Shown piece by piece: positions 1 through 64,000 of a DNA stretch of 64,000 nucleotides. Both the position numbers and the translations under genes were made by a program. The notes beneath the pieces were generated by a model. That model was not told where the DNA came from, searched no databases, and saw only the letters and a list, made by a program, of their open reading frames with translations. Position 1 is the stretch's first letter. Each line of letters starts with the position of its first letter. Source of the DNA: Taibaiella koreensis (lineage in GTDB: Bacteria > Bacteroidota > Bacteroidia > Chitinophagales > Chitinophagaceae); contig NZ_QVNU01000004.1 in assembly GCF_003545715.1 (NCBI RefSeq), forward strand, positions 62,001-126,000, read 5' to 3'.

Positions 1-1
1 T

Positions 2-424
2 GCGGTCTACGCGAAGACGGGCATCTGGATCACGCCCTCTTACCGGCTCGACCTCAGCAACGACAAAGACCTGAAGCTGGTGCAGTCGCTGGACTTCCTG
101 GGTATCTTAAGGTATATCTGGAACGAGCATAGGGTAGATCCCGGCAATTACCTGGACTTCGGCGCCAAGGCGCAGTTCAATCGCAACGACTGGAATATAG
201 GGCTGGAAGGCGTGTTCCGCCATGCTTCCGAAATACCCCTGACCCAAAGCTCACACTGGACCTATTCCTGGGCGGCCAATTTCAGCTATACCCTGCAGGA
301 CAATATTACCCTGCGACTGAGCTTCGGCTCTCAGTTTGACGGTAATACCAGGGTTTATACCAAGCCCAACGAAATACTCGCCATTGGCGGCATCAGCTTC
401 GGCCTGCTGGGAAAAGGGAAGTAA
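2..424 (+). CDS. C-terminal part of a probable outer-membrane beta-barrel protein (partial)
   Basis: The frame is open from base 2 to a TAA at 422-424, so the start lies outside the window and about 140 residues are visible. The visible part alternates polar and hydrophobic residues, with many aromatic and Asn/Asp turn residues, and ends in GGISFGLLGKGK. This looks like successive transmembrane beta strands of an outer-membrane protein. A GTG at 80 is internal and need not be the start. The precise family is not recognisable from this fragment. Confidence 0.55.
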   Translation, partial: AVYAKTGIWITPSYRLDLSNDKDLKLVQSLDFLGILRYIWNEHRVDPGNYLDFGAKAQFNRNDWNIGLEGVFRHASEIPLTQSSHWTYSWAANFSYTLQDNITLRLSFGSQFDGNTRVYTKPNEILAIGGISFGLLGKGK

Positions 425-501
425 GCTGGCAGCTTTATTCTGCCCACCGGGAATTATCTTTCAGCTTCGTCATTTCCAATATAATAAACCCTATTATAAT
501 C

Positions 502-900
502 ATGAGAAAATATGTTATTTTATTCTGGCTGGTCATCTCAATATTTCTTTCTTCAGGATGCAGTGATTACGGAAAGAAAATTCAATTTGGGAACCTTGAT
601 CTTTATTATACGTCGGCCGTTACCAAGGATGAAGCTGATAAGCTGGGAAATTATTTAGTACAGCGTGGGATCAATAATAATGGCGCGAAAAAGACAGTTC
701 AATTATCTAAAGATGGCTATACGTATCAGTTCCGTATGGTCCTTAAACAAGACTTGGAACAAGATGAGGACACGAAACGTCAATTCGAAAAACAAGCCTA
801 CCTGATATCGCAAGATGTATTTAATGGCGAAAGAGTGGAAGTACACGCTTGTGACGAAGATTTCAAAACAATTCGTGTGTATCTTATGAAAGCCTATTGA
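502..900 (+). CDS. Small hypothetical lipoprotein
   Basis: 132 residues. A hydrophobic signal sequence ends in a lipobox LSSGC with Cys20 as the probable lipidation site, so the mature protein should be membrane-anchored. The rest is soluble, charged and has one further Cys near the C-terminus. No family recognised. The DNA is AT-richer than the gene before it. The next gene is convergent, and no clear terminator hairpin is visible between them. Confidence 0.6.
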   Translation: MRKYVILFWLVISIFLSSGCSDYGKKIQFGNLDLYYTSAVTKDEADKLGNYLVQRGINNNGAKKTVQLSKDGYTYQFRMVLKQDLEQDEDTKRQFEKQAYLISQDVFNGERVEVHACDEDFKTIRVYLMKAY

Positions 901-951
901 TTTTTTCACAAAAAGTTACAGGCATAGTCGATGATAGTAAAAAGCACCTTA

Positions 952-1566
952 TTATCGGCCACCTGGTTTATTGAGATCCTGCAGGGATAACCATCCCGTG
1001 GTCACCTGCTTCCCGCCGTTATAAGAGCAGAGGGCAAAGCCATCCTGGACCTTGCTGATCCGCACCACATCGCCCTTTACCACGAAAGCCTTCCTGGTTG
1101 TCGTAGCCGATGGCTTATCGTGGAAATAAGCTTTGGTATTTTTTACATAACGGATCTCTATCCAGGGTTGCGCTTCGTCGAAGGTAAAAACGGCCGGCTC
1201 CTCATCGGCAAAGTGCTGTACATTCCAACAACCGCCATGCTCCTCAGCCAGGTGCACTTTGATCGTTTTGTCGCCGCCTGTTTCAAGTGTTCCGTCGATC
1301 ACATCATCCAGGGGCTGTGCCGGATAATAAGTTCTGATCTTGGCTTTTCCACCCGTTACTTTTCCTTCCAGATAAAAAGCGCAGGAGAATTTGGGATGAT
1401 CGGTACCCTCGTCGTAGCCGGTAGCGCTCTCAAAATATCCGGTGATCATTTGTGTCGCCGGGTTGTAGGCAATATCCAGCTCATCATAGCTCCCGGTGCG
1501 TATGCTTTGGCTGCGCGCAGAAAAAGTAAAGAGTAATAGTGCAGGGAGTAGACAAATGCTTTTCAT
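952..1566 (-). CDS. Secreted hypothetical protein with C-terminal SH3-like domain
   Basis: 204 residues with an N-terminal signal peptide (about residues 1-19, cut near ARSQS). Residues about 20-130 form an unrecognised beta-rich domain. Residues about 140-200 (YFHDKPSATTTRKAFVVKGD, then VQDGFALCSYNGGK and TGWLSLQDL) resemble a bacterial SH3-like domain, often a wall- or ligand-binding module. It lies downstream of the LytTR regulator on the same strand but is separated from it. Function unknown. Confidence 0.55.
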   Translation of the reverse strand: MKSICLLPALLLFTFSARSQSIRTGSYDELDIAYNPATQMITGYFESATGYDEGTDHPKFSCAFYLEGKVTGGKAKIRTYYPAQPLDDVIDGTLETGGDKTIKVHLAEEHGGCWNVQHFADEEPAVFTFDEAQPWIEIRYVKNTKAYFHDKPSATTTRKAFVVKGDVVRISKVQDGFALCSYNGGKQVTTGWLSLQDLNKPGGR

Positions 1567-1631
1567 ATTGTTATCAGTAAGGTTTGACCAAAGCTACACC
1601 ATATCTGTATACAAATACTACCGGGCAACGG

Positions 1632-2318
1632 CTATTTACCAGCGGTAACCAATTGGTAAAAATGCTTGCGGTAAGTATCTGATACCGGGATCATACGATC
1701 CCCGATGCGGATACCGTCGCGCTCAATAGTATCGATCTTATCGATGGCGACCATATACGATTTGTGTACCCGGCATACGACATTTTGCGGTATCTCTGCT
1801 TCCAGCTCCCTGAAGGTCTGCAAGGTCATGATCTTTTTATGCTGGGTATGGATCATACGATAATCCCTGCGCCCTTCGATGAATAGTACATCACTGAGCA
1901 GAAGCTTTTCCAGGCGGTATTCCGTCTTGATAAAGATATAGTTGCGGGGCGCAGGATCTTTGCGCTCCAATTGCTGCTTTACCTTGTCCACAGCTTGTAG
2001 AAAACGGTCAAAAGTATAGGGCTTCAGCAGGTAGTCGCGTACATTCAACTCATAGCCCTTCAACGCGTACTGATGATATGCAGTAGTAATGATGACCGCG
2101 CTGCGGTTAACCGATTCCAGCAGCTGGATACCGGATAGTTCCCCGATATTGATATCCAGAAAGATCAGATCGGGAACGTGGGTGTGCAGGTAGATCAAGG
2201 CATCGATACCATTGTCGAATACAGCCGTGAGCTGCAGCCAGGGCAGCTTCTGCAGGTAATCTTTGATCCGGTCCTGAGCCAGCGGCTCATCTTCAATAAT
2301 GATGCAATTAATCTTCAT
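1632..2318 (-). CDS. LytTR-family response regulator
   Basis: 228 residues. The N-terminal receiver domain (about 1-120) has acidic residues E9, D10 and E11, phosphoacceptor Asp55 in FLDIN, and Lys in LLKPY. The C-terminal LytTR DNA-binding domain (about 130-225) has IFIKTEYRLEKL, GRRDY and RVHKSYMVAID. It should be phosphorylated by the kinase encoded just upstream: its start codon overlaps the kinase stop by 11 nt, so translation is probably coupled. The likely targets include the ABC transporter at the head of the same operon (inference). Confidence 0.9.
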   Translation of the reverse strand: MKINCIIIEDEPLAQDRIKDYLQKLPWLQLTAVFDNGIDALIYLHTHVPDLIFLDINIGELSGIQLLESVNRSAVIITTAYHQYALKGYELNVRDYLLKPYTFDRFLQAVDKVKQQLERKDPAPRNYIFIKTEYRLEKLLLSDVLFIEGRRDYRMIHTQHKKIMTLQTFRELEAEIPQNVVCRVHKSYMVAIDKIDTIERDGIRIGDRMIPVSDTYRKHFYQLVTAGK

Positions 2319-3351
2319 GGTTGTCCAGAATAAGTTGTACAGAATAAAGATCCGATTGGTCTGATAAGCTTAACCGGTGCCTTCCGGGATACAGCAGCTC
2401 CAGCCGGCGCTGCAGCAATTCGTTACCCAAACCGCTATAAACCTCATCCCTGACCCCATTGCGCTGGTAATAGTTGTCGCACCGGAATTCGATACGCTCT
2501 GCTGATATCCCGACCGAGATCTGCACTGCCGGCCCTTCTCTTTTGCCGGCGGCATGTTTAAAGGCATTCTCAATATAAGCGATCAGCAGCATGGGCGCGA
2601 TCATATGATTGCCGGGGTCTCCTTGCAGGTTATATTGGACAAAGTCCCTGTTTGCCGAACGTATACGCTGCAGATCCAGGTAAGCTTCGATATAGTCGAG
2701 CTCTTTGGCAAGCGGGACCTTCTCCGTGCGTGTCTCGTACAGCATATAACGCATAATACCGGATAGCTGATTGAGAAAAAGCGATGCTTTTACCGGGTCT
2801 TTGCCAATCAATACATCGATATTATTAATGGTGTTGAACAAAAAATGAGGATTGATCTGCGATTTGATCAATGCCAACTCTGTCTCATGATGACGCCGCT
2901 GCAGCTCTTCCTTGATCCGTATATCGCCATACCATCGGATGAACCCTTTCAACACCAGGCCGATGATCCCATGGATACCCGCCAGCATGCACAGGAATAT
3001 CCCCATAAAAAAGCTTTGCGGAAAACGCAGTTGTCCCAGGGCATTGAGCGGGAAGCTCAGCAAAAAGGTTGCGATACCACCGGCCACCAGGGCAAACAAG
3101 ATGCCCCAGACAACGCAGGCCAGCAAACGTTTCCGCATTAACCAGCGATCAAACAGTACCAGGTAATAAGAATAGAACCCCAGCACACCGGGCAAGAGCG
3201 CAAATGCCGCAAATGGAGAAAAGAACAAGACCTGTGCCAGGTGCTCCAGCGGTGGACGGGTCTTGGGCAAAGCCAGCAGAATGGTCGTGATCAACAGCAG
3301 GTACAGGAGCCAGTAACAGGTGTGCAGCAAAACGATGACAGATCTACGCAT
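2308..3351 (-). CDS. LytS/YehU-type sensor histidine kinase
   Basis: 347 residues from the ATG at 3351. A longer frame to 3432 would overlap the permease, whose stop lies one base upstream of this ATG, so 3351 is preferred. Four hydrophobic helices (about 8-28, 42-66, 76-100, 113-136) precede a His_kinase domain with phosphoacceptor His169 in QINPHFLFNTINN, an N-box IAYIENAFKHA and a G-box-like GLGNELLQRRLELL. It is an inner-membrane kinase without a large periplasmic sensor, a design common where an ABC transporter is co-encoded and may supply the signal. Confidence 0.9.
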   Translation of the reverse strand: MRRSVIVLLHTCYWLLYLLLITTILLALPKTRPPLEHLAQVLFFSPFAAFALLPGVLGFYSYYLVLFDRWLMRKRLLACVVWGILFALVAGGIATFLLSFPLNALGQLRFPQSFFMGIFLCMLAGIHGIIGLVLKGFIRWYGDIRIKEELQRRHHETELALIKSQINPHFLFNTINNIDVLIGKDPVKASLFLNQLSGIMRYMLYETRTEKVPLAKELDYIEAYLDLQRIRSANRDFVQYNLQGDPGNHMIAPMLLIAYIENAFKHAAGKREGPAVQISVGISAERIEFRCDNYYQRNGVRDEVYSGLGNELLQRRLELLYPGRHRLSLSDQSDLYSVQLILDNHED

Positions 3352-3352
3352 A

Positions 3353-4117
3353 TCAGCTCCTTTCCTTTTTAAAGAGAAACAAAAGATAGCTTCCGGTGCC
3401 GAACAAGGCAAAATAGCCAAATGCCCAGGCATAGATATTGGTGTTGGATCCGGTTTTCATAAAAGCTGCGGCGCTATAAATGTACGGCACAATATAGGCA
3501 TATTGCCATTGCATCACCATCATAGACAGGATATAGAGGCCAAGCCCTACGCCGATGGGGACCATAAAATTGCGGAATTGCAGGCTTAGCAGGAATTGCA
3601 GAGCGAGTACCGGCAGGCAGGTCAGCAGGAATTTACTATTGCCCAACATGAATTTGCCCCAGGGAAAGGCCTCTGCCGGGAAGGGAACCCGCTTAATGAA
3701 CAAGGCCGGGAGCACGCCCGTGAGATAGATACCAACGTTGAACAGAATAAAGAATTGGAGCAGCATCACCAGGATCACGGCCAGCTTGGCAAAAAAAATG
3801 GTCGTGGGCGATTGTGGCGTGGCGTGCAACTGCTTCCAGGTCTGATTACGGTATTCCACCTGCCCCACCAGGGTAGTAACAAGAATGACACCCATAGGCA
3901 GCAGGAAAAAAGCCATCCCCTGCCAGCAACGTGAATAGAGCATCTCCCATATTTTGGAGGAAGCATTATCACCGGCGAGGCGTTCCGAAAAATAGAACCG
4001 CTGGATAAGGATGATCAGCGGGATAAAGAAGCCGCCGGCGATGGTCAGCCAGGCACCGGCCGTACGTTTGCGTTTCAGCCATTCGCTGCTAAAGCTGTTC
4101 AGGAAGGTCGTTATCAT
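3353..4117 (-). CDS. ABC-2 type transporter permease (lantibiotic-immunity-like)
   Basis: 254 residues with about six hydrophobic segments (near 25-40, 70-90, 110-135, 150-170, 185-215, 230-250). The SSEWLKRKRTAGAWL start and the QVEYRNQTWKQL segment are typical of the ABC-2 permeases found with lantibiotic self-protection exporters. Its start overlaps the ATPase stop by four bases (ATGA), so the two are translated as a pair and should form one inner-membrane exporter. The substrate is unknown. The family match is from sequence character only. Confidence 0.8.
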   Translation of the reverse strand: MITTFLNSFSSEWLKRKRTAGAWLTIAGGFFIPLIILIQRFYFSERLAGDNASSKIWEMLYSRCWQGMAFFLLPMGVILVTTLVGQVEYRNQTWKQLHATPQSPTTIFFAKLAVILVMLLQFFILFNVGIYLTGVLPALFIKRVPFPAEAFPWGKFMLGNSKFLLTCLPVLALQFLLSLQFRNFMVPIGVGLGLYILSMMVMQWQYAYIVPYIYSAAAFMKTGSNTNIYAWAFGYFALFGTGSYLLFLFKKERS

Positions 4118-5031
4118 GATACTCCGGTTTGTGTGAGGTTCATAAAGATGGTTTCGAGGTCACTGTTATGGGTATGGACACCATAAATGCCGATGCCGCT
4201 GCCCGTCAACTCCCTGAATAGGGCCGGCATTTGGTCCCGGCCGGGCTTATCCAGCACAAGCTGCCCATTCTCCCAGCGAAAAGGGAGCCTGAGCCGTTCC
4301 ATAGCCGCAGCAGCTCTAAGGTCGTGTCCGCAGTCGATAACCAGGCTGCCCGCCTGTGCCCTTTCGCTGGTAAGCGCCGCGAGCGTACCCTGGTACAGCA
4401 ATTTTCCCTGGTTGATGATCCCGATGTGGGTGACCAGCTTTTCGATCTCTGTAAGCAGATGGCTTGAGATCAGGATCGTGGTACCCTGCTCCCGGTTGAG
4501 CTGTTGCAACAAGGCGCGCATCTCCACAATGCCGGCCGGATCCAGTCCGTTGGTGGGTTCATCCAGCACCAGCAGCGCAGGCTCGTGCAGCAAAGCGATA
4601 GCGATGCCCAGACGTTGTTTCATACCCAGTGAAAACCGGCCGGCCTTCTTGCTCCCGGTACGGTCCAGGCCCGTGAGGGTAAGCGCAGCGTCGATCCTGG
4701 AGCGGGGGCATCGATAGAGTCTTCGCCATACTTCCAGGTTCTCGGCTGCGCTGAGGTGGTGATAGATAGAGGGGCTTTCGATCAGCGCGCCTACATGGCG
4801 AAGCAAACCATGCCGGCGCATTGTCATTTCCTGCCCGGAAATACTGATATGTCCCGTTTGCTTCCGTAGTAAGCCCAGCAATAGTCTTAATGTTGTCGTT
4901 TTGCCGGCGCCGTTAGGTCCCAGGAAACCGTAGATCGCGCCGGCAGGCACCTGTAGGGCCACGGCGTCCAATACCTTTTCGCCCTGGCGGAACTGGTGGC
5001 TCAGGTCTTTCGTTTCCACAATGTAGCTCAT
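4114..5031 (-). CDS. ABC transporter ATP-binding protein
   Basis: 305 residues. Walker A GPNGAGKT at 38-45, signature region FSLGMKQRLGIA, Walker B LLVLDEP followed by TNGLDPAG, and an H-loop SSH. The C-terminal 80 residues form a domain typical of BcrA/LanF-type ATPases. It heads the leftward operon ATPase, permease, kinase, regulator. This order suggests a self-tuned system in which export or antibiotic stress regulates the exporter genes. Confidence 0.9.
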   Translation of the reverse strand: MSYIVETKDLSHQFRQGEKVLDAVALQVPAGAIYGFLGPNGAGKTTTLRLLLGLLRKQTGHISISGQEMTMRRHGLLRHVGALIESPSIYHHLSAAENLEVWRRLYRCPRSRIDAALTLTGLDRTGSKKAGRFSLGMKQRLGIAIALLHEPALLVLDEPTNGLDPAGIVEMRALLQQLNREQGTTILISSHLLTEIEKLVTHIGIINQGKLLYQGTLAALTSERAQAGSLVIDCGHDLRAAAAMERLRLPFRWENGQLVLDKPGRDQMPALFRELTGSGIGIYGVHTHNSDLETIFMNLTQTGVS

Positions 5032-5222
5032 GCGTTATTGTCGTTTGTTCCCCTCAAAAATAGAACGGCACACTGTCAGCAACGCAGCACAATACATGAG
5101 ATCGCGAGGTTTGTCTGCAAAAGGGTACATTTGTTCTGCAAAACGGCATCGCGGGCAAGGTCATTTCATCGGTTTTACCCCGCACGGCAATCGGAATTAC
5201 GAGAATACAAAGGCACACCTAT

Positions 5223-5954
5223 ATGGAACAGCAGGAAAAAGCGGCCGGATGGGATTTCAGCTACCTGGAGCGTACGCGCAGGATGGTAGAGCGCCCGCTC
5301 CCCTGGAACTACTATAACGAAATACTACCTTACCTACGGCCAGGCATTCGTCTGCTGGATATGGGCACCGGCGGCGGCGAATTTCTTAGCCTGCTCCCAC
5401 ATAAGGAACAATGCCAGATCTACGCCACGGAAGGTTACACGCCCAATGTTGCGGTGGCGGCTAAACGCCTGTCCACCTTTGGCGCCACGCTCGTATCTGA
5501 ATATGAAGATGATGACCTGCCCTTTGAAAGCAATTTCTTTGACCTGGTGATCAACCGGCACGAAAGCTACTCGATAGACGAAGTAGCGCGGATACTAAGG
5601 CCGGGCGGCCATTTTATTAACCAACAGGTAGATAGGGAAAGTGATCGCAATATTGCGGACCTGATCGGCCAAAAGGCCGACGATACCTTCCTGCACTGGA
5701 ACCTGGCTTACGCCATGAAAGCATATGAACAGGTTCCCTTAATGCTGCTGAAGCAGCAGGAAGATTCGGGCTATACACGTTTTTTCGATACGGAAGCGCT
5801 TATTTTTTATATCAGATCGATGCCTTATCTCTTTACGGATTACGATCTGTTCGACTTTGAAATGATCCGTAACCTGCTTGACGACTGGTTTGCGCAACAT
5901 GCTTATGCCGACATTGTCAGCAAGCGGTTTATTCTTTGTGCCCGGAAGACCTGA
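5223..5954 (+). CDS. Class I SAM-dependent methyltransferase
   Basis: 243 residues. SAM-binding motif I RLLDMGTGGGEFLSLL lies at about 43-58, followed by an acidic residue (ATEGYTPN), motif II around FFDLVINRHES and motif III LRPGGHFI. This is a Methyltransf_11-type fold; the substrate cannot be read. It is transcribed away from the ABC operon, with about 190 bp of shared upstream DNA. The ATG at 5223 gives a full-length family member. Confidence 0.85.
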   Translation: MEQQEKAAGWDFSYLERTRRMVERPLPWNYYNEILPYLRPGIRLLDMGTGGGEFLSLLPHKEQCQIYATEGYTPNVAVAAKRLSTFGATLVSEYEDDDLPFESNFFDLVINRHESYSIDEVARILRPGGHFINQQVDRESDRNIADLIGQKADDTFLHWNLAYAMKAYEQVPLMLLKQQEDSGYTRFFDTEALIFYIRSMPYLFTDYDLFDFEMIRNLLDDWFAQHAYADIVSKRFILCARKT

Positions 5955-5993
5955 ACCCTGCTTAAGCCAGAACGTTATCGCTAAGGGCGTACG

Positions 5994-6917
5994 TCATTGC
6001 AACCACCTTTTTATATACCTGAGGAAGTTCTTTTGCTGATCGACGAAAAGATAATGAGAACAGTTATCGATAAGGCAGAATGCATCAGGACCAACAATCT
6101 CTTTCATATCTGAAAGCTGCCGGATGGAAAAGATGCCATCCTGTTTACCATACACGGCATAAAGCGGGACGCCCTTCTGCTTTATTTCCTTTAATAAAGG
6201 CTTGGTGTCGATATTCCTGAGGATTTCATTTTTAAAAAACATTATGGGCGCATTGCTGTTCCGGATATTTTGCTTAAAAAAAGGACCGGCTTCATAAGCC
6301 TGTCTTAGTGTACGCGATGCTTCCGTCGGTTGCGGCATATCGAAGAGGCCTGCCTTACCCGCCAGGTCGTAGCAGCCTTTCCTATATGCCGCCGACTGAT
6401 GGTCCATAGCCGCGACTTCGGTCAAACGGAGTAGCGTGGCTGTATCGCTGTTATGTCTGGCCTTGCTCTTTACGACGCGCTGGATCTCGTCATAGGTTTC
6501 CTGCTGGGAGAAGAGCGCACCGGCCAGAACAAGCTTGCTCACTTTATCCGGGTATTGCTGCGTATAAAGTGTCGCCACCAGGCCACCGAAGCTATGCCCA
6601 ATGAGCGCCGCCTGCCTGAGGCCATATTGGTGGTAAATACTATTGAGGTCTTTAAATGCTTCCTGGTAGGTAAATGTAGCGGCGGGATCGGCCGACCGGC
6701 CCTCCCCTCTTCTGTCGTAAACGATCACGTAAAAGCCGCTGCCGGCAAGTTGGGCAGCAGTAGACGCTTCAAATAAGGTAGCATTGCCACCGGGACCGCC
6801 GTGCAAAAAGATCACCGGCTTATCTTTGGGATTGCCATAGGCTTTGCTGTATAGCTGCTTCGCCATAGCGGAGGGCACTGTGAAAAGAAGCAGGAAGAGT
6901 GTGACGATCGTTTTCAT
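5994..6917 (-). CDS. Secreted alpha/beta hydrolase, proline-iminopeptidase-like
   Basis: 307 residues from the ATG at 6917, chosen because it places a clean signal peptide (ending VPSAMA) at the N-terminus; the frame extends nine codons further up to 6944. The oxyanion motif HGGPGG is at 39-44 and nucleophile Ser109 lies in GHSFGG. A late Asp (YGKQDGIF) and His (NCSHYLF) complete the triad. HGGPGG is characteristic of the proline iminopeptidase branch, but substrate is uncertain. Probably periplasmic. Confidence 0.85.
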   Translation of the reverse strand: MKTIVTLFLLLFTVPSAMAKQLYSKAYGNPKDKPVIFLHGGPGGNATLFEASTAAQLAGSGFYVIVYDRRGEGRSADPAATFTYQEAFKDLNSIYHQYGLRQAALIGHSFGGLVATLYTQQYPDKVSKLVLAGALFSQQETYDEIQRVVKSKARHNSDTATLLRLTEVAAMDHQSAAYRKGCYDLAGKAGLFDMPQPTEASRTLRQAYEAGPFFKQNIRNSNAPIMFFKNEILRNIDTKPLLKEIKQKGVPLYAVYGKQDGIFSIRQLSDMKEIVGPDAFCLIDNCSHYLFVDQQKNFLRYIKRWLQ

Positions 6918-7110
6918 GTTTGCTGGCATGGCTTGGTATTTCAAAGCTAGGAGAAATAAACGGCTACCCGCATCATTTTTCTACCAATAAGCCCCATTCC
7001 CATACGAAGCGGGTCAATGCATAATGAAAATACATATGATGTTACCAGGGCGGAACATGCGATATTTGCAGCTGTTTTCCAGGTTACCATCACTTAAACG
7101 ACAATTCCGG

Positions 7111-8013
7111 ATGCATCCTCTTTTTATGCGGTTTCTGCTCTTGCTTTTGCTAAGCGGCCATAGCCTGGCGCAGGGCCAGGGGCCGCAAATTATCCCCTTC
7201 AGGCTGACGAATGACAACAACCTGGTACTACAGGCCGTCGTTAATGACAAAGACAGCATAGCGGTAATGCTGCACACAGCAGCATCGGGTCTGACACTTA
7301 CAGAGGAAGCGGTATCCCGGCTAAAAAACCTGCACTTCGATGGATCGGATGATAATGTTACCAGCTGGAGCGGACCGGCAAACAGCGCACGTTACAGCAA
7401 AAATAACCGGCTCAGCATTGGCGGCCTGCATTGGGATTCCATCATGGTTTGGGAAGATATGCAATCGGGCCCCGGTACCGACGGTAAGATCGGCTTGGAT
7501 CTGTTTGCCGGTAAGGTAGTGGAGCTGGATTTCGACAAAGGCGTGCTTATTCTTTATGATACGCTTCCCGCCGGGATCAACGATTACGACAAGCTTGCGC
7601 TACGCCGGCAAGGCGACATGCTATTCCTGGAGGCGGATTTCTATAATGGCCGCCAGTCTTTTCACAACGCGCTCCTTATTCATTCGGGGTATTCGGGCGC
7701 CCTGCTCCTGGACGATGCTTTTGTAACCACAAGCAATATAGGTCCACCATTGAAAGTCGTCTCGGAGCAGAAGCTTACCGATGCTTATGGAAAAACGCTG
7801 AAGGTAAAGAAGGCGATACTACCCGGGCTCACGATCGGCAGACAACAGCTAGGGCAAGTACCGGCCGGCTTCTTTGAAGGCGCCATCGGCCGGCAGAAGA
7901 TGAGCGTGCTCGGCGGCGATATACTAAAAAGGTTTCACGTGATCATTGATGCCGGAAGAACATCTGTTTACCTCAAGCCTGGCGCCCTGATAAACGCACC
8001 TTATAAAGGATGA
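7111..8013 (+). CDS. Retropepsin/pepsin-like secreted protein with both catalytic Asp replaced by His
   Basis: 301 residues from the ATG at 7111; ATGs at 7024 and 7126 are alternatives. A signal peptide (FMRFLLLLLLSGHSLAQ) is followed by two related halves, each with an aspartyl-protease-like core. In the first, LDTGASG would be expected but the sequence reads LHTAASG (His55). In the second, IDTGYSG would be expected but IHSGYSG is present (His191). The fold appears kept (GKIGLDLF and SVLGGDIL match the usual strand-turn motifs) while the catalytic residues are gone. It is probably a non-proteolytic relative. A TATTTG-type -10 box lies near 7060. Confidence 0.6.
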   Translation: MHPLFMRFLLLLLLSGHSLAQGQGPQIIPFRLTNDNNLVLQAVVNDKDSIAVMLHTAASGLTLTEEAVSRLKNLHFDGSDDNVTSWSGPANSARYSKNNRLSIGGLHWDSIMVWEDMQSGPGTDGKIGLDLFAGKVVELDFDKGVLILYDTLPAGINDYDKLALRRQGDMLFLEADFYNGRQSFHNALLIHSGYSGALLLDDAFVTTSNIGPPLKVVSEQKLTDAYGKTLKVKKAILPGLTIGRQQLGQVPAGFFEGAIGRQKMSVLGGDILKRFHVIIDAGRTSVYLKPGALINAPYKG

Positions 8014-8030
8014 GCAACATAAAATTAAAA

Positions 8031-8171
8031 CTGACTATCCCGATATAGGAAACAAAATAATCTCTGGTCCTTGAGCACGTCGAAAGGACAGCTATAAATG
8101 GTGCTTCGACGGGCTCAGCAACCGTTATCAAGACGAATTTGACTCATGTTTCCTATATCAGGATAGTCAGC
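8031..8171. repeat. MITE-like element, copy 1
   Basis: About 140 bp bounded by terminal inverted repeats: the left end begins CTGACTATCCCGATATAGG and the complement of the right end begins CTGACTATCCTGATATAGG. The 9-bp sequence AAATTAAAA occurs just before the element (8022-8030) and again at 8172-8180, which fits a target-site duplication. Inside, CTTGAGCACGTCGAAAGG and CTTCGACGGGCTCAGCA form a nested inverted repeat. It has no coding capacity. A close copy lies at 62721-62856 and one with similar ends at 35164-35297. Confidence 0.75.
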
Positions 8172-8185
8172 AAATTAAAAGCACA

Positions 8186-8219
8186 GCCGGTAGTTGCCGT
8201 TGAAGAAAGCGCTACCGGC
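8186..8219. other. Short inverted repeat
   Basis: GCCGGTAG and CTACCGGC form an 8-bp perfect stem with an 18-base loop, between the MITE and the kinase gene. There is no T-run, so it is probably not an intrinsic terminator. Confidence 0.35.
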
Positions 8220-8233
8220 CAGGCCAAAATAAA

Positions 8234-8241
8234 ATAGCTTT
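8234..8241 (+). promoter_or_regulatory. -7 promoter element, start-adjacent
   Basis: TAGCTTTG matches the Bacteroidota TAnnTTTG -7 element and ends seven bases before the ATG at 8249. This implies a very short or absent 5' leader. It overlaps the upstream in-frame TTG at 8240, which argues against that TTG as the start. Confidence 0.5.
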
Positions 8242-8248
8242 GCGGATC

Positions 8249-9253
8249 ATGGATATTTTTCCGACACAATATTCCACACTGGCCTCCGGCGCGCTGAACC
8301 TGCGGCTACAAGAGGCTTTTGGCCTTAAGGATACCCATTGCCGCCTGCTCATCCGTAATGTAAGCGATGCCTATGTTTTTGGAAACGAAGCGGCGCAATA
8401 CCTGTTTAAGATCTATCGCGACGCTCACCGGAAGCCCGATGAAATACGAGGGGAAGTACAATTGCTGAATGCCCTGGCTGCGGGCGGGGCAAGGGTCGCA
8501 CAACCTGTTGCCGACCGCGCAGGCCATTACCTGCAAGCATTCCAGGCCGCCGAAGGCATCCGCTACGGCGTGCTATTTACCTGGGCTCCGGGAGAAGTGG
8601 TCATGGCTATGGACAAAACGCAATTGGAAACTGTAGGTCGTGAAATGGCGCGGATACACCAGATAAGCGAGCGCATTGAACTGGATCATCACCGCAGCGC
8701 CTATACGCCCGATACCACCATAGCCGAACCCTTGCAACGCATCGAACCGGCCTTTAAAGGTTTGGAAAGTGCTTATGCCTACCTGCACCAGGCAGGTGAC
8801 GAAGTATACCAGCAGCTCTCGGATATGAACACAGAAGCGTTCAGCAAAGGCTATTGCCATTACGATTTCCTGCCCAAGAACTTTCATTTCACCGCAGCAG
8901 GTGCGATCACTTTTTTTGATTTTGATTTTGCGGGAAAGGGTTTGCTGGCCAACGATATCGCCACTTTCTTCAATCACTTTTTCCTTGAAGTGACAGCCGG
9001 CCGGCTCACGATACCGGAGGCGCAGGAGGCTTTAGCTATATTCATAGCCGCCTATCGCCGGGTAAAACCGCTGTCCGATGCGGAAATACAAGCGATACCC
9101 GCACTCGGTTTTGCCTTCTGGACGTTTTATCTCGGCTTTCAGTACGACAGCTACGATGATTGGTCCAACTTTTTCTTTGGCCCCAGGTTTCTGCGGGAAA
9201 GGACGGCGCTCATCCGCAAATGGATGGAAACAGCACCCGCATTGCTTCCGTAA
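8249..9253 (+). CDS. Phosphotransferase (aminoglycoside phosphotransferase/choline kinase fold)
   Basis: 334 residues. The APH-type catalytic loop HYDFLPKN gives His204, Asp206 and Asn211, and the metal-binding FFDFDFAG has Asp224. An N-terminal lobe Lys lies in QYLFKIY. The length and motifs fit small-molecule or protein kinases of the APH family, such as SrkA or homoserine-kinase-like proteins; the substrate is not readable, and it need not confer antibiotic resistance. The ATG at 8249 is chosen over a TTG at 8240. Confidence 0.8.
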   Translation: MDIFPTQYSTLASGALNLRLQEAFGLKDTHCRLLIRNVSDAYVFGNEAAQYLFKIYRDAHRKPDEIRGEVQLLNALAAGGARVAQPVADRAGHYLQAFQAAEGIRYGVLFTWAPGEVVMAMDKTQLETVGREMARIHQISERIELDHHRSAYTPDTTIAEPLQRIEPAFKGLESAYAYLHQAGDEVYQQLSDMNTEAFSKGYCHYDFLPKNFHFTAAGAITFFDFDFAGKGLLANDIATFFNHFFLEVTAGRLTIPEAQEALAIFIAAYRRVKPLSDAEIQAIPALGFAFWTFYLGFQYDSYDDWSNFFFGPRFLRERTALIRKWMETAPALLP

Positions 9254-9324
9254 CAGGAAGGAATGCGGGGGGCGGCTTATTTCACTGAAAACTGAAACTT
9301 TTCCCATTGGGAATTCGGTTATTT

Positions 9325-9380
9325 AAACCGCGAAGGGCGCTAAGTAATGCACAAGCTCACAAAGGATGAAAGCGTCCGTA
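9325..9380. repeat. Degenerate dispersed repeat (AACCGCGAAGG type)
   Basis: The stretch AACCGCGAAGGGCGCTAAG, followed by a CACAAAGG block, resembles the complement of 32593-32635, which reads AACCGCGAAGGACACGAAGG. Similar sequences are scattered in many Bacteroidota genomes. It lies in the gap between the convergent kinase and MBL genes. Confidence 0.35.
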
Positions 9381-9426
9381 ACCCGCCGGCCTTGTCAGGT
9401 TTTACACGTCACACCATGTGATAAGC

Positions 9427-10188
9427 CTAACGGATAAACACTTCGCCATCGTCCGGCACCCCACAACGTGCTCCCAGCCCGGCTTTTTCCAGTGCTGCCC
9501 TCAGGGCAGCCCGGTCTTCCCGGCTATGGTTCACCGATTCCAGGTGCACCACATATACCTTTACCGCCGGCGCATAGTCGCACAGCGCCAGGATGTCTTT
9601 TGTATCCATCACAATAGGATCGCCTGTATCAAACCGCGCGCCGCCACCATTCACCACTACCATAGCCGGCTGGTAACGGTCCAGCGCCAGCTTTACTTCG
9701 TCGCACCAGATGGTATCGCCTGCGATATAGATACGCTGGCTTTCTCCCTCCAGTACATAGCCCGATACGGTACCCATGCGGATTCCGATATCACCCGTTC
9801 CGTGCCGGCCACCCGTACGGTAAAAGGTTATTCCATCCCAGTCCAGCCGGTCAATGATCGTCCTTACATCGGTAAAGCCTACCTGCCCGATGGCATCGGC
9901 ATCGCCGGGCTGGCAAAAGACGGGGATATTCTTACATAACCGTTCCTGTGCCACCCGGTCCCAGTGATCAAGGTGCAAGTGCGTCAGCAGCACGGCATCG
10001 GTCTGCTGTAGCAAGGCATCCAACGCAGCATCATCGATGGGCAGCGCCGCCGTCGGATTGGGTGTATCGTTGCCCGTACCCGGGAATGCCGGATAAGCGC
10101 CTTTTGGCGCGAGCATAGGGTCGATCAAGATATGCTTGCCACCAAGGGTAAGCCATTGGGTGGCATTGCGAAGCAATTGTACCGTCAT
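9427..10188 (-). CDS. MBL-fold metal-dependent hydrolase (UlaG-like)
   Basis: 253 residues. The metallo-beta-lactamase signature HLHLDH occupies residues 70-75, followed by a ligand His in RHGTGD, an Asp in YIAGDT and a late VVHLESVNH. This pattern fits UlaG/L-ascorbate-6-phosphate-lactonase-like or general MBL hydrolases with two metal sites. It is divergent from the HxlR regulator at 10278, with 89 bp between start codons, and is the most likely target of that regulator. Confidence 0.85.
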   Translation of the reverse strand: MTVQLLRNATQWLTLGGKHILIDPMLAPKGAYPAFPGTGNDTPNPTAALPIDDAALDALLQQTDAVLLTHLHLDHWDRVAQERLCKNIPVFCQPGDADAIGQVGFTDVRTIIDRLDWDGITFYRTGGRHGTGDIGIRMGTVSGYVLEGESQRIYIAGDTIWCDEVKLALDRYQPAMVVVNGGGARFDTGDPIVMDTKDILALCDYAPAVKVYVVHLESVNHSREDRAALRAALEKAGLGARCGVPDDGEVFIR

Positions 10189-10238
10189 TGTGCTTAATTT
10201 TACACAAAATTGCTACTCGCTGCCGGATCTGCCAAGAA

Positions 10239-10275
10239 GGTCACCTGCAGGTAACCCGGTCACCCATCGGTAACC
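10239..10275 (+). promoter_or_regulatory. Two tandem 18-bp imperfect palindromes, candidate HxlR operator
   Basis: Two units, GGTCACCTGCAGGTAACC (10239-10256) and GGTCACCCATCGGTAACC (10258-10275), share the pattern GGTCACC-N4-GGTAACC and repeat with a 19-bp period. They end two bases before the HxlR ATG and lie in the divergent gap with the MBL gene. Binding here would block the regulator gene and could control the divergent promoter. Confidence 0.6.
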
Positions 10276-10277
10276 TT

Positions 10278-10655
10278 ATGACGGAACAACAATTCAGATA
10301 TTGCGGCCTTAACGTGGCGCTAAAGGCCCTCACAGGAAAATGGAAGCCCGTGGTGCTGTTCCATCTTTTTCATAATGCAGACATCCGGTCCAACGAGCTG
10401 TGGCGTGTGATCCCGAAAGTGTCGAAAAAGGTATTGCTGGAGCAGCTCCGGCAAATGGAGGACGATGGTCTTATCCTGCGTGAAGAAAGACACCACTTTC
10501 CGCCCGAGGTCTATTACCGCTTATCTGAAAAAGGTAAGGCCCTGGGCACAGCCCTGGTCGGCCTGGAAGCCTGGGCCAACGAACATGCGCCCGCACAGGT
10601 AGCCGATATCCTGGCGCAGGAAAAACATCCGCCCCTATCCGGCCAGGAAAAATAA
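10278..10655 (+). CDS. HxlR-family winged-helix regulator
   Basis: 125 residues from the ATG at 10278; a longer frame reaches 10188 but runs through the operator repeats. The winged-helix core has ALTGKWKPVVLFHLF, SNELWRVIPKVSKKVLLEQL, the LEDDGLI-like QMEDDGLILREE and a wing with VYYRLSEKGKAL, all diagnostic of HxlR (PF01638). It probably represses the divergent MBL hydrolase and itself. Confidence 0.88.
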   Translation: MTEQQFRYCGLNVALKALTGKWKPVVLFHLFHNADIRSNELWRVIPKVSKKVLLEQLRQMEDDGLILREERHHFPPEVYYRLSEKGKALGTALVGLEAWANEHAPAQVADILAQEKHPPLSGQEK

Positions 10656-10804
10656 AAACGCGAGCGCCACCTCTCTTTTGACGAAACGCATTGCCAACGC
10701 GCGCAGCATGCCCGGCTGTTAGCTGCAAGGGCATAGCATCCATCATTATGTAAATGAATTGTCAATCGTCGTTTCCCGGTAAACGTTCCGCCCTGCAAAT
10801 AGTC

Positions 10805-10834
10805 TATCCATTGCCCGACACCGGGTTTTGGATA
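10805..10834. other. Hairpin in the 10656-10931 gap
   Basis: TATCCA and TGGATA arms enclose CCCGACACCGGG. The gap holds no convincing gene. A promoter-like TTAAATTTGC near 10902-10911 serves the next gene. Confidence 0.3.
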
Positions 10835-10931
10835 GGATAAACGTTAAAACAGCTCACTTCATGCCAGCATTATTTACCAGTGAATCGTGACTGAGTTACC
10901 TTAAATTTGCTAACCTCTAATCTTTATTCAA

Positions 10932-11468
10932 ATGAAACGTTTGATCATCCTGCTGGCCCTTAGCAGCTTCGCCCAGCTCACCTGGGGACAAACCCGCTCC
11001 GGCAAACAAGCCAATCATAAGGCCGGTCTTATTCAGCTCAATGGCGGCGCCGTGAGCGAGCACGCGCAGCAGCAATTCGCAAGCGATTTTCAGAATACTT
11101 CGGGTATCGGCTGGAAACGCGAGACATTTTACGACCGTGTACATTTTACCAATGCCAACGGCAGCACTATGGATGCTTACTATGATATTGAGGGCAAGCT
11201 GATCGGAACGACCGCCGCTGCTTCTTTTAATGAAATTCCCCCTGCGGCGCAAAAGGAGATTTCCAAGCGGTATCCCAACTGTAGCAATGCTCCCGTGCTC
11301 TTCTTCGACGACAATAATGATAATGATACCGATATGTTCCTTTACGGAAGCACATTTGATGATGCCGATGCCTATTTTGTCCAGGTACGGGACAAGAAGG
11401 GTAAGCTGGAAATACTAAAGGTGGATCCGTCCGGCAAGGTTTACCGCTTTCCCGGCAAGCAATCCTAG
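10932..11468 (+). CDS. Secreted PepSY-like hypothetical protein
   Basis: 178 residues with a signal peptide cut near TWGQ. The middle (EIPPAAQKEISKRYPNCSNA) resembles the helix of PepSY-like (BLIP-type) repeats common in Bacteroidota secreted proteins. An acidic Asp/Asn run, FFDDNNDNDTD, follows and may bind metal. No enzymatic motif is visible. It sits alone between a regulator and an SDR gene. Confidence 0.55.
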   Translation: MKRLIILLALSSFAQLTWGQTRSGKQANHKAGLIQLNGGAVSEHAQQQFASDFQNTSGIGWKRETFYDRVHFTNANGSTMDAYYDIEGKLIGTTAAASFNEIPPAAQKEISKRYPNCSNAPVLFFDDNNDNDTDMFLYGSTFDDADAYFVQVRDKKGKLEILKVDPSGKVYRFPGKQS

Positions 11469-11486
11469 CGCTTATTGTTCTATTTT

Positions 11487-11537
11487 AAGAGGCTACCTCC
11501 TGTGTTTGCATGAAGCAAATACAGGAGGTGGCCTCTT
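11487..11537. terminator. Bidirectional intrinsic terminator
   Basis: A long stem pairs AAGAGGCTACCTCCTGT..TTTGC with GCAAAT.ACAGGAGGTGGCCTCTT around a five-base loop. It lies between the convergent genes ending at 11468 and 11560, with A/T-rich flanks on both sides. Confidence 0.75.
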
Positions 11538-11559
11538 CCTTTATATGCAGCATCAAGGC

Positions 11560-12156
11560 CTAATACACTTTGATCACCTGGCCGGTACCGGCGCCCAGGA
11601 CGCTCCTCAGGTAACCATAAACTACCTGTTTCATAGTCACGGGGATCTGGCCAGGGAAATAGGGAAAATATTGTGGTGAATCTTCGACTACGTTGGGGCT
11701 CACCGCATTGATACGTACACCGTTCTCCAATTCTACGGCAGCTGAGCGCACAAACGATTCAATGGCGCCGTTAGTGGTGGCTGGGTTGGCCCCCAACAGG
11801 ATCGGCTGCTCGCTGAGAATGCCGGAGGTGAGGGTGAAGGAGCCCTTGTGATTAATGTAATGCTGACCCATCAGTACCAGGTTCACCTGACCCATGAGCT
11901 TGCTTTCGATACCGATCCTGAATTCCTTATCAGTCATTTCCTTAAGCGGCCCGAAATGCGCGTTGCCACTCGCGCAGATCAAGGCATCGAAGTTCCCTGC
12001 CTGCTCGTACATACGCCGGATGCTGTCCGGCATCCCGATGTCGGCCAGGATATCACCGCTTTTTGAGCCTACCCTGATGACTTCATGCTCCTTTTCCAGG
12101 GCAGCAGTTACCTGCCTGCCGATAACGCCCGAGGCGCCAATAATAATGATCTTCAT
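11560..12156 (-). CDS. Short-chain dehydrogenase-like protein lacking the usual catalytic Tyr
   Basis: 198 residues. The Rossmann motif GASGVIG at 7-13, CASGNAHFG (NAG-like) and a Ser in LTSGIL are present. Where YxxxK is expected the sequence reads TTNGAIESF, so the standard proton-donor Tyr and Lys are missing. It is shorter than classical SDRs (about 250). It resembles a recognised group of short SDR-like proteins with an NGA motif; the function is unknown. The 57-bp gap suggests co-transcription with the methyltransferase upstream. Confidence 0.75.
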   Translation of the reverse strand: MKIIIIGASGVIGRQVTAALEKEHEVIRVGSKSGDILADIGMPDSIRRMYEQAGNFDALICASGNAHFGPLKEMTDKEFRIGIESKLMGQVNLVLMGQHYINHKGSFTLTSGILSEQPILLGANPATTNGAIESFVRSAAVELENGVRINAVSPNVVEDSPQYFPYFPGQIPVTMKQVVYGYLRSVLGAGTGQVIKVY

Positions 12157-12213
12157 TGAAATGATACGTTTAATTGAAGTGAATAATGAACATACGCTAC
12201 CCTGTCTGCCCGC

Positions 12214-12852
12214 TTACAGCGGCTTCCTGGCGGCAAACCGGAGCACAGAGCCCTTTCCCCTGTGATAAAGGCCTTCTTCAAGCAGGACCACCTCTTCCCG
12301 ACAATGAATGATCTCATACCGGTTGAAGAGGGTCTGCATATCGTCTTCGGAAAAAAGCATCTCAATATCGTCGGGGCCGCCTACCCTGGGATCAAGCGCT
12401 TTCCATTGCAGGTGCGCCTTACCAAAGGCCTCGAAAATGAACGTTCCGCCCGGCTTGAGATAACGGTCCAGCCTCCGGTAAAAAGCCGGTATCTGTTCCG
12501 GCGCCACATGCGCATAGATTGCTCCTATGGCGTCGAAGGAGGCTTCATCCCAACCCAAGTCGGTCCCATCGCTTACCTGGTAAGCGATGCTCACCCCTTT
12601 CTCCGCTGCGAGCTGCAGCGCTTTTGCTTGTCCCTCGCTGCTCAGGTCAAACGAGTGGACCTTCCAACCCCGGGTAGCGGCATAGACGCCGTTACGCCCT
12701 TCGCCATCGGCTGGCATCAGTATCGATCCGGGTGCCAGCTGTTCTAAGCAGGAGGCAAAGAAATGGTTGGGGGCTTTACCGTAAGCAAAATCCTGCTGTC
12801 GGTAACGCTCGTCCCATTTGTTCCTGTCTTGTTGTTGCCGTGTAGTGGCCAT
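12214..12852 (-). CDS. Class I SAM-dependent methyltransferase (TehB/TPMT-like)
   Basis: 212 residues. An N-terminal KWDERYRQQDFAYGKAPN, typical of thiopurine-methyltransferase/TehB-type enzymes, precedes motif I SILMPADGEGRNGVYAA (the GxG reads DGEGRN, as usual in this group), acidic FDLS and motif III LKPGGTFIFEAF. The substrate is unknown; candidates are small nucleophiles or oxyanions. Probably co-transcribed with the SDR downstream. Confidence 0.8.
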   Translation of the reverse strand: MATTRQQQDRNKWDERYRQQDFAYGKAPNHFFASCLEQLAPGSILMPADGEGRNGVYAATRGWKVHSFDLSSEGQAKALQLAAEKGVSIAYQVSDGTDLGWDEASFDAIGAIYAHVAPEQIPAFYRRLDRYLKPGGTFIFEAFGKAHLQWKALDPRVGGPDDIEMLFSEDDMQTLFNRYEIIHCREEVVLLEEGLYHRGKGSVLRFAARKPL

Positions 12853-12925
12853 ATACTATCTTTTTTTAGCAAAATTAAAGCCTGCCGTTTCTGGCCGGTA
12901 GGACAATTGCACGGTTCTGCAGGAG

Positions 12926-13783
12926 TTATCCCGGGTTTTTGTCCCGGAATGCTCCCGGCGAGATACCCGTATGTTTCCTGAAAAAGCGGATGAAATAAGC
13001 AACATCATCAAAGCCCAGTCTGGCGGCGATTTCTTTCACCTGGCTCTTCGTACCCAGCAGGTAGCGACGTGCCTCCAGTAGTACCTGATCGGCGATCATC
13101 TCTGAGCAGGTTTTATTAAGCAATGCTTTGGTAATGGCGTTCAGCTGATACGGCGAAAGATGCAGCTGTTGCGCATAATAAGCCACCAGCTTCTGCTCAT
13201 GGCTATGGGCTTCCAGCAAGGTGCGGAAAGCATCCAGTTGCTCCTGCCGGTACAGGCCGGTGGCATGTGGCGGCCTCTCTTGTAGCCGTTGTACACTTAC
13301 CAGGAACAGATAAACATAAGCCGCAACGGCATCTTTATAAGGCTCTTGCTTCGCTCCTATCTCTGCCGCCAATGCATCGAGCAAATGCAGCAGCTGTGTC
13401 ATACGCTCCCTGCCCGCATTATAGTATGGGTAACGGCAGGCATGCTGCAAAGCCTGCTGCCACACGTTGTCGCGACCGGCAGTAAAACCCGTTCCAAACT
13501 GTACCAGATAACCGGTGCTGCCGGCCTGCAATCGCAGGCGATGCACCTGGCCGGGGCGCATAATGAATAGAGAATGATCGGATACGGGATAGGTATTGAA
13601 GTCAATACTGTGCTCACCTGAGCCCTGCTGCAGCGCCAGCAGGTAGTAAAAGTCGTGCCGGTGCAGCTCCTGCACCAAATCGGCGCCCTTCAGCAGGGAC
13701 GGAATGTCCCGGATGAGGAACTGCTCCGCGAAGGCAGATTCCTGCTGCTCCGGACTGAGACGACGTGTGGGTATCTTTTTCAT
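12926..13783 (-). CDS. AraC-family transcriptional regulator
   Basis: 285 residues from the ATG at 13783; the frame extends to 13828 but would overlap the gene upstream. The N-terminal cupin-like sensor (about 20-130) includes LHRHDFYYLLAL and MRPGQVHRL. The C-terminal double HTH (about 185-285) includes QLHLSPYQLNAITKALLNKT and VKEIAARLGFDDVAYFIRFFRKHTGISPGAFR. It starts 14 nt after the DUF5990 stop, so the two are probably one operon. Confidence 0.88.
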   Translation of the reverse strand: MKKIPTRRLSPEQQESAFAEQFLIRDIPSLLKGADLVQELHRHDFYYLLALQQGSGEHSIDFNTYPVSDHSLFIMRPGQVHRLRLQAGSTGYLVQFGTGFTAGRDNVWQQALQHACRYPYYNAGRERMTQLLHLLDALAAEIGAKQEPYKDAVAAYVYLFLVSVQRLQERPPHATGLYRQEQLDAFRTLLEAHSHEQKLVAYYAQQLHLSPYQLNAITKALLNKTCSEMIADQVLLEARRYLLGTKSQVKEIAARLGFDDVAYFIRFFRKHTGISPGAFRDKNPG

Positions 13784-13797
13784 AATGAACCGGAAGA

Positions 13798-14238
13798 TCA
13801 GATGCTGTCCGCGACGCCGGAACGCCAACCCGGGAAAGGCTTTACCGTAGCGCAGTTGGGGCCACCATCCTTACCCGTTCCTGGTACACGGGTCTCTACC
13901 ATTGCCCCTTTGCCGGCGATCTGCTCCCAGCCGATACCTGTAAGGGGGATCTTCAGCCGCCGGGACCACTCCGTACCCGTCTGCCCGGCATAGGTGCCGA
14001 TATCGATATACAGAAACCTTGCGCCTTTCGGTCCCTGGACAAAGGGGCCGGCATAATCGGGTACGGGATCTTTATCCGGGCTGCCCTTGATGTTTACCGT
14101 ACAGCGGAAATGCAGGTCAGTCCCTTCGGACCGTTGCTTCTGAACCGTTTCGTAGGTGCTACCCGAACCTTTTTGCAAGCCAAAATCAACGCCTGCAGGC
14201 GGCCGTTCGAGCAGGATCATAAGTGTCAGCTCCGTCAT
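13798..14238 (-). CDS. DUF5990 family protein
   Basis: 146 residues. The start MTELTLMILLERPPAGVDFG, the LQKGSGSTYETVQKQRS segment and FLYIDIGTYAGQ..WSRRLKIPL match my recollection of DUF5990, a Bacteroidota-centred family of unknown function. No signal peptide. It is immediately upstream of the AraC regulator. Confidence 0.75.
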   Translation of the reverse strand: MTELTLMILLERPPAGVDFGLQKGSGSTYETVQKQRSEGTDLHFRCTVNIKGSPDKDPVPDYAGPFVQGPKGARFLYIDIGTYAGQTGTEWSRRLKIPLTGIGWEQIAGKGAMVETRVPGTGKDGGPNCATVKPFPGWRSGVADSI

Positions 14239-14350
14239 TATATCGTTTATTTACCATAGCCCTGCCTGCTTACTGAATACCCTTATGCCGGGCCATGGGA
14301 ACGTCTGGATGTTGCTATCCTTTTGGGACATATTTTCCCGATAAAGGTAA

Positions 14351-14421
14351 AGCAAAAAAGCCGTCCCAAAAGGCCTCAAGCCCGTCACATGGACCGCAGT
14401 CGACATGTAAACAGGCTTGAG
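14351..14421 (-). terminator. Stem-loop terminator after the lanthipeptide gene
   Basis: CTCAAGCC.GT.ACATG (14375-14391) pairs with CATGT.A..GGCTTGAG (14404-14421). On the minus strand a run of six T (complement of AAAAAA near 14354-14359) follows. It would end a short monocistronic transcript of the precursor gene. The stem has mismatches. Confidence 0.5.
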
Positions 14422-14461
14422 ACATCAGTTTGGAACAGCTTCTGCTCTTGCTTTAATACCA

Positions 14462-14734
14462 TCAGGCTGTAACCGGGCAGCCATTACTGCAGCCTTGCGG
14501 CTCCGTCGCCGGAATGCAGACATGCGTCGCGCAGCAGTTGGACAACCAATCGATAGCGATCGAAGGACAGCCGTTGCTACAGCCCACCGGCTCGGTAGGC
14601 GGGATACAGGGACATACTGAAGGGTTAAGACGGCTGTCGTTCCCACCCATGGCCTGCAGCGACTGGCCGGGACTGAGTGTGGTGATCGTCTTTTTGTTGA
14701 GGCTAAGCCGGGTACTGAGGTGTTTCTTTTTCAT
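14462..14734 (-). CDS. Class I lanthipeptide precursor with tandemly duplicated core (orphan)
   Basis: 90 residues. The leader MKKKHLSTRLSLNKKTITTL and a GG at 30-31 match the Bacteroidota class I lanthipeptide precursor pattern (pinensin-type leaders). The 59-residue core has nine Cys (41, 43, 52, 56, 67, 68, 73, 82, 86) and ten Ser/Thr. It contains two copies, 30 residues apart, of CIP-x-TEP-x-GCSNGCP-x-x-A (residues 43-60 and 73-90), identical at 14 of 18 positions. No dehydratase, cyclase, protease or exporter of lanthipeptide type is in the window, so modification would act in trans. A promoter-like GCTAATTTTG lies upstream on the minus strand. Confidence 0.75.
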   Translation of the reverse strand: MKKKHLSTRLSLNKKTITTLSPGQSLQAMGGNDSRLNPSVCPCIPPTEPVGCSNGCPSIAIDWLSNCCATHVCIPATEPQGCSNGCPVTA

Positions 14735-14959
14735 CGTTCCTAGTTTGGTTACCTACAAAATTAGCGGTAATGAGCAACCGCTGTATTCCATGAAAACCCT
14801 GAAATTGAGGCAGGACAGCAACAGGATATCCCCTGCTGCTGTTCCTTCCGGCCCGCAATAGGCAACAGACCCCAATCCCCGAGCAGTACCGGTTTCCGGC
14901 AAGTAGCCTGCACCAGGTTTTAAATGGCTACATTAGCTGAAAATTATAGAAGCAGGATC

Positions 14960-15841
14960 ATGTTCGATTTCAGATTGAAGGTATTTAAAGTAGCGGCGCA
15001 GCGGCTCAGCTTTACCCGGGCGGCCGAAGAGCTGTTTATTTCCCAACCCGCCGTGAGCAAGCATATCCATGAGATCGAGTCGCATTATAAAGTGAGATTA
15101 TTTGACCGTAATGGTACCCGCATCGGGCTTACTCCGGCGGGCAGGCTGCTGTCGGATCATGTAGAAAGGCTGTCCCGGATCTATGATGATATCGACCTGG
15201 AAATGGCGGCATTGTCCGACGATGTGGGGGGTATGCTACGGATCGGCGCCAGCACGACTGTGGCGCAATATTACCTTCCCCGGTACCTGGCGTCTTTTAA
15301 GAAGAAGTTCCCGGAAGTGAAGGTGACATTGACTGTAAACAATACGGAGACCGTTGAGCACCTGCTGGGCGAGGGCAAGATCGATATGGGTATTGTGGAA
15401 GGCGAATCCAGGCGACAGCACATTACCTATACAAGTATCGCCAAAGATGAGCTGGTATTGTGCTGCAGGACCGGAAATCCCTTTGTAAAGAAGCCGGTGA
15501 TCAGGCCGGAAGAGCTGAAATCCCTGCCCTTCGTCATGCGCGAAGCTGGTTCCGGATCGCTCGATGTTGTCTTTAGGGCCTTAAGGAAAAACGGGATCAA
15601 TCCTTCGGCGCTGACGATAGCGCTCGAGCTGCAAAGCACAGAAAGTATCAAGTCTTACCTCGTACACTCCGATGCCTTTGCGTTTCTGTCCATACATGCC
15701 ATTCTTAGAGAGCTGCGGGAAAATGAGTTGCAGATCATAGACATAAAAGGGATCGATATAGACCGCAGCTTTTTTCTGGTCACGCCGCACGGTGATGTCA
15801 ACCGGCTCCGGGAGCTATTTTTCCGGCATATACAATCCTGA
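14960..15841 (+). CDS. LysR-family regulator, YeiE-like by context
   Basis: 293 residues from the ATG at 14960; an in-frame ATG at 14924 overlaps a TACATTAG promoter-like box. The N-terminal HTH RLSFTRAAEELFISQPAVSK and VRLFDRNGTRIGLTPAG are canonical LysR. The substrate-binding domain includes LRIGASTTVAQYYLP and VNNTETVEHLL, typical of the CysB/CbbR/YeiE branch. It lies directly before a YeiH-family transporter, the same pairing as yeiE-yeiH in enterobacteria, where YeiE responds to sulfite. Confidence 0.85.
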   Translation: MFDFRLKVFKVAAQRLSFTRAAEELFISQPAVSKHIHEIESHYKVRLFDRNGTRIGLTPAGRLLSDHVERLSRIYDDIDLEMAALSDDVGGMLRIGASTTVAQYYLPRYLASFKKKFPEVKVTLTVNNTETVEHLLGEGKIDMGIVEGESRRQHITYTSIAKDELVLCCRTGNPFVKKPVIRPEELKSLPFVMREAGSGSLDVVFRALRKNGINPSALTIALELQSTESIKSYLVHSDAFAFLSIHAILRELRENELQIIDIKGIDIDRSFFLVTPHGDVNRLRELFFRHIQS

Positions 15842-15855
15842 TAACCGGAGGTTAT
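15841..15855. promoter_or_regulatory. Small palindrome between LysR and YeiH genes
   Basis: ATAACCGGAGGTTAT is a perfect 6-bp inverted repeat with a 3-bp spacer that begins in the LysR stop codon. It is a candidate LysR binding site ahead of the transporter gene. A CATCTTTGC box near 15900 could be the -7 element. Confidence 0.35.
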
Positions 15856-15928
15856 CGCGGATGATGGATAGTGATTTCCCCGGCGCCGGTACAGGGTTCA
15901 TCTTTGCAGGGAAACAGCACTATAAAAA

Positions 15929-16903
15929 ATGAACCATAAGCTGCCATGGGCCGGCAAGGCCCAACATTTCCCGGACAGGAAGTTTTCTTTTAGGAAGATC
16001 CTGTTCCTGTCCATAGCCGCCCTTTGCCTGTTCCCAGTCGTCTCGCCCCCGCTCGCCTTGCTGCTGGGCATACTCGTGGCACAGCTGATGGACCATCCCT
16101 ACCCGCATAGCAACCATAAGGCAACCCGGATTCTGCTGCAATGCGCTGTAGTAGGACTGGGATTTGGTATGGACCTTCACACTGCGCTACGGGTAGGAAA
16201 GGAAGGATTTCTCTTTACCGTGATCTCCATTTTCGGCACGCTGTTGCTCGGCTACCTCTTTGGAAAGCTGTTGAAGATCCATCGCAAGACCTCTTTCCTT
16301 ATCTCGGCAGGTACGGCCATATGTGGAGGCAGCGCTATAGCAGCCATTTCCCCGGTGATCGGGGCTGAAGAAAAACAGATCAGCGTTGCGCTGGGCACTA
16401 TATTCATATTGAACTCCCTGGCCTTGTTCCTGTTCCCGGCGATCGGACATTGGCTTGGCCTCTCACAGGCTCAATTTGGCATCTGGAGTGCGATTGCGAT
16501 ACAAGACACCAGCTCGGTGGTAGGAGCGGTCGGTAAATTCGGCGCCGAAGCCTTACAGATCGCAACCACGGTAAAGCTCATGAGAGCGCTCTGGATCATT
16601 CCTATAGCCTTTGCCAGTGCCCTCGTGTTCAAGACGAAGGAGGCCCGGCTCAGGATACCGTATTTTATCGGGCTTTTTGTGCTGGCCATTGTCCTCAATA
16701 CCTATCTTCCCTTTATGCAGACGATAGGGCCGCGTATCGTGGGGCTCTCCAAGGCAGGCCTGACTTTAACCCTTTTCCTGATCGGTTCGGGATTATCCCG
16801 CAAGGTATGGGGCAGCGTCGGCCTTAGGCCTATCTTGCAGGGCGTTGTGCTATGGCTGTTGATCTCACTGGGCGGTCTTTGGGCCGTGATATCATTGCTG
16901 TAG
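15929..16903 (+). CDS. YeiH family (UPF0324) putative sulfate exporter
   Basis: 324 residues with about nine or ten hydrophobic segments. Diagnostic segments include VVGLGFGMDLHTAL, SAGTAICGGSAIAAISPVIGA, VALGTIFILNSLALFLFP, FGIWSAIAIQDTSSVVGA and GLSKAGLTLTLFLIGSGLS. It should be an inner-membrane transporter. Association with YeiE-type regulators suggests a role with sulfite or related anions, but the substrate has not been settled in general. Confidence 0.88.
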   Translation: MNHKLPWAGKAQHFPDRKFSFRKILFLSIAALCLFPVVSPPLALLLGILVAQLMDHPYPHSNHKATRILLQCAVVGLGFGMDLHTALRVGKEGFLFTVISIFGTLLLGYLFGKLLKIHRKTSFLISAGTAICGGSAIAAISPVIGAEEKQISVALGTIFILNSLALFLFPAIGHWLGLSQAQFGIWSAIAIQDTSSVVGAVGKFGAEALQIATTVKLMRALWIIPIAFASALVFKTKEARLRIPYFIGLFVLAIVLNTYLPFMQTIGPRIVGLSKAGLTLTLFLIGSGLSRKVWGSVGLRPILQGVVLWLLISLGGLWAVISLL

Positions 16904-17100
16904 CAATATAGATCCGGTTCTCCCCGGAGCGAAGGCTCGGCTACCCTATACACAAAGGAGCAGATCTGCTGCCTGAATATCACGCGTACCCGATGGATCG
17001 GCGCAAATGGCAAAAAACACCCTTATATTGTCGCGATGGCACGTTATCGGTACAGCTTGTCCTCCGTAATTTTGGCTCATAATCAAACAAACAAAAGCAA

Positions 17101-17670
17101 ATGAGAAAGATCAGGATTTTCGAACACATCTCCCTCGATGGCGTGATAGAGCATGACGGGGATTATACCTACGGCGCATGGACAACACCTTATCGAAGCC
17201 CCGCCGGAGCGGCAACGCTCTTTGAGGCATACGGACCTGGCTTTGACCTGCTGCTTGCCCGCCATACTTATGATATTTTTAGTGCTTTCTGGCCTACTGC
17301 CGGCGATTTCCCAATGGCCAATGCCATAAATGCCGCAACAAAATATATTGTGACCCATAGGCCCGACAGCCTGGCATGGGGACCCGTACAGCATTTGGAC
17401 GGAGACATAGTAGCAGCGATCCGCAACCTCAAGTCGACAGAAGGGCCCGACCTGATCGTGGTGGGAAGCTCGACACTGACCGCTGTGCTGCTGGAGCAGG
17501 GACTAGCCGACGAAGTAGTGCTCATCACCTACCCCGTATTGCTCGGCCGCGGCAAACGCTTATTGACGGATAGCATCGACGCCCGGGAGCTTGCTTTTGT
17601 AGACTCCAAGACTACGCCTACGGGTTTGCTCATCAATACCTATAAGCACCTCGGACCGTTGAAAAAGTAA
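17101..17670 (+). CDS. Dihydrofolate reductase family protein (RibD C-terminal-like)
   Basis: 189 residues. MRKIRIFEHISLDGVIE at the N-terminus, LLLARHTYDIF in the middle and LIVVGSSTLTAVLLEQGLADEVVLITYPVLLGRGKRL fit the RibD_C/DHFR-like fold (PF01872), which binds NADPH. Physiological substrate unknown; members are seldom true DHFR. It is convergent with the Crp gene across a strong terminator. Confidence 0.85.
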   Translation: MRKIRIFEHISLDGVIEHDGDYTYGAWTTPYRSPAGAATLFEAYGPGFDLLLARHTYDIFSAFWPTAGDFPMANAINAATKYIVTHRPDSLAWGPVQHLDGDIVAAIRNLKSTEGPDLIVVGSSTLTAVLLEQGLADEVVLITYPVLLGRGKRLLTDSIDARELAFVDSKTTPTGLLINTYKHLGPLKK

Positions 17671-17693
17671 TCTTTCATCCCAATGTCTTGCAC

Positions 17694-17727
17694 AAAGCCC
17701 GGCTGCCTCAAAAGGTAGCCGGGCTTT
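17694..17727. terminator. Bidirectional intrinsic terminator
   Basis: AAAGCCCGGCT and AGCCGGGCTTT form a perfect 11-bp stem with a 12-base loop, between the convergent genes ending at 17670 and 17802. Confidence 0.85.
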
Positions 17728-17801
17728 CCGGATTTAAAGCGCCGTTAAAGTCAGCCCCAATATCTATATGTTTAAGGGCTATTACAGGACAAAACGATAT
17801 G

Positions 17802-18386
17802 TTATTGGTCTCGTTTTTTTACGAGCTCTTTCCTTATCCGGCTCAGCGACTGCGGGGTGATTTTGAGATAAGATGCGATATATTGTTGCGGCGCCTGTTG
17901 TGCCAGGTCCGGATAGCGTTTCACAAATTCGAGATATTTGGTTTTAGCATCGCCGAAATTCAAAAAGTCGTTATCCTTGATCTTGTTCAGCAGGGCGGCT
18001 TCACTTAGGGTCTTAATAAAAATATACAGGTTAGGTATTTGGGCGCTTAGTTTTTCAATAGTCGCTTTGTGTATGGTATACAGCTCCGAAGGCACCACTG
18101 CCTGGAAAGCATCTGTAGCGGGCTGTGCGGTATAATAGCTTTCGAGATCTACGAAAAACTGTTTTTCCCTGATGAAATATTTGGTTACTTCATTTCCATG
18201 AAGGTCGGCTGCATACACCCGCAACAGGCCGCTTTCCACAAAGGCAATCTCCTTTGCGACTGTGTGAAAGGCCTGGAAGTGCTCGTTTGCTTTGAGCTTC
18301 CGGAGACGGAACTGGTCAGCGACTTGCGCCATGTTGGCCTCAGAGAGGATACCGCCAAAACCCAATGCCGCTATCAGTTTTTCCAT
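17802..18386 (-). CDS. Crp/Fnr-family transcriptional regulator
   Basis: 194 residues. The N-terminal cyclic-nucleotide-binding-like domain (about 20-115) has KANEHFQAFHTVAKEIAFVESGLLRVY and EVTKYFIREKQFFVDLESY. The C-terminal HTH includes QQAPQQYIASYLKITPQSLSRIRKEL. This is the common Bacteroidota form without an obvious cAMP pocket. Its start lies one base after the epimerase stop, so the two genes form an operon. Confidence 0.88.
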   Translation of the reverse strand: MEKLIAALGFGGILSEANMAQVADQFRLRKLKANEHFQAFHTVAKEIAFVESGLLRVYAADLHGNEVTKYFIREKQFFVDLESYYTAQPATDAFQAVVPSELYTIHKATIEKLSAQIPNLYIFIKTLSEAALLNKIKDNDFLNFGDAKTKYLEFVKRYPDLAQQAPQQYIASYLKITPQSLSRIRKELVKKRDQ

Positions 18387-18387
18387 T

Positions 18388-19416
18388 TTATGTTATGATT
18401 CCATTCTCAAAAATGCTTTTGGCACAGGCCAATACTGCCTCCTGTGCCGACAAAGGCTGCCATTGCAATTGTCTTTGTGCTTCGCTGCTATCGGTCTTCC
18501 TTTTCGTGTCCAGCTCAATAAGGACAGGCTTTAAGGCGTGGTCGAAGTTGGCGAATAGCCTTACGGCAAAGTTAGGGAGTTGCACAGTCGGGATCTTCCT
18601 GTTGGGATAATGTTGTTTTAACAGGAGCGCTATTTCCTTAAACGTGAGATAGCCCGATGAGGCAATGTACCTGTTACCGGCGGCTTGCGGTATCTCCATT
18701 GCCCTGATCAGCAGATCGGAGACCGAACGGACGTCTACAATATCAAACCCGATCTTGGGCAGCGCAGGCGAACTGCCATCTAAAATTTTGATCACAATAT
18801 TAGCCGAAGTACCAAAATCTTCTTCCAGAACGGTACCTAAAATAGCGCCAGGTAATACAGTGGTCAATTCAAGCTGGGTATTGTTTTGCCGCATAAATGC
18901 CCAGGCAGCCTTTTCGGCAATGGCCTTGCTTCTCAAATAGGGCGTAGTATCCTTTTTGTTCTTCTCATCTGTCCAGTCCTTTTCATCGAACATCTTATTC
19001 CGTTCGTTCTTCGGCTTTCCGTAGGCCACAGCGGCGACTGAAGAGACCATCACCACCCGTTTTACCTTATTGGCCGCCGCGGCTTTGAGTACGTTGAGCG
19101 TTCCCTGTCGCGCAGGAACAATAAGGTCGTCCTCGTGCCGGGGTAATGTCCTGGGAAACGGCGACGCAATGTGCTGTACATAATCAATGTCTTTGGTGAG
19201 CTCCCGCCAGATAGCGGCATCGCTCAGGTCGGCTTCTGCAAAGATCAGGTTGTGGCTATTTGCCGTGTGCTTTGCGATAACTTCCCGTATAGCCTTTATC
19301 CTGTCGCTGCTGCGTAAGGTACCGATGACTTCATAGCCTTTATTCAAAAGCTGAATAGCGGTGTGCGAACCTAAAAAGCCGGTGACGCCAGTCAGTAATA
19401 CTCTTTTCCTGCTCAT
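18388..19416 (-). CDS. NAD(P)-dependent epimerase/reductase, dihydroflavonol-reductase-like
   Basis: 342 residues. The extended-SDR nucleotide motif TGVTGFLG is at 9-16, a catalytic Ser lies near 125-126 (VMVSSVAAV), and Tyr160 and Lys164 lie in YLRSK. The early SDRIKAI region and the C-terminal RRPYVASSGYLTF-like segment fit the DFR/aldehyde-reductase branch that reduces carbonyls with NADPH. It heads an operon with the Crp-family gene; their promoter region holds two palindromes. Confidence 0.85.
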   Translation of the reverse strand: MSRKRVLLTGVTGFLGSHTAIQLLNKGYEVIGTLRSSDRIKAIREVIAKHTANSHNLIFAEADLSDAAIWRELTKDIDYVQHIASPFPRTLPRHEDDLIVPARQGTLNVLKAAAANKVKRVVMVSSVAAVAYGKPKNERNKMFDEKDWTDEKNKKDTTPYLRSKAIAEKAAWAFMRQNNTQLELTTVLPGAILGTVLEEDFGTSANIVIKILDGSSPALPKIGFDIVDVRSVSDLLIRAMEIPQAAGNRYIASSGYLTFKEIALLLKQHYPNRKIPTVQLPNFAVRLFANFDHALKPVLIELDTKRKTDSSEAQRQLQWQPLSAQEAVLACAKSIFENGIIT

Positions 19417-19442
19417 GATTGTAATGTTTTAACGTGAATGGA

Positions 19443-19496
19443 TTACCGGTAACAAAGGAACTAAAGAATAGAGGCGCCACAATTACCATTTGGTAA
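19443..19496 (-). promoter_or_regulatory. Two TTACC..GGTAA palindromes upstream of epimerase-crp
   Basis: TTACCGGTAA (19443-19452) and TTACCATTTGGTAA (19483-19496) share half-sites. Between them on the minus strand is AGTTCCTTTG, a possible -7 element. They are candidate operators, perhaps for the Crp-family protein of the same operon. Confidence 0.4.
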
Positions 19497-19683
19497 AAAA
19501 CAAAACGTTATGCCGTCCTATTCCGCCCATCAAACCGCTATTGCCCGATGTTCTCTGTCTTGTCCCCTCCCCAAAAGAAACAAATAGGAACATTATACTT
19601 AATTTTCAATTCTGAATCCCTTTACAACAGCAGCATCCCGTTATGGGCTCCGCCAATATAAAAACCTTTATAAACGGATAATC

Positions 19684-20166
19684 ATGGCACCAAACACGCA
19701 ACCAGTTCTCAGACCAACCGAACATGCTGACTTAGCGGCTTTGTTCCTCTTTCAATTGGACAAAGAGGCTAACTACCTGGCCGCCTTTACAGCAAAGGAT
19801 CCTACCGATAAAGAGGCCTACCTTGAAAAATATACAAAATGCCTGCAAGATCCGACAATAAATATGCAGACCATTTGGATCGGCGAATCGATAGCAGGCA
19901 GCATCGCCAAATTTGAAACGAGAGGAGATACGGAAATTACGTATTGGATCGATAGAAATCACTGGGGAAAAGGCATTGCGACAACGGCGCTCAAAAGCTT
20001 CCTGATCCTTGAAACGATGAGACCTATTTTCGGACGGGTTGCATTTGACAATTTCGGTTCCCAAAAAGTGCTCGAAAAATGTGGCTTTATAAAAACCGGT
20101 AATGATAAAGGCTTTGCCAACGCAAGACAAACAGAGGTAGAAGAATTTATTTATAAGCTAGCGTAG
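19684..20166 (+). CDS. GNAT N-acetyltransferase (RimJ/RimL type)
   Basis: 160 residues. LRPTEHADLAALFLFQ begins the fold, EITYWIDRNHWGKGIATTALKSFL carries the acetyl-CoA pyrophosphate loop (GKGIAT), and RVAFDNFGSQKVLEKCGFIKTG is the conserved C-terminal N-S-x-x-V-L-E-K-x-G-F element. Substrate unknown. It may acetylate proteins or small molecules. Confidence 0.88.
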   Translation: MAPNTQPVLRPTEHADLAALFLFQLDKEANYLAAFTAKDPTDKEAYLEKYTKCLQDPTINMQTIWIGESIAGSIAKFETRGDTEITYWIDRNHWGKGIATTALKSFLILETMRPIFGRVAFDNFGSQKVLEKCGFIKTGNDKGFANARQTEVEEFIYKLA

Positions 20167-20504
20167 GAATGAGAAAGAAGCATATCAGCCGGATCTTCCT
20201 TTTGCCTTGCGCATACGGCTTATACCTAAGCAAACCCAATGTTTATAGACCTGCAGATCACGACCTCAAATCGTTACCCAAAAGATGAGCGCTAAATAGG
20301 ACGCCTCCGTCCTTTTCTCCCCTACCCATCTGTGTTAACTATGCTCTTGCGCTGCACGGAAGCGGACTATTCACCCATGAGCCGAAAATCCCGGCGATCA
20401 GCAAACCATAAATATTTTTAGCCCGTCTATGTGATAAAGGTTCTTCTCCTTTATTTTATATAAACCAAACTTTTATTTGCGTTGCATATTTAAAAATAGC
20501 GGCT
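20167..20504. other. 338-bp gap, possible 39-codon ORF and a promoter
   Basis: A frame 20169-20288 (starting MRKKHISRIFLLPCAYG) opens two bases after the GNAT stop and ends in TGA. It has no recognised homologue and is too short to judge. TTATTTGCG near 20472-20480 is promoter-like for the next gene. No RNA gene or clear terminator seen. Confidence 0.3.
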
Positions 20505-21329
20505 ATGAAAAGATATGTATGGAAAGTAATTCTGACCCTGTTGCTCGGTAGCGCATTACCGGCATTTGCCCAGGTGGATATCAAGGCATACCAACAAGGC
20601 AATTTTGTATCCATAGATACCATGAGGGTTATTGTCGACGCCAATGATAATTCTGGTGTTGGCAGCACCAGCATCACGGCCTTCTTCAATATTTATAATC
20701 TTTCCGCTACGCATGGAGAAGCATTCTATCTGGAAGCGGAATGGCTGTGTTCCAATTCCAGCGCATTTTATCAGTTTTGCCAGCAATACCCTTCTGATTA
20801 TACGACCGGCACCTGCCATACTTTTCATCGTGAAGGGAAAAGGGTGTACGATGACTATAACTATACGATTCCGCCGAGCACCTATAGCTACAATTACCTG
20901 CAATGCCATTTCTTTATCCTCGACTACAGCATTGAGCAAGAACATGAAAAGGTGTGCCGGTTTCTGGTAAAAAGAAGGAATACACATGAGGTGCTGGATT
21001 CTATGTACCTTATCATTCGCCGGGGAAACCTGCCTTGCAACCTTAGCCAACCGGAACAGCCTACAGGTATTCATACACTACCGGCAGATGGCCTGGCAGC
21101 TATATATCCTAACCCTGCCAGTAGTATGCTTACTATAACCGTACAGCAAGACCAACTGACCGGTTGCTCTTTATATACATCAGATGGCAAAGTAGTATGG
21201 GATAAACAGGTAACACACGAAAAGGAGCTTAACCTGAATGTAGGTTCGGTATCGAACGGTATCTACTATTTAAGGCTAACCGATAAACAGGGACGATCTT
21301 TCTATAAGAAGGTAGCAGTAGCACATTAG
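20505..21329 (+). CDS. Secreted protein with T9SS C-terminal sorting domain
   Basis: 274 residues. Signal peptide cut near LPAFAQ. Residues about 25-185 form an unrecognised Cys- and aromatic-rich domain. Residues about 200-274 are a type A sorting domain: AAIYPNPASSMLTI, then CSLYTSDGKVVWDKQV, GIYYLRLTDKQG and SFYKKVAVAH. The type IX system would export it to the surface or medium. No enzymatic motif seen. Confidence 0.8.
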   Translation: MKRYVWKVILTLLLGSALPAFAQVDIKAYQQGNFVSIDTMRVIVDANDNSGVGSTSITAFFNIYNLSATHGEAFYLEAEWLCSNSSAFYQFCQQYPSDYTTGTCHTFHREGKRVYDDYNYTIPPSTYSYNYLQCHFFILDYSIEQEHEKVCRFLVKRRNTHEVLDSMYLIIRRGNLPCNLSQPEQPTGIHTLPADGLAAIYPNPASSMLTITVQQDQLTGCSLYTSDGKVVWDKQVTHEKELNLNVGSVSNGIYYLRLTDKQGRSFYKKVAVAH

Positions 21330-21448
21330 ATAAGGAAATGCCATAGTGTGTACAGTCATTTTTTTAATAGCGGGTATTCGCTGCTTTACCGTAGAAGAAG
21401 TGGAAAATGGCTGAATTCCGTATATTTATGGCTGCTCAACGCATTCCC

Positions 21449-21814
21449 ATGGCAAAAACAGACTACAAGAATATCGACGAATACCATCAGGCCTTTCCCG
21501 AGGCGATACAGGAAAGAATGCAGCGCATTCGCGGGCTGGTGCACCAGGTGGCGCCCGGTGTCGAAGAAGTGATCAGCTACCAGATACCGGCCTTTAAGGC
21601 TGGCAAAAGCTATCTTATCTATTATTCAGCTTATGCCAAACATATTTCCCTTTCCAATCCCTGGAGCGAAGCGTTGCTGAAGAAATTTGAAAAAGAACTG
21701 AAGGCCTTCAAAGTAAGCAAGTCGGCTATCCAGCTACCCAACGACCAGCCGCTGCCCCTGGATTTTATTCAGCGCTTACTGCAGTTCCGGAAGAAAGAAA
21801 CAGCGGCAAAGTAA
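21449..21814 (+). CDS. DUF1801 protein (iron-chaperone/YdhG-like)
   Basis: 121 residues from ATG 21449; earlier in-frame ATGs at 21407 and 21428 are possible. NIDEYHQAFPEAIQERMQRI, then VEEVISYQIPAFK, LIYYSAYAKHISLSNP and LPLDFIQRLLQFRKKE match the DUF1801 fold found in frataxin-like iron chaperones such as YdhG. Function in this organism unknown. Confidence 0.8.
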   Translation: MAKTDYKNIDEYHQAFPEAIQERMQRIRGLVHQVAPGVEEVISYQIPAFKAGKSYLIYYSAYAKHISLSNPWSEALLKKFEKELKAFKVSKSAIQLPNDQPLPLDFIQRLLQFRKKETAAK

Positions 21815-21851
21815 ACGTATCGGATAAGGGATCAGGCGATCGTGACTTAAA

Positions 21852-21889
21852 AAAAGCTGACTCAATGCCCTGGCATCAAGTCAGCTTTT
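21852..21889. terminator. Bidirectional intrinsic terminator
   Basis: AAAAGCTGACT and AGTCAGCTTTT form a perfect 11-bp stem between convergent genes ending at 21814 and 21915, with A and T runs on both sides. Confidence 0.85.
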
Positions 21890-21914
21890 CCTCTTCTTCC
21901 TTAACCGTATATCA

Positions 21915-22289
21915 TTACACTGCGACTGGGTGCGCCTGTACCTTCGACTTCACATAAGCGTCTACCTGGGTATGAGGAACCTCCTTTACCGGGATCAGGA
22001 AAACACCATTGGAGCCTGCGACAACGATCTGCGCCTGGAACTGTCCCGGGAAGGATGCTCTCGACACATAGGGCGTCGTACCCTTTGCTAATGGTCCCGT
22101 CCAGCCCATGGAGTCGACCTTAAGGCCGCCTACAAAATTAGGATCGCGTGTGAGGCTGAATCCATACGAATAATTAGGTGCGTTACCCTGTACTTCAACG
22201 ATAAATACGCCTGGTGTGTTGAGGCCTGTCCAGAGGTAAGTGACAGTTGTTTTGGCCGGATCTACCGGCTGACTTCCATAAAAGCCCAT
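21915..22289 (-). CDS. Hypothetical protein
   Basis: 124 residues, no signal peptide, Gly/Pro/aromatic-rich and beta-like (TVTYLWTGLNTPGVFIVEVQ). Not recognised. It is monocistronic, with a strong shared terminator downstream and a 471-bp gap upstream. Codon use resembles its neighbours, so it is probably a real gene. Confidence 0.5.
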   Translation of the reverse strand: MGFYGSQPVDPAKTTVTYLWTGLNTPGVFIVEVQGNAPNYSYGFSLTRDPNFVGGLKVDSMGWTGPLAKGTTPYVSRASFPGQFQAQIVVAGSNGVFLIPVKEVPHTQVDAYVKSKVQAHPVAV

Positions 22290-22760
22290 AGCTTGGTTTT
22301 TTTAAGAAAATGGTTATCCTACTGTTTAAGGGTTTCGGTTTCCCTCCCTCGTTGGCCGGACCGGTTCCTTTGCCGGGATAGGGTTTATGGCGCCGTTCGA
22401 CTTTGCGATGGTAACACAAATGTCGGTTGCAAAGTGCAGGTTTACCAAGCGCATTTTCACCTGTATTTAAAAACGGGTATTTATACCTTCTTCAAAATGA
22501 ACGGCTCTAATATATGCCCTGCCGTTTTTGCGCTGTCATTTTTTATGCTTTAAATGATGCTTTGGTGAAAAACTATCCTGTTTTTAAATTAGAAGCCGAA
22601 AGCGCGTGTTCTTTGTTAAGCTCCGGGAACCGGTACACTGGCTTTTCTTATTCCTAATTTCTTCAGAAATTTCACAAGGGGTTCCAGGCACCGCCGGAAC
22701 TAAAGGCAGATCGACTAACTTTACAATACGCTCTTCGTTCCTACTCAAAAAAACAGCCCC
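22290..22760. other. 471-bp intergenic region
   Basis: No convincing gene on either strand. TAACTTTAC near 22713 is promoter-like for the VOC gene at 22761. The rest is mixed in composition, with no strong hairpin or recognised repeat. Confidence 0.4.
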
Positions 22761-23678
22761 ATGCAAAAGATCATCCCCCACCTATGGTTCGATAAAGAAG
22801 CCAAGGACGCCGCCGCATTCTATACTTCGGTGTTTCCTCAGTCGAAGGTAATCAGCACTACGCTGCTGCGTGATACCCCTTCGGGCGATTGCGATATCGT
22901 GAGCTTCGAACTGTGGCACCAGGAGTTTATGGCCATCAGCGCTGGTCCTTTGTTCCGTTTTAATCCTTCTGTTTCGTTTATCGTCAACTTTGATCCCTTG
23001 CTGTTTGGCGGTGCGGAAGATACTGCACGCGAAGCGCTGGACAGGACCTGGGATATGTTGTCGGAAGACGGCAAAGTGCTGATGCCGATCGACGCTTATC
23101 CTTTCAGCAAACGCTATGGCTGGGTAGAAGACCGTTATGGCGTGTCCTGGCAACTGATGCTTACCGATCCGGCCGGCGATCCGCGACCGCCCATCATTCC
23201 CCTCCTGTTGTTTACCGGTAACAAGGCTGGTAGAGCTGAAGAAGCAATGAATTTTTACCAGTCCGTATTCCAGCATTCGAAGCCTGGCGTACTACGCCAC
23301 TACCCGGCTGGTATGGCGCCCGAAAAAGAAGGCTCCGTAATGTTTGCCGATTTTCAGCTGGCAGGCAAATGGTTCGCCGTCATGGATAGTGCAAGGGAGC
23401 ATGGTTTCGATTTCAACGAATCGATCTCCTTCCTGGTTGCCTGCGATAGTCAGAAAGAGATCGATGATTATTGGCAGCTCCTTTCCGCTTTTCCTGAAGC
23501 TGAGCAATGCGGCTGGCTTAAGGATAAATATGGCCTGAGCTGGCAGATCAGTTCCGCCGAGATGGAAACCCTGATGCGTAAGAGCAATCAAGAGCAGGTT
23601 GACCGCATCGTACGGGCTTTCCTGCCGATGAAGAAGATCGATATCGCACAGATCAAAGCAGCGGCAGCCAGGCACTGA
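22761..23678 (+). CDS. Tandem two-domain VOC/PhnB-like protein
   Basis: 305 residues made of two similar domains: about 1-135 (PHLWFDKEAKDAAAFYTSVF ... RYGWVEDRYGVSWQLM) and about 145-285 (PLLLFTGNKAGRAEEAMNFY ... CGWLKDKYGLSWQI). Both match the 3-demethylubiquinone-9 3-methyltransferase-like (PF06983) branch of the VOC superfamily. Usually such domains pair as homodimers; here the pair is fused. Biochemical role unknown. Confidence 0.85.
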   Translation: MQKIIPHLWFDKEAKDAAAFYTSVFPQSKVISTTLLRDTPSGDCDIVSFELWHQEFMAISAGPLFRFNPSVSFIVNFDPLLFGGAEDTAREALDRTWDMLSEDGKVLMPIDAYPFSKRYGWVEDRYGVSWQLMLTDPAGDPRPPIIPLLLFTGNKAGRAEEAMNFYQSVFQHSKPGVLRHYPAGMAPEKEGSVMFADFQLAGKWFAVMDSAREHGFDFNESISFLVACDSQKEIDDYWQLLSAFPEAEQCGWLKDKYGLSWQISSAEMETLMRKSNQEQVDRIVRAFLPMKKIDIAQIKAAAARH

Positions 23679-23845
23679 TCATGCGCCATGGGTCAGCCGG
23701 TCGTATGGCGGTATAATCCTGTTTCTTCCGGCGGTAACAGTTCAAAATTTTATGACTGCGCTTCAAAGAGCCCTCTCTTTGTATCTTCGCCCATCGAATC
23801 AGTTCCCATTGGCGATCATGCGATGGGAAGTCCAATAACAATGCT

Positions 23846-24388
23846 ATGAAAAAAGTAATCCTGGATTTAGCGGTAACACTTGACGGATTTATCGAAGGGC
23901 CTAATGGGGAAATCGATTGGTGCATCATGGACGATGATATGGACTTCGGTGGATTCCTGTCGGGCATCGATACGATATTTTACGGCAGGGTAAGCTACGA
24001 TGCCTGGGGCAATTTTCAACCCGGCGCCGATGCCGGTCCCGCGGAACAGCAGCTGTGGCAAGCGATACACGGCATGCAGAAAATTGTTTTTACCAGCCAG
24101 GACAGGCATGACGACCGGGCTACTTTCATCAGTGCCGGCATCGCCGAAAAGGTAGCTGAGCTAAAGCAGCAGGTCGGTAAGGACATCTGGCTATATGGCG
24201 GGGCCAGCCTGATCAAGACCTTTATCCAGGAGGGCCTGATCGATGTCTACAGGATATCGGTGCACCCTACCGTTCTGGGTAGTGGAAAGCCCTTATTTGA
24301 AGACCTGAAAGAACGTATAGCACTGCGATTGATCAAAACCAATGTCTTCCGGTCGGGTGTGGTACAGCTGATCTATACGCCGGAGTAA
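23846..24388 (+). CDS. Dihydrofolate reductase family protein
   Basis: 180 residues. MKKVILDLAVTLDGFIEGPNGEIDW, DTIFYGRVSYDAWGN, DIWLYGGASLIKTFIQEGLIDVYRISVHPTVLGSGKPLF are the standard RibD_C/DHFR-like landmarks (NADPH site and substrate pocket). Second of two such genes in the window. TATCTTCG near 23780 is a probable -7 element. Physiological substrate unknown. Confidence 0.88.
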   Translation: MKKVILDLAVTLDGFIEGPNGEIDWCIMDDDMDFGGFLSGIDTIFYGRVSYDAWGNFQPGADAGPAEQQLWQAIHGMQKIVFTSQDRHDDRATFISAGIAEKVAELKQQVGKDIWLYGGASLIKTFIQEGLIDVYRISVHPTVLGSGKPLFEDLKERIALRLIKTNVFRSGVVQLIYTPE

Positions 24389-24450
24389 TTGCTATGTTCC
24401 CATCAATGTATTAAAGCTGGAAGCGTTGGCTATAAAAGCGCAACGATGCT

Positions 24451-24458
24451 TATCTTCG
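24451..24458 (+). promoter_or_regulatory. -7 promoter element, start-adjacent
   Basis: TATCTTCG ends five bases before the ATG at 24464 and supports that start over ATGs at 24389 and 24446, implying a leaderless or nearly leaderless message. Confidence 0.45.
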
Positions 24459-24463
24459 GTCCC

Positions 24464-25039
24464 ATGCACCCTACCTTTTTTTCCAGCCAGGCTGCCTTTC
24501 GTAAATGGCTGCAACGGCATCACCAAACCGCTATTGAAATCGTGGTGGGCTTTTACAAAGTACATACCGACAAGCCCACCCTTACCTGGCCGCAATCGGT
24601 AGACGAGGCGTTGTGCTTTGGCTGGATCGACGGTGTACGCAGCACTATCGATGCCGATAGCTACCAGATACGCTTTACACCGCGCAAAGCCGGCAGCATC
24701 TGGAGCGCCGTCAACATCAAAAAGGTCGCGCAGCTGATCGAACAAGGGTTGATGCAGCCCGCCGGGATGGAAGTTTTTAATAACCGCAAACAGAAACCAT
24801 CAGGTTACTCCCATGAAAGCGGGGAAGTACAGCTGTTGCCGGGGCTGGAAAAGCAATTTAAGGCCAATAAAAGCGCCTGGAAGTATTTTCAGGCCTTGGC
24901 GCCTTCTTATCGCAAGGCATCAGTAAACTGGGTGATGGGCGCACGTCAGGAAGCCACCCGGGAGAAACGGCTGCAAACGCTGATCTCCGACAGCGCCGCT
25001 GGTACCAATATGTTTAAGGATAATAAGTACAAGAAATAA
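24464..25039 (+). CDS. YdeI/OmpD-associated family protein
   Basis: 191 residues from ATG 24464. FFSSQAAFRKWLQRHHQTA, LTWPQSVDEALCFGWIDGVR, YQIRFTPRKAGSIWSAVNI and SYRKASVNWVMGARQEATREKRL are landmarks of the YdeI family (bacteriocin-protection/OmpD-associated). The biochemical function is unknown. Probably cytosolic. Confidence 0.85.
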   Translation: MHPTFFSSQAAFRKWLQRHHQTAIEIVVGFYKVHTDKPTLTWPQSVDEALCFGWIDGVRSTIDADSYQIRFTPRKAGSIWSAVNIKKVAQLIEQGLMQPAGMEVFNNRKQKPSGYSHESGEVQLLPGLEKQFKANKSAWKYFQALAPSYRKASVNWVMGARQEATREKRLQTLISDSAAGTNMFKDNKYKK

Positions 25040-25064
25040 AAACAATAAGCGCCCCGATCTCCTG

Positions 25065-25499
25065 TTACCAGGTATTTCTTTCTTTGGGCGCCCAGAAGCC
25101 CGGCACAAGCCGCGTTATACTGAGAAGCATCGCTATGAAACTGACTATATTCATCCAGCCGACATGAAGGGTTCCCTCGCTGGGGCCCTCTGTAAGTATC
25201 CGCCCAAACGATTTGGGATAATCATGAAAATAACCGGCCAGCCAGATGAAAAACAATAAATACAAGACGAGGGAAAAGACAGTGTACACGATCATCGCTT
25301 TCGACCGGGTATTTTGCCTGCTAAGGGCTGCAACAGCAACAACAATCAGGAACAATATCGTGTAAGCGAACATCAGCATCGTCGCCAGCGTGGCCGCAAT
25401 GCTATCGCCTAACCTTTGGTTGCCCCATACATCCGCATGCACAGTAGTAGTAACCAGCAGCAGGCAACAAACCAGGACCGGGAAAATGCGTTTCCTCAT
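25065..25499 (-). CDS. Small hypothetical membrane protein
   Basis: 144 residues with an N-terminal signal or helix (about 5-22) and three more hydrophobic segments (about 37-60, 70-92, 113-130). No family recognised. It is convergent with the YdeI gene with a 25-bp gap. Confidence 0.55.
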   Translation of the reverse strand: MRKRIFPVLVCCLLLVTTTVHADVWGNQRLGDSIAATLATMLMFAYTILFLIVVAVAALSRQNTRSKAMIVYTVFSLVLYLLFFIWLAGYFHDYPKSFGRILTEGPSEGTLHVGWMNIVSFIAMLLSITRLVPGFWAPKERNTW

Positions 25500-25747
25500 A
25501 GCGCACTAATTACAGATACCGAATGCCCTGTAAGGTAAGAATGTTCCGTCAAATCTTTGCTTGTCCGACCGGAATGTATAGCGGACTAAAGCATTCGATG
25601 CGGGGTAAAAAAAGGGACCATAGCTGCTATAATGTCGCTTTACGTAAAGAAGGTATCAAACGCACAAGGACACTGCAGTGGACCTCTTTTCAGGTATTTT
25701 TAAACATAGATGCTATTTCTTCAAAATGCCGCACGCTCCGCTACGTT

Positions 25748-26005
25748 ATGAATCCCATCGATCATCTTCCTTATATTATCGACCGTGTACAGCAAGCCGG
25801 CCTGCGGTACGAGCTTCATACCTTTCCTTCCGGAGCAGCTATGGTCGATATCTGGATCGAAGACCGGTTTTATGTAGTGCAGATCGACGATCGCATCATT
25901 GGGTTGAGTTTGGTAACGGATGACACTACGTGGTTCGATATTATTCCCGATCAATCCTTTACCGATCCCCTGCTGTTTCAACAAGCTTTTGAGGCAATCT
26001 TTTGA
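25748..26005 (+). CDS. Short hypothetical protein
   Basis: 85 residues from ATG 25748 (MNPIDHLPYIIDRV). The frame extends to 25523 but the added part is Cys/Arg/Lys-rich and unlike coding sequence here. The sequence (ELHTFPSGAAMVDIWIEDRFYVVQI) looks like one compact alpha/beta domain. Not recognised. It stands 45 bp before an AraC-type gene. Confidence 0.5.
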   Translation: MNPIDHLPYIIDRVQQAGLRYELHTFPSGAAMVDIWIEDRFYVVQIDDRIIGLSLVTDDTTWFDIIPDQSFTDPLLFQQAFEAIF

Positions 26006-26037
26006 GATGTCCGTTCCTAACTGCCGGCAAATAGCTG

Positions 26038-26045
26038 TATCTTTA
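26038..26045 (+). promoter_or_regulatory. -7 promoter element, start-adjacent
   Basis: TATCTTTA ends five bases before the ATG at 26051, so the transcript is probably leaderless or nearly so. Confidence 0.45.
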
Positions 26046-26050
26046 AGCAT

Positions 26051-26515
26051 ATGACCGATCAGCCCGAATTTGACTATCCCAAGGTATACCTGTATCGCAG
26101 GATCGTGCAGGCCAAGTTGTTTATCGACCGGCATTATGCCGATAAGATAGACCTGGACAATATTTCGGATGAGGCTTATTTTTCCAAATTTCATTTTATC
26201 CGCCTCTTCAAGACAGTGTACGGCAAAACGCCGCACCAATACCTGAAAGCCACGCGTATTGAGAGGGCTAAGCAGTTGCTTCGGGAAGGCGGTGCCGTAT
26301 CTGATGCTTGCTTTGCTGTGGGCTTCGATAGCCTGAGCTCTTTCAGCGGGTTGTTCAAACGGGAGGTGGGGCAATCGGCATCGGCTTATGCGGCACAGCA
26401 TCAGCGTACCAAAGCGCAGATCGCAAAAACGCCGCTGGCTTTTGTACCGGGTTGCTATGCCTACCAGCATGGCTGGCTGGACGAAAACCGCAATTTTGAA
26501 GAAACGGACCAGTAA
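26051..26515 (+). CDS. AraC-type HTH regulator without sensor domain
   Basis: 154 residues. The double HTH fills residues about 12-115: FIDRHYADKIDLDNISDEAYFSKFHFIRLFKTVYGKTPHQYL, then AKQLLREGGAVSDACFAVGFDSLSSFSGLFKREVG. The 40-residue C-terminal tail is short and lacks a clear ligand domain. Such standalone proteins often control a neighbour such as the VOC gene just downstream (inference). Confidence 0.85.
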   Translation: MTDQPEFDYPKVYLYRRIVQAKLFIDRHYADKIDLDNISDEAYFSKFHFIRLFKTVYGKTPHQYLKATRIERAKQLLREGGAVSDACFAVGFDSLSSFSGLFKREVGQSASAYAAQHQRTKAQIAKTPLAFVPGCYAYQHGWLDENRNFEETDQ

Positions 26516-26524
26516 GGCCGGGTT

Positions 26525-26532
26525 TATCTTTG
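26525..26532 (+). promoter_or_regulatory. -7 promoter element
   Basis: TATCTTTG, 30 bases upstream of the ATG at 26563. An in-frame TTG at 26530 lies inside it and is therefore not the start. Confidence 0.45.
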
Positions 26533-26562
26533 TCTGTATCATTCACTTCTAAAACAACAGAC

Positions 26563-26997
26563 ATGATAACCAGGATGACCGTTACCAATATCCACGTGAT
26601 CGACCAGGACAGCGCTTACGATTTCTATGTCAACAAGCTGGGGTTCCGTCTGGTCGACGATATCCCTATGGGTCCCGATACCCGCTGGCTTACCGTATCC
26701 CCACCCGAACAGCCCGATCTACAGCTGGTGCTGTTCCCCGTAAAGGTGAGCAAGATGTTCCCGAAAGAAACGGCTGAGACCCTCATCGCCCTGATCCGGA
26801 AAGGTGTGTTTGGCTGCGGTGTACTTACCTGCAACGACATTTTTGCCACCTACGAAGAGCTGAAGGCTAAGGGTGTGGTATTCCTTAAAGCACCTACCAA
26901 GGAATTCTACGGTACAGAGGCGCTTTTCAAGGATGACTCCGGCAATTACTTTTCCCTCCAGCCTTTAAACAATTTCAGCAATGAAAACAATGTTTGA
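26563..26997 (+). CDS. VOC family protein
   Basis: 144 residues from ATG 26563. TNIHVIDQDSAYDFYVNKLGF begins the first beta-alpha-beta-beta-beta unit and AKGVVFLKAPTKEFYGTEALFKDDSGNYFSLQ ends the second, with a likely metal His at VIDQ region and Glu at TEALF less clear. Glyoxalase/bleomycin-resistance superfamily; substrate unknown. It overlaps the next gene by 17 bp. Confidence 0.85.
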   Translation: MITRMTVTNIHVIDQDSAYDFYVNKLGFRLVDDIPMGPDTRWLTVSPPEQPDLQLVLFPVKVSKMFPKETAETLIALIRKGVFGCGVLTCNDIFATYEELKAKGVVFLKAPTKEFYGTEALFKDDSGNYFSLQPLNNFSNENNV

Positions 26998-27442
26998 TCC
27001 GGATGCAAGGGCCGAGCTGGCGCAGCGTATACAAGCGCTCAACAAAGGCGACCGGGCGCGATGGGGCAAGATGGATGTATACCAGATGATCCGGCATTGC
27101 AATCAGTGGGACGAATGGGTGCTGGGCAAAGGCAGGTATGCCAGCCATGTATACAAACAGAGCTTGCCAGGTAAGCTTTTTGGTAAATGGGCCTTAAAGG
27201 TCAACACCAAAGATGCAAGACCGATAGGTAAGAATATGCCGGCCGGAAAGTTTGCTATAAAAGATAAAGTAACCGTCGACTTACATACAGAGAAAGAACG
27301 GTGGCGCCGGCATATCGCCGATTATGTTCACTTTTCAAACGACTGCTTTGTACATGAATTTTTTGGAAAAATGACCAGAGAGCAGATCGGGATCTTTGCT
27401 TATAAACATGCGGACCATCACCTGCGCCAGTTTGGAGTGTAA
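26981..27442 (+). CDS. DUF1569 family protein
   Basis: 153 residues. RWGKMDVYQMIRHCNQWDEWVLGKG and the C-terminal EFFGKMTREQIGIFAYKHADHHLRQFG, with three His, match the DUF1569/DinB-like four-helix bundle. The conserved His residues suggest metal binding. Function unknown. It overlaps the VOC stop by 17 bp, so translation is coupled. Confidence 0.78.
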   Translation: MKTMFDPDARAELAQRIQALNKGDRARWGKMDVYQMIRHCNQWDEWVLGKGRYASHVYKQSLPGKLFGKWALKVNTKDARPIGKNMPAGKFAIKDKVTVDLHTEKERWRRHIADYVHFSNDCFVHEFFGKMTREQIGIFAYKHADHHLRQFGV

Positions 27443-27471
27443 GGGTAGTTTTAGCATTGCCATAAATCTGC

Positions 27472-27479
27472 TATATTTG
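27472..27479 (+). promoter_or_regulatory. -7 promoter element
   Basis: TATATTTG, about 38 bases before the ATG at 27518. Confidence 0.4.
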
Positions 27480-27517
27480 AATATACTGCGATATGCAGTG
27501 ATGCAAAATGAATGCGT

Positions 27518-27937
27518 ATGGCTAAAGTAGCGGTAATAAAAACAAAACAGACCGACGACAGCGTCGAGGCCTTTATCGATAGCCTGCCCGATGAGCAGAA
27601 ACGCCGGGATTGCCATGTACTGCTTGGGCTGATGGAGAACGCGACTAAAGAAAAGCCTAAAATGTGGGGCGCCGCCATGATCGGCTTCGGCAACTACCGC
27701 TACAAAAGCCCCACCAGCGGCCGCGAGGTAGACTGGTTCAGGATCGGCTTCTCACCCAGAAAGGCCAACCTTTCTATTTACCTGACCATGGATATCAACG
27801 CCGAAACCGAGAGCCTGCAGCAGCTGGGTAAGCACAAGACCGGCGCTGGCTGCCTGTACATCAATAAGCTGGCCGATGTCGATATGAAAGTGCTGGAAAG
27901 TATGATCAAAACAGCAGCGAAGAAAAAGATGGGCTGA
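27518..27937 (+). CDS. DUF1801 family protein
   Basis: 139 residues from ATG 27518 (ATG 27512 is also possible). DDSVEAFIDSLPDEQKRRDCHVLLGLM, PKMWGAAMIGFGNYRYKSPTSGREVDWFRIGFSPRKANLSIYL and LYINKLADVDMKVLESMI are characteristic of DUF1801. Cytosolic, function unknown. The stop codon abuts the first REP hairpin of the RAYT locus. Confidence 0.8.
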   Translation: MAKVAVIKTKQTDDSVEAFIDSLPDEQKRRDCHVLLGLMENATKEKPKMWGAAMIGFGNYRYKSPTSGREVDWFRIGFSPRKANLSIYLTMDINAETESLQQLGKHKTGAGCLYINKLADVDMKVLESMIKTAAKKKMG

Positions 27938-27941
27938 TGTT

Positions 27942-27965
27942 GTTGCTGGTGTTTTCACCAGCAAC
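27942..27965. repeat. REP hairpin 1 (RAYT-associated)
   Basis: Perfect 10-bp arms GTTGCTGGTG and CACCAGCAAC with a TTTT loop, upstream of the RAYT gene. Confidence 0.75.
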
Positions 27966-28080
27966 GTGCAGGCCCCGCTCTAATCGAAACCTAGTTTTCT
28001 TTCCGGGACCGGCTACCTCACCGTACGGCCATTACCACCAATACCCACCACTGAAGCTTTTCCCTGCACGGTATTTACCC

Positions 28081-28102
28081 TTGCTGGTGTTTTCACCAGC
28101 AA
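28081..28102. repeat. REP hairpin 2 (RAYT-associated)
   Basis: Arms TTGCTGGTG and CACCAGCAA with a TTTT loop: the same motif and orientation as hairpin 1, 27 bp before the RAYT start. Confidence 0.75.
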
Positions 28103-28128
28103 TAAGCAATTTAAATCTTCATTGGCTT

Positions 28129-28665
28129 ATGGTGGTATTCAAAGGATACAGGCTGCAGCTTTTTACAGCTATTATTTTAAAGCGGCAAAAGCTGTTACAG
28201 CCCGATAAGTACAAGGACTTTCTGACCGATAGCCTTCAATTTCTGGTCAAAGAAGAACGGGTTACGGTTCAGGCATTTGTTATTATGGATCATCATATCC
28301 AGCTCATATGGCAAATGCTGTGGCCACATACGAGAGAAGCGGTACAGCGCGATCTTCTGAAGTTTACGGCACAGCGGATCAAATTTGATCTGCTCGAAAA
28401 CCATCCCCAGGTATTGCCTTTTTTTAAAGTGAGGGCAAAAGACAGGGAATACCAGTTCTGGGAAAGAAAATCATTGTCGGTTGACATGGGAACAAAGGCG
28501 ATTCTCGAACAGAGGTTGCGCTATATGCATGAAAGCTCGGTAAGGGCCGGATGCGTTAGCACGCCTGCAAGCTACCGGTACTCTTCCGCGAGGTTTTATG
28601 AAACGGGTGTTGATGATTGGGGTTTTCTGTCATCGGGTTGGCACCACAATGGCGGTTGTTGGTGA
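28129..28665 (+). CDS. REP-associated tyrosine transposase (RAYT, Y1_Tnp)
   Basis: 178 residues from ATG 28129. The frame runs up to 27937 but would read through two REP hairpins. RLQLFTAIILKRQKLL, the metal motif region FVIMDHHIQLIW, EYQFWERKSLSVDM, LRYMHESSVRAGC and SYRYSSARFYE follow the Y1_Tnp RAYT plan, with Tyr in RYMHES as the likely nucleophile. In the metal motif PNHVH is expected but DHHIQ is read, so the second His of HUH is Gln. The stop TGA lies inside REP hairpin 3. Confidence 0.8.
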   Translation: MVVFKGYRLQLFTAIILKRQKLLQPDKYKDFLTDSLQFLVKEERVTVQAFVIMDHHIQLIWQMLWPHTREAVQRDLLKFTAQRIKFDLLENHPQVLPFFKVRAKDREYQFWERKSLSVDMGTKAILEQRLRYMHESSVRAGCVSTPASYRYSSARFYETGVDDWGFLSSGWHHNGGCW

Positions 28666-28678
28666 AAACACTAACAAC
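28655..28678. repeat. REP hairpin 3 (RAYT-associated, supplies the stop codon)
   Basis: Arms GTTGTTGGTG and CACTAACAAC (one mismatch) with an AAAA loop, inverted relative to hairpins 1 and 2. The RAYT frame ends inside it. Confidence 0.75.
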
Positions 28679-28714
28679 ATCCCTTAGCTATCGCCTGGCC
28701 CATAACCTATCATT

Positions 28715-28747
28715 AAAGCAGCCCCGGCATGAGGTCGGGGCTGCTTT
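28715..28747. terminator. Bidirectional intrinsic terminator
   Basis: AAAGCAGCCCCG and CGGGGCTGCTTT form a perfect 12-bp stem with a 9-base loop, between the RAYT gene and the convergent T9SS gene. Confidence 0.88.
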
Positions 28748-28778
28748 ACGTTTATAGCATTGGGTGGAAAGACCTACC

Positions 28779-30323
28779 CTATTGCTTTACCGTCTTCAGG
28801 CTTTGGCTGACACCGGTGGTCTCGTTCTGTACATTTACAAAATAGATACCCGGCTTCAGCGGAGCGGCAGCTTCCTGCAGGCCGGCATTGATCACATCCA
28901 GCTTGCCCGACTTGAGGTAGATCATCCTCCCGTTGATGTCGGAGATATGCACCGTATAGCTATCGTCGGCATTACCATTCAGCTTAACGGTGTTGGTAAA
29001 GGGATTGGGGCTCAGGCTTACCGATCCGGCAAGCGGCAGCGTCATACCCGGCACCACATAACGGAAAGTCGTGGCTGTCCAGGGCACCAGCTTGAAGCGC
29101 ATCTCGTATCCCGAAGGGGTGATCATGGGATAGACCAGGAAGAAGTTGTTGTTATAATCGTTCTGCCCGGTAAAGGCCATCACCGGCGTACCGCTGTAGT
29201 CGGTGGTATTGGCCACCCGCTTGTACGTATTGCTGGGTGTTACGAAAGCGCCGTTGAGTCCGCGCTCTACCGCTACATAGCCCGGTTGTGGACTGGCATT
29301 AAAATTGGTATACCAGCCATAATTGATGGATTGAGCATTGTTGTCGTAGCACAGCGTGGGTCGCTCGCCCCTGATATTGCCCGAAAGATTCATCACCACA
29401 GGCGCGCCGGAGCCAAATTTGCTTACACCCATAATATCGCCATTGGCATTGTTATAAGCATACGACCAAACATCGAAGCCGGGCGGATTATCATCCGGAG
29501 AATCGATATTGAGCCAGGCAGAAGCCCAGGTATTGTTGTTCATAGAAGCGGTAAGACCGGTAAAAGCGCCGGGCTGCGCATAATCCGATGCGAGCGAAAC
29601 AATATTGGACAGCAGATCGTTAAAGCGTCCGTTGATGACCCGAATGGTGCCAGCAGGATCCACATAGGCCACCCGCACCCTGAGATCGCCAAAATGAGAA
29701 AAAGCGACATCGGGAATAGAAGCATTAGTGCCTATCTGCAGATTGTTGCTCGTCTGCAGCGAGCCACCGCTGGTATTGAATACCTTAACGAAAATATCAG
29801 TACCCACCTGCCAGGTCACCGCAGCACCGTAGAGCTTATGAACATCGAGCGCAATACGACCATAATTGGGCGAGGAGGACAAGTTGTAAGTCGCCGCCAG
29901 CGAGACGGTACCGGCGCCCACATTCCAGTTCCACAAGTCCACGAAATGTCCCGTATTTAACCGGTAATAGCTGGCAACAATATAGGTCGTGCTGCCGTCC
30001 ATGATGAGGCCCACTTCCAGGTCGCTTACATTGGTATACACTTGGTTGCCCTGGCTGATAAGCACGTCGGTGGTGGAATTTCTCCGGAAAGCAAAGCCAC
30101 CGTTGATGGGCGACAGACAGCTCCAGGAGTACACATAGAGATTGCTACCGCTCACATTGCCATAGGAATTGCAATAGGTGTGCATGGTACGGCTCACAAT
30201 ATTCATGGGACCGGTAGGATAGATGCCCTCGGGAAAAGCCAGCGAAGGCGGAATAAAAGTTTGCGCCTGTACGGCGTGACCGCACAACAAAGCGCAGCAA
30301 AGGCTGAGGATGATTTTTCTCAT
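28779..30323 (-). CDS. Secreted T9SS-cargo protein, probable beta-propeller-like
   Basis: 514 residues. Signal peptide cut near AVQAQ. The large body repeats short strands rich in Asn, Thr, Tyr and Trp (for example GLIMDGSTTYIVASYYRLN, TYNLSSSPNYGRIAL, DIFVKVFNTSGG), suggesting a beta-propeller or similar repeat fold. Residues about 435-514 are a sorting domain: VSLSPNPFTNTVKL, VHISDINGRMIY, KPGIYFVNVQNE. The enzyme class or ligand is not recognisable. Monocistronic. Confidence 0.8.
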   Translation of the reverse strand: MRKIILSLCCALLCGHAVQAQTFIPPSLAFPEGIYPTGPMNIVSRTMHTYCNSYGNVSGSNLYVYSWSCLSPINGGFAFRRNSTTDVLISQGNQVYTNVSDLEVGLIMDGSTTYIVASYYRLNTGHFVDLWNWNVGAGTVSLAATYNLSSSPNYGRIALDVHKLYGAAVTWQVGTDIFVKVFNTSGGSLQTSNNLQIGTNASIPDVAFSHFGDLRVRVAYVDPAGTIRVINGRFNDLLSNIVSLASDYAQPGAFTGLTASMNNNTWASAWLNIDSPDDNPPGFDVWSYAYNNANGDIMGVSKFGSGAPVVMNLSGNIRGERPTLCYDNNAQSINYGWYTNFNASPQPGYVAVERGLNGAFVTPSNTYKRVANTTDYSGTPVMAFTGQNDYNNNFFLVYPMITPSGYEMRFKLVPWTATTFRYVVPGMTLPLAGSVSLSPNPFTNTVKLNGNADDSYTVHISDINGRMIYLKSGKLDVINAGLQEAAAPLKPGIYFVNVQNETTGVSQSLKTVKQ

Positions 30324-30483
30324 AGTTTATCAGTTTAAAGATTGGTGAATCGAACAGGATTATCCGGGAGGATAAGATGTTTGGTTTTTTATAAAGCAAA
30401 GTAAACATAGTTAAATTAATGTATAATTCCAATATACACGGTAAAAATGTTCTACCTGCTTGTGGCTATACAGGCTTTTACAA

Positions 30484-30771
30484 CAGACCCAGGACGGCAA
30501 CCTCGGGCAATTTTACGAAGGCTTCCGCTGGCGCGGCAGGGAAGCCGATGCGGCAGCAGACGACGGTAACCAGGTGTATTCCTTTGTACCCTTCCTGTGG
30601 AGCAAAGAATGTAAGGCCCTCGGATAGCTGAACCGGCGCCTGGTACCTGTTGAAGAACATTACCATTTCACCCTCGATTGCCGACGGCGAATACAGGGGT
30701 GGACGGGTTGGTTAAGAGATGCTTCCATGGCGCCCGCAGATGCCAGCATGAATGTTACGTTTATGGTCTGA
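30484..30771 (+). pseudogene. Possible gene remnant interrupted by an in-frame stop
   Basis: One frame reads about 47 residues (GQFYEGFRWRGREAD ... VYSFVPFLWSKECKALG), then a TAG at 30625-30627, then 47 more in the same frame (LNRRLVPVEEHYHFTLDCRR ...) to a TGA. Both halves have protein-like composition. There is no start codon in frame. Not recognised; chance open frames cannot be excluded. Confidence 0.3.
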
Positions 30772-30792
30772 GCTAACGCAGCAGTAAACGCT

Positions 30793-30835
30793 CCATTGTC
30801 ATCTTGATCGAAGCGAAGCGGAGTGAAGGATCTCA
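30793..30835. repeat. Dispersed GTCATCTTGA-type repeat
   Basis: ATTGTCATCTTGATCGAAGC followed by GAAGCGGAGTGAAGGATCTC resembles a sequence commonly scattered between Bacteroidota genes. Only one copy seen in this window. Confidence 0.45.
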
Positions 30836-30877
30836 ATGATGCGGATTTAGTTTTTCTTGCAGCGCTGCAACAATATG

Positions 30878-31033
30878 TTATCTTTTCACATTAACGCACA
30901 ATAGCGCAAAGCATACCAGTATCATGAGCAGGTCTGCGATTAATGCATAACACCCCCCGGTCTGGCAGTTGCTGGTGACCTTTCCGTCAATAGCTTTCTT
31001 TATCACACCCAAAAACCGTAATTTTAACCACAT
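30878..31033 (-). CDS. Possible 51-residue membrane peptide
   Basis: From an in-frame ATG at 31033, MWLKLRFLGVIKKAIDGKVT precedes a Cys-containing hydrophobic segment (GCYALIADLLMILVCFALLC) and ends NVKR. The layout of one transmembrane helix with a basic tail is plausible for a small protein. No homologue is recalled, and the frame continues to 31171 without clear support. Confidence 0.3.
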   Translation of the reverse strand: MWLKLRFLGVIKKAIDGKVTSNCQTGGCYALIADLLMILVCFALLCVNVKR

Positions 31034-31301
31034 ATCATGCTGCCACCAATGCAACATGAGACCACCAACCAACAAACCAGTACTTCGATGATCCCTTACT
31101 CCTTTGAGCGGGTTATTGGAAAGTTGTCTCCAATGGCCTATGACCAAACGGCAGGAAACCTTATAACCCAAGCGGCTCTACAATTTGCCTCCGGCAGTGG
31201 CGTGCAAAGGAATGATCTTACTGGTAAAAGTTTCGAAGGACATAGCATTGATAGTTGCTGTGTTTCAGGTGGCTTTTACCAACTAAGACCAAACCACACC
31301 A

Positions 31302-32183
31302 ATGAGCCGACCCATCCTATTTGGCCCCATAGAAGGCATAGAAGTGGGACATATATTTAAAGACCGAAAAGAAATGATGCTTTCCAGTTTTCATCGCAGC
31401 TGGGCGGCTGGCATTGATGGCAACGGCACCGACGATGCTGCTGCCATCGCGTTATCAGGCAGCTACGAAGACGATGAAGATAATGGCGACGAGATTATAT
31501 ATACCGGGGTAGGTGGTAATGACTCCAATACAGGCAAACAAACGAAAGATCAAAACTGGGAAAAGGGCAATGCCGGCTTACGGATAAGTATGGATAGAGG
31601 GCTGCCAGTGAGAGTAGTGAGAGGTAGCAACCATGAGTCTCGCTATTCGCCCACTTCTGGCTACCAATATGCCGGCTTGTATAGCGTGGTGGAAGCCTGG
31701 GAAGAAGTGGGTAAAAGCGGCTATAAAATCTGTAGATTTAGATTGGAATATAGCGGTCAAAACCCCAAAAGGAAAACACCTGAAGAAATAGAGCGTAGCG
31801 CTAACGGAAAGCCTGCACAACGCAAAGAAGGAACTATTTTACGTATTATAAGAGATACCAAAATGGCGCTTGAGATTAAGAGGCTCTACGACTACAAGTG
31901 CCAAGTATGTGGGGACACCATACCTACGCCAGGAAAGGGCCGATATGCAGAGGGCGCTCATATAAAACCATTAGGTAGGCCACATAATGGTGACGATAGT
32001 AGGGATAATCTTATTTGTCTTTGTCCTAATCATCATGTTATGTTTGACAAAGGATCGTTTTCGATAGCCGACGATTTTGCCTTGATGGGTGAGGAGGCCG
32101 GCGGCAGATTAATTCTTCATCAGGAGCACAAGCTTAATGCTCTAAATTTGCAGTATCATCGTAAAACGCATGGCTATCATTAA
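31302..32183 (+). CDS. SRA-HNH modification-dependent restriction endonuclease
   Basis: 293 residues. The N-terminal SRA/YDG domain (about 1-155) has FGPIEGIEVGHIFKDRKEM, HRSWAAGIDGNGTDDAAAIALSGSYEDDEDNGDEIIYTG and RVVRGSNHESRYSPTSGYQYAGLY. The C-terminal HNH nuclease (about 195-260) has C200-x2-C203, AEGAHIKPL, NLICLCPNHHVMFD. SRA flips out modified cytosine, so the enzyme should cut DNA with 5-methyl- or hydroxymethyl-cytosine (type IV). It overlaps a NUDIX gene by 14 bp. The DNA is A/T-richer than its surroundings. Confidence 0.88.
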   Translation: MSRPILFGPIEGIEVGHIFKDRKEMMLSSFHRSWAAGIDGNGTDDAAAIALSGSYEDDEDNGDEIIYTGVGGNDSNTGKQTKDQNWEKGNAGLRISMDRGLPVRVVRGSNHESRYSPTSGYQYAGLYSVVEAWEEVGKSGYKICRFRLEYSGQNPKRKTPEEIERSANGKPAQRKEGTILRIIRDTKMALEIKRLYDYKCQVCGDTIPTPGKGRYAEGAHIKPLGRPHNGDDSRDNLICLCPNHHVMFDKGSFSIADDFALMGEEAGGRLILHQEHKLNALNLQYHRKTHGYH

Positions 32184-32556
32184 GGTTGTTTGTGGTATCA
32201 TCTTCAAAGAAGGTAAGGTTTTCCTTTGCAGAAGAAATACCCACAAGTCGCTAGCGGGTTATTGGGAATTTCCAGGCGGCAAGGTTGAAGCCAACGAAAC
32301 CCAGGAAGCCTCGCTATACCGTGAGCTGCAGGAAGAGCTGGGCATGAAAGTTATAGTAGGTAAGTATTTTACATCAGTCATACATGCTTACGATACCTTT
32401 ACCATCGAGCTTATTGCCTACATCTGCCAGTACCAGGAGGCCACTTACACCCTTACCGATCATGATCAATATGAATGGGTAAATATCCATGAACTGCTCT
32501 ATTGGAAGCTTGCCCCTGCAGATATTCCCATCGCTGAGGCACTCATGCGCGGTTGA
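32170..32556 (+). CDS. NUDIX hydrolase, MutT-type (8-oxo-dGTP diphosphatase-like)
   Basis: 128 residues. The NUDIX box GKVEANETQEASLYRELQEE lies at about 37-56, followed by LGM. RRNTHKSLAGYWEFPGG and the C-terminal DHDQYEWVNIHEL are typical of MutT-type (d)NTP pyrophosphohydrolases. The start overlaps the SRA-HNH stop, so the two are translated together. It may cleanse the nucleotide pool or act on a modified nucleotide linked to restriction (inference). Confidence 0.88.
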   Translation: MAIIKVVCGIIFKEGKVFLCRRNTHKSLAGYWEFPGGKVEANETQEASLYRELQEELGMKVIVGKYFTSVIHAYDTFTIELIAYICQYQEATYTLTDHDQYEWVNIHELLYWKLAPADIPIAEALMRG

Positions 32557-32592
32557 GGCCGCTGCTACTGCAATGATTGTTTTCGCTTCCCA

Positions 32593-32635
32593 CTTCGCAC
32601 CCTTTGCGCCTTCCTTCGTGTCCTTCGCGGTTACC
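32593..32635. repeat. Degenerate dispersed repeat (CCTTCGCGGTT type)
   Basis: CCCTTTGCGCCTTCCTTCGT followed by GTCCTTCGCGGTTACC is of the kind repeated between genes in many bacterial genomes. The complement resembles 9325-9380. The 32557-32739 gap otherwise holds no gene. Confidence 0.4.
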
Positions 32636-32739
32636 TTTTAACCTCTTAATGTTAGCCCCATTGTTTCCCATTTACCGTTCCGCTCTCCCACCCCCTTCCC
32701 TATCCTTCTCTAAATTTTTTCCTAAAAAAGAAAGAAAAA

Positions 32740-32787
32740 TTTGCGCAGCTAAATAGCTGCACTTATATTTGCAGTCAAATAGCTGCA
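32740..32787 (+). promoter_or_regulatory. ArsR promoter with two direct-repeat operators
   Basis: A -33 TTTG (32740-32743) and a -7 TATATTTG (32764-32771) are interleaved with two exact copies of AAATAGCTGCA (32751-32761 and 32777-32787), 26 bp apart. The inner TGCAG and CTGCA halves also form inverted repeats. One repeat lies between the promoter boxes and the other just downstream, as expected for autorepression by the ArsR gene at 32791. Confidence 0.65.
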
Positions 32788-32790
32788 TAT

Positions 32791-33114
32791 ATGGAACTCA
32801 GACGAGATGTTTTTCAGGCGATCGCCGATCCTACACGTAGGGCCATCCTTACGCTGGTGGCGCTGCACGCCATGACGCCCGGCGCTATTGCCGACCAGTT
32901 CGATGCTACTCGCCAAACCATTTCCCGCCATATCCAGGTGCTGGCCGAATGCGAACTGCTGCGCCAGGTGCAGAATGGCCGGGAGATCTATTATCACTTA
33001 AATGCTCAGAAAATGAAAACCATTGCCGATTTTCTCGAACCTTTCCGCAACTTATGGGACGATCGCTTCAATAAACTGGAAGCGGTTATGAAACAATTCA
33101 AAAACAAAAAATAA
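32791..33114 (+). CDS. ArsR-family winged-helix repressor
   Basis: 107 residues. [50 protein letters not shown] and a wing [10 protein letters not shown] are standard ArsR. It lacks the Cys metal-site motif ELCVCDL, so metal sensing is unlikely. It is the first gene of the ArsR-SRPBCC-DoxX operon; this arrangement usually controls its own operon. Confidence 0.9.
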
Positions 33115-33121
33115 AAACCTT

Positions 33122-33592
33122 ATGGAACGCAAAACACAGATCCACGCCGAAGACGGCAAGCAGGACATCCTGATCACCCGCGAATTTGACCTGCCCCTGG
33201 AGCTCCTGTTCAGGGCTTATGCCGAGCCGGAGCTGGTAAGCCAATGGATGGGCACCCGGGTGCTACATATAGATAACCGGCCACAGGGCGGCTATGCTTT
33301 TGAAACCAAGGACAAGGACGGTAATGTGATGTTCGCCGCGCAGGGTACCATCCATGCCTTTGTGCCCGACCAAATGATCGTCCGCACTTTCGAGATGGCG
33401 CATGCCGGCTTCGGGGTACAACTTGAATACCTGGAATTTGAGGCGCTGGGCGAAGAAACCAGCAAGCTGAGCATGCAGACGATCTTCCGCTCGGTGGCAC
33501 TTCGTGATGCCCAGATGAAGCTGCCTTTTGCTCAAGGGCTTAACTGGGCCCATGGCCGCCTGGAAGAGATCGTACGACAACTGGTCCGGTAA
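33122..33592 (+). CDS. SRPBCC (AHSA1-like) protein
   Basis: 156 residues. ITREFDLPLELLFRAYAEPELVSQWMG at the start, GYAFETKDKDGNVMFAAQGTIHAF and NWAHGRLEEIVRQL at the end are typical of Activator-of-Hsp90-like SRPBCC proteins with a hydrophobic ligand cavity. It follows ArsR by 7 bp and is part of that operon. Ligand unknown. Confidence 0.88.
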   Translation: MERKTQIHAEDGKQDILITREFDLPLELLFRAYAEPELVSQWMGTRVLHIDNRPQGGYAFETKDKDGNVMFAAQGTIHAFVPDQMIVRTFEMAHAGFGVQLEYLEFEALGEETSKLSMQTIFRSVALRDAQMKLPFAQGLNWAHGRLEEIVRQLVR

Positions 33593-33601
33593 TATTATGT
33601 T

Positions 33602-33740
33602 GCCCGCAACGACACGAAGACACCAAGAAAAATGCTTTGTGTATTCGTGCCGTCGCAGGACCTGGCACAAGGTACCGGGAAAATTGCTTTGTGCCTTTGT
33701 GGTCCATTATACAAGACACCAGGAAAAAACTTCACAGCAA
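33602..33740. repeat. Degenerate ACGAAGACACCAAG-type repeat
   Basis: Two similar blocks, CGACACGAAGACACCAAGAA to GTATTCGTGCCGTCG and GGCACAAGGTACC to GTGCCTTTGTGG, form imperfect hairpins between the SRPBCC stop and DoxX start. They resemble scattered non-coding repeats and have no clear gene. Confidence 0.4.
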
Positions 33741-33753
33741 AAAACGAATAACC

Positions 33754-34131
33754 ATGAACAAACGTAATCGTATTATCTACTGGATCGCTACGGCCTGGCT
33801 GGCCCTGGGCATGCTGTCTACCGCTATTGTACAGCTGATCCGCATGAAGGACGAGGTGAGCAAGATGACGGGACTGGGCTACCCGGTTTATATCCTTACC
33901 CTTATTGGCGTCTGTAAAATACTAGGCGTGATCGCTGTACTGACGCCCCGCTTTGCCACACTGAAAGAATGGGCCTATGCCGGCTTTTTCTTCCTGATGA
34001 CGGGGGCTATCTTTTCGCATCTCGCTGCGGGCGATCCCGCCGGTGAGCTCTTTGGGCCCACTCTATTGCTGGTATTAACGGCTATCTCCTGGTATTTTCG
34101 CCCGGCGAGTCGTAAAGCGGCTATAGTATAG
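33754..34131 (+). CDS. DoxX-like membrane protein
   Basis: 125 residues from ATG 33754 (the frame opens at 33637 through repeats, so the later ATG is preferred). Four hydrophobic segments: about 7-27, 44-62, 72-92 and 97-116. IATAWLALGMLSTAIVQL, LGYPVYILTLIGVCKILGVI and EWAYAGFFFLMTGAIFSHL match DoxX_2. It completes the common ArsR-SRPBCC-DoxX set. Confidence 0.82.
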   Translation: MNKRNRIIYWIATAWLALGMLSTAIVQLIRMKDEVSKMTGLGYPVYILTLIGVCKILGVIAVLTPRFATLKEWAYAGFFFLMTGAIFSHLAAGDPAGELFGPTLLLVLTAISWYFRPASRKAAIV

Positions 34132-34214
34132 ATAAACCCCGCCATATACTCAAAATACATTTTACATTTTATGCTATCTTTAAGCGTTGATCGCAAGAGA
34201 TAAATCGCTTTATA

Positions 34215-34562
34215 ATGGATGATAGAGGCCAGTTTTTCGCGACTATATTTCAATATTATACCGGCATTGCCGAGGGGAAAATATCCCGGGAACTCTTGAT
34301 GGGTTTGTGTGATAAGGTAACGGACTATTACTTTGAACAATATGGTCGCTTTTTTTGCAAATACCCAAAGTCTACCAAACGATATGCCTCGTTTCAATTG
34401 AAGGATTTGGATCATCCGCAGACATTTGAAATGATCGTGGCATTTTTCAAAGAAAAATTAAATGAAGATTATCGCGTGAGCGCAATGCAAATGTTGCAGA
34501 TGAATGATGAACAGCTAAGGGCATTTGAACAAAATAGGGTCGATTTTTACAACATGTTTTAA
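34215..34562 (+). CDS. Hypothetical protein
   Basis: 115 residues, acidic and aromatic (FQYYTGIAEGKISRELLMGL, YYFEQYGRFFCKYPKSTKRY), predicted all helical. Not recognised. TATCTTTA near 34171 is promoter-like. The DNA is A/T-rich. It is followed after 12 bp by a YdeI-type gene, so the two may be co-transcribed. Confidence 0.5.
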   Translation: MDDRGQFFATIFQYYTGIAEGKISRELLMGLCDKVTDYYFEQYGRFFCKYPKSTKRYASFQLKDLDHPQTFEMIVAFFKEKLNEDYRVSAMQMLQMNDEQLRAFEQNRVDFYNMF

Positions 34563-34574
34563 CAAAAGGAGTTC

Positions 34575-35156
34575 ATGATAAATCCCGAAGTAGATTGGTA
34601 TTTCGACAAAGCCGGTCAGTGGCAGGCCGCTACGGAACAACTGAGAGCGATCGTGCTGGATTGCGGTCTTACAGAGGAGCTGAAATGGGGCTGTCCCTGC
34701 TATACGCTCCGGGGCGCCAATATTGTACTCATCCATGTATTTAAGGAATACTGCGCGCTGCTGCTCTTCAAGGGCGCGCTGCTGGCCGATACGCATGGTA
34801 TACTGGTACAGCAGACGGAGAATGTACAGTCGGCGCGACAGATCCGCTTTACCGATGTGAAGGATGTGGTAGCGCAGCAGTCGGCATTGAAGACCTATAT
34901 CTACCAGGCTGTTGCTGTGGAAGAGGCCGGCCTTCGGGTACCGCTGAAAAAGACAAAAGATTTTGCTGTTCCGGAAGAGTTTCAGCAAAAGCTGGATAGC
35001 ATGCCGGCGCTGAAAAATGCCTTTGAAGCGCTAACGCCTGGCAGGCAAAGGGCCTATCTTTTTCATTTTGCCCAAGCCAAGCAATCCAAAACCCGCACTG
35101 CGCGGGTGGATAAGTATATCCCGCATATCCTGGCCGGTAAAGGCCTGGAGGATTAA
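34575..35156 (+). CDS. DUF1801/YdeI family protein
   Basis: 193 residues. The N-terminal DUF1801 region (VDWYFDKAGQWQAATEQLRAI, TEELKWGCPCYTL, NIVLIHVFKEYCALLLFKG) is joined to the C-terminal YdeI helices (VPEEFQQKLDSMPALKNAFEALTPGRQRAYLFHFAQAK). This combination is common in YdeI/OmpD-associated proteins. Function unknown. Confidence 0.82.
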   Translation: MINPEVDWYFDKAGQWQAATEQLRAIVLDCGLTEELKWGCPCYTLRGANIVLIHVFKEYCALLLFKGALLADTHGILVQQTENVQSARQIRFTDVKDVVAQQSALKTYIYQAVAVEEAGLRVPLKKTKDFAVPEEFQQKLDSMPALKNAFEALTPGRQRAYLFHFAQAKQSKTRTARVDKYIPHILAGKGLED

Positions 35157-35163
35157 ACCTTAA

Positions 35164-35297
35164 CTGACTATCCCTGATATAGCAAACAAAGTTTTGTATG
35201 TCTATAAATACGAGCTGGCGCGTATTGCTTACCCGTCTTTTTGTTTGGTGTCATACCTTCTTCTTTTTTGGGTTGGTTTCCTATACGCGGATAGTCA
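35164..35297. repeat. MITE-like element, copy 2 (divergent interior)
   Basis: The left end begins CTGACTATCCCTGATATAGC and the complement of the right end begins TGACTATCCGCGTATAGG, matching the ends of copies 1 and 3. The interior is unrelated to theirs. About 134 bp, non-coding. It lies between the YdeI gene and a VOC gene. Confidence 0.65.
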
Positions 35298-35319
35298 TTA
35301 AAAATAATATAAACAGATC

Positions 35320-35838
35320 ATGAAAAAAGCAGCCCTGATCACTTTGCTTATCGCCGCTTCCTTTCTTTCCGGCTTTGCGTTCAAGACCCTGCTGACGAAG
35401 CAAGCACTGGTGGAACCACGGGCTACCGGCATTGGCGGCATCTTTTTTAAATGTAAAGATCCCGGCAAAATGCGGGAATGGTACAGCAAGCACCTGGGCC
35501 TGAAAACGAATGCCTATGGCGCTGTATTTGAATGGCGGCAAGGTATCGATACCATGCAAAAAGGCTTTACACAATGGAGCCCTTTTGCCGCTACTACCAA
35601 ATACTTTGCCCCCTCCACAAAGGATTTTATGATCAATTACCGGGTATCGGACCTGGAGGCCTTGGTGACCACCATGAAAGGCAATGGCGTAACCGTGCTG
35701 GACAGTGTTGAAAGCTATCCCTACGGAAAATTTGTACATATCATGGATATGGAAGGCAATAAGCTCGAGCTATGGGAGCCCAATGATGCGGCATATGAAA
35801 AGATGGGCAGGGAAATGGGTGCAGTCACCACGAAATAG
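35320..35838 (+). CDS. Membrane-anchored or exported VOC protein
   Basis: 172 residues. An N-terminal hydrophobic segment (about 5-22) serves as a signal or anchor. ATGIGGIFFKCKDPGKMREWYSKHLG begins the VOC fold and EGNKLELWEPND ends it with a conserved Glu ligand. Export is unusual for VOC proteins. Substrate unknown. Confidence 0.8.
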   Translation: MKKAALITLLIAASFLSGFAFKTLLTKQALVEPRATGIGGIFFKCKDPGKMREWYSKHLGLKTNAYGAVFEWRQGIDTMQKGFTQWSPFAATTKYFAPSTKDFMINYRVSDLEALVTTMKGNGVTVLDSVESYPYGKFVHIMDMEGNKLELWEPNDAAYEKMGREMGAVTTK

Positions 35839-36006
35839 CAAATGCTTTCTCCACAAATCAGGATCTGTCATCGTGAGTTCCGGCAACGCGCGATCGTGAT
35901 TGGTGAGCGGTTTGGCTACTATTGCGATTACCTGTATTCAAGGGTTGCACTTAGATCAACGAATGTACGCCGGCAGAGATGATCCCAAACTAAAATCATT
36001 TACATC

Positions 36007-36378
36007 ATGAGTAATTACAAAGCGCTTTACCTGAGCCCCATGATTCCTTCCTTTAACCTGGAGGGAACTGGTCTTTTTTTCAAAGATATACTGGGCTTTT
36101 CTCCGGTAATGGATACCGCTTCCTATGCTATTTATAAGAAAGACAATCTGACCATCCATTTGCTGGGGGCAGGACAGGATATCGGGCAAATGGAATTTTA
36201 TCTTGAAGTAGATGATGTAGATGCATTGTGGCAGATGGTCAACGATAAGGTACAGCACCTGCAGGTCAAGGCGCCCTTTGATCGTGATTATGGCATGCGA
36301 GAGATTCATATCGCGGTGCCGCATACCAATACGCTTTTGTTTATCGGGCAGATGCTGCAAGGTGAAAAAGATCAATAG
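36007..36378 (+). CDS. VOC family protein
   Basis: 123 residues. LSPMIPSFNLEGTGLFFKDILGF and ALWQMVNDKVQHLQVKAPFD with MREIHIAVPHTNTLLFIGQ fit a single-domain VOC protein (bleomycin-resistance type). Substrate unknown. Confidence 0.78.
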   Translation: MSNYKALYLSPMIPSFNLEGTGLFFKDILGFSPVMDTASYAIYKKDNLTIHLLGAGQDIGQMEFYLEVDDVDALWQMVNDKVQHLQVKAPFDRDYGMREIHIAVPHTNTLLFIGQMLQGEKDQ

Positions 36379-36412
36379 AACTTTTGTTTACTTATATACC
36401 TACCCATTAAGC

Positions 36413-36802
36413 ATGTTTACCATCGACCAGATCTACGCGGCGCACAGCAAAGTACGTTCCGGCGCCGATTTTCCGCAATATATCCGCGACCTGAGGCAAT
36501 TGGGCATTACCGGCTACCGGACCTATGTTGCCGACGGGCATACCGATTATCATGATGCTGAGGGGTATAAAGCTTCATCTGAGCCGAAATATAATGCCCT
36601 GTCTATCGCAGGCACTTCCGACGCAATACAATTTGCGGCCGACCTGAAGGCTCATCAACAGGGGAAGACGGACTACCCCACTTTTTGTAAGGATTGTGCC
36701 CGGTCTGGTATCGAAAAATGGATTGTCAGTATGGATCAGATGACCTGTATCTATTATGACAAGACAGGGCAAGAGATACTGGCGGAGGCCATACCAGCAT
36801 AA
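36413..36802 (+). CDS. DUF1398 family protein
   Basis: 129 residues from ATG 36413; the frame opens at 36221 but overlaps the VOC gene in another frame. FTIDQIYAAHSKVRSGADFPQYIRDLRQLGITGYRTYVADG, then TFCKDCARSGIEKWIVSMDQMTCIYYDKTGQEI, match DUF1398 (YbcV-like). Function unknown. Confidence 0.8.
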   Translation: MFTIDQIYAAHSKVRSGADFPQYIRDLRQLGITGYRTYVADGHTDYHDAEGYKASSEPKYNALSIAGTSDAIQFAADLKAHQQGKTDYPTFCKDCARSGIEKWIVSMDQMTCIYYDKTGQEILAEAIPA

Positions 36803-36842
36803 GCAAAACGCTGCCCGTTTCTAAACCTATCAATAAACTGTT

Positions 36843-37409
36843 ATGAAGAGCACTAAAAAGCAATTGCCTGCCTCCCAGGCGGAAGAGCTAATGGGTATTT
36901 TGAAAACCCGCTTTGAAAAGAACAAGAGCCGGCACAAGGGCATGAGCTGGACTGATGTTCAGGCAAGGCTAGAGGCCCATCCGGCAAAGCTATGGTCGCT
37001 CAACGAAATGGAGATGAGCGGTGGCGAACCCGATGTGGTAGCCCAGGATAAACAAACCGGTGCTTATATTTTCTTCGATTGCTCGGCCGAAAGCCCCAAG
37101 GGGCGCAGGAGCATCTGCTACGATCATGAGGCACTACACGCCCGCAAAGAGCATAAGCCCAAGAACAGCGCAGCCAATATGGCTGCCGATATGGGCATCG
37201 ATCTCCTGACGGAAGCGCAATATGCGGCACTGCAGCAGCTGGGCGCCTTTGATCTCAAAACGTCCAGCTGGATCGTAACACCTGACAATATCCGCAAGCT
37301 CGGTGGCGCGTTGTTTGGCGACCGTCGTTACGATACGGTATTTACCTATCACAACGGTGCTGACTCGTACTATGCTGCCAGGGGCTTCCGGGGCTCGCTT
37401 GCGGTCTGA
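36843..37409 (+). CDS. DUF4256 family protein
   Basis: 188 residues. MGILKTRFEKNKSRHKGMSWTDVQARLE, GGEPDVVAQDKQTGAYIFFDCSAESPKGRRSICYDHEAL and GDRRYDTVFTYHNGADSYYAARGFRGSL are landmarks of DUF4256. Function unknown. Cytosolic. Confidence 0.82.
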   Translation: MKSTKKQLPASQAEELMGILKTRFEKNKSRHKGMSWTDVQARLEAHPAKLWSLNEMEMSGGEPDVVAQDKQTGAYIFFDCSAESPKGRRSICYDHEALHARKEHKPKNSAANMAADMGIDLLTEAQYAALQQLGAFDLKTSSWIVTPDNIRKLGGALFGDRRYDTVFTYHNGADSYYAARGFRGSLAV

Positions 37410-37413
37410 GCCA

Positions 37414-37443
37414 TTGGTAAGCGAAATGATCCGGCTATCTTTG
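37414..37443 (+). promoter_or_regulatory. Complete Bacteroidota promoter
   Basis: -33 TTG (37414-37416) and -7 TATCTTTG (37436-37443), 19 bp apart, six bases before the ATG at 37450. The short leader implies leaderless or nearly leaderless translation and fixes the start at 37450 rather than 37303. Confidence 0.6.
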
Positions 37444-37449
37444 CGCACC

Positions 37450-38058
37450 ATGACGAAAGAAGCTATTATAGCTGCCGTACGGCAGCAAATCCGCGAACAG
37501 TTTTCCGGTGAAGGTACAGGGCATGATTATTTTCATATCGAAAGAGTGGTCCGCAATGCCTTACGTATTGCCGGTACGGAACCCGGAGCCGATCTGTTCC
37601 TGGTAGCGCTGGCCGCCTGGGTGCACGACCTGGGTGATTATAAACTGCATGGTGGCGTGGACCGTTCGGAGGCATTGATCACTACTTTGCTGGGCAGTCT
37701 GAATATACCGCAGGATACGATCGCTAAAGTGGTGGAGATCGTATCGCAGGTATCCTTCAGTAAAGGCAAGACTGCAGAAAGTCTTGAGGCCAAAATCGTG
37801 CAGGATGCCGATCGTCTCGATGCGCTTGGCGCTATCGGCATCGCCCGTGTATTTGCTTTCGGTGGCAGCCGGCATCGCGAGCTGTACAACCCCGATGATC
37901 CGGAACAGACTTCCATTCAGCATTTCTACGATAAGCTGCTCACGCTGAAAGACAAAATGAATACCAGTCTGGCACGTACTATCGCCGGGGAACGACACCG
38001 TTACCTGGAAGCATTTTTGCAACAGTTCTATGCTGAATGGAATGGAGAAGAGTCCTGA
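37450..38058 (+). CDS. HD-domain phosphohydrolase (YedJ-like)
   Basis: 202 residues. HDYFHIERVVRNA (His25, His29) and WVHDLGD (His59, Asp60) with VQDADRLDALGAIGIARVFAFGG give the H..HD..D metal site. The RHRELYNPDDPEQTSIQHFYDKLL segment is typical of YedJ-type HD hydrolases, which cleave nucleotides or related phosphoesters. Confidence 0.88.
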   Translation: MTKEAIIAAVRQQIREQFSGEGTGHDYFHIERVVRNALRIAGTEPGADLFLVALAAWVHDLGDYKLHGGVDRSEALITTLLGSLNIPQDTIAKVVEIVSQVSFSKGKTAESLEAKIVQDADRLDALGAIGIARVFAFGGSRHRELYNPDDPEQTSIQHFYDKLLTLKDKMNTSLARTIAGERHRYLEAFLQQFYAEWNGEES

Positions 38059-38092
38059 GTTGTTTGCTTGAGCAGCGTTGCTTGTTGCATTT

Positions 38093-38127
38093 TCTCGCTG
38101 CGTCGCTGTGTCGCAGCGAGATTTTTT
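38093..38127 (+). terminator. Intrinsic terminator
   Basis: TCTCGCTGCG and CGCAGCGAGA form a perfect 10-bp stem with a 9-base loop, followed by TTTTTT. It ends the HD gene. Confidence 0.85.
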
Positions 38128-38146
38128 CTATAAGAGATAAAAAAGC

Positions 38147-38629
38147 TTATTGGTACAGCTCTCCGGCGCAGGGGCATTGGTCCTCGGGCCCTTCGTTGCT
38201 CAGTCTGCAGCATTCTTCATGGTGGCGATGGTGATTGTGCTCATCCAGCTCGTAAATGATATCGCGTGTAATTTCATAGTAGACGACCTCGTTATCCCAT
38301 TCTTTGAATACGCATTTCATGCGGGGACCAAATTTGCCGGCGTAATATTGTCCTTTGGTAATAGTACCATCCGCCTGGTTCTGCTGTTCGAAGTAAAAAT
38401 AGACATCGCCATTCTTCCTGATCACAACAGATTTATGCGGCGTGCCGGTACCGGAAACAGCATGCCGGGTCTCAAATTGTCTTTCGCCGACGAAGGGTAG
38501 CTGCGGTATTAACTGCTCTGTAGCTTTCGCAGATCGCTTTTGCGCGGCTGCTTTCTTTTCCTGACCTGTAGATGGTTTACAGGAAAACAATAAGGCGGAG
38601 GACATCACCAGGAATAGGATCGTTTTCAT
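38147..38629 (-). CDS. Hypothetical lipoprotein
   Basis: 160 residues from ATG 38629; the frame to 38914 runs antisense through the next gene. The N-terminus MKTILFLVMSSALLFSC gives a lipobox with Cys17. The rest includes YYAGKFGPRMKCVFKEWDNEV and a His-rich HNHHRHHEECCR near the C-terminus, which may bind metal. Not recognised. Confidence 0.6.
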   Translation of the reverse strand: MKTILFLVMSSALLFSCKPSTGQEKKAAAQKRSAKATEQLIPQLPFVGERQFETRHAVSGTGTPHKSVVIRKNGDVYFYFEQQNQADGTITKGQYYAGKFGPRMKCVFKEWDNEVVYYEITRDIIYELDEHNHHRHHEECCRLSNEGPEDQCPCAGELYQ

Positions 38630-38664
38630 GTCATAAAAATAGACATAATTAGCCATCATGCCTA

Positions 38665-38690
38665 TTGTCCGCCTGGGTCTGTTACCTTTG
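38665..38690 (+). promoter_or_regulatory. Complete Bacteroidota promoter
   Basis: -33 TTG (38665-38667) and -7 TACCTTTG (38683-38690), about 36 bp before the ATG at 38727. Confidence 0.5.
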
Positions 38691-38726
38691 CAGGAATAGT
38701 CTACTATCTTATAAATAATCAAGATA

Positions 38727-39377
38727 ATGATCCGTATAACGCCCATAGATGATCCTGAGATCAGGGAATACCTTTCCGGGTACGAGACGCTGGGCGGTAT
38801 TATCGATTTTAAAGTCTTCCGGATCGGGGAAGCGGCTTCACCTGCAGCAGCCCATACAGCGGTTGCCCGGCTTATGCTCGATCTGCTGCAGGAAGACAAC
38901 GACAATGATTTCAAGCAGCTTGGCGCACCATCCGGAACTGTGGCGGAACAATATTATAATCTGCGAAACAGACAGCTCGATGCGGGCGAAGGAACTGCCG
39001 TTACCCTAAAGCAATTTTTTGGTCCTTACTTTGACCTGGAAACCCGTGGGCTGGTATCGCCCGGGCAAGCCGGTCTTTCCTCCGAGGCCGTTAGCCAGGC
39101 AAATGATTTCGTTATCAAAGGCTATACCGACGCCTTTTTGAATCCGCCACACTCCTTTGGTCAGGGCAATATGACCATTGCTGAGCTGGAAGCTTATTTT
39201 AACGCATTCAACGCTTATTTTTTTGGCGACACCGGCCATTGCGTGGTCTATGCCTGGCCGGTAGATTGTTCCGGCTATTTCGATGCCGGCAAAGAATGGT
39301 GGGGAAGCTATTTCTGGACGGTATACAACCCGGGGAAGGATTGGTATGTGGGTATCGCTGTGTCCGGTACGGATTAA
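38727..39377 (+). CDS. Hypothetical protein
   Basis: 216 residues without a signal peptide. Aromatic and acidic C-terminal half (ELEAYFNAFNAYFFGDTGHC, SGYFDAGKEWWGSYFWTVYN). No motif recognised. It has its own promoter and stands alone between a lipoprotein and an AraC gene. Confidence 0.5.
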   Translation: MIRITPIDDPEIREYLSGYETLGGIIDFKVFRIGEAASPAAAHTAVARLMLDLLQEDNDNDFKQLGAPSGTVAEQYYNLRNRQLDAGEGTAVTLKQFFGPYFDLETRGLVSPGQAGLSSEAVSQANDFVIKGYTDAFLNPPHSFGQGNMTIAELEAYFNAFNAYFFGDTGHCVVYAWPVDCSGYFDAGKEWWGSYFWTVYNPGKDWYVGIAVSGTD

Positions 39378-39475
39378 GGCTCAGGCAGCAAACAATCCGT
39401 ACATTTTATTTCCGTATGGGTTGACAATGTGGCCGTAACTTAGCGATTACTTTTACCGTAAACAAAATCTGCCAC

Positions 39476-40264
39476 ATGCAGGCCCAGCTATACTTACCCG
39501 CCGAACCCCTGCGTTCCCATATCCGCTTTTACTGGATCATGGCCAATAATGCGCCGGTGCAGGAAGAAAGGACCTTCCGGATCATGGCCAACGGTGCACC
39601 GGGAATAGTATTTCAACGGGAGCCCACAGCCTTGCTGGACCGCCAACGGTTGCCGCAAATGTTCCTGCATGGGCAAAATACAGCGTATTACGGGGAGCTT
39701 CAGGCTGGCCGATCTTTTTATAATATCGGGGTGGCCCTGGAGCCTATGGCGCTACCAGCGCTGTTTGGCCTTGCAGCATATGAGCTCACTGATGGTATGA
39801 CGGATATACGCTTGTTGTCATCGCAGGTTACAATAGCAGAACAACTGGGAGCTTCGGCTACAGCAACACAGCAAATAGCCCTATTAGACGCCTTTTTCCT
39901 GGAGCAGCTGCGTGGCCGCCAGCCGTCTCCAATGCCCGGATTGACCCATGCGATCGCGCTCATCAGGAAAGGACATACCTTAAGCGACGTGCAATTCCGG
40001 TTAAACCTTTCGGAACGGACGCTGGAGCGACATTTCCGCCAGCACATCGGTATGCCACCTAAGCGATATGCCCGTATATGCCGTTTTGAATCGGCTGTGC
40101 AGGCCATACGCCGGTCCGATTTCAGCTCACTTACCCATCTCGCTTACGAATATGGCTATTTTGACCAGGCCCATTTTATCCGGGAGTTTCAAGCCTTTTC
40201 CGGCACCGCCCCTACTAGCTTCCTGGTGAAAGCGAAAGCGCAGCTACCTGATTTTTCCGGATAG
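39476..40264 (+). CDS. AraC-family regulator
   Basis: 262 residues. The N-terminal sensor (about 1-150, YLPAEPLRSHIRFYWIM...GAPGIVFQ) is of the DUF6597 type found in many Bacteroidota AraC proteins. The C-terminal HTH pair (about 160-260) includes HTLSDVQFRLNLSERTLERHFRQHIGMPPKRYARICRFE and THLAYEYGYFDQAHFIREFQAFSGTAP. It may control the VOC gene 88 bp downstream. Confidence 0.88.
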   Translation: MQAQLYLPAEPLRSHIRFYWIMANNAPVQEERTFRIMANGAPGIVFQREPTALLDRQRLPQMFLHGQNTAYYGELQAGRSFYNIGVALEPMALPALFGLAAYELTDGMTDIRLLSSQVTIAEQLGASATATQQIALLDAFFLEQLRGRQPSPMPGLTHAIALIRKGHTLSDVQFRLNLSERTLERHFRQHIGMPPKRYARICRFESAVQAIRRSDFSSLTHLAYEYGYFDQAHFIREFQAFSGTAPTSFLVKAKAQLPDFSG

Positions 40265-40352
40265 CGCGTGACCGATGTCGGCTTTATACAATCCGGTCAG
40301 CATTCCCCTGAATAATTTTGCTGTATACTTTAATCTTTTTAAAAAACAGCAA

Positions 40353-40736
40353 ATGAACAATCCCGTAAGCTGGTTCGAAATCTACACCAGCGACTTTAAC
40401 CGCGCCAAACAGTTTTATAGTACCGTATTTCAAATAAAGCTGAAGGATATGCCCGTACACAGCGAACGGCATGCGCATATGGATTATGCCGTTTTCCCGG
40501 GAAATGAAGGTGGCAACGGAACAGGCGGCGCCCTGGTTATGCTCGACAAAGTACAGCCTGGCCCCGGTGGCACGCTGATCTATTTTGATACCCGGTCGAT
40601 CGACGATGAATTGAGCCGGGTAGAAACAGCTGGAGGTAAGATTCTGCAAGGCAAGGTGAATATAGGCGAGGCTGGTTTTATAGCATTGATAGAGGATACG
40701 GAAGGCAACCTGATCGGCTTACGTTCGCAACAATAA
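40353..40736 (+). CDS. VOC family protein
   Basis: 127 residues from ATG 40353. PVSWFEIYTSDFNRAKQFYSTVFQIKL, GGALVMLDKVQPGPGGTLIYFD and FIALIEDTEGNLIGLRSQQ are typical of cytosolic VOC proteins. Substrate unknown. It ends 25 bp before a methyltransferase gene. Confidence 0.85.
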   Translation: MNNPVSWFEIYTSDFNRAKQFYSTVFQIKLKDMPVHSERHAHMDYAVFPGNEGGNGTGGALVMLDKVQPGPGGTLIYFDTRSIDDELSRVETAGGKILQGKVNIGEAGFIALIEDTEGNLIGLRSQQ

Positions 40737-40761
40737 GGCCCGCCATTTGTAATGAAACTAT

Positions 40762-41625
40762 ATGATAGATCCTATGGAAAATGATCCTGCACAGCCAGAC
40801 AATACAGCGGTAAGAACGGCCCTTTGGCGGGCCTTACATATACAGGTCGATGCACCGCCCTATATTATCGAGGATACGATGGGACTGCAGCTGGCCGAAC
40901 CGGAAGCAGGTTGGCAGCAACGCCCCGATATGCATGCGGATTATACAAAAAGGCCGCGGGCCGCAATGGTAGCCCGGGCCCGCTTTATAGACGACCTGGT
41001 CGTAGCGCAAAACGCCGCCGGCACGCCACAATATGTATTATTGGGCGCCGGTCTTGATACCTTTGCCTGGCGCCGGCCCGGTGTTGCCGCCAGCATGCAG
41101 CTCTACGAGATCGACCAGCCAGGTACCCAGGCCTGGAAGCAGCAAAGACTACAGCTACTGGACTGGCCCATGCCCACCGGACTGCATTTTGTTCCCGTCG
41201 ACTTTGAGCAAACCACCTGGTGGGAGCAATTGATCGGCGCAGGCTTCGATCTGCAATTGCCGGCCGTGGTATCCTGTACCGGCGTTACCCTGTATCTCAC
41301 GATCGATGCCATTAAAGACACCCTGCAGCAAACAGCTTCGCTGGCGCCCGGGTCTACGCTGGCCATGACCTTTTACCTACCCATACAGCTGATGGCGGAA
41401 GAGGATCAACCCCTGCAGCAGATCGCGGAGAAAGGCGCCCGGGAGGCCGGAACACCTTTTCTCAGTTTCTTTGCGCCGGAGCAGGTGCTGACCATGGCCG
41501 GAGAGGCGGGCTTCAAGTCGGCGCGTATCGTATCGGCCCGGGACCTGGAACAGCGGTATTTCTCCGGCCGCACCGACGGACTTGCTCCGGCCAGCGGGGA
41601 ATACTTTTTGCTTGCCGGAACATGA
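40762..41625 (+). CDS. SAM-dependent methyltransferase of the LCM family
   Basis: 287 residues (ATG 40774 also possible). NTAVRTALWRALHIQVDAPPYIIEDTMGLQL, RARFIDDLVV, YVLLGAGLDTFAWRRPG and MQLYEIDQPGTQAWKQQRL match the LCMT1-like / TIGR00027-type bacterial O-methyltransferases. Motif I is LLGAGLDTF. Substrate unknown. Confidence 0.85.
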   Translation: MIDPMENDPAQPDNTAVRTALWRALHIQVDAPPYIIEDTMGLQLAEPEAGWQQRPDMHADYTKRPRAAMVARARFIDDLVVAQNAAGTPQYVLLGAGLDTFAWRRPGVAASMQLYEIDQPGTQAWKQQRLQLLDWPMPTGLHFVPVDFEQTTWWEQLIGAGFDLQLPAVVSCTGVTLYLTIDAIKDTLQQTASLAPGSTLAMTFYLPIQLMAEEDQPLQQIAEKGAREAGTPFLSFFAPEQVLTMAGEAGFKSARIVSARDLEQRYFSGRTDGLAPASGEYFLLAGT

Positions 41626-41650
41626 GGCCGGTAAAGGAATATTTGTGGAT

Positions 41651-42286
41651 CTATTTCACCATAGATTTCCGGCTGCGGACCAGCTCGTAGGCATAGAGCG
41701 GTACCGCCCAGCCCATCCAGAACAAGGGCGTCGCTATCTCTTCATAGCTGCCCAACTGCTGCACATAAGGAATCTTATAGGCAAAGCCGGAGATAAGGAA
41801 AGCTACGGTGACAATGTAGCTGCGCGTCATCCATTCGCGGTGAAGCTGGAATTTCCTTTTGATCGCGGTATAGTAAGCCATAAAGGTAGCGCTGATCCAT
41901 ACGGCTGCCCATACCTGCAAGGTGAAGGCATTGGCCCAGTTTACTTTGTAGGCTGTGGTAAATGCCAGCACCAGGGCACAGCTACTGCTCACCAGGATGG
42001 CCAGCAGGTATACAAAGCCTATGAAACGATGTAGCTTCCAGCTATAGTTCCGCAGCTTGGGCCAAAATTGCACGATACCTGAGATGAGCGCACCCCCGCC
42101 CGCTGTGATGTGTGCGATCAATACCCAGCGCCATTCGAAATACTTTCCAAGGGCCTCCGGCGTTAATTCCAGGAAGCGGTCGGCGCCGTGCATGAACAGC
42201 CAGGTTATGAAGATGACGGCGATCCAGATCAGTAAAGGGATCATATCGGTACGGGACGGTCTGAATACCGTTTTGCTCTTGTTCAT
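41651..42286 (-). CDS. DUF2306 membrane protein
   Basis: 211 residues from ATG 42286; the frame to 42373 overlaps the shared promoter. Seven or so hydrophobic segments. HITAGGGALISGIVQFWPKLRN, HRFIGFVYLLAIL and RKFQLHREWMTRSYIVTVAFL carry His residues typical of DUF2306 integral-membrane proteins. It is divergent from an HxlR regulator, its likely controller. Confidence 0.82.
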   Translation of the reverse strand: MNKSKTVFRPSRTDMIPLLIWIAVIFITWLFMHGADRFLELTPEALGKYFEWRWVLIAHITAGGGALISGIVQFWPKLRNYSWKLHRFIGFVYLLAILVSSSCALVLAFTTAYKVNWANAFTLQVWAAVWISATFMAYYTAIKRKFQLHREWMTRSYIVTVAFLISGFAYKIPYVQQLGSYEEIATPLFWMGWAVPLYAYELVRSRKSMVK

Positions 42287-42384
42287 TAGTAGTCTTATTT
42301 TTTGTACAAAAATCCTGTCCGGCCCGCAACTGAACAATAACCGAAAAAAGATTCGGTAAGCGTCCATCGTCAATACTTATAAGG

Positions 42385-42414
42385 GAATACTTAATTTTAC
42401 CCAAATCAGTATTC
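42385..42414 (+). promoter_or_regulatory. Inverted repeat overlapping the HxlR promoter
   Basis: GAATACT (42385-42391) and AGTATTC (42408-42414) enclose a TTAATTTTAC -7-like box; a further AATACTTAT lies at 42372-42380. The last arm ends directly before the HxlR ATG. Candidate autoregulatory site that may also control the divergent DUF2306 gene. Confidence 0.5.
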
Positions 42415-42783
42415 ATGTACAACAGGAAAATAGAAGAAGACCTTGACTGCGGTATCCGCGTGGCAGCGAAGGTATTTGGCGGCAAATGGAAATGCTGTAT
42501 TCTCGATGCCATCAACAGGGGGATTAACCGCCCGGCCGACATCGGCCGCTACATAACCGATGCCTCGGCCCGGGTGATCGAAATGCAATTGGCCGAGCTG
42601 TTGTTCTTCGGAGCAATTGAAAAATGTGCAGAAGAAGACGTTTATCCTAAAAAGTCGGAATACCGCCTTACGCCAATGGGCGAAAGCATACTGCCTATCC
42701 TTGAGCTGATGGATCGCTGGGGACTTGATCATAATGAACTAGTCAAGGAGCGGCAGCGGGAGCTGGAACATGCGGCGGTGTAA
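42415..42783 (+). CDS. HxlR-family winged-helix regulator
   Basis: 122 residues. DCGIRVAAKVFGGKWKCCILDAIN, NRPADIGRYITDASARVIEMQLAEL, and EYRLTPMGESILPILELMDRWG are standard HxlR. CysCys in WKCCIL and Cys11 could be redox-sensitive (inference). Divergent from the DUF2306 gene. Confidence 0.88.
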   Translation: MYNRKIEEDLDCGIRVAAKVFGGKWKCCILDAINRGINRPADIGRYITDASARVIEMQLAELLFFGAIEKCAEEDVYPKKSEYRLTPMGESILPILELMDRWGLDHNELVKERQRELEHAAV

Positions 42784-42807
42784 AAGCTTATTTGATCGCG
42801 CTATAAA

Positions 42808-42844
42808 TTTTATAAAATTACCAAAATTTGGTAATTTTATAAAA
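42808..42844. promoter_or_regulatory. Perfect palindromic operator of parDE
   Basis: Arms TTTTATAAAATTACCAAA (42808-42825) and TTTGGTAATTTTATAAAA (42827-42844) are exact inverted repeats of 18 bp around one central base. It ends nine bases before the parD ATG. Such a symmetric site fits a dimeric ribbon-helix-helix repressor such as ParD. Confidence 0.8.
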
Positions 42845-42853
42845 AGAAGGATT

Positions 42854-43105
42854 ATGAAAAAGAACACTTCTGTAGCCTTGGGCGATTATTTCGAGGATTT
42901 TGTGGAACATAGCGTAGCCGAAGGAAGATATAAGAACGCCAGTGAGGTGATTCGTGCAGGATTGCGTTTACTCGAAGAAGAAGAAAACAAGATCAAGGCC
43001 CTAAAGAATGCTATTCGTGAAGGTGAAGAAAGCGGCATTGCCAGAAGCTTTGACCCGCAAAGACATCTCAGCGCATTAAAAGCCAATAAAGCTAAAAATG
43101 CCTAA
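42854..43105 (+). CDS. parD: ParD-type antitoxin (ribbon-helix-helix)
   Basis: 83 residues from ATG 42854; the frame to 42770 reads through the operator. MKKNTSVALGDYFEDFVEHSVAEGRYKNASEVIRAGLRLLEEEENK is the RHH DNA-binding domain with the A/S-E-V-I/V-R-A-G-L element. The C-terminal half should wrap the toxin. It overlaps parE by 8 bp and autoregulates through the palindrome just upstream (inference from family). Confidence 0.9.
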   Translation: MKKNTSVALGDYFEDFVEHSVAEGRYKNASEVIRAGLRLLEEEENKIKALKNAIREGEESGIARSFDPQRHLSALKANKAKNA

Positions 43106-43388
43106 GTATGTTTTAACACGGAAAGCAGTAAACGACTTGTCCCGGATCTGGAATTATACTTTTGAAACCTGGTCGGAAAAGCAAGCTGATCGATATTATC
43201 AGATGCTGATTGAAGCTTGTGAGCATGTTGCTAAAGACCCTCAAACAGGAAAAGAGTATAGAGAAATAGGACCGCATATCATGGGACACAGGATCGGGAA
43301 ACATATTGTTTTCTATCGTATAGCCAAGCCCAATGTTATATCGTTAAGAATATTACACGAGAAAATGGATTTGAAAAGCAGCATATAG
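43098..43388 (+). CDS. parE: ParE/RelE-superfamily toxin
   Basis: 96 residues. YVLTRKAVNDLSRIWNYTFETWSEKQADRYYQMLIEACEHVAKDP, then GPHIMGHRIGKHIVFYRIAKPNVISLRILHEKMD match ParE. ParE toxins poison DNA gyrase; RelE-like members cut mRNA. The family order antitoxin-toxin and 8-bp overlap are typical of a toxin-antitoxin operon. Confidence 0.9.
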   Translation: MPKYVLTRKAVNDLSRIWNYTFETWSEKQADRYYQMLIEACEHVAKDPQTGKEYREIGPHIMGHRIGKHIVFYRIAKPNVISLRILHEKMDLKSSI

Positions 43389-43402
43389 AATAAGCTAACA
43401 CC

Positions 43403-43759
43403 ATGCTCACAGCCATTCACCCCAAGCTGCCCATGCGCGATAAAGCCGCCACCAAGGCTTTTTACATTAATGGACTTGGTTTCCGCGACATTGGCGCGAC
43501 CGATTATCCCGACTATCTCCTGCTCGAAAAAGACGGTCTTCAGATCCATTTTTTCGCGCACAAGACCCTTGACCCCTTGCAGAATTACGGGCAGATCTAT
43601 ATCCGCACCAACGACATTGATACGCTCTATCAGCACGCCCTGGACGCCCGGCTACGATTTCCTGCCGGAGAACAACTGCAGAACAAACCCTGGGGCCAGC
43701 GCGAGTTTTCCCTACTCGATCCGGATCACAACCTGCTTACCTTCGGGCAGGCGCTGTAG
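43403..43759 (+). CDS. VOC family protein
   Basis: 118 residues. AIHPKLPMRDKAATKAFYINGLGF, LLEKDGLQIHFFAHKTLDPLQNYGQIYIRTNDIDTLY and WGQREFSLLDPDHNLLTFGQ form a complete VOC domain with metal-type His and Glu positions. Bleomycin-resistance-like. Substrate unknown. Confidence 0.85.
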   Translation: MLTAIHPKLPMRDKAATKAFYINGLGFRDIGATDYPDYLLLEKDGLQIHFFAHKTLDPLQNYGQIYIRTNDIDTLYQHALDARLRFPAGEQLQNKPWGQREFSLLDPDHNLLTFGQAL

Positions 43760-43827
43760 GCCATAAGCGCTGCCGTCGTTAACTGCCTCTGTAAAAGTAT
43801 TATCTTCACAGGCTTTTCCGGACAGGT

Positions 43828-44886
43828 ATGATCCACAACATTACCATAGATGAATTTCTGAAGCAGGCGTCCACCCTGCCGCTGGTCGACGTGCGTACGC
43901 CCGCCGAATACCTGCACGGACGCATTCTAGGGGCCTATAATGTGGCGTTGTTCACTAATGAAGAGCGGGTACAAGTGGGCACCACCTACAAGCAGGTGGG
44001 ACGTGAGCAGGCGATTCTCCTGGGCTTCGACTATGTAGGGCCTCGCTGGTCGGGCTATATACGGCAATGCCTGGATATAGCACCGGACAAACGCATTGCC
44101 GTACATTGCTGGCGCGGCGGTATGCGCAGTGGCGCCATGGCCTGGGCACTGAACCTTTACGGATTTGACGTATACCTGGTACAAGGCGGCTATAAGGCTT
44201 ACCGGCGCTGGTGTCACCGTCAATTTGCCCGCAGCTATAACCTGCATATGCTTGGCGGCATGACCGGTTCCGGAAAGACCCGGATGCTACAGCTGCTACA
44301 GGCAGCGGGACAGCAGGTAGTCGATCTCGAAGACCTGGCCCAGCACCAGGGTTCCGCTTATGGTACCATGAACCGCTTGGTACAACCTACGCAGGAGCAA
44401 TTTGAAAACAACCTTGCCTGGCGGCTACAATACCTGGATACATCGCAACCGCTCTGGCTGGAAGATGAATGCCAGATGATCGGCAAACGTTGCATCCCCC
44501 TGCCCCTATGGCAGCAAATGCGTGTGGCCCCGCTCATCGACCTGCAGGTACCCACGGAACAACGTGTAGCCAGTCTGGTGCAGGAATACGGCAGCCTTGA
44601 TCCGGATTTCCTGATCGAAAGCACTGAACGCATTCATAAACGCCTCGGTCCTGAGCAGACCAAAAACGCTATCGCAGCCATCCGTGAAGGGTGCATGACC
44701 GATTTTATCCGGATTGTGCTGGTCTATTATGACAAGACCTATCGCAAAGGACTGGAGCGACGTAATGCAGGTCTTATAAGGGCCCTGCCGGTGAATGGCT
44801 TGCCTACCGAAGCCGATATGCACAACCTCGTAAACATTGCTGCAACCTATATTGCTGTCTCTACAGCGCCCGGCGGCAAGAGCTGA
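43828..44886 (+). CDS. mnmH: tRNA 2-selenouridine synthase
   Basis: 352 residues. The N-terminal rhodanese domain has the active-site loop HCWRGGMRS with Cys94, then a P-loop GGMTGSGKT (143-151). It replaces sulfur by selenium in 2-thiouridine (via a geranylated intermediate) at the wobble base of certain tRNAs, using selenophosphate from SelD. selD lies 14 kb downstream, beyond the defence island. No selA or selB is in the window, so a selenouridine-only trait is possible. Confidence 0.92.
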   Translation: MIHNITIDEFLKQASTLPLVDVRTPAEYLHGRILGAYNVALFTNEERVQVGTTYKQVGREQAILLGFDYVGPRWSGYIRQCLDIAPDKRIAVHCWRGGMRSGAMAWALNLYGFDVYLVQGGYKAYRRWCHRQFARSYNLHMLGGMTGSGKTRMLQLLQAAGQQVVDLEDLAQHQGSAYGTMNRLVQPTQEQFENNLAWRLQYLDTSQPLWLEDECQMIGKRCIPLPLWQQMRVAPLIDLQVPTEQRVASLVQEYGSLDPDFLIESTERIHKRLGPEQTKNAIAAIREGCMTDFIRIVLVYYDKTYRKGLERRNAGLIRALPVNGLPTEADMHNLVNIAATYIAVSTAPGGKS

Positions 44887-44910
44887 ACCCATTAAAAAAA
44901 CATCCTTTCG

Positions 44911-44918
44911 TACATTAG
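44911..44918 (+). promoter_or_regulatory. -7-like element, start-adjacent
   Basis: TACATTAG ends four bases before the ATG at 44923; a weaker match to TAnnTTTG. Confidence 0.35.
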
Positions 44919-44922
44919 CCCT

Positions 44923-45312
44923 ATGCATCCTGATATCATAGCCTATAACGAAGCACAGCTTCCTGAAGACCAGCCCATATGCCAGCTGCTGGCTGAACAG
45001 ATCGACCTTCACCTGTCCGGTGCGGAAAGCAAAGTATGGCATGCCCATCCCGTTTGGTTCCTGGAAGGAAATCCAATCGTCGGCTACAGCAGGCGTAAGA
45101 GCGGTATGAACCTGATGTTCTGGAGCGGCCAGTCCTTCGATGAGCCTATATTGCAACCAGAGGGTAAATTCAAAGCAGCCGAGATCCGCTATGGCTCAGT
45201 CGAAGAGATCAATTCCGGAGACCTGCAGCGCTGGCTGCGGAAAGGCCGCGAGATCCAGTGGGACTATAAGAATATCGTAAAGCGGAAGGGGGTGCTGGAG
45301 CGGATAATATAG
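44923..45312 (+). CDS. DUF1801 family protein
   Basis: 129 residues. IAYNEAQLPEDQPICQLLAEQIDLHLSGAESKVWHAHPVWFLEGNPIVGYSRRKSGMNLMFWSGQSF matches a DUF1801 branch. Function unknown. It lies between mnmH and the defence island and probably belongs to the chromosomal side of the insertion boundary. Confidence 0.75.
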   Translation: MHPDIIAYNEAQLPEDQPICQLLAEQIDLHLSGAESKVWHAHPVWFLEGNPIVGYSRRKSGMNLMFWSGQSFDEPILQPEGKFKAAEIRYGSVEEINSGDLQRWLRKGREIQWDYKNIVKRKGVLERII

Positions 45313-45382
45313 TAAACAAAGAAGAACTGAATTTCAATCGAGCTATTAGAAGAAAAATAATTTCTGTATATTAACTATAGAC

Positions 45383-45411
45383 TTGCAAGGTTCAAAAAAT
45401 GCCTATCTTTG
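45383..45411 (+). promoter_or_regulatory. Promoter of the composite defence operon
   Basis: -33 TTG (45383-45385) and -7 TATCTTTG (45404-45411), about 19 bp apart, within an A/T-rich 100-bp gap. The -7 box ends eight bases before the ATG at 45420. All nine genes to 58648 lie downstream on the same strand without another strong promoter or a clear terminator, so they may form one transcript. Confidence 0.6.
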
Positions 45412-45419
45412 CTTTCTGT

Positions 45420-46019
45420 ATGTCAGTTGTAGATTTATACCAACCCTTAGGGAAGCTCTGTTCTATCAGAACAGGCCAAACCTTCAAGCATGCTTGGGAT
45501 CAATACCTTCCCGGTGATATTGCGGTATTTTTGCCACGTGATATTGCCGAGGAAGCAATAGACACCAATAGCATCATTAGGATAAATGAGTTTGAAGTAC
45601 CTACCCTGCACAAGCACCTGCTGCAGAAAGGTGAAATTATTATTGTGAATAAAGGCACCCGCCTCAACCACTTCCTCTACCAGAGTGAGCCCAAGCAAGC
45701 CGTGGCCACCACTGCCTTTTATGTAATTACCCCAAGTAAACTACTTTTACCGCAATTTCTAAACTGGTATCTTGGACAGCCGGAAGCCAAAAACTACTTT
45801 GCATTAAATACTACTCGTGGCACCACGATATCTGGCATTTCTAAACCAATATTGGAGCAGTTACCGGTGCCCCTCATCTCGCTGGCGAGGCAGGAGTACA
45901 TAGCTGAAGTAGCTGCCGCCGCACAGCAAGAGCAGACCCTTACCTCGCAATGGTTGCAACAAAAGCAGGCGTTCACCGATAGCTTTTTATGGGAACAAAT
46001 TAATAACTATACCCAATGA
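45420..46019 (+). CDS. Half-size HsdS-like specificity protein (single TRD)
   Basis: 199 residues from ATG 45420 (ATG 45399 is in frame but upstream of the promoter start point). VDLYQPLGKLCSIRTGQTFKHAWDQYLPGDIAVFLPRDI, ATTAFYVITPSKLLLPQFLNWYLGQPEAKNYF, GTTISGISKPILEQLPVPLISLARQEYI and a helical tail match one type I TRD plus one conserved helix. Full HsdS has two of each, so this one would act as a dimer or in another system. It overlaps the methylase by ATGA. Confidence 0.85.
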   Translation: MSVVDLYQPLGKLCSIRTGQTFKHAWDQYLPGDIAVFLPRDIAEEAIDTNSIIRINEFEVPTLHKHLLQKGEIIIVNKGTRLNHFLYQSEPKQAVATTAFYVITPSKLLLPQFLNWYLGQPEAKNYFALNTTRGTTISGISKPILEQLPVPLISLARQEYIAEVAAAAQQEQTLTSQWLQQKQAFTDSFLWEQINNYTQ

Positions 46020-47404
46020 GCTGGAAACCGGAAGATATATTAGCCGCTACCTGGTCGAGTTACAGCTCTTCTGGCAGAGAGCGTAATCGCAATAGTTTTT
46101 ACGATTTTACGCTATCTATTATTGGCTGGCAAATATTAGAGCAAGCCAGGGGAAAATCTGAAGAAGATACAACCTACTCCTTTAACGCTGTAGTACAGGC
46201 CATCCTACAAACAGAAGATACTACCCTGCTGGAAAAAGCATTACACTATTGGGATGCCGTGTTACAGCAACAAAAGCATACTGAAGTTACTTTTTCTCCC
46301 GGGTTGCTCAGCATCAATCATGAGATAATCCGCAACCTGCCCAGCCGGTTATTGAATGACATTTTAGGTAAGTGGGCAGACTATTTTTCTTCTTCATCAA
46401 AACAATCGCGTGGTCTTTTGATGAACCTGCTAAACTGCATCGGGCAGGAAGGTAACATTCAGGATGGCTTGCAGAGTACTCCCCGCGAGTTAGGGCAAAT
46501 GATGGCCGCTTATATCCGGCATACCAGCAAAAATCCTGTCAATGTATATGATCCTTTTCCACGCACCGGCGACCTGCTGGCCACTACTATACAGGAATGG
46601 CACACCATAAAACAAGTACAGGGCGGATATACGTGGGGGCTGGAGTTGAAACTTGCCACATTACGGTTGCTTTGCAGTTTCCATCCTGAGACAGAAATTA
46701 CACTTATTAATAACCCGGATATTCCTGCTCAACCACCAAAGCAATTTGATATTATTCTTTGCAATCCACCCTTTGGAGCCAGGTTTGGTAACAATGCGCA
46801 GCAACAGGTATATAATGAATCATTGGCTGCCCTGGCGCAAAAAACCAGCCGCCTCGATGTGCTTTTCCTGGGACATATCCTCGATTCGCTCTCCGGTAAA
46901 GGACATGCCGCCGTGTTGCTACCCGCCATCTTTATATCGGGCAATAGCCTGGGCAAAGAGATTATTACTGCATTGCTGGCGCAAAATGTGCTGGATATGG
47001 TTATTGAGCTACCCCCCGGTTTGTTTACCCATACCAATATTGCACCCGTATTGTTTTGCCTCAGTAAAACACGTTCCGCCAATCAGTCCGTATGGCTGGT
47101 AGATGCCACTACACAAGCCCAAAAGCAAAACAGGCAGGCCAAACTTAACCTGGAAACGGTACTGCAATGGCTCAACCAGATAAAAAACAACGATACCGAA
47201 GGTATTAAAGAGATAACTGCTGTAAGCCCGGCGGATATTACAGCCCACGAATACAACCTGTACCGCATGATACACAGCCAGGACACCAGCTTCCAGGTTT
47301 TCCGCAAATCCTCGGCAGTACTATACCAGCAATGCCTGCAACTGGAACAGGATATAGCCGCCGTACGTAAAAAAATGGAAGCGCTGATAGCAAAACCTCT
47401 TTAA
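46016..47404 (+). CDS. Divergent N6-adenine DNA methylase (HsdM-like)
   Basis: 462 residues. The SAM motif reads NVYDPFPRTGDLL (about 177-189; the usual DPACGSGG is much altered) and the catalytic motif DIILCNPPFG has NPPF at about 250-253. LPAIFISGNSLGKEI and LFTHTNIAPVLFCLSK are typical of N6_Mtase. The N-terminal 150 residues are unlike canonical HsdM. It is preceded by a half HsdS (ATGA overlap) and followed by a membrane protein, forming a distinct module ahead of the canonical type I genes. Confidence 0.85.
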   Translation: MSWKPEDILAATWSSYSSSGRERNRNSFYDFTLSIIGWQILEQARGKSEEDTTYSFNAVVQAILQTEDTTLLEKALHYWDAVLQQQKHTEVTFSPGLLSINHEIIRNLPSRLLNDILGKWADYFSSSSKQSRGLLMNLLNCIGQEGNIQDGLQSTPRELGQMMAAYIRHTSKNPVNVYDPFPRTGDLLATTIQEWHTIKQVQGGYTWGLELKLATLRLLCSFHPETEITLINNPDIPAQPPKQFDIILCNPPFGARFGNNAQQQVYNESLAALAQKTSRLDVLFLGHILDSLSGKGHAAVLLPAIFISGNSLGKEIITALLAQNVLDMVIELPPGLFTHTNIAPVLFCLSKTRSANQSVWLVDATTQAQKQNRQAKLNLETVLQWLNQIKNNDTEGIKEITAVSPADITAHEYNLYRMIHSQDTSFQVFRKSSAVLYQQCLQLEQDIAAVRKKMEALIAKPL

Positions 47405-47414
47405 TAACAGCACC

Positions 47415-47831
47415 ATGGCAAAGGTTAAAATAAACGGGAAAAGAATAGAAGGCGATGTAGATGCCATCAATACACTGTTTCAGCAAAACAGTTGCAACCT
47501 GGCTGCCTATATCGGTGCTGCAAAAAATGCCCCCAAACATACAGCTGCTTATACAATTACCTGCATCGTTGCATTTCTGGTAGTAGCCAGCCTGGTATGG
47601 ATCAACGCCCTGCCCCTTGTCATCCATAAAATACTGGTACTTTTATTATTTTCTTTATGCTTCATCATTACCTATTTGATGCACACACTGCGTAAAGGGC
47701 ATTTGGCTACCACCATTGCCTTTGTGGGCGCTCTTGCAATAACGCTTATAGCATTAAATGTCCGTACACCGCAACAAGTAGCCAAAACCATTGAAGAAAC
47801 CACCCAAAAGCATTTCAACCCGCAACCATAA
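47415..47831 (+). CDS. Three-helix membrane protein of the defence operon
   Basis: 138 residues. A 42-residue polar N-terminus (VKINGKRIEGDVDAINTLFQ) is followed by three hydrophobic segments at about 43-64, 69-90 and 96-115 and a polar tail. No family recognised. It lies 10 bp after the divergent methylase and 39 bp before hsdM, so it is part of the operon. A membrane protein is unexpected in a restriction locus; it may be a membrane effector or an anchor (inference). Confidence 0.65.
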   Translation: MAKVKINGKRIEGDVDAINTLFQQNSCNLAAYIGAAKNAPKHTAAYTITCIVAFLVVASLVWINALPLVIHKILVLLLFSLCFIITYLMHTLRKGHLATTIAFVGALAITLIALNVRTPQQVAKTIEETTQKHFNPQP

Positions 47832-47870
47832 TTTTCAATATTTTTACCCACTTACTTTTTATATCCATTC

Positions 47871-49961
47871 ATGCAAGGCAAACAACTCAGAAAACTTGAA
47901 GCAGAATTATGGCGGGCTGCCGATCAGCTCAGGGCCAATAGCAAACTAACCGCATCAGAGTACTCTATGCCCGTATTGGGCCTTATCTTTCTGCGCCATG
48001 CCTACAACCGTTTTCAAAAGGTAAAAGCTGCCGTAGAAAAAAACCTGCCCGTACACCCCCAGCGGGGCCGCCGGGCGCTCAACCGTAAAGATTTTGAAGA
48101 AAAAAATGCCCTGTATCTGCCCGAAACCGCGCAGTTTGAATACCTGGTAAACCTGCCTGAGAACAAAGACATCGGCGAGGCCATAGACAATGCTATGAAG
48201 CTGATCGAAGGTGAGTACGACAGCCTTAAAGGCGTGCTGCCCAAAAGCTTTTCCATCTTCAGCAAAGATCTGCTGCGCGAGCTGCTGCGCATTTTTAATA
48301 AAGAAGTGTTGCAAAAAGCCGAAGGCGACCTCTTTGGCAAGATCTACGAATACTTCCTCAACAAGTTTGCCATGACCGGCGCACAGGAAGGCGGCGAGTT
48401 CTTTACGCCCATGAGCCTGGTACAAACCATTGTTAATATTATAGAGCCCGATTTCGGCATCGTGTTCGACCCTGCCTGCGGCAGCGCCGGCATGTTTGTG
48501 CAAACAGGGCATTTTATCGAAAACGAAGGGCTGAAGCCTGCCGAAAAAGTAACCTTCCGCGGGCAGGAGAAAGCAGAGCTCAATACCAAGCTGGCCAAGA
48601 TGAACATGGCCGTACATGGCCTTGAAGGCAACATACAGGAGGGCAATACCTTTTACGAAGACAAGCATAACCTGCTCCAGGGCGCCGACTTTGTGATGGC
48701 CAACCCGCCTTTTAATGTAGATGGGGTGGACAAAGGCAAAGAAGTGGTCAAAAAAGACCGCCGCCTGATGTTGGAGGGTAAAGTGCAATTGCCCAAAAAC
48801 GACAATGCCAACTACCTGTGGATACAATATTTTTACAATTACCTGAAACCTACGGGTCGTGCGGGTTTTGTAATGGCCTCATCGGCCAGCGATGCCGGGC
48901 ATAGTGAGAAAGAGATACGCCAGAAGCTGGTGCAGACCGGCGCTGTAGATGTAATGATGGCCGTAGGCAACAACTTTTTTTATACCCGATCCCTGCCCTG
49001 TACCCTTTGGTTTTACGACCGGGCCAAGGAAACTATGCCGGCTAAAAAAGGCACTTTGCGCTCTGCCGATACCGTGCTTATGCTCGATGCCCGCAAGATC
49101 TTCCGTAAGGTAACCAGCAAGGTAAACGACTTTAGCGCCGAGCAGCTGCGCAACCTGGTATGCATTGTAAACCTGTACCGCGGCAATACCCAGCGCCTGC
49201 AGGAAACCATCAACGACTACCTGCAAACCGCAGCCGACCAGGCCCGAGAAACCGCCGCTACCACTACCCTGCTGCACACCCAATTGCTGAGCCTGCACAA
49301 AACGGTGAGCGACTTTGCCGCCAAATATGTAAAGGAAAATAAAGCAGCACAAGCCTTTGCCGAAGCGCTGCAACTGGACGAAGCTGCCGAAGTATACCAA
49401 TGGCAAAACCAACTGGTAGCCGCAGCGGCCAAAGCAAAGCCCGATATGGCTAAGCTGGAAGCTATAGCCCAGCAATGCAAGGCCCTGCGCAAGCCGCAGG
49501 ACAAGCTGGTAAAGCAACTGGCCGATGCTATTGCCGCCGCACAAAAGGAATACCAGCTCACCAAAAACAAAGACTGGAAAGCCCTGAACCTGAAAGAGGA
49601 GCTGGACGAGCTAAAGCGGCTGCAGCTACTGCTCAGCGGCGACCCGGCAGAGGAAGAGCCCGGCCTGCTGCACGATACCGAGTATTACTGGAAGCAGGCC
49701 CACTGGCTGCAAAGCCGCTTCCCCAAAGGCGTGTATACCGATGTAGAAGGCCTGTGCAAAGTAGTAAGCCGTGCCGAGATAGCCGCCAAAGACTGGAGCC
49801 TGAGCCCCGGCCGTTATGTGGGCGTAGATACGGCTACCGGTGAAGAGGAAGATTACGAAGAGCGCCTGGCCCAGATACACCTGGAGCTGGCCGGCCTGAA
49901 CGAAGAGGCCATTGCCCTGGCGCAGACGATTATGGACCATTATAAAGAGCTGGCGATATGA
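47871..49961 (+). CDS. hsdM: Type I restriction-modification methyltransferase subunit HsdM
   Basis: 696 residues. The N-terminal HsdM helix domain (ELWRAADQLRANSKLTASEYSMPVLGLIFLRHA), SAM motif FDPACGSAGMF (about 199-209) and catalytic NPPFNVDG near 278 are canonical. About 150 extra residues of Ala/Gln/Lys-rich helix (roughly 430-590, probably coiled coil) lie before the C-terminal DWSLSPGRYVGV, making it longer than the usual 500. HsdM methylates adenine at the site recognised by HsdS. It overlaps hsdS by ATGA. Confidence 0.93.
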   Translation: MQGKQLRKLEAELWRAADQLRANSKLTASEYSMPVLGLIFLRHAYNRFQKVKAAVEKNLPVHPQRGRRALNRKDFEEKNALYLPETAQFEYLVNLPENKDIGEAIDNAMKLIEGEYDSLKGVLPKSFSIFSKDLLRELLRIFNKEVLQKAEGDLFGKIYEYFLNKFAMTGAQEGGEFFTPMSLVQTIVNIIEPDFGIVFDPACGSAGMFVQTGHFIENEGLKPAEKVTFRGQEKAELNTKLAKMNMAVHGLEGNIQEGNTFYEDKHNLLQGADFVMANPPFNVDGVDKGKEVVKKDRRLMLEGKVQLPKNDNANYLWIQYFYNYLKPTGRAGFVMASSASDAGHSEKEIRQKLVQTGAVDVMMAVGNNFFYTRSLPCTLWFYDRAKETMPAKKGTLRSADTVLMLDARKIFRKVTSKVNDFSAEQLRNLVCIVNLYRGNTQRLQETINDYLQTAADQARETAATTTLLHTQLLSLHKTVSDFAAKYVKENKAAQAFAEALQLDEAAEVYQWQNQLVAAAAKAKPDMAKLEAIAQQCKALRKPQDKLVKQLADAIAAAQKEYQLTKNKDWKALNLKEELDELKRLQLLLSGDPAEEEPGLLHDTEYYWKQAHWLQSRFPKGVYTDVEGLCKVVSRAEIAAKDWSLSPGRYVGVDTATGEEEDYEERLAQIHLELAGLNEEAIALAQTIMDHYKELAI

Positions 49962-51049
49962 AGTGGGAGAAAATACCTTTAGGCAGTTTATGTGAAATAA
50001 AGGGCGGAAAAAGACTACCCAAAAATCACGAATTAATTGAACAACAAACAACTCATCCATATATACGAGCCAGAGATATAGGCAGAGGTGTTATTAATTT
50101 CAGTCGACCAATGTATCTGCAAGAAAGTACATACAATCTTATATCAAGATATATTGTCACGGAAAATGATATTGTACTTACTATTGTAGGGGCCAACATT
50201 GGTGATGTGGGACTAATTCCACAAGAATTAGATGGTGCCAATCTAACTGAAAACGCAGTTAAGCTAACATCTTTTAAGAAAAATTGCTACTTTAAGTTTT
50301 TACTTTACTTTTTTCTACTACCAGGAAAAAAAAAGCAACTAGAACAGGTTGCGGCTGGTTCTGCACAAGGAAAACTTGGCCTATATAAGATAAAGGATAT
50401 AGAAGTGCCAATACCTACTATATCCACCCAACACAAAATCGCTTCTATACTCTCGGCTTATGACGAGTTGATTGAAAATAATTTGAAGCGGATAAAATTG
50501 TTGGAGGAAAAAGCTTTTCTAAAATATAAAGACATTGTTCAAAATAACAAGCTGGAAAAGAAAAAGCTAAAAGATATACTTGATCTAAAATATGGAAAAG
50601 CATTAAAAGCAGATGATAGAAAAGATGGAAAGTATCCCGTTTATGGATCTAGTGGTGCTGTTGGATTTCATGAAGAGTTCTTTGTTAGTGGTCCGGGAAT
50701 TATTGTAGGCAGAAAAGGGAATATCGGATCTGTATTTTGGAGCGATGAAAGCTTTTGGCCAATAGATACAGTTTATTACGTCGAATCTAATCTTAGTCTT
50801 TATTTTCTTTATTTTAATTTGAAAGAACAACACTTTGTAAATACAGATGCTGCTGTTCCTGGTTTGAATAGAAATTTTACGCTTGACAATTGGATTTATA
50901 TTCCATCTGAAAGAGTACTTGCCGACTTTGATCTTGATGCCAAACCTATTTTTGAATTGAAGAATATTTTAAGAAACCAAAACACCCGCCTCCGCCAGGC
51001 CCGCGACTTGCTGCTGCCCCGGCTAATGAATGGTGAAATAAGCGTTTAA
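49958..51049 (+). CDS. hsdS: Type I restriction-modification specificity subunit HsdS
   Basis: 363 residues. First TRD about 1-140 (KIPLGSLCEIKGGKRLPKNH), central conserved helix with STQHKIASILSAYDELIENNLKRIKLLEE, second TRD about 190-320 (KLKDILDLKYGKALKADDRK), final helix QNTRLRQARDLLLPRLMNGE. Two TRDs give a bipartite site. The TRD-coding DNA is strongly A/T-rich, while the last 60 bases, coding the conserved helix, return to G/C-rich. This fits TRD exchange. Confidence 0.92.
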   Translation: MKWEKIPLGSLCEIKGGKRLPKNHELIEQQTTHPYIRARDIGRGVINFSRPMYLQESTYNLISRYIVTENDIVLTIVGANIGDVGLIPQELDGANLTENAVKLTSFKKNCYFKFLLYFFLLPGKKKQLEQVAAGSAQGKLGLYKIKDIEVPIPTISTQHKIASILSAYDELIENNLKRIKLLEEKAFLKYKDIVQNNKLEKKKLKDILDLKYGKALKADDRKDGKYPVYGSSGAVGFHEEFFVSGPGIIVGRKGNIGSVFWSDESFWPIDTVYYVESNLSLYFLYFNLKEQHFVNTDAAVPGLNRNFTLDNWIYIPSERVLADFDLDAKPIFELKNILRNQNTRLRQARDLLLPRLMNGEISV

Positions 51050-51107
51050 ATAGTACCTTACCCAAAGAAAAAGAATTAAATTTGAGCTCATAACATATAC
51101 TAAAACT

Positions 51108-51539
51108 ATGGAAACTAAAAAAATACACGAAGGCCGCAACATAAAACGCTTTAGAGAAATGCTGGGTATAAAGCAAGATGCGCTGGCTGCCGACCTGGGC
51201 GACGACTGGAACCAGCAAAAGATATCTTTGCTAGAGCAAAAGGAAACTGTGGATCCGGCTATACTTCATGAAGTTGCTACTATTCTTAAAATACCGGTAG
51301 AAGCATTTCAGAATTTTGATGAGGAAAATGCTATAAACATTATCGCTAACACATTTCATGATAGTGCTGTAGCAAATACTTTTACAGAAGGTGCTCAAGC
51401 AAACTTTCACTGCACCTTCAATCCCCTGGATAAATTGATGGAAGTTCTGGAAGAAAATAAAAACCTCTATGAACGCTTACTCGCCAGCGAGCGCGAAAAA
51501 GTAGCGCTGATGAAGGAAGTGCTGGATAAGATGAAGTAA
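51108..51539 (+). CDS. XRE-family HTH regulator
   Basis: 143 residues. The N-terminal HTH has NIKRFREMLGIKQDALAADLGDDWNQQKISLLEQKETVD. The middle ENAINIIANTFHDSAVANTF and the helical C-terminus (LDKLMEVLEENKNLYERLLASEREKVAL) are common in Bacteroidota XRE proteins. It lies between hsdS and mcrB and may control the island (inference). Confidence 0.85.
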   Translation: METKKIHEGRNIKRFREMLGIKQDALAADLGDDWNQQKISLLEQKETVDPAILHEVATILKIPVEAFQNFDEENAINIIANTFHDSAVANTFTEGAQANFHCTFNPLDKLMEVLEENKNLYERLLASEREKVALMKEVLDKMK

Positions 51540-51585
51540 GCGGCCCGACGACTATAAACCCAACAGGATAATTACCAAAACTAGA

Positions 51586-54129
51586 ATGACACAAATTGAA
51601 AATACCACGATAGAAGCTATTGTGCAGAGCAAAGGAGCACAAACAATTATTCAGTCACTCGATTTCTATTTCCAAAAAGGCCAGGATGCTTTAAACAGTT
51701 GGCAAACTATGGAGGCTTCGGACGAACTAAAGAACAGGCTGTTACAGCTATCAGAAGACTATGATCAGATACAAGAGACAGCCAAAGAAGACCCGAAAGT
51801 ACACGTCATATTGGAACTGCTTTTTGAAATAATAGCCTATTGCGACATTAGGGCAAGAAACAAAAATTTTTACAATCAATACGACGATAAAAGATGTCTT
51901 GCCGAAGCGGCAGTAAGAATGAATGCCTGGGTACAGCATCTGATCCTCTTTAAGTTTCAACCAGAGCGGCTACCTAAAGGGTCTACTTCTAATGCATTCA
52001 ACTATCTGTTGAGCCCGGAGCATAACACAACTATCTTGAGTGAAAATCACCGGGAGCTCATCGCAAAAAACCTGTTGGGAAAGGAATTTGATTCCAGCAC
52101 TTTTGTAATTGATCTGAAGGCGTTTTTTGCACCATTTCATCTGTCTACTAACAATCCGCTTAACTACACACATCTTCTTTCCCACATTATTTACTCCATT
52201 ACAGATAAATGGAAGGAAGAAGTGGTGGCTTTAATGGCTGCTGATAATACAGGCTGGCAAGACGATCATATAGAAGAGGCTGAAGGTTATAAGGCAAGCA
52301 TCATTTGGAATAGTAAGCGACCCAGCGGTATTAGGGGCACATTAAAATTCCTGAGAAACAGGATAAACGAAGGCAATTCATTTAACCTGTATTATAGTAA
52401 AAAGGGAAATGTGAATTATAAAGCTACAATAATTGATTTTGCAGAAAATCAGCAGGAATTAGATGAAAAAAAATGGTCACAACATTATGAATTGCCTTAC
52501 TACCATACAAATTTTGGCGACTATGCTGATGATAAGAAATCAGCGAGCATAATTTTTCTTGCAGAAAAGCTAGAAAAAGTTATTCCAATACCTGTTACCA
52601 AATTTAAGCTGTATAAAGATTATTCATTTCCTACCCAAGACAATCTTTCTCCTTTAAAGTACGAGCCCGAAACGGTAGTGAAGCAACAAGAAAACATTAC
52701 TTCATCTGAAAAAATCAATATGCCTGAGCCATCTTTAAATCAAATTCTTTACGGGCCTCCCGGCACTGGTAAAACGTATAATACTATCAACAAAGCGTTG
52801 GAAATAGTAGGAGAAAGTGTTGAAGGAAAAACGCGAAAAGCAATAAAAGAACTGTTTGATGGTAAATTGAAAGAAGGACAAATAGCATTTATCACCTTCC
52901 ATCAAAGCATGAGCTACGAGGATTTTATTGAAGGTATAAAGCCTATTGAACCTAAAAAAGAAGGACAGCCGGTAATATATCGTACCGAGTCCGGCATTTT
53001 TAAAACTATAGCAACAAAGGCCAGGGATAATAAAGAATTATCGCTTTTAAAGACAGATAGCAAACTTTCCGCGCCTTTCGATATCGTATTTGAACGATTG
53101 AAAGAGGAGATCGATAATGCTTTACTTACGGATCCGGTTACTACTGAGAATGAAAAGACTAAAGGTTTAGTAATACCCCTTCTATCATCTTTTTTTAGCA
53201 TAACCGGCATCAATGGTACTTCTATTAAAATGATGACCAGGACAGGGAACGAACAAAATACCATGACCAAGCCTACACTGCAGCTTATCTACGAAAATCC
53301 GGATAGCCTGGATGAACATATAGCTGGTGGTATGCGTACTTATTATAGGGCACTTGTAGCCAAGATGAAGGAATGGGAACCAGAAGTTAAAAGTTCAGCC
53401 AAAAAAGTAGAACTTAAGAATTATGTTATAATCATCGATGAAATCAACCGCGGCAATGTATCGCAGATCTTCGGCGAGTTGATTACCCTTATAGAAGAGG
53501 ATAAACGCCTGGGCAAGGACGAAGCCCTGGAGGTTACCCTACCCTACAGTAAAGAAAAATTTGGCGTACCGCCCAACCTGTATATCATCGGCACTATGAA
53601 CACGGCCGACCGTAGCGTAGAAGCTCTCGATGCTGCATTGCGTCGCCGTTTCAGCTTTGAAGAAATGCCGCCGCTACCGCATGCTATTATTAGAGATAGC
53701 GAGCCGGTTGAAATAGAAGGCATTAACCTGCCTTTGCTGCTCACTACCATTAATAATCGCATCGAAAAGCTGCTGGATAAAGATCACCAGGTAGGTCACA
53801 GTTATTTGATGTCGGTAGATAGTATTGAAAAGCTACAAACCGCTTTTTACAACAAGATCATTCCCCTGCTACAGGAGTACTTCTTTGGCAGTTACGATAA
53901 AATAGGCCTGGTACTGGGTGACGGCTTTGTGCGGTTGAAACAGATAGAGCAGAAAATCTTTGCCGACTTTGACAGCGAAAGCGCTGCTGACTTTGAAGAC
54001 CGTCCAGTATATGAGATTGTTGACTACCTTAAAGCCGGTCATGCACATCGGTTGACCATAAACAAGCAAGATATTGACATGACTTTTGAGAAAGCCATCA
54101 GGCGTTTAATGAAACAGGATATTGGCTAA
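51586..54129 (+). CDS. mcrB: McrB-type AAA+ GTPase
   Basis: 847 residues. N-terminal 370 residues are a non-canonical recognition domain (unrecognised, A/T-rich DNA). The AAA+ part has Walker A GPPGTGKT (390-397), Walker B VIIIDEINRG (about 614-623) and the McrB-specific TMNTADRS (670-677) followed by ALRRRFSF. McrB binds and moves on DNA with GTP and recruits McrC to cut modified DNA. It overlaps mcrC by 8 bp. Such embedding between hsdS and hsdR is notable. Confidence 0.9.
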   Translation: MTQIENTTIEAIVQSKGAQTIIQSLDFYFQKGQDALNSWQTMEASDELKNRLLQLSEDYDQIQETAKEDPKVHVILELLFEIIAYCDIRARNKNFYNQYDDKRCLAEAAVRMNAWVQHLILFKFQPERLPKGSTSNAFNYLLSPEHNTTILSENHRELIAKNLLGKEFDSSTFVIDLKAFFAPFHLSTNNPLNYTHLLSHIIYSITDKWKEEVVALMAADNTGWQDDHIEEAEGYKASIIWNSKRPSGIRGTLKFLRNRINEGNSFNLYYSKKGNVNYKATIIDFAENQQELDEKKWSQHYELPYYHTNFGDYADDKKSASIIFLAEKLEKVIPIPVTKFKLYKDYSFPTQDNLSPLKYEPETVVKQQENITSSEKINMPEPSLNQILYGPPGTGKTYNTINKALEIVGESVEGKTRKAIKELFDGKLKEGQIAFITFHQSMSYEDFIEGIKPIEPKKEGQPVIYRTESGIFKTIATKARDNKELSLLKTDSKLSAPFDIVFERLKEEIDNALLTDPVTTENEKTKGLVIPLLSSFFSITGINGTSIKMMTRTGNEQNTMTKPTLQLIYENPDSLDEHIAGGMRTYYRALVAKMKEWEPEVKSSAKKVELKNYVIIIDEINRGNVSQIFGELITLIEEDKRLGKDEALEVTLPYSKEKFGVPPNLYIIGTMNTADRSVEALDAALRRRFSFEEMPPLPHAIIRDSEPVEIEGINLPLLLTTINNRIEKLLDKDHQVGHSYLMSVDSIEKLQTAFYNKIIPLLQEYFFGSYDKIGLVLGDGFVRLKQIEQKIFADFDSESAADFEDRPVYEIVDYLKAGHAHRLTINKQDIDMTFEKAIRRLMKQDIG

Positions 54130-55417
54130 GCGCAGCACACATATAACCGTATTTGAGCACGACACTCTACGCCTCGACCAGCAGGTAAACGGGGTGAAAT
54201 TTGATGCGTCCATGCTCAAAGCCCTGCAACGCTATTATGGGGAGCAAGGCGTACCCTATTTTACACTCCTGCATAATGGCGTACGCTTTAATGAGCAGGT
54301 AGGCGTAATACAGGTAGGCAATACCCTTATAGAAGTATTACCCAAGGCCGATAAAGCCGATGCTGAAGAGGCCAAATGGCGCGCCTTGCTCATTGGCATG
54401 CTCAAAGCTGTAGGCGCTTTTGATATACGCAGTACCAGCAACAGTCAGCTCAAGATAAAGCCCAACACCATACTCGACCTGTACTTCGAGCTGTTCATCA
54501 ACGAGGTGGAATACCTGCTGCACCAGGGCCTTATTAAACAATACCGCCGTAAAGAGGGTAATGTAGGGGCGCTTAAAGGTAGCCTGTTGTTTGGCAAACA
54601 TATACAGCACAACCTTACCCACCAGGAGCGCTTTTATGTGCGGCACAGCACCTACGATGTGCAGCACCCTATGCACTGTATCCTGTACAAAGCTATAGGC
54701 CTGCTGCAACAGATCAATACCCATGCCGGGCTGCATAGCCGCATTGGCACGCTGTTGCTGCATTTTCCCGAAATGCCCGACATCAAAGTAACCGAAGCCA
54801 CTTTTGAAAAGCTGGTATTTAACCGTAAAACCCAATCATATCAAAAAGCTATTAACATTGCCAAACATATACTGCTGCAATACCACCCCGATGTAAGCCG
54901 TGGCCGTAATCATGTGCTGGCCCTGATGTTTGACATGAACACACTCTGGGAAAAATTTGTGTATAGTAGCTTGCGCAAGTCTAAAGCCAATGATATTACT
55001 GTTGCCGGACAAGTATCTGCCTCTTTCTGGAAGCCACACAATGGGCGTAGCCAGAAAATGCGCCCGGACATTGTGATCAATAAAGACCATGAAACCGGCT
55101 GCGTTGTGCTGGACACGAAATGGAAAAACCTGGGTGGGCGTCACCCCTCGCCCGAAGATCTGCGGCAGATGTATGCCTATCATGAATTTTTTGGCGCTAA
55201 AAAAGTAGCTTTGGTATATCCCGGTGCCGTAGCACAGCAAAATGGCGGCCTGTTTCATCCCACAGCCGCTTACCCGGCTATGAACAAGGAATGCAGTATC
55301 CTCATCATTGCTACACCGGTAGAAACCGACATAAAAAGGAGCAGTATTCATCACTGGCAACAAGAGATTCAGCAACAATTGACTGCCTGGCTGAATGAGA
55401 CCATAAACCAAGTATAA
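54122..55417 (+). CDS. mcrC: McrC nuclease subunit
   Basis: 431 residues from a TTG at 54122, which overlaps the mcrB stop by 8 bp; the first in-frame ATG (54212) would cut about 30 conserved residues. The N-terminal beta domain is typical of McrC (VGVIQVGNTLIEVLPKAD). The C-terminal PD-D/ExK nuclease has MRPDIVI (Asp near 316) and VVLDTKWK (Asp near 331, Lys near 333). It works with McrB. Unusual start codon suggests translational coupling. Confidence 0.9.
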   Translation: MAKRSTHITVFEHDTLRLDQQVNGVKFDASMLKALQRYYGEQGVPYFTLLHNGVRFNEQVGVIQVGNTLIEVLPKADKADAEEAKWRALLIGMLKAVGAFDIRSTSNSQLKIKPNTILDLYFELFINEVEYLLHQGLIKQYRRKEGNVGALKGSLLFGKHIQHNLTHQERFYVRHSTYDVQHPMHCILYKAIGLLQQINTHAGLHSRIGTLLLHFPEMPDIKVTEATFEKLVFNRKTQSYQKAINIAKHILLQYHPDVSRGRNHVLALMFDMNTLWEKFVYSSLRKSKANDITVAGQVSASFWKPHNGRSQKMRPDIVINKDHETGCVVLDTKWKNLGGRHPSPEDLRQMYAYHEFFGAKKVALVYPGAVAQQNGGLFHPTAAYPAMNKECSILIIATPVETDIKRSSIHHWQQEIQQQLTAWLNETINQV

Positions 55418-55420
55418 ACT

Positions 55421-58400
55421 ATGGCCCACGAATATTCTGAAGATAAATTGATAGAGCAAACCGCTATTGACCTATTTTTTAATAAGCTGCACTGGGATAC
55501 ACAGATAGCTTATAATAAAGAAACCTATGGCGAAGGTAGCACCCTGGGCCGCCTCAACCGTAAAGAAGTAGTGCTAAAGCGCATCTTCCTGAAAAAACTG
55601 AAAGCCTTTAATCCCAACCTGCCCGAACAAGCTTATACACACGCCTGGGAAAAGCTTACCGAAGAAAGCAGCACCAAATCGCTGCACGAGATCAATTTTG
55701 AAAAACACCTACTGATCCGTAATGGTATACCGGTAGACTATATCAACGAAAAGGGGGAGCCTGTAAAAAACAAAACGCTGAAGGTGATCGACTTTGAAAC
55801 ACCCGGCGAAAACAACTTCCTGGCCGTGCGCCAACTATGGCTACAAGGCAAAAGCGGCCGCGAACGCCGCCCTGATATTATCGGTTTTGTAAATGGCATA
55901 CCCCTGCTGTTTATAGAGCTAAAGGCGGCACACCGCAAGCTGGAAAATGCGTACAACGATAACTTTACCGACTATAAAGATGTAATACCCGGCTTGTTTT
56001 ACTACAACGCCTTTGTAATATTGAGCAACGGTATCGAAAGCCGAATAGGCAGCATTACCGGTCGCTACCAGCATTTCCACGAGTGGAAGCGCATTACCGA
56101 GGAAGAAGATGGTATTGTAGCACTTGACCGCATTATTGTGGGCGTATGCGAAAAACAACGTTTTCTCGACCTGTTTGAAAACTTTATTCTCTTCGATAAC
56201 TCCATGGGCAAAATGGTAAAGCTCATTGCCCGTAACCACCAGTTTATTGGTGTCAACAAAGCCATCACCAACATCCTGCATAAAAACGAGCAGTATAAAC
56301 TGGGACTCATCAGCCTGGAAGAAAAGCAAAAGCTGGGCGTGTTCTGGCATACCCAGGGCAGCGGCAAGTCCTATTCCATGGTATTTTTTGCCCAGAAAAT
56401 ACACCATAAATTTACCGGCAGCTATACCTTTCTTATTGTTACCGACCGCAATGAGCTCGATACCCAGATATATGGCACTTTTAGTGGTGTAGGAGCCGTA
56501 CCACAAATAAAAGCCGGAGCTAAAGACAGCCTTAAAGCGAATAGCGGCCATCACTTGCAGCAACTGCTCCGCTCCGAGCATCGCTACCTGTTTACACTCA
56601 TCCACAAATTCAATTTCCTCGCGGAAATCACACAGCGGGATAACATTATTGTGATATCCGACGAGGCACACCGCAGCCAGGGCGGCAACCTGGCCCTTAA
56701 CCTGCGCAATGCCTTACCCAATGCCTCATTTATAGGCTTTACCGGTACCCCTTTGTTTAAAGACGATGAGATTACCCGCCGCATTTTTGGCGATTATGTA
56801 TCCCGCTACGATTTTAAACGCAGTGTGGACGATGGAGCCACCGTACCCTTGTATTATGAAAACCGGGGTGAATACCTGGGCCTGAAAAATCCCGCTATTA
56901 ACGAACAGATACGGGCGATAATAGATGCCGAAAGCGAAGACCTCGACAGCGACCAGCGTAGTCGCGTAGAGCAGCTATTTGCCCGTGAGTATCCTATACT
57001 CACCGCACATAAGCGGCTGGATGCGATTGCTAAAGACGTAGTAGGGCATTTTTGCAACCGGGGCTACAAAGGCAAAGGCATGTTTATAGCGCTGGATAAA
57101 CTGACAGCAGTAAAAATGTACGACCTTATTGCTGCACACTGGAACCAATATATAGCCATACTGGAAAAAGATATAGCTAAGGGCAAATACGGCGACCAGG
57201 AGTCGCTGGAAAAAAGCCGGGAGCTGCAATGGATCAAAGAAACGGAGATATGCGTGGTAGTAAGCCCGGAGCAAAACGAAATTCAGAAATTCAGGCAATG
57301 GGATCTTGATATAGAACCACACCGAGAAAAGATGAATACCCAGGATCTTGAAACCCGGTTTAAGGAAGAAAATGATCCCTTTCGCCTGGTGATTGTATGC
57401 GCCATGTGGATCACCGGCTTTGACGTGCCCAGCCTGTCTACACTCTATCTTGATAAACCGTTGAAATCGCATACCCTGATGCAGGCCATTGCCCGTGCCA
57501 ACCGTATCAACGAGGGTAAGAACAATGGCCTTATTGTAGATTATATTGAAACCTATACTGCCCTGCTGGATGCCCTGGCGATATATGGTACCGGCGATCA
57601 GGCATCAGGCAAAGAAGAAAAAGAAAGACCACCGCTGGAGCCTAACAGCGAGTTGCTGCTGCTGCTGGAAGAAGCGCTGACGGCCACTGAAGCCTTCCTG
57701 CTTCAGGAAGTAAATTACGACTTGTATGAGCTCATCAACACTACCGACGGCTTATTGAAACTTGCCGCCATAGAGCGGGCATTAAATGCGGTATACACCA
57801 ACGACGAAACCAAGCGGAAGTTCCAGGTGCTGGCCCGTGAAGTGTTTCGCAAATACAAAGCTTTACAGCCGCACAAGCTGCTCAACGAGTACCGTCCCCG
57901 TCGCGATGCGATCAATGTAATCTACACCGCCATCGACGATAATGTGGAGAGCGCCGATGTAGCTGAAATTATGAAAAAGATACAGGCAGTGGTAGATGAA
58001 TCGATTGAGAACATCCTATCGGAGCCGGACGAAGAGGAAGGTAAAATAATAGACCTCAGCGGGCTGAACTTTGAGCTGTTGGAACAATATTTCAACAAAC
58101 TGCAACATAAAAACATGGCGGTTCAATCGCTGAAAGACAAAGTAGAGCATCGGCTGAAACAAATGATCGACCGTAATCCGCTTACGATTGATTACTACCA
58201 ACGGTACCAGGAAATTATTGATGCTTACAACCGGGGTAAAGATGAAGTAGTGATTAAGGAAACCTTTCGCAAGCTGGTAGAACTGGTAAATGCTTATACA
58301 CATGAAGAGGCAGAAACCAAACGTGAAGGTCTTACTGATGAGCAGAAGGCTATATTCGACATCCTTCGTCATGGTAAGCAATTGGAAGAAAAAGATAAGA

Positions 58401-58648
58401 AGGCGATTAAGAAAATAGCCATAGACCTGCTAGAAGATCTTAAACAGGAAAAGCTGAAGATAGAGCAGTGGGCCGAAAAATCGGTGACGGCTGCCGCAGT
58501 ATTCAATACCGTAAACAAAACCCTGTTTGAGGCGCTGCCCTATCCCACTTACCAAACCGACGACATCGACCTGAAAACAAACCTGGTATACGAGCATCTT
58601 AAAACCCGCTACTGGGGTGGCGGAGCCAGTATATATGGAGCGTATTAG
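55421..58648 (+). CDS. hsdR: Type I restriction endonuclease subunit HsdR
   Basis: 1075 residues. The N-terminal nuclease domain has RRPDIIGF and LLFIELKAA (PD-ExK, about 148-171). The SF2 motor has Walker A HTQGSGKS (310-317), SDEAHRSQ (DEAH at 414-417), FTGTPLF and later helicase motifs (MWITGFDVPSLSTLY, QAIARANR). A long helical C-terminus binds the HsdM/S core. It cleaves unmethylated DNA far from the site after ATP-driven translocation. Three bases after mcrC. Confidence 0.93.
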   Translation: MAHEYSEDKLIEQTAIDLFFNKLHWDTQIAYNKETYGEGSTLGRLNRKEVVLKRIFLKKLKAFNPNLPEQAYTHAWEKLTEESSTKSLHEINFEKHLLIRNGIPVDYINEKGEPVKNKTLKVIDFETPGENNFLAVRQLWLQGKSGRERRPDIIGFVNGIPLLFIELKAAHRKLENAYNDNFTDYKDVIPGLFYYNAFVILSNGIESRIGSITGRYQHFHEWKRITEEEDGIVALDRIIVGVCEKQRFLDLFENFILFDNSMGKMVKLIARNHQFIGVNKAITNILHKNEQYKLGLISLEEKQKLGVFWHTQGSGKSYSMVFFAQKIHHKFTGSYTFLIVTDRNELDTQIYGTFSGVGAVPQIKAGAKDSLKANSGHHLQQLLRSEHRYLFTLIHKFNFLAEITQRDNIIVISDEAHRSQGGNLALNLRNALPNASFIGFTGTPLFKDDEITRRIFGDYVSRYDFKRSVDDGATVPLYYENRGEYLGLKNPAINEQIRAIIDAESEDLDSDQRSRVEQLFAREYPILTAHKRLDAIAKDVVGHFCNRGYKGKGMFIALDKLTAVKMYDLIAAHWNQYIAILEKDIAKGKYGDQESLEKSRELQWIKETEICVVVSPEQNEIQKFRQWDLDIEPHREKMNTQDLETRFKEENDPFRLVIVCAMWITGFDVPSLSTLYLDKPLKSHTLMQAIARANRINEGKNNGLIVDYIETYTALLDALAIYGTGDQASGKEEKERPPLEPNSELLLLLEEALTATEAFLLQEVNYDLYELINTTDGLLKLAAIERALNAVYTNDETKRKFQVLAREVFRKYKALQPHKLLNEYRPRRDAINVIYTAIDDNVESADVAEIMKKIQAVVDESIENILSEPDEEEGKIIDLSGLNFELLEQYFNKLQHKNMAVQSLKDKVEHRLKQMIDRNPLTIDYYQRYQEIIDAYNRGKDEVVIKETFRKLVELVNAYTHEEAETKREGLTDEQKAIFDILRHGKQLEEKDKKAIKKIAIDLLEDLKQEKLKIEQWAEKSVTAAAVFNTVNKTLFEALPYPTYQTDDIDLKTNLVYEHLKTRYWGGGASIYGAY

Positions 58649-58729
58649 CTAGCACTATCGGTCCTTCTCCCCTACAATCCCCTACCTTTACCCTCGCAAA
58701 TACTTTGAAAAAAGGCTTCTTAATAACTT

Positions 58730-59785
58730 ATGGATACTGACATCGAAACTACGGAATACAAACTCACCCAATATTCTCACGGTGCGGGTTGTGGCTGCAA
58801 AATCAGCCCCGCGCTGCTGGATAAAATATTACATACCAACGCAACGATCGCAGCGCCCGATCCCCGGTTGTTGGTGGGCAACGATAAACGCGATGATGCG
58901 GCTGTGCTCGACCTGGGCAATGGCACGGCGCTGATCTCCACAACCGATTTCTTTATGCCTATCGTGGACGATGCTTACGATTTCGGGCGCATTGCTTCGG
59001 CCAATGCTATCAGTGATGTATATGCTATGGGCGGTAAGCCGGTGTTGGCTATCGCTATACTCGGCTGGCCTATCGATAAGCTGCCACCGGAGGTGGCCGG
59101 ACGGGTGCTGGAAGGCGCCAGGGCTATTTGCGCCGAGGCGGGCATTGCGCTGGCGGGTGGCCATAGCATTGACTGTCCCGAACCGGTATTTGGTCTGGCA
59201 GTAAATGGTATGGTAGCCGTCGATCAGCTAAAACAAAATTCTACGGCTACGGCAGGATGCCGCCTTTATCTTACCAAGGCGCTGGGCGTAGGCGTATTGT
59301 CTACTGCGCAGAAGCGGGGACTTTTACAACCGGAAGATGCAGCGATTGCGCTGCGTAGCATGACGACACTCAATAAGCCAGGTGAAGTATTGGCCGCTGT
59401 ACCGGCAGTAAAGGCCATGACGGATGTGACCGGCTTCGGCCTGCTGGGCCATCTGGTTGAAATGTGTACGGGTAGCGGCCTTTCGGCCGATATCGTATTT
59501 GATAAAGTACCCGTGATCCCTTCCATTTACCAATACCTTGACGGGGGGTGTATTCCCGGCGGCACCAATCGCAACTGGGCCAGCTATGGCGCTAAGATCG
59601 GCTCGCTAAGCGACCGGCAGAAGCATATCCTGGCCGATCCGCAGACCAGCGGCGGTTTGCTGGTAGCAGTTGCGCCAGAAGGCTGCGCGGCATTTGAAAC
59701 GCTGATGCTGGAGCAGGGCTATGCGGTTCAATCCTTTGGCGAGCTGAAACCATTGAGCGAGGAGCCCATGATCAATATTGTGTAA
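58730..59785 (+). CDS. selD: Selenide, water dikinase (selenophosphate synthetase)
   Basis: 351 residues, closely similar in pattern to E. coli SelD: LTQYSHGAGCGCKISPALL with catalytic Cys21 (Cys17 in E. coli) and Lys24, RDDAAVLDLGNGTALISTTDFFMPIVDDAYDFG, DVYAMGGKPVLAIAILGWP, ALAGGHSIDCPEPVFGLAV, DVTGFGLLGHL and DPQTSGGLL. The active-site residue is Cys (TGT), not selenocysteine. It makes selenophosphate from ATP and selenide for MnmH, which lies on the other side of the defence island. Confidence 0.95.
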   Translation: MDTDIETTEYKLTQYSHGAGCGCKISPALLDKILHTNATIAAPDPRLLVGNDKRDDAAVLDLGNGTALISTTDFFMPIVDDAYDFGRIASANAISDVYAMGGKPVLAIAILGWPIDKLPPEVAGRVLEGARAICAEAGIALAGGHSIDCPEPVFGLAVNGMVAVDQLKQNSTATAGCRLYLTKALGVGVLSTAQKRGLLQPEDAAIALRSMTTLNKPGEVLAAVPAVKAMTDVTGFGLLGHLVEMCTGSGLSADIVFDKVPVIPSIYQYLDGGCIPGGTNRNWASYGAKIGSLSDRQKHILADPQTSGGLLVAVAPEGCAAFETLMLEQGYAVQSFGELKPLSEEPMINIV

Positions 59786-59802
59786 ATCCAATGGTACCTG
59801 CT

Positions 59803-60492
59803 ATGGAAACGACAAATAAGACTTACAGGCTGGAAGATTGTTTTGATGAGGACGTGTTTGATGTCGCACAAAAGCTGGAGAAGTCATTCGACTTAACCTT
59901 GCCTGTTGATGCCTTTATCCAGGTACATACCTTGGGTGATCTGTGTGCCGTTTTTGAGCGACACATCACGGCAAGGCAATGCAATGACTGTACCAGCCAG
60001 CAGGCTTTTTACCGGGTTCGCCGGGCCATAGCAGCTACGCTGTCCGTAGACGAAAAAGAAATCACCCCTGATGACCAGTTAGCGCATTTTTTTCCAAAAG
60101 CTAATCTTAGAAGAAAGGTCAATACTTTTCAGGCCCATCTGGGTATTAAGGTACCGTTGCTCACCTATCCCAACTGGCTTTTAGCTGTTTTCCTGTTATT
60201 GTTCCTCATCTTTTTCGTTTCGCTGTTCTTTGGAGGGCGGGCAGCAACGGTAGGCGGGCTACTTTTTTTCGCCGGTATCGATCTGGCTAAAACGCATGGC
60301 AGGAAATTAATTCCGCAAACCATCAGGCAGCTCACGGAACAACTGGTGAGCGAACATTACACAATGATAAGAACGAGAAAAGGTACGGTAAACAGGAAAG
60401 AAGTACGGCGGATCATTGTCAATACTTTTGCTCGCGATCTGGATATTGACAAGACCTGGCTTACCATGGACGCGAAATTCTTTTGGGCATAA
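59803..60492 (+). CDS. Hypothetical protein with ACP-like helical segments and two membrane segments
   Basis: 229 residues from ATG 59803 (ATG 59791 also possible). LTLPVDAFIQVHTLGDLCAVFERHI and AATLSVDEKEITPDDQLAHFFPKANLRRKV resemble acyl-carrier-protein-like helices, without the Ser of a DSL prosthetic site. Hydrophobic segments at about 123-143 and 147-160. The C-terminal RRIIVNTFARDLDIDKTWLTMDAKFF again resembles an ACP-like helix. Function unknown; it lies between selD and rmuC. Confidence 0.5.
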   Translation: METTNKTYRLEDCFDEDVFDVAQKLEKSFDLTLPVDAFIQVHTLGDLCAVFERHITARQCNDCTSQQAFYRVRRAIAATLSVDEKEITPDDQLAHFFPKANLRRKVNTFQAHLGIKVPLLTYPNWLLAVFLLLFLIFFVSLFFGGRAATVGGLLFFAGIDLAKTHGRKLIPQTIRQLTEQLVSEHYTMIRTRKGTVNRKEVRRIIVNTFARDLDIDKTWLTMDAKFFWA

Positions 60493-60586
60493 GTATCCGG
60501 TTTTGATTTTCTCCAGGAATAACATCTTGTTCCGGATTTTCTCTTATTTTGCCGCGTACGGCATCGTGTATCCAACACAATTTTCT

Positions 60587-62206
60587 ATGGACACTATTTC
60601 CCTGATCACAGGCCTCGCTGCGGGCTTTATCCTGGCTTTCCTGCTTGTTTACCTTTGGTTGACATCGCGCATGGTTCGACGGAGCGATCACGATCGTCTA
60701 TCTGCTACAGCCAATGAGCAAGCTGCTGAGCTGAAGCTGTTTGCCCACAGACGGGAAACCTGGGAAGCGCAACAACTGGCACTGATCACCAGGCTGGATC
60801 AGAAAGAAGCTGAGGCCTCGTCACTGCATGTGCAGGCGGCTACACTGCGCCATGACCTGGTCCATGCCGAAAATAAAGCGCTGACGCTGGGTAATGAGCT
60901 GGAAGAACAACGATCGGCGCAAAGGCTGCTGCAGGAAGAACGCCAGGTACAACACCGCGAGCTGGCCGGATTGAGCGCCCGTTATCAAGGCACAACGGAA
61001 GCTGTACAGCAATATAAAGCGACGGTAGAGCAGCAGGCGCAGCAATTATCGGCGGCTACAGCGCGTATTGGCGAGCTGACGGCACAGGAGAGCCGGCTAT
61101 CAGTCAATCAAATGGCGTTGAAAGAAAAGCTGGATACACAGAAACAAGAAATGGAACAGCTGCAGCATACCGCACACCTACAGTTTGAAAAGATCGCCGG
61201 TCAATTGCTGGAAGAAAAATCGGCTCGGTTTGCGGAGACTAATAAGACAGCTTTGGAAACCCTCCTGAATCCGCTTAAGGAGGATATCGGAAAGTTTAAG
61301 ACGAAGGTTGAGGAAACCTACGATAAGGAATCGAAACAACGGTTCTCATTGGAGGAAAAGGTACGCGAGCTGATCGAGCAAACAAATAAGGTAAGCGCCG
61401 AAGCCAACAACCTGGCTACTGCGTTGAAAGGGCAAACAAAAAAACAGGGCAACTGGGGCGAGATGATCCTCGAACGTATCCTGGAGACATCGGGCCTTAC
61501 CAAAGGACGGGAATATTTTGTGCAGCAAACCATCCGGGACGAGGAAGGAAAGCAATGGCGTCCCGATATCCTGGTGAAGTTGCCCGACGAACGAGTGATC
61601 ATTATTGATTCCAAAGTTTCGCTGGTAGGCTACGATCGCTTTGCAGCTGCCGATAGCCCCGAGGAGCAGCAGGTGCAGCTACAAGCGCATGTGCAGTCGG
61701 TATACCGGCATATCGACGACCTGCAGGACAAGCAGTACGACAACCTGGAGCAGGCCCTGGACTTTACGATGATGTTCATACCGGTAGAGCCGGCCTACCT
61801 CGCGGCCATACAGGCTGATGCCGAACTCTGGGCCTATGCTTATGCCCGGCGCATTCTGCTCATCAGTCCTACCAACCTTATCGCTTGTCTAAAGCTGATC
61901 TCCGACCTTTGGAACCGGGAGAAGCAAAGCCGTAATGCTATGGAGATCGTGAAGCGCGGTGAGCGGCTTTATGAAAAATTCGTCATTTTCACCACCTCGC
62001 TGGAGGAAGTGGGCAGGCACATAGGCAAGGCGCAGCTGGCCTATGGCACAGCGATGGATCAGCTGCGCAGCGGCAGGGGCAACCTGGTGACGCAGGCGCT
62101 GCAATTAAAAGCATTGGGTTTGAAATCGTCGAAAAGCATCCCCCCTGCCCTGCTGCCTGTGGACATGGAACCACCGGAGCCCGACAATACAGATCAACCG
62201 GAATAA
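60587..62206 (+). CDS. rmuC: DNA recombination protein RmuC
   Basis: 539 residues from ATG 60587; the frame to 60416 overlaps the gene upstream. An N-terminal membrane helix (about 6-27), a long coiled coil (about 45-230, Gln/Glu/Ala-rich) and the RmuC domain (GNWGEMILERILETSGL, EGKQWRPDILVKLPDERVIIIDSKVSL, FTMMFIPVEPAYLAAI, ISPTNLIACLKLI). RmuC limits recombination at inverted repeats; its core resembles a restriction-endonuclease fold (RPD..DSK). Confidence 0.93.
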   Translation: MDTISLITGLAAGFILAFLLVYLWLTSRMVRRSDHDRLSATANEQAAELKLFAHRRETWEAQQLALITRLDQKEAEASSLHVQAATLRHDLVHAENKALTLGNELEEQRSAQRLLQEERQVQHRELAGLSARYQGTTEAVQQYKATVEQQAQQLSAATARIGELTAQESRLSVNQMALKEKLDTQKQEMEQLQHTAHLQFEKIAGQLLEEKSARFAETNKTALETLLNPLKEDIGKFKTKVEETYDKESKQRFSLEEKVRELIEQTNKVSAEANNLATALKGQTKKQGNWGEMILERILETSGLTKGREYFVQQTIRDEEGKQWRPDILVKLPDERVIIIDSKVSLVGYDRFAAADSPEEQQVQLQAHVQSVYRHIDDLQDKQYDNLEQALDFTMMFIPVEPAYLAAIQADAELWAYAYARRILLISPTNLIACLKLISDLWNREKQSRNAMEIVKRGERLYEKFVIFTTSLEEVGRHIGKAQLAYGTAMDQLRSGRGNLVTQALQLKALGLKSSKSIPPALLPVDMEPPEPDNTDQPE

Positions 62207-62210
62207 ATCC

Positions 62211-62274
62211 GTCATTTGTAGAGACGTTGCATGCAACGTCTCTACAAATGACATGCAACGTCTCTACAAATGAC
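62211..62274. repeat. 42-bp perfect palindrome plus 22-bp direct repeat
   Basis: The 21-base arms GTCATTTGTAGAGACGTTGC(A) and their exact complement meet without a spacer at 62211-62252. The 22 bases that begin ATGCAACGTCTCTACAAATG are repeated directly at 62253-62274. It lies between convergent rmuC and the BrxC gene and overlaps the last codons of the latter. It may also serve as a terminator. GTAGAGACGTTGCATGCAAC-type repeats occur in many genomes. Confidence 0.75.
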
Positions 62275-62599
62275 GGGCAATTGTCGCCGGATCGATGGCA
62301 TGGTGTGAGCTGGTATACACCACCTTTTTGTCTTTGAGCACGATGATCTGCGGCGACTGATGTGTTACACCCAGCTCCCGGGCAATAAGGTTGGATATAG
62401 GACGGTAGGTCAGCAGGTCGAGGTAGTGGAACTCAGCCTTGCCTTCAATCTGGGCAAAACCGTCTTGTAAGCGGTGTTTGGCATGAGCGCTGATGCCGCA
62501 GGTGGTACTGTCTTTAAAAATGATCTGCGGCTTTTGAGCAGAAGCGTCAATGATCTGCTGCAGGTCTTCCGCTGTCGTAATGGAATTCCAGGTATTCAT
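62264..62599 (-). CDS. Monothiol bacilliredoxin BrxC/YtxJ family
   Basis: 111 residues. The motif STTCGISAHA has active-site Cys34, as in YtxJ (BrxC) proteins, which remove bacillithiol from protein thiols. WNSITTAEDLQQII and SPQIIVLKDKKVVYTSSHHAI fit the thioredoxin-like fold. The last three residues and the stop codon lie in the repeat array at 62211-62274, so the array has replaced the original C-terminus. Presence suggests that the organism makes bacillithiol. Confidence 0.88.
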   Translation of the reverse strand: MNTWNSITTAEDLQQIIDASAQKPQIIFKDSTTCGISAHAKHRLQDGFAQIEGKAEFHYLDLLTYRPISNLIARELGVTHQSPQIIVLKDKKVVYTSSHHAIDPATIARHL

Positions 62600-62720
62600 A
62601 TTGCAAAATTACAGCTTCCCGGCGTTAGCTGTCCTGATAGGCCTATAGAGGGTGCCTGATCTCATCTACCAGGAGTTATTTCTAACCCTGGAATGGCACA
62701 CAATAGTCATATTATTCTTA

Positions 62721-62856
62721 ATAACTATCCCAATATAGGAAACAAAACAATCTCCGATCCTTGAACATGAAAGGACAGCGCTAAATGCTGCTTCGACAGA
62801 CTCAGCAGCCGTTATCAAGACGAATTTGACTAATGTTTTCTCTATCGGAATAATCA
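62721..62856. repeat. MITE-like element, copy 3
   Basis: Left end ATAACTATCCCAATATAGG; right-end complement starts TTGATTATTCCGATAGAG. The interior matches copy 1 at about five of six bases over 130 bp (shared CGTTATCAAGACGAATTTG, AGGAAACAAAA). More diverged ends than copy 1; no clear target duplication. Confidence 0.7.
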
Positions 62857-62923
62857 ATTTTTGCTATGAAGAAAGGCGCCGAGGCGTGATTGTTGATCCG
62901 GATGCTACCATACCGGCCGGGAT

Positions 62924-62947
62924 GCTGTTGGTGAAAACACCAACAGC
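62924..62947. repeat. REP hairpin 4, distant from the RAYT
   Basis: Perfect 10-bp arms GCTGTTGGTG and CACCAACAGC with an AAAA loop: the same motif as the hairpins around the RAYT gene at 28.1 kb, in a non-coding gap 34 kb away. Confidence 0.7.
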
Positions 62948-63090
62948 AGCAAAAGCGTCTCCAGGCACAACGCTATACAGTATAACACGGACGCTCCATC
63001 CTGCCAATTGACCCAAAACATGGTCTCAACTTATCTGCCGGGGCGCTTGAACCGTTCCGGACAGGCATTTTTGCGCACAAATCGCTATTC

Positions 63091-63876
63091 ATGAGACTAA
63101 TGATCGCCGGATTGAGCCTGCTCCTCTTTTTCCCGGCCTGTAAAAAAAACAATATAGATCAAAGCCGGATCAAAACATTCGACATGACCTCGGTAGCCAA
63201 TGGCGGTCACTATACCATACGGGTCGTCCTGCCGGATCACTATACTGCGGCAAAAAAATATAGCACTTTATATATGACCGATGCCGCATGGGACTTTGAC
63301 GATATTGCCGCCGAGACCGACAGACAATCGACCGGTCATGGTAAAGAAGGCATTCTTGTGGTGGGTATTAGTTGGGGATACGACCGGCTGGACGACTATA
63401 CACCTACGCCTACGGAAATGGGTAAAGGCAAGGCCGACCTTTTCGTCCGGTTTATCCGAACAGAACTGATACCCCGAATAGTGGCAGACTTTAACGCCGA
63501 CACCTCCCGGGCCGGCAGGATCATCATTGGTCATTCTGCAGGAGGACTGTTTGCCGGTCACTGCTTTACCAATCATAATGATCTTTTTGGCCATTATATC
63601 TGCTTAAGTCCGGCTTTCTGGTGGGATAATGCAGTAGTCCTCAGGAACGAAAAGGCCAACCGGGAACAGAACCGGAAGGGAACCGGCACCTTCTTCCTCG
63701 GGTTGGGCGGAACGGAAGAAAAGATGCGACCGGCTTTTGAAAGCTTTAAGAAAACGCTGCAAACGTACTATACCGGTTATCAGCAGCAATCAAATATCGA
63801 GCGGCAATACGGTCATTTGGATTCCAAGAAAGCCAATATCCGCGAAGGACTCTCTTTTTATTTCACCCACAGGTAA
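63091..63876 (+). CDS. Esterase-like alpha/beta-hydrolase lipoprotein
   Basis: 261 residues. Lipobox FFPAC with Cys17. The esterase-D/IroE-type fold shows TLYMTDAAWDFDD, GILVVGISWG, nucleophile Ser149 in GHSAGG and a late His in QYGHLDS; FGHYICLSPAFWW is characteristic. It should sit on a membrane and hydrolyse esters; the substrate is unknown. Eight bases before the next ORF, suggesting an operon. Confidence 0.82.
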   Translation: MRLMIAGLSLLLFFPACKKNNIDQSRIKTFDMTSVANGGHYTIRVVLPDHYTAAKKYSTLYMTDAAWDFDDIAAETDRQSTGHGKEGILVVGISWGYDRLDDYTPTPTEMGKGKADLFVRFIRTELIPRIVADFNADTSRAGRIIIGHSAGGLFAGHCFTNHNDLFGHYICLSPAFWWDNAVVLRNEKANREQNRKGTGTFFLGLGGTEEKMRPAFESFKKTLQTYYTGYQQQSNIERQYGHLDSKKANIREGLSFYFTHR

Positions 63877-63883
63877 CGATACC

Positions 63884-64000
63884 ATGCGCATTAAACTCTT
63901 ACTCTGTCTTATGTTTTTAAGCACTGTACGCCTTCAAGCGCAACAGTCCCAACCCAGTGCCCCGCCTTTATGGGTACAGCCGGCTATTGGCATCGTGCCC
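63884..64000 (+). CDS. N-terminal part of a secreted protein (partial)
   Basis: 39 codons to the window end. MRIKLLLCLMFLSTVRLQAQ is a signal peptide. The rest (QSQPSAPPLWVQPAIGIVP) is too short to assign. It follows the esterase gene by 8 bp. Confidence 0.6.
   Translation, partial: MRIKLLLCLMFLSTVRLQAQQSQPSAPPLWVQPAIGIVP

Follow-up and report, generated by a model that had tools for sequence, protein, structure and literature searches.

A class I lanthipeptide precursor candidate with a duplicated core in Taibaiella koreensis, probably modified in trans as one of about 126 scattered precursors

The 90-residue ORF flagged by the original prediction in a 64,000-nucleotide stretch of Taibaiella koreensis DNA (the window) looks like a class I lanthipeptide precursor, judging from its leader and its core. 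Its product is probably modified in trans by class I enzymes that would also serve about 126 scattered precursors of the same genome. With some 126 precursors and just two dehydratase genes, the genome probably obtains more than 100 different ring-shaped peptides from a small set of shared enzymes. The interest of the flagged gene thus lies in its membership in this set of 126 dispersed precursors. A fuller reading, to which we would give slightly better than even chances, is that of a class I system acting in trans on more than 100 scattered precursors, many of whose cores would be products preserved one by one (conserved as much as the leaders or more) instead of forming a free-running library, with a preferred S/T-x4-C register and reusable modules (CIPxTExxxC, doubled in at least two genes).

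The flagged gene and its surroundings

The leader of the flagged gene scores 32 bits against NF038153 (lant_leader_L1a), a curated class I family of NCBIfam with a cut-off of 22. Its segment LSLNKKTITTL conforms to the LxLxKx5L motif and the leader ends with GG, in agreement with the Gly-Gly leader of Bacteroidota lanthipeptide type initially proposed. No Pfam family matched the protein. The features of the gene are collected in Table 1.

Table 1. Features of the flagged gene, in positions of the window
Feature	Position	Strand	Basis
Precursor gene, 90 aa	14462..14734	-	ATG start; NF038153 match; row 29 in the list of 127
Leader, residues 1-31, LxLxKx5L and terminal Gly-Gly	14642..14734	-	Profile match and motif
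Core, residues 32-90, 9 Cys and 10 Ser/Thr	14465..14641	-	Residue count
Core copy 1, residues 43-60, CIPPTEPVGCSNGCPSIA; proposed ring T47-x4-C52	14555..14608	-	Self-alignment
Core copy 2, residues 73-90, CIPATEPQGCSNGCPVTA; proposed ring T77-x4-C82	14465..14518	-	Self-alignment
TAATTTTG, Bacteroidota -7-like promoter element	14756..14763	-	TAnnTTTG match 22-29 nt before ATG
Terminator-like hairpin, with its T-run at 14354-14359	14350..14453	-	-55 kcal/mol; z -6.6, a fold unequalled in 200 shuffles

The two copies within the core start 30 residues apart and are identical at 14 of 18 residues, and the self-alignment of the core scores 82, against 51 for the best shuffle (0 of 500 as good). The duplication, its spacing and the Cys and Ser/Thr contents claimed for this core are thus confirmed. 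At the nucleotide level, 33 of 51 nt are shared over 17 codons, and a search for direct DNA repeats reported none in the gene. Between the copies, 12.8 of 13.2 synonymous sites differ, against 6.2 of 40.8 nonsynonymous ones. With synonymous sites mostly changed and few nonsynonymous changes, the duplication is old and its sequence has been kept. Both copies contain T-E-P-x-G-C, so that T-x4-C is kept twice, and the placement of Ser/Thr and Cys would be compatible with thioether rings. No second Gly-Gly stands between the copies. Of the two outcomes first envisaged for the duplicated core, two separate products thus appear less likely, and a single peptide carrying two similar ring systems is favoured.

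The gene had also been credited with its own promoter and terminator. A strong hairpin followed by a T-run is indeed found 3' of the gene; it is unlisted by a simple terminator scan, which gives one weak site upstream of the gene. Across the family, folding is more stable than in Markov-resampled controls (z < -2) for 52 of the 127 downstream regions, compared with 8 of the 127 upstream regions, and many precursor genes thus seem to own a terminator. The case for the promoter is more modest. The octamer TAATTTTG resembles TAnnTTTG, which we take to be the Bacteroidota -7 promoter element, but no clear -33 element accompanies it, and a scan with an E. coli-type consensus found no promoter for the gene. 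TAnnTTTG occurs within the last 200 nt upstream of 27 of the 127 family ORFs, where 14.9 would be expected, which lends modest support; among 30 starts of this motif in the 250 nt upstream of these ORFs, 19 fall between -50 and -10.

Clustering with LanB and LanC genes is usual for a LanA gene but does not strictly define it. No match to LanB, LanC or C39 was obtained near the flagged gene, as the original prediction had it: the nearest, a LanC gene, is separated from it by 507 kb of the same contig, and neither LanB gene is on that contig. The neighbours of the flagged gene, encoding LysR and a 324-aa transporter, are paired in T. helva and T. chishuiensis too (51% and 61-64% identity), without a precursor, and the closest relatives of the flagged gene sit in a cluster on contig C19. 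From these two observations, it gives the impression of a newcomer at this site, loss in T. helva and T. chishuiensis being possible. Synteny with its best T. helva relative was considered and rejected, as no ORF of the window matched that stretch of the T. helva genome; this relative instead occupies the place of the C19 cluster (C19:277-278 kb). No reciprocal core partner of the flagged gene was found in the ORF sets of T. helva and T. chishuiensis.

A dispersed precursor family and its candidate enzymes

Paralogous leaders were searched across the T. koreensis genome (5.94 Mb, 24 contigs). The leader-family profile gave 124 matches at E ≤ 1, of which 93 over the cut-off, and none over the cut-off in 14 control genomes. 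Together with three ORFs found by protein search, this brings the leader-bearing small ORFs to 127. Of these, 126 run uninterrupted over 50 aa or more and the remaining one has an early stop; one (row 61, in the list of 127) starts with GTG. The leader motif is present in its strict form in 106 of the 127 ORFs and in a relaxed form in 121, and GG in 124. These ORFs fall into 94 groups, 71 of which are single genes. A single precursor lies within 10 kb of a LanB gene, and ten lie within that distance of any LanB or LanC gene. The description of the flagged gene as an orphan holds in that no synthetase gene is near, but the gene is not alone, being one of about 126 uninterrupted dispersed precursors.

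The cores have a median length of 46 residues, with 13.5% Cys and 19% Ser plus Thr, and at least two Cys are present in 125 of 126. Within the genome they are mostly unlike one another, 83 of 7875 pairs scoring at least 60 versus 11 in shuffles. The pattern C[IVL][PT].TE...C is found in 8 of 245 cores, for 0.02 expected, and occurs twice each in the flagged gene and in a T. chishuiensis precursor. Clear internal repeats are also seen in the cores of rows 108 and 43 (scores 92 and 76; 0 of 100 shuffles as good), so that core duplication recurs in the family.

A mobile element that might have spread the precursors was sought in the flanks of the 127 ORFs, and no carrier was recognised among the matches followed. 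The flanks gave 163 BLAST hits; since 107 of them join distant rows, they do not merely reflect the overlap of neighbours. The best-matching segment is a palindromic element, about 120-150 nt long, of which 35 copies were counted in the 1.11 Mb of genome examined. Ten of the 35 lie at most 500 nt from a precursor, versus about five if the copies were evenly spread, a comparison uncorrected for intergenic preference; as a carrier, this element was rejected and read as a general repeat. Other common segments are found upstream of rows 30/42/116 and 37/111 and downstream of rows 36/109. Two copies of the palindromic element, MITE-like with matching ends, occur in the window itself, at 8033-8157 and 62724-62844 (C18:70033-70157 and C18:124724-124844).

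The modification enzymes, which the original prediction placed elsewhere in the genome, were sought by profile searches of the contigs. These revealed one LanB gene accompanied by exporter and HlyD genes, a second LanB gene and four LanC genes. In LanB1 (contig C16, 1074 aa), the two dehydratase domains are both recognised (463 and 209 bits), and the protein matches the solved proteins 9g04, a thiopeptide-type bacteriocin biosynthesis protein (2.2e-48), and 5ehk, a lantibiotic dehydratase (1.3e-31). A precursor lies about 1 kb upstream of LanB1, which is followed by a C39-ABC exporter and then HlyD, with no LanC among these neighbours. One further C39 domain passes the cut-off, in a 164-aa frame. 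LanB2 (C20, L127:5203-7971, 922 aa) is divergent and also has both dehydratase domains; neither an exporter nor a precursor is found in the 12 kb around it. The LANC_like search gave four stand-alone LanC-sized genes, on C18, C10, C19 and C2 (L111, L075, L122 and L125, respectively), all unlinked to LanB. One to three precursors, and no LanB, lie within 10 kb of each. All four LanCs carry WCYGD and CHG, presumably the zinc-site motifs. Cyclase genes outnumber dehydratase genes in this set, four against two. Modification of the flagged precursor by enzymes encoded at a distance fits the tests made, and the genome does not lack a lanthipeptide synthetase, which the original prediction had named as a refutation.

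In the mechanism proposed, a LanB from another locus, LanB1 being the likeliest, would recognise the leader (LxLxKx5L ... GG) and dehydrate Ser/Thr of the core. The choice of LanB1 is a preference, because LanB2 also has both dehydratase domains. Addition of Cys to the dehydrated residues would then be catalysed by one or more of the four unlinked LanCs, frequently with S/T-x4-C spacing (T47-C52 and T77-C82 in the flagged gene). The C39-ABC exporter beside LanB1 would cut after Gly-Gly and, together with its HlyD partner, export the product; from the duplicated core, this would be one peptide with two similar ring systems. As to the role of such peptides, secreted weapons used in competition, or signals, would be a guess. 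Some observations speak against this account, namely the LanB1 operon without LanC, the flagged gene without partner, and a ring register that is not seen in the cores of other genomes.

The dispersed precursors could alternatively be served by LanB2, with LanB1 acting just on its neighbour precursor. The two dehydratase domains of LanB2 and the presence of a counterpart in T. chishuiensis are in favour of such a division, which we nevertheless consider unlikely. Indeed, no counterpart of LanB2 is shown in T. helva, where the two LanB matches cover the whole N-terminal profile like LanB1, unlike the split LanB2-type match, in a genome with 66 leader matches; moreover, LanB2 has no exporter beside it.

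LanB1 thus stays the preferred enzyme, and the distribution of leaders and LanB genes can be followed outside T. koreensis. In the four genus genomes searched, the leader profile gave 119 matches at E ≤ 0.3 in T. koreensis, 76 in T. chishuiensis, 66 in T. helva and 0 in the fourth genome (G002). LanB genes number 2, 3, 2 (one in a 727-aa frame) and 0, in the same order. LanB and leaders thus co-occur in three genomes and are both lacking in G002, and the same precursor expansion, as counted from sequence matches, is present in three of the four genus genomes. In a sample of the family Chitinophagaceae, 8 of 117 genomes matched at E ≤ 0.001; T. koreensis and T. helva had dozens of matches, the other six 1 to 7. 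In a sample of the phylum, 9 of 395 genomes matched, at most 19 candidates per genome being scored, so that larger or dispersed leader sets are possible in a few candidate-rich genomes such as G339 (55 candidates) and G355 (34).

The 14 other genomes with leader matches in these two samples were represented by 17 stretches of at most 20 kb, two further places in genome G090 being left out. LanB is present in 14 of these 17 leader-bearing stretches, and in 12 of the 14 genomes, which ties the leader family to LanB. The leader matches of these genomes are few or in tandem, mostly in the same stretch as LanB. In G339, one stretch (L245) has at least 19 tandem leader-bearing genes together with LanB and a C39 exporter, and 12 of the cores are nearly identical, hydrophobic and Cys-poor (LCIGVIIGLT...). 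Another stretch (L247, in G096) has seven tandem leader-bearing genes with short Cys-Cys-rich cores and a C39 exporter near, and no LanB in the 20 kb examined.

Ring register and conservation of the cores

The spacing of Ser/Thr relative to Cys was studied after redundant cores had been removed, which left 114 of 126 in T. koreensis, 53 of 55 in T. helva and 59 of 64 in T. chishuiensis. Ser/Thr stands at position -5 from Cys, i.e. in the S/T-x4-C register, in 239 of 691 cases in T. koreensis, 95 of 317 in T. helva and 118 of 302 in T. chishuiensis. The corresponding z values are 9.9, 4.9 and 9.3, with 0 of 1000 shuffles as high for each genome; as to the independence of these tests, T. helva shares orthologs with T. 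koreensis and T. chishuiensis shares few. Among 97 strictly non-redundant cores of 245, the count is 150 of 476 for 97.5 expected (z 6.3; 0 of 2000 shuffles). There is no +5 peak in the cores of the three genomes and no -5 peak in 687 control ORFs, whose profile is flat. Besides, Ser/Thr is depleted at +1, and it is raised at +2 in T. koreensis and T. chishuiensis (z 3.4 and 3.5), at +3 in T. koreensis (z 3.5) and at -3 in T. helva (z 3.3). At least one S/T-x4-C occurs in 110 of the 126 T. koreensis cores, and an N-terminal Ser/Thr can be assigned to every Cys in 118. An enrichment at -5 is what would be expected if thioether rings of that size had been selected for. The -5 register was not seen (25 of 152) in a set of 50 cores from other genomes, with many repeats of a few clusters; -6 and -7 were enriched there.

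Cys-rich cores may also be those of disulfide-rich secreted peptides, the leader serving for C39 export alone and LanB/LanC acting on the few precursors linked to them. The high Cys content and the ten precursors near a LanB or LanC gene would suit this alternative, as would the even Cys numbers that are commoner in T. chishuiensis (38 even and 26 odd cores). Odd numbers are nevertheless found in 67 of 126 cores in T. koreensis (59 even) and 30 of 55 in T. helva (25 even), and taken together these counts do not suggest paired disulfides throughout. The enrichment of Ser/Thr at -5, with no peak at +5, is another argument against it. Furthermore, in 39 ortholog pairs, Cys is kept at 231 of 237 positions, Ser/Thr at -5 at 75 of 76, other Ser/Thr at 236 of 256 and other residues at 820 of 1156, the difference between -5 and other Ser/Thr having p = 0.056. 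Ser/Thr is thus kept better than other residues in the cores, whereas 110 flanking protein orthologs (at least 55% identity, median 89%) keep S/T as S/T in 84%. All considered, we regard disulfide-rich peptides as improbable and retain thioether rings formed by shared class I enzymes as the preferred reading.

Conservation between species was assessed with incomplete sets for the relatives, 55 ORFs having been recovered for 66 leader matches in T. helva and 65 for 76 in T. chishuiensis. Comparison of the 127 T. koreensis ORFs with T. helva gave 39 reciprocal best core pairs (2 with shuffled cores), with median identities of 77% for leaders and 84% for cores. T. chishuiensis gave 14 pairs (0 with shuffled cores), with medians of 48% and 52%. 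A partner in one relative or the other is found for 46 of the 127 ORFs and in neither for 81, partly because the relatives' sets are incomplete. As the 39 pairs had been picked by core similarity, which biases the pooled dN/dS, the calculation was repeated on 25 T. helva pairs with both flanks matched. It gave 0.136 for leaders and 0.094 for cores, rough ratios since dS is near saturation, and pN/pS was below 0.5 in 25 of 25 cores. Both flanks were matched for 30 ORFs: 24 have their reciprocal best partner at the same place, to which row 93, clearly an ortholog, was added by hand; rows 31, 45, 53 and 75 are supernumerary members of clusters, and for row 52 the T. helva core at the corresponding place is a different one. 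For rows 39, 65, 69 and 109, which have no partner, the T. helva locus was matched on one flank and the cores differ. The cores that have partners are thus conserved between species.

That the family represents repeats, decaying or neutral, left by a formerly active cluster, as its very high copy number, the one early stop among 127 ORFs and the 81 ORFs without partner in the relatives' incomplete sets might suggest, is very improbable in view of the low dN/dS and pN/pS at the 25 flank-matched loci and of the mainly synonymous differences between the two core copies of the flagged gene.

Comparison with known systems

As precursors, these genes belong to the known NF038153 kind, by leader profile. 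Their leader motif, Gly-Gly end, C39 protease and enzyme families are like those of Bacteroidota class I lanthipeptides, whose precursors have LxLxKx5L and a Gly-Gly end in the relevant text of Walker et al. 2020 (PMC7268733). Pinensins and the class I lanthipeptides of Pedobacter lusitanus are, in the accounts consulted, class I products from the same phylum. The dispersal of the precursors is unlike what is observed in the other sampled genomes, with their few or tandem leader matches mostly beside LanB. In the survey as described in PMC7268733, the distance from a LanC-domain protein to a precursor was limited to seven genes, and dispersed precursors would thus be missed. More generally, genome mining restricted to LanC/LanB neighbourhoods misses such precursor genes. 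In the open-licence literature, no paper was found on such a system, whether in Taibaiella or more widely, or on Chitinophagaceae lanthipeptides.

If modification in trans is true, the set outnumbers the 79 precursors given for SyncM, one LanM, in the part of PMC12328550 on that enzyme. A LanB/LanC set accepting more than 100 natural substrates would be useful in peptide engineering, and the system could be used to test why dozens of distinct lanthipeptides are maintained by purifying selection in one bacterium.

The closest parallel is with the prochlorosins and synechococsins (ProcA/SyncA). In the portion of the survey in PMC10783134 that bears on them, their genes are spread over the genome, the leader is conserved and the core less so, and the cyclase has a CCG motif. 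As there, many precursors, single or in tandem, have a common Gly-Gly leader and differing cores for very few enzymes. Indeed, many dispersed precursors per enzyme (127 ORFs in 94 groups for two LanBs) and a common leader with a variable core within the genome are both found in T. koreensis. The conservation of cores, with 46 of 127 having a partner and those of T. helva conserved, is a figure for this system alone and not for prochlorosins. The differences, as far as the sources cover them, are in the machinery: prochlorosins are of class II, with a LanM, a Nif11 leader, CCG and 79 precursors for SyncM, whereas T. koreensis has LanB and separate LanCs, CHG, the NF038153 leader and 126 uninterrupted precursors. 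The best reading by analogy is thus that of a class I counterpart of the prochlorosin system, which would work like it without being a member of it.
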